Source: Oscillospiraceae bacterium
GTDB lineage: Bacteria > Bacillota_A > Clostridia > Oscillospirales > Oscillospiraceae
Direction of reading: 5' to 3'
DNA: 5,348 bases
NCBI GenBank assembly: GCA_016302005.1
Contig: JAEDOK010000109.1
Span: forward strand, 1 to 5,348
The position numbers were made by a program, and so were the translations under genes. A model generated the notes under the pieces. The model saw only the letters and a program-made list of their open reading frames with translations. It did not search any database and was not told the DNA's origin. Positions 1 through 5,348 of the stretch are shown here, piece after piece (the stretch's first letter is position 1; every line of letters begins with the position of its first letter).

Positions 1-89
1 ATTCGCGCGCTGAATTGGAGACCGCGGTGTTCACATCGTACCATCTCTGCCGTCTTTCGTCAAGCTGTAATCCGTTGGTGTTTCGGTCG

Positions 90-116
90 CTGATTGCGGT
101 GATTCATCAGTTTTTT
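90..116 (+). terminator. Possible Rho-independent terminator upstream of the tRNA-like array
   Basis: CTGAT at 90-94 can pair with ATCAG at 106-110 around an 11-nt loop, followed by six T residues (111-116). The stem is short and AT-leaning, so termination would be weak. If real, it would separate transcription from the left from the tRNA-like array that begins at 121. The T-run also merges into the AT-rich leader of the first tRNA-like element, so it may simply be that leader. Confidence 0.3.
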
Positions 117-120
117 ATAT

Positions 121-214
121 GGCGGCGTGGTGTTATATGGTCTGCCATGGTGCGACCCGCTGTGGATAGCATATCGCGCAAGCGAAGGAGCCGGTTCGAG
201 ACCGACCGCCGCCA
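121..214 (+). tRNA. tRNA-like element 1, long form, anticodon not assignable
   Basis: Seen: GGCGGCG (121-127) pairs perfectly with CGCCGCC (207-213), followed by an A discriminator but no encoded CCA. A T-arm sits directly inside (190-206) with loop TTCGAGA and one C-A mismatch. A hairpin TCGC-GCAA-GCGA (174-185) lies 4 nt before the T-arm. TGGT (128-131) can pair with GCCA (144-147) around a D-loop-like stretch containing GGT. No loop with T33 and a plain 7-nt anticodon is evident. One fold gives loop GCGACCC (152-158) on a weak stem. Another pairs TGCGA (151-155) with TCGCG (174-178, last pair a G-T wobble) around 18 nt, close to the anticodon stem of the true tRNA at 422. It is about 93 nt, the size of a class II tRNA. 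It could be a decayed tRNA, a tRNA-mimicking RNA or an unusual functional tRNA. A plain Leu, Ser, Tyr or Sec tRNA is not supported. Confidence 0.5.
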
Positions 215-233
215 ATTTACACATTATATATAT

Positions 234-326
234 GGCGGCGTGGTGCAAGCAGCCTCCCACGATCCGGGAGAAGGAGAAGCACGCGCACACATCCGCGAGA
301 AGCAGGTTCGAGGCCTGCCGCCGCCA
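234..326 (+). tRNA. tRNA-like element 2, long form, anticodon not assignable
   Basis: Seen: GGCGGCG (234-240) pairs perfectly with CGCCGCC (319-325), then A326 and CGCA instead of CCA. The T-arm (302-318) is perfect, five pairs around loop TTCGAGG. The first 12 bases match those of element 1. CTCCC (254-258) pairs with GGGAG (266-270) around a 7-nt loop ACGATCC. Read as an anticodon arm this gives GAT, but position 33 is C rather than the near-universal T. The D-arm region (241-253) is only 13 nt, too short for a normal D-arm. CGCG (282-285) can pair with CGCG (294-297) as an extended variable arm, 4 nt before the T-arm as in element 1. The conserved ends with a remodelled middle suggest a tRNA-derived or tRNA-mimicking RNA. 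Whether it is charged or decodes anything cannot be told. Confidence 0.5.
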
Positions 327-357
327 CGCATGGGACAGGTTGGACAGACAATGATGG

Positions 358-414
358 GTCATGACGGATGCGCGGCAACGCTGCCCTCGGAATCCGGGCC
401 GGTGAAAATCCGGC
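358..414 (+). other. Hairpin cluster between tRNA-like element 2 and tRNA-Ile
   Basis: Four inverted repeats lie almost end to end: the palindrome GTCATGAC (358-365), GCG-GCAA-CGC (372-381), CGG-AAT-CCG (388-396) and a perfect 5-bp/7-nt hairpin GCCGG-TGAAAAT-CCGGC (398-414). The last has the geometry of a tRNA T-arm but not the TTCRA loop. CGGAT (365-369) can instead pair with ATCCG (392-396). No acceptor stem encloses the cluster. It could be spacer RNA needed for processing, the remains of another tRNA-like element, or a small structured RNA. No family is recognised. Confidence 0.3.
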
Positions 415-421
415 AATATAT

Positions 422-497
422 GGCGGTATAGCTCAATCGGTCAGAGCTTGCGACTTATAATCGCAGGATGCGGGTTCGAGACCCGATGCCGCCACCA
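422..497 (+). tRNA. tRNA-Ile with UAU anticodon, CCA encoded
   Basis: A full cloverleaf is visible. The acceptor is GGCGGTA (422-428) with TGCCGCC (487-493), including one T-G wobble. The D-stem is GCTC (431-434) with GAGC (444-447), and its loop contains GG. The anticodon stem is TGCGA (449-453) with TCGCA (461-465) around CTTATAA. The variable loop is 4 nt, and the T-arm has loop TTCGAGA with one G-A mismatch at its base (470/486). Discriminator A494 and CCA (495-497) follow. T33 is at 455 and the anticodon TAT at 456-458, which reads AUA. Bacteria normally decode AUA with a CAU-anticodon tRNA modified to lysidine by TilS, so a UAU tRNA is unusual and more often met in phages and a few small-genome lineages. 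AUA codons do occur in the genes downstream. It could help a phage decode AUA independently of the host. Confidence 0.93.
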
Positions 498-515
498 ATT
501 TTTAGAAGCATGAAC

Positions 516-520
516 GGAGG
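516..520 (+). promoter_or_regulatory. Ribosome binding site GGAGG for the 529 gene
   Basis: GGAGG lies 8 nt before ATG 529 and fixes the start of a gene too short to be found by length alone. It sits about 20 nt after the tRNA CCA end, leaving little room for a separate promoter, so the tRNA cluster and the operon may share a transcript. Confidence 0.75.
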
Positions 521-528
521 TGAGAGAG

Positions 529-681
529 ATGTCTGAAGATGCAAAGAAGATTCTGGATAAAATCGCTGAGCATGTGCTTGCGCTCGGCGAAGATGAGCGG
601 CAGCAGGTCGCCGCCTACGCAGAGGGCGCCGCAGCGATTGCAATCGCCAGAGACAAAAAAGAAGCGCAGAAACACAACTGA
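529..681 (+). CDS. Small acidic phage-type protein of unknown function (50 aa)
   Basis: ATG 529 with a well-placed GGAGG opens a 50-residue frame ending at TGA 679-681. The protein begins MSEDAKKILDKIAEHVLALG. It is predicted to be almost entirely helical, with an acidic first half, an Ala-rich middle (about residues 28-40) and a charged tail rich in Lys, Glu and Gln. Very short helical proteins of this kind are common beside repressor and excisionase-type regulators in Firmicute phages, where some act as small DNA-binding or protein-inhibitor factors; no such role can be shown here. It is the first gene after tRNA-Ile, and 30 nt separate it from the coiled-coil gene at 712, so the two are probably co-transcribed. 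The good ribosome binding site and spacing make it likely real. The function is not recognised. Confidence 0.72.
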   Translation: MSEDAKKILDKIAEHVLALGEDERQQVAAYAEGAAAIAIARDKKEAQKHN

Positions 682-711
682 TGCGCTTCATGAATTGGAA
701 AGGAGAATCGT

Positions 712-1251
712 ATGGCAAAGAAAATCAACACAGACGAGCTGATCGAGATGTTTGCGACGCAAACATCGAAAATGGTAGACGAGAAGCTCACGCCGCTGCT
801 GAATGCCGTTGACCAGCGGATCGGGCAGTTTTCCGAGAAGCTGGATGCGCTCGGCAACAGGCTGCACGACATGGAGCTGGAGGCAGACCGCCTCGAAAAC
901 AGCGTGATGCAAAACAGCCAGAGGGTGGCGGCGGTATCGAAGCGCCAGAGCATCCAGCAGGAGAAGATCGACGAGATCGAGAAGCGGCTCAACGAGATGG
1001 CCGCCGACGACGGCGCTGCCGTGATCCGAAAGAAGGACGGACGCGTCGCTCTGGATAAGGACGCCGTATACGATGAGCTCGACCGCATGACGCGCAACCG
1101 GCACAGGGAGGCCATGCGCGAGCTCAGCCGGCTCGGCATTGTGCTGCGAAACGGGTACGACGGGAAGTACACAACGCCCGTGTGGGATCCGAGAAAAGCC
1201 GGGTGCGTCCGGGCGGTAATCATTCTGGACGGAGGTAGTGCAGATGACTGA
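712..1251 (+). CDS. Coiled-coil protein with small C-terminal domain, unknown function
   Basis: ATG 712 follows AAAGGAG (699-705) by 6 nt, and the protein is 179 residues. Residues about 8-96 show a long heptad-like run of hydrophobic positions among Glu, Lys, Gln and Arg, with few helix breakers, so this part is very likely a dimeric or trimeric coiled coil. From about residue 105 the character changes to a compact domain ending in VRAVIILDGG, with aromatic and Gly residues (NGYDGKYTTPVWDP) typical of a small alpha/beta fold. There is no signal peptide or membrane segment, so it should be cytoplasmic. The last 8 nt overlap the start of the HTH gene at 1244, suggesting coupled translation and a shared regulatory module. 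The coiled coil could bring together DNA-binding partners, but that is inference. I do not recognise the family. Confidence 0.88.
   Translation: MAKKINTDELIEMFATQTSKMVDEKLTPLLNAVDQRIGQFSEKLDALGNRLHDMELEADRLENSVMQNSQRVAAVSKRQSIQQEKIDEIEKRLNEMAADDGAAVIRKKDGRVALDKDAVYDELDRMTRNRHREAMRELSRLGIVLRNGYDGKYTTPVWDPRKAGCVRAVIILDGGSADD
1231..1235 (+). promoter_or_regulatory. Ribosome binding site GGAGG that sets the HTH gene start at 1244
   Basis: GGAGG lies 8 nt before ATG 1244 but only 2 nt before the in-frame GTG at 1238. The spacing strongly favours ATG 1244 and makes the protein two residues shorter than the longest open frame. The site lies inside the end of the upstream coiled-coil gene. Confidence 0.8.
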
Positions 1252-1477
1252 GGAGCTGTGGACGCCGGAGGAGGTCGCGCAGCGGTGGAGAATGCAGAAG
1301 CGCACTGTGATGGATATGCTCCGCAGAGGCGAGCTTAAGGCATTCAAGGTCGGGCGTATATGGCGCATTTACTACTCCGATGTGCTCCGTTATGAGAAAG
1401 AGCGCGAAAACGACAAGCGAATGAATCAGCCGGAGGTCGCGGCCATGCCGCGCCCGGTCATAAGGAGGATTGTTTAA
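1244..1477 (+). CDS. Excisionase-family helix-turn-helix DNA-binding protein
   Basis: The protein is 77 residues. Residues 6-50 fit the excisionase/HTH_17 pattern closely: WTPEEVAQRW (helix 1 and start of the turn), RTVMDMLRRGELKAFKVG (recognition helix and wing), then RIWRIYYSDVLRYE, where basic and aromatic residues close the wing. Such proteins are winged-helix DNA binders that bend DNA in excision complexes or act as small transcription regulators. No integrase is visible nearby, so a regulatory role is as likely as excision. The C-terminal tail (about 51-77) is basic and Pro-containing and is probably disordered. The gene overlaps the coiled-coil gene by 8 nt, and its TAA shares bases with the ATG of the MazF-like gene (TAATG), so these genes are translationally coupled. 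It could repress its own operon or antagonise the MazF-like product. The family call is firm; the role is inferred. Confidence 0.9.
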   Translation: MTEELWTPEEVAQRWRMQKRTVMDMLRRGELKAFKVGRIWRIYYSDVLRYEKERENDKRMNQPEVAAMPRPVIRRIV

Positions 1478-1806
1478 TGGGAAACATGAAGGGCCTCGTA
1501 TATTACGAAAATATCGAGAGCTTTAACCGGACCGGGATCATCAACAGCCATCGCCCCGTTGTGATCGTATCCGCTGCACCGACAGGGAACCTGGTCCAGG
1601 TCGTGCCGCTTACCACAAAGGACAATAAGCTGGATGAAAACGACGCACGCGTTCAGGTCAAAGTCAAAAACATGACGAGCTACGCGCTGTGCGCTCAGAT
1701 CCGGACTGTAAACTACAGGGAGCTGTCAAGCTTTCCGATGTGGGTCCTGACGGACAAAGAGACCGAAGATATTAACTGCGCCGTCCGGCGCGTTCTGGCG
1801 GTTTGA
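1477..1806 (+). CDS. MazF/PemK-like protein, possible toxin-type RNase
   Basis: ATG 1477 follows AAGGAGG (1462-1468) by 8 nt; the protein is 109 residues, the usual MazF size. The fold markers are in order: a G followed by VYY near the N-terminus, HRPVVIVS (residues 25-32, like the RPVLVI strand of MazF with its key Arg, here R26), VVPLTT (42-47, matching the strand that carries the catalytic Thr), and ALCAQIRTV (70-78), equivalent to the EQIRTI motif. MazF proteins are mRNA interferases that cut single-stranded RNA at short sequences and are normally held in check by a cognate antitoxin. The Glu before QIRT in classic MazF is Ala here (A73), so activity may be altered. No MazE-type antitoxin is recognisable; the coupled HTH gene upstream is the only obvious partner. 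The protein may be a toxin, a phage regulator on this fold, or an inactive relative. Confidence 0.82.
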   Translation: MGNMKGLVYYENIESFNRTGIINSHRPVVIVSAAPTGNLVQVVPLTTKDNKLDENDARVQVKVKNMTSYALCAQIRTVNYRELSSFPMWVLTDKETEDINCAVRRVLAV

Positions 1807-1828
1807 CCGAAACGAAAGGAGAAGAATT

Positions 1829-2140
1829 ATGGCAAAGAACATCTGTACGGAACGTCTTGAGGACGTTGAGCTGATGACGCAGCTCAACGCGCAGCGGGCA
1901 AGGAACCGAGAGCTTACGGAGAAAATCGAGGCTATGGGTAAGGTCGGAATTGCGCTGACGACGCAGATCGAGCAGGAGCGGGCGAAGCGGAAGAAGGAGA
2001 TCAGCGGACTGACGGCCTTTGTCGGGGTCGGGGCTGCGCTGTGCGCAGCGGGCGCCTGCTGGCTGGCTGCGCCGTGGTGGACGGCGGTCGCGCCGCTTGT
2101 GCTTATGGTGGCAGTGATGCGAAAGGCGGGGTGGATGTGA
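1829..2140 (+). CDS. Coiled-coil protein with C-terminal membrane hairpin
   Basis: ATG 1829 is preceded by an AAAGGAGAAG-type site. The 103-residue protein has two parts. Residues about 8-58 are strongly charged with regular hydrophobic spacing, a likely coiled coil. A basic patch (KRKK, 53-56) then leads into two hydrophobic stretches, about 61-80 and 83-97, separated by the Pro-Trp-Trp turn APWW. By the positive-inside rule, the coiled coil and the short C-terminus should face the cytoplasm, with the two segments forming a membrane hairpin. There is no signal peptide. Small phage membrane proteins of this layout can act in host takeover, superinfection exclusion or lysis control, but nothing specific is seen. 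It lies 22 nt after the MazF-like gene and its TGA overlaps the ATG of an 11-codon frame at 2140. The function is not recognised. Confidence 0.85.
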   Translation: MAKNICTERLEDVELMTQLNAQRARNRELTEKIEAMGKVGIALTTQIEQERAKRKKEISGLTAFVGVGAALCAAGACWLAAPWWTAVAPLVLMVAVMRKAGWM

Positions 2141-2175
2141 TGGCAGGCACAGAAGTCAAGGGTGAGCAAATATGA
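2140..2175 (+). CDS. Possible 11-residue coupling ORF
   Basis: The frame starts in a TGATG overlap with the membrane-protein stop and ends in an ATGA overlap with the next gene's start (ATG 2172). It would encode MAGTEVKGEQI. No clean ribosome binding site precedes it; AAGG and a G-rich run at 2122-2134 are the best available. Its last codons contain AAGGGTGAG (2158-2166), the likely ribosome binding site of the next gene. It could be a translational-coupling leader that carries ribosomes to the 2172 gene, or chance. A stable protein product is unlikely. Confidence 0.25.
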   Translation: MAGTEVKGEQI

Positions 2176-2504
2176 ACTATGCGCAGAGGCAGGCAATGTC
2201 GAGACAGGCGTATCTCGACATCGGGATGGAGGTCGGTATGCAGAAGATGGCGGATTTTTTCGCTATCGCGCTGAACGATCCCGCTGTGCTTGGAAAGAGC
2301 GTGCTCGGTAAAAAGCGCCTTATGCCGGTGCTGCAGCGGGTACATGACTTGATCGACGAGTTCTCTGTTGCGTTCACCGTGCAGGACGATGCCGACTATA
2401 TGCAGGACAAGCTCGACCGGATGCTACGGCAGATTTACGGAGACAGCGAGTTCGTTCCGTTTGAAGAAAGATACCCGGCGATCAAGCAGAAAAAGATAAG
2501 GTAG
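2172..2504 (+). CDS. Small helical phage-type protein, function unknown (110 aa)
   Basis: ATG 2172 is preceded at 5 nt by AAGGGTGAG. The protein is predicted mostly helical with no membrane segment, cysteine or recognised motif. The N-terminal third (AYLDIGMEVGMQKMADFFAI) looks like an amphipathic helix. The middle is basic (GKKRLMPVLQRV), followed by an acidic stretch and a second helix rich in Asp, Arg and Leu (about residues 72-90), and then a basic tail (KQKKIR). Proteins of this size and pattern are frequent in the early regions of Clostridia phages, but I cannot name a function. The stop codon TAG overlaps the TAGGAGG ribosome binding site of the next gene, so the two are part of one operon. 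It is probably cytoplasmic. Confidence 0.85.
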   Translation: MNYAQRQAMSRQAYLDIGMEVGMQKMADFFAIALNDPAVLGKSVLGKKRLMPVLQRVHDLIDEFSVAFTVQDDADYMQDKLDRMLRQIYGDSEFVPFEERYPAIKQKKIR

Positions 2505-2513
2505 GAGGCCGCA

Positions 2514-2795
2514 ATGACAAGGAAAGAGTATTTGGACGAGCACGCGCTTGACGCACGGATGGAAGCGTTCGAATCGGATATGGAGATCTGTATCGGATAC
2601 TGTGCAGCCTGCGGCGGCGAGTTTACAAATTACGATGAAGGATATTACGGAACGGAGGACATCATCAGTCATGGGAAGGTCTCCGGTCAAAAGGACATTT
2701 ATGTCCACGATGATTGCCTCATCGATTATCTGAATCTCAACACAACGCATGACCAGGTCGCGGAGTTTCTGCGGCTCGTCAGGATCGGAGGCTGA
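2514..2795 (+). CDS. Small putative zinc-binding protein (CxxC...HxxC)
   Basis: ATG 2514 follows TAGGAGG (2502-2508) by 5 nt; the protein is 93 residues. Cys30 and Cys33 (CAACGG) form a knuckle typical of a zinc ribbon, and His65 with Cys68 (HDDC) would complete a four-ligand site; an extra Cys26 lies just before. Between them is an acidic, Tyr- and Gly-rich stretch (residues 39-50). The arrangement resembles small treble-clef or zinc-ribbon domains that bind nucleic acid or protein. The overall acidic character argues for a protein partner or a structural role rather than strong DNA binding. The TGA stop overlaps the next gene's start (TGATG). The zinc site is inferred from spacing only; the biological role is not recognised. 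Confidence 0.85.
   Translation: MTRKEYLDEHALDARMEAFESDMEICIGYCAACGGEFTNYDEGYYGTEDIISHGKVSGQKDIYVHDDCLIDYLNLNTTHDQVAEFLRLVRIGG
2787..2791 (+). promoter_or_regulatory. Ribosome binding site GGAGG near the 2795/2798 start
   Basis: GGAGG is 3 nt before ATG 2795 and 6 nt before the in-frame ATG 2798. The spacing favours 2798, while ATG 2795 could be used by reinitiation through the TGATG overlap. The two choices differ by one residue. Confidence 0.6.
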
Positions 2796-2797
2796 TG

Positions 2798-2998
2798 ATG
2801 AAGGTAATGGTGAAGGCAAGAAAGAATCCGCGCACAAGCCCTGACAACGCGGCGCTATACGGCATGTTTCTGTCGCTTCGCGCTGAAGTTTTACGGCTGA
2901 GAATGGAATTTGACAAGGTCAATGCGCCGTGCAAAGGGGAAGAGGATAAAGAAAAACCTACCGCACAAAAGCGGCGTATCCCGTGGGAGGCAGACTGA
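2798..2998 (+). CDS. Short basic protein of unknown function (66 aa)
   Basis: The start is ATG 2798 (or 2795, one residue longer) on spacing from GGAGG. The product has a basic N-terminus (MKVMVKARKNPR), a central helix with regular leucines and arginines (about residues 18-42), and a charged, probably disordered tail rich in Glu and Lys and then Lys and Arg. No known domain is recognised and there is a single Cys. It may bind nucleic acid, judging by charge alone. It sits directly between the zinc-type protein gene, whose stop it overlaps or abuts, and the ribbon-helix-helix gene that begins right after its TGA. Good ribosome binding sites on both sides support expression in the same operon. 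An alternative is that it is a remnant of a longer gene, but nothing shows this. Confidence 0.75.
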   Translation: MKVMVKARKNPRTSPDNAALYGMFLSLRAEVLRLRMEFDKVNAPCKGEEDKEKPTAQKRRIPWEAD

Positions 2999-3397
2999 AT
3001 GGACCACAAGGAGCTGACGGTTTTCAGGATGCTTGCCGGGCTGACGATGAAAAATGCAGCGCAGGAGCTGAAAGCGCAATTCCCGGGGATAGACAAGCAT
3101 CTGATCTGCAAATGCGAGAGCCCGCAATACGGCGTCTGCCTTTCCGGCGCCGCCGCACGGGTTCTGAAAGAGAATCACCCGGATGCTGCAAAGAAGGCAG
3201 CGATTGCCGCAAGAAAGCGCAAAGCGGACAGGCACAAAAACACACGGCGCGTATCTGTTCGGCTCACTGACGATGAATTTTCGCGGTTGCAACAGCATTT
3301 GAAGGACGCAGGCGTTACCGCGCAGGATGCCTTGTCGCGGTGGATCGAAAATGAAATCAATAGTAAGAAAGGAGAAACACAAAATGACGCTGGTTGA
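2999..3397 (+). CDS. Ribbon-helix-helix DNA-binding protein with N-terminal phage domain
   Basis: ATG 2999 directly follows the upstream stop, with GGGAGG (2985-2990) 8 nt before it. The protein is 132 residues. Residues about 1-56 form a small helical domain with a conserved-looking core (KNAAQELKAQFPGIDKHLIC, then YGVCLS) seen in small proteins of Firmicute phages, of unknown function. Residues 62-80 are a basic linker rich in Lys, Arg and Ala. Residues 83-120 fit a ribbon-helix-helix fold: strand RRVSVRLT, helix DDEFSRLQQHLKDAG, then helix TAQDALSRWIENEI. Such domains dimerise and insert a beta-ribbon into the DNA major groove, as in CopG/MetJ-type repressors and plasmid mobilisation accessory proteins. 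A phage regulator is the simplest reading. The last 14 nt overlap the start of the next gene. Its DNA target is unknown. Confidence 0.86.
   Translation: MDHKELTVFRMLAGLTMKNAAQELKAQFPGIDKHLICKCESPQYGVCLSGAAARVLKENHPDAAKKAAIAARKRKADRHKNTRRVSVRLTDDEFSRLQQHLKDAGVTAQDALSRWIENEINSKKGETQNDAG
3368..3374 (+). promoter_or_regulatory. Ribosome binding site AAAGGAG that sets the start at 3384
   Basis: AAAGGAG ends 9 nt before ATG 3384. An in-frame ATG at 3327 would add 19 residues, but it has no ribosome binding site and lies deep inside the ribbon-helix-helix domain of the upstream gene. ATG 3384 is therefore the better start. Confidence 0.75.
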
Positions 3398-3659
3398 ATT
3401 ACAGGACAAGCTCGGGAAGCTGATCGAGGACTTAACGGACGAGCGGGAGCCGTATGAAAACAAAATGCGGATCGCGCAATCCGCCACGGTCGTTTCCAGC
3501 TTGGCAAAGCAGATGATTAACAACGCAGATGTTGTGCTGCGTTCCGAGAAGCTGTTCGCTGACGGGAAACTGAAAGACTCCGCGATTATGGAAATGGTCA
3601 GCGGGAAATACGCGCTCGTTCATCGGAAAGAGGACGGGACGCTCGTGCAAAAGTACTAA
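3384..3659 (+). CDS. Small helical phage-type protein, function unknown (91 aa)
   Basis: The protein starts MTLVELQDKLGKLIEDLTDE and is mostly helical. It has a central segment (about residues 31-62) in which SATVVSSLAKQMINNADVVL forms a helix with regularly spaced hydrophobics. The C-terminus (MVSGKYALVHRKEDGTLVQK) looks like a short beta-hairpin. There is no membrane segment, Cys or catalytic motif. Small proteins with a similar repeated-helix layout often lie directly before HNH endonuclease genes in Firmicute phages, as here. It overlaps the upstream gene by 14 nt, and its TAA shares bases with the ATG of the next gene (TAATG). A role in binding the HNH-like product is possible, but only from position. 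The function is not recognised. Confidence 0.85.
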   Translation: MTLVELQDKLGKLIEDLTDEREPYENKMRIAQSATVVSSLAKQMINNADVVLRSEKLFADGKLKDSAIMEMVSGKYALVHRKEDGTLVQKY

Positions 3660-4345
3660 TGGGAAAGCCTTTTACATCGGTGCAGGACGATTGGATCAGA
3701 AGGAACCATTCTCCCGAGAAGCTAATCCGAGAGCTTACGGCGGAGTTTAACGCCGCGTTCGGAGAACACAGAAGCGTAGACACAATGAAACACCACTGTT
3801 GGAAACTCCTGCTGAAACAGAACGACCGGCGTTTCTCTCATGAGGAAGACCGGTGGCTTTCCGAACACAGCAGGGACGGAAGCTATCTGGATGTGGCGGC
3901 GGAGTTCAATCGGATTTTTTGTCAGAACCGAACGCCGAATGTCATCAAGGTGCATTGCAACAGAGAGCTTCATGTTGGATTCAAAAACCAAAAATATACA
4001 AACAGCTTACCAATCGGAACGGAGGTTGTCCGGAACGGATTCATCTGGGTGAAAGTATCCGACGCCCGATGTAAAAAGAGCGGGAAACTGACAAGCGGTG
4101 CCGTAAACTGGCGGCAGAAATCGCATATCGTATGGGAGCGGCATTACGGCAGCGCGCCGCCGGAGGGATATACGATCGTGTTTTTGAACAGAAACACAAG
4201 AGATTGTAGCATTGAAAATCTCTACGCAGTAAGCCCGCGAGTGATGCGAGAGATGTCAAAAAAGAAATGGTGGAGCACCGACAGAGAGTTGACATTAACG
4301 GCAATCAAGTGGTGCGAGCTCTTTTATGCGATGAAGGATTTATAG
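3659..4345 (+). CDS. Phage HNH-type protein with two N-terminal SANT-like repeats, catalytic site eroded
   Basis: The protein is 228 residues. Two repeats (about 4-52 and 58-106) share the pattern of aromatic-x-x-x-x-D-x-W, an alternating helix, then EFN...F and a conserved His-Cys, typical of the Myb/SANT-like helical DNA-binding repeats often fused to phage HNH nucleases. The C-terminal part (about 150-192) has the HNH_3-like frame: KSHIVWERHYG (154-164), then PPEGYTIVFLN, then SIENLYAV (184-191). Related phage HNH proteins usually have GH or DH where this one has Y171/F175, and RN where it has R181-D182, so at least two expected metal-site positions are changed; H156 and N187 remain. It may be an inactive DNA-binding derivative or have shifted ligands. 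No good ribosome binding site lies just upstream, so translation probably depends on reinitiation at TAATG. The family is clear; nuclease activity is doubtful. Confidence 0.85.
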   Translation: MGKPFTSVQDDWIRRNHSPEKLIRELTAEFNAAFGEHRSVDTMKHHCWKLLLKQNDRRFSHEEDRWLSEHSRDGSYLDVAAEFNRIFCQNRTPNVIKVHCNRELHVGFKNQKYTNSLPIGTEVVRNGFIWVKVSDARCKKSGKLTSGAVNWRQKSHIVWERHYGSAPPEGYTIVFLNRNTRDCSIENLYAVSPRVMREMSKKKWWSTDRELTLTAIKWCELFYAMKDL

Positions 4346-4357
4346 AATGAATCAAAG

Positions 4358-4364
4358 AAGGAGG
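4358..4364 (+). promoter_or_regulatory. Ribosome binding site AAGGAGG for the GTG-started methyltransferase
   Basis: AAGGAGG sits 7 nt before GTG 4372, ideal spacing. No in-frame ATG lies near the conserved N-terminal motif, so the gene almost certainly starts at GTG. Confidence 0.85.
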
Positions 4365-4371
4365 ATAAGCT

Positions 4372-5348
4372 GTGAAACTTGGCAGTTTATTCGACGGTTC
4401 CGGCGGGTTTCCGCTTGCGGGGAGCCTGTGCGGTATCGAGCCGGTATGGGCGGCAGAGGTTGAGCCGTATCCGATCGCGGTCACGCGGAGCCGTTTCCCA
4501 CACATGAAACACCTCGGCGATGTGACGAAGGTCAACGGCGCGGACATCGAGCCTGTGGATATTATTACCTTCGGCTCTCCGTGTCAGGATATGAGCGTCG
4601 CCGGGAAAAGAGCCGGATTGAAGCACGAATCGAACGGTGACAACGAGACGACGCGCAGCGGGCTTTTTATGGAAGCGATCCGAATTATCAAAGAAATGCG
4701 AGGTGCTACCAATGGAATATATCCAAGATTTGCTGTTTGGGAAAACGTCGCCGGAGCGTTCAGCAGCAACAAAGGCGAGGACTTCCGAACCGTCCTCGAA
4801 GAACTCATCAAAATCGTCGAGCCGTCAGCCGTTATGCCTGCGGTTCCGAAAAACGGATGGACCTACGCCGACAGTTATTGCGGTGACGGATGGAGCGTTG
4901 CTTACCGAACTTTCGATGCGCAATATTGGGGAGTGCCCCAGCGTCGCCGTAGGATCTACCTTGTCGCAGATTTTGCAGGCGAATGTGCCTGGAAAATACT
5001 TTTTGAGCTCGAAGGCGTGCGAGGGTATTTTGAGACGGGCAGAACGCCGCGGAAAACACTTGCCGGAGATGCTGCGAATCGCACTGGAACAGACGATTGC
5101 GTGGGAGATTGCGTAACACACACGTTCCAAAATACAGGGCAAGGGTGGTGGAATGAATCTGGAGTGGGCACTACGATAAGAACTCCGTGCGGTGGGGATT
5201 CCACGCTTGCGAATGTAGTCGTTCATACCGTAGACGGTAATATCCTTGATGACCAGTATCCGTTTCAGCCTGTGAACATGGTACTTGATGACAATATAGC
5301 GTTTCATCTTCTGCAAGATCCTGTATTCAGCAATGATGTAGTTCCGTG
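4372..5348 (+). CDS. DNA (cytosine-5) methyltransferase, 3' end beyond window
   Basis: The frame is open from GTG 4372 to the right edge, about 325 residues with no stop. Canonical C5-methyltransferase motifs occur in order: motif I LFDGSGG (6-12) for S-adenosylmethionine binding, an acidic residue after the second strand (E29), GD (49-50), motif IV GSPCQDMS (68-75) with catalytic Cys71, motif VI ENV (124-126), and motif VIII YWGVPQRRRRIYLVA (185-199). The region after about residue 200 is the variable target-recognition part; motifs IX and X are not yet reached. The enzyme transfers a methyl group to C5 of cytosine in a specific DNA sequence. The insert ETTRSGLFMEAIRIIKEMR and the ENVAGAFSSN signature are typical of phage-borne members. 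No restriction enzyme is nearby apart from the degenerate HNH-like gene upstream, so protection of phage DNA from host restriction is the likely role. The recognition sequence cannot be deduced. Confidence 0.96.
   Translation, partial: MKLGSLFDGSGGFPLAGSLCGIEPVWAAEVEPYPIAVTRSRFPHMKHLGDVTKVNGADIEPVDIITFGSPCQDMSVAGKRAGLKHESNGDNETTRSGLFMEAIRIIKEMRGATNGIYPRFAVWENVAGAFSSNKGEDFRTVLEELIKIVEPSAVMPAVPKNGWTYADSYCGDGWSVAYRTFDAQYWGVPQRRRRIYLVADFAGECAWKILFELEGVRGYFETGRTPRKTLAGDAANRTGTDDCVGDCVTHTFQNTGQGWWNESGVGTTIRTPCGGDSTLANVVVHTVDGNILDDQYPFQPVNMVLDDNIAFHLLQDPVFSNDVVP

Follow-up and report, generated by a model that had tools for sequence, protein, structure and literature searches.

Allo-tRNAs combine acceptor and T-stem in lengths of 8/4 or 9/3, and mitochondrial tRNAs devoid of a D-arm retain a decoding anticodon loop. 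A type of noncoding RNA that mimics tRNA is known as mascRNA. Reading of the tRNA elbow by RNase P and RNase Z normally requires the D-loop GG. Passages of one study describe the binding of the elbow by these two enzymes, the processing of CCA-less pre-tRNAs by RNase Z, and noncoding RNAs that mimic tRNA and recruit RNase P (PMC4810234). Defenses that cleave anticodon loops are described in parts of two other studies (PMC10264068 and PMC12851939), and the relevant portion of the latter includes a defense that engages the tail, acceptor, and T-arm of tRNA (PMC12851939).

We characterized two tRNA-outline elements, E1 (positions 121 to 214, forward strand; 93 nt plus a discriminator A) and E2 (positions 234 to 326, forward strand; 92 nt plus a discriminator A), in a phage-like window of 5,348 nt (i.e., the whole stretch of DNA that was analyzed). 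Both lie upstream of an ordinary tRNA-Ile(UAU) gene (positions 422 to 497, forward strand; CCA encoded), which was called by ARAGORN and matched Rfam RF00005 with 61.4 bits, and all three share the 5' junction ATAT|GGCGG. In E1, the acceptor strands GGCGGCG (121 to 127) and CGCCGCC (207 to 213) pair at 7/7 positions, a hairpin termed P3 (UCGC-GCAA-GCGA; 174 to 185) is followed by AGGA (186 to 189), and the T-arm (GCCGG-UUCGAGA-CCGAC; 190 to 206) pairs at 4/5 positions, with one C.A mismatch at the second T pair and a TTCGAGA T-loop. In E2, the same acceptor sequences (234 to 240 and 319 to 325) form 7 bp, P3 (CGC...GCG; 284 to 297) is followed by AGAA (298 to 301), and the T-arm (GCAGG-UUCGAGG-CCUGC; 302 to 318) has a 5/5 stem and a TTCGAGG T-loop; P3 of E2 has 4 bp (CGCG...CGCG; 282 to 297) if positions 282 and 283 are assigned to it rather than to the stem P2 described below. 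One T pair differs on both sides between the copies (C-G versus A-U). The original prediction had noted that the two elements share their first 12 bases (GGCGGCGTGGTG), a perfect 7-bp acceptor, and a length of about 93 nt, that CCA is not encoded after either (the discriminator A is followed by ATT in E1 and by CGC in E2), and that exactly 4 nt separate a 4-bp hairpin from the T-arm that follows it, and all of these features were confirmed from the sequence; the 4 nt are purines in both elements. The T-arm geometry, which had been called perfect in both, is so in E2 but not in E1. By reading, E1 has a GG along with a candidate D-arm that is weak and GU-rich, and E2 has no recognizable D-arm and no D-loop GG. 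Scanning the window with tRNA covariance models had also been proposed; the tRNA-Ile was the only tRNA called there by ARAGORN and Rfam, with E1 and E2 left unmatched. An Rfam search of the short stretch from 100 to 420 gave no tRNA match at an E value of ≤10, and neither element matched a tmRNA model.

On these features (an acceptor and a T-arm set in tRNA register, a discriminator A, unencoded CCA, no normal D-arm, no U33-bearing anticodon loop, and a real tRNA downstream), we tentatively favor, at somewhat less than even confidence, the reading of E1 and E2 as tRNA-outline RNAs without a decoding role (i.e., mimics of tRNA ends) that belong to a phage small-RNA/tRNA cluster. That the tRNA outline exceeds chance is well supported: of 2,000 dinucleotide shuffles of the window, 94 contained one or more outlines with a 7/7 acceptor and a T-stem of at least 4/5, and 0 contained two or more; the real window contains three (E1, E2, and tRNA-Ile). 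A similar scan of the 80 best among 369 viral loci with a methyltransferase (1.09 Mb) yielded eight matches, all with 4/5 T-stems and none with 5/5.

The ends of the two elements are identical at 33/37 positions versus 31/50 aligned positions of the centers (Fisher p = 0.006), and the alignment of the centers equals the shuffled level, with 16.5% of 2,000 shuffles scoring as well. This contrast lends modest support to selection on the ends, and could also reflect a recent duplication with replacement of the center, or gene conversion. The earlier argument that drift would hardly spare the ends is thus partly upheld, with the E1 T-stem mismatch standing against it. The leading rival, which we consider almost as likely as the non-decoding reading though still short of even odds, is tRNA gene decay: E1 and E2 would be two remnants, class II-like (Leu-type) or Ile, of a phage tRNA cluster, with centers scrambled or replaced after disuse and ends still intact since these events were recent or the ends were copied from each other. 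The mismatch in E1, the ATAT|GGCGG sequence at all three junctions, and the fit of the length and P3 of both elements to a class II variable arm agree with decay, as do two parallels in other loci: UGGUG stands behind the same acceptor in a tRNA-Leu called by ARAGORN (locus L122), and, in six viral loci, a tRNA-Ile that has a long variable arm begins its D-arm with UGGUGU. The center of E1 also folds just as shuffled sequence does (50.7% of shuffles are as stable, compared with 15.5% for the whole element). Decay is less readily reconciled with ends so well preserved beside centers that align at the shuffled level, with the fairly stable whole fold of E2 (z = -2.11; 6.4% of shuffles are as stable, compared with 23.2% for its center), and with a loop motif, RCGAYCC, that fits both elements.

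This motif lies in the central fold. The minimum-free-energy and centroid fold of E2 (z = -2.11; 7/200 shuffles as stable) contains a central arm (positions 243 to 282, forward strand) in which P2, formed by GUGC (243 to 246) and GCAC (279 to 282), surrounds the hairpin CUCCC-ACGAUCC-GGGAG (254 to 270). In E1, a possible central arm (positions 130 to 172, forward strand) consists of P2, formed by GUGUUAU (130 to 136) and AUAGCAU (166 to 172), around CCAUGGU-GCGACCC-GCUGUGG (145 to 165). The latter fold is suboptimal (-37.1 versus -39.4 kcal/mol for the free minimum), and the 7-nt GCGACCC loop requires that an extra G-C pair of the predicted fold, which leaves a 5-nt loop (CGACC), be kept open. 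Both elements can therefore adopt one D-arm-less architecture (a stem from nt 10 around a hairpin, P3, four purines, and the T-arm), with loops, GCGACCC and ACGAUCC, that both fit RCGAYCC. When the center of E1 was shuffled with UGGUG held, 928/20,000 shuffles had the architecture of E2, and 11/20,000 had it with a loop at least 5/7 like that of E2; for shuffles of E2, the corresponding counts were 1/20,000 and 0/20,000. The window and 320 loci (3.23 Mb together) contained 183 acceptor-plus-T-arm candidates, and the architecture occurred in 8 of them. Besides E1 and E2, the only two of these eight with an RCGAYCC loop, there were six whose loops are unrelated; three of the six are one sequence and two are GUGGGAA elements, described below. 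These tests were post hoc, and the common fold appears moderately supported and suggestive only. The statement that the centers differ accordingly holds for the alignment and requires correction for the loops. Pseudoknots in the two elements did not exceed the shuffled level (p = 0.45 for E1 and 0.39 for E2).

The E2 hairpin has the exact size of an anticodon arm (5 bp and a 7-nt loop), which, together with the nearly intact acceptor and T-arm, would fit an unusual D-arm-less decoding tRNA with GAU (ACGAUCC in E2) or GAC (GCGACCC in E1) at positions 34 to 36. U33 is absent from both loops, which have C33 and C37, so the originally noted lack of a canonical anticodon loop stands in this respect, although it overlooked the anticodon-arm-sized hairpin of E2. 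The D-arm is poor in E1 and missing, along with the D-loop GG, in E2, and ARAGORN and the Rfam tRNA model were silent, the latter even at an E value of ≤10 on the short stretch. The decoding role that had been entertained is thus very unlikely.

A search for homologs, likewise proposed with the original prediction, turned up none of E1 or E2 among the matches examined from IMG/VR, GTDB genomes, named phages, and viral loci. The common 12-mer plus GGTTCGA retrieved 53 IMG/VR stretches, and the CGCCGCC acceptor strand was absent in register from all of them. The acceptor pattern retrieved nine stretches in GTDB genomes (one tRNA-Leu and eight that, by eye, lack a T-stem), and the leader pattern TATATGGCGG retrieved 23, all of which were tRNAs or chance matches by eye and scan. 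Of 93 stretches with the RCGAYCC loop pattern, 80 were examined singly, and none had the full outline beyond six ARAGORN tRNA-Ile loci; the other 13 entered the architecture scan only. A pattern of the tRNA-Ile anticodon arm had no matches, and a blastn search of positions 100 to 520 against named phages (231 records) matched the tRNA-Ile part only among the 20 matches listed. The methyltransferase-bearing loci that were scanned contained no outline with a 5/5 T-stem and no match to the GUGGGAA family model. Searches with neighboring proteins mostly returned nothing and otherwise one and two proteins without context; among 10 other open reading frames (ORFs) of the window, only the HTH protein matched the 320 loci, weakly (E = 3.7e-4 and 6.9e-4), and the small ORF at 529 had no match.

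By an accident of sequence, the 12-mer search caught a distinct phage tRNA-like family (here, the GUGGGAA family), composed of a 7-bp acceptor, CG, a GCGUG-GUGGGAA-CACGC hairpin, a variable insert, a T-arm (mostly UUCRAAU), and the acceptor 3' strand. Its model matched 21 of the 53 stretches, and the rest resembled chance. IMG/VR members include L004:215-330(+), L019:1760-1852(+), L055:8127-8224(+), L058:6337-6452(-), and L092:7530-7639(-). The exact hairpin, whose invariance was set by the search design, was found in 72 IMG/VR stretches and at 74 sites in loci L001 to L115, with acceptor and T-arm pairing of at least 10/12 at 60 of these sites. In one test, the first downstream 5/5 T-arm was taken blind to the acceptor (53/74 sites, 44 distinct); the acceptor paired at 6/7 or more positions in 42/44 elements, versus 16.7% with partners swapped. 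Covariation in 24 aligned members was strong, with 78 cells changed on both sides versus 20.3 in shuffles (reached by 0/500), a figure biased upward because the members were chosen for pairing, and both-sided changes affected 7/7 acceptor pairs and 4/5 T pairs. In the 42 counted elements, the shortest insert has 14 nt and the longest 195 nt. Pseudoknotted inserts appear frequent but not universal: among 37 inserts of 30 to 110 nt (5/42 were left out by length), an H-type pseudoknot was found at p ≤ 0.05 in 13 and none in 4 (median p = 0.085), and these tests are not independent because several inserts are related. Discriminator-CCA was encoded in 0/42 elements, and CCA directly followed the acceptor in 3/42.

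ARAGORN calls overlapped 0/51 element copies of this family, with an ARAGORN tRNA also present in 9/50 loci holding a counted element, and Rfam matched none of the elements in 19 distinct loci (14 at gathering thresholds and 6 at E ≤ 0.1, one in both). A 64-nt member had partial matches only (E of about 6) among 50,697 named phage records. In full-text literature, with most subscription journals and all of bioRxiv outside the searched body, such phage RNAs were unreported among the matches listed. Two tRNA-Ser genes called by ARAGORN, L051:3162-3252(+) and L078:3895-3985(+), score 43.4 and 35.9 bits, respectively, with the family model; in these, the acceptor and CG precede GCGUG-GUGGGACACG or GCGUG-GUGAGACACG, and a normal anticodon arm follows. 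For the element L058:6127-6225(-), the family model and the Rfam tRNA model give 37.8 and 37.1 bits, respectively. The family may thus have arisen from tRNA-Ser genes of phages by replacement of the anticodon arm. Some members lie a few bases from ordinary tRNA genes (tRNA-Trp and tRNA-Met; L092:7453-7639(-) and L004:145-330(+)), which suggests shared arrays. At L146:5322-5469(+), in L073 (reverse strand, 3861 to 3996), and in L130 (reverse strand, 1135 to 1222), tRNA-like phage sequences were also observed in which the ends are intact and the middle is longer than usual.

Membership of E1 and E2 in the GUGGGAA family was considered, as they share its outline and the top two window matches of its model are E2 (20.9 to 21.6 bits) and E1 (12.8 bits), scores that are partly circular because the loci of the model were first caught by the elements' own 12-mer. 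The same model gives 17 to 21.6 bits to canonical class II tRNAs in tRNA-rich loci and more to the tRNA-Ser genes of the family's own loci. The D-hairpin motif is missing from E1 and E2, no pseudoknot exceeds chance, and their T-loop is TTCGARR, versus TTCRAAT in the family. Membership was rejected as largely refuted and is the least probable of the readings; with hairpin and pseudoknot absent and class II tRNAs scoring alike, E1 and E2 are filed apart, with the same outline and a different interior. In our view, the GUGGGAA family is a stronger lead than E1 and E2.

Among the proteins encoded in the window are an excisionase-like HTH protein, an HNH endonuclease, and a C5 cytosine methyltransferase, whose DNA has its best named-phage matches (approximately 67 to 70%) in phages from Oscillospiraceae, Acutalibacteraceae, or human feces. 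A MazF/PemK-like gene (PF02452; positions 1238 to 1806, forward strand) and an HTH gene directly upstream represent a possible toxin-antitoxin or regulatory pair. Two relatives of the MazF-like protein and a single relative (96%) of the protein at 712 to 1248 were found, and both proteins are rare. A 159-aa ORF (4637 to 5116, forward strand) in another frame of the methyltransferase ORF (4372 to 5346) is probably mechanical, and a weak Rfam match to the type II hammerhead ribozyme (1805 to 1888, forward strand; 21.8 bits, cutoff 37, E = 0.55) is probably due to chance. Upstream of E1, a terminator-like stem (85 to 104) is followed by T's, a type of site that also arises in shuffles (0.7 expected by chance). 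The segment directly before the tRNA-Ile (330 to 421, forward strand) contains hairpins, including a T-arm-sized GCCGG-UGAAAAU-CCGGC, and was rejected as a third element, its whole fold resembling shuffled sequence (z = -0.25). The possibility of an integration-site remnant was dismissed, given the presence of both tRNA ends.

Taken from the sequence, the observation of E1 and E2 is real, with corrections, and its interpretation is partly supported. The non-decoding reading draws on the outline beyond chance, the conserved ends beside centers at about the shuffled level, the common architecture with its RCGAYCC loop, the precedent of the GUGGGAA family, in which phages keep tRNA outlines with replaced centers, and the elbow binding by RNase P and RNase Z and CCA-less processing by RNase Z described in part of PMC4810234. 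Against it stand the E1 T-stem mismatch, an E1 center that folds no better than shuffles (that of E2 does so slightly), a common fold that was recognized post hoc, is not the free minimum of E1, and competes with an extra pair in the E1 loop, the lack of homologs in our searches, the absence of a D-loop GG in E2, and an end conservation that duplication or gene conversion could explain. Under the non-decoding reading, E1 and E2 would be transcribed together with the tRNA-Ile cluster, RNase P would cut at the ATAT|GGCGG junction, and RNase Z would cut after the discriminator, the route of CCA-less precursors; the matured RNAs may gain CCA and would persist as short stable RNAs. Acceptor, T-arm, and discriminator A are present in both; given the missing D-loop GG of E2, such processing is no more than plausible. 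The acceptor/T half would engage enzymes that read tRNA ends, and the remodeled center would evade anticodon-loop nucleases. An RNA with a tRNA end and no anticodon could compete with tRNAs for a defense that engages the tail, acceptor, and T-arm, and the likeliest use would be as a competitor or decoy for host factors directed at tRNA ends, with a mere processing mark between transcripts as the second-best candidate. The decoy function, taken on its own, is a guess that we consider improbable.

If E1 and E2 are made and stable, phages put the tRNA outline to a non-decoding use, and standard tRNA finders overlook such RNAs. It is conceivable, though on balance unlikely, that tRNA-outline RNAs of phages form a broad, unannotated class whose decoding half is replaced by other structured RNA (i.e., a natural tRNA scaffold that carries exchangeable cargo). 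One branch would be the GUGGGAA family, perhaps derived from phage tRNA-Ser, and an independent branch, in a gut-type phage, would be the D-arm-less E1 and E2 with their RCGAYCC loops. Through its covariance model, its clearly covarying helices, and its presence in dozens of phage contigs, the GUGGGAA family makes the role of phage RNAs without an anticodon arm testable, the candidate roles being decoy, scaffold, and processing mark.

Among known systems, bacterial class II tRNAs (Leu/Ser) resemble E1 and E2 in the 7-bp acceptor, the UG followed by GUG, the T-arm, the extra hairpin before it, and the length of about 93 nt; unlike them, E1 and E2 have neither a normal D-arm nor a U33 anticodon loop and are undetected as tRNAs, and E2 has 31 nt between the central hairpin and the T-arm. 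D-arm-less mitochondrial tRNAs share the acceptor, central arm, and T-arm, whereas E1 and E2 have C33 and a phage setting. Allo-tRNAs differ from the 7/5 acceptor/T-stem of both elements. The mascRNA-type elements have a tRNA outline possibly serving end maturation alone, but they are eukaryotic and are likened to E1 and E2 by outline alone. Phage tRNAs that evade anticodon nucleases, as described in part of PMC10264068, share the phage tRNA setting and altered anticodon loops, but are proposed there to replenish decoding tRNAs. The GUGGGAA family shares with E1 and E2 the acceptor, 2 nt, an arm from nt 10, a replaced center, a T-arm, and the unencoded discriminator-CCA, and is set apart by its GCGUG-GUGGGAA-CACGC hairpin and often pseudoknotted insert, neither of which E1 and E2 possess.
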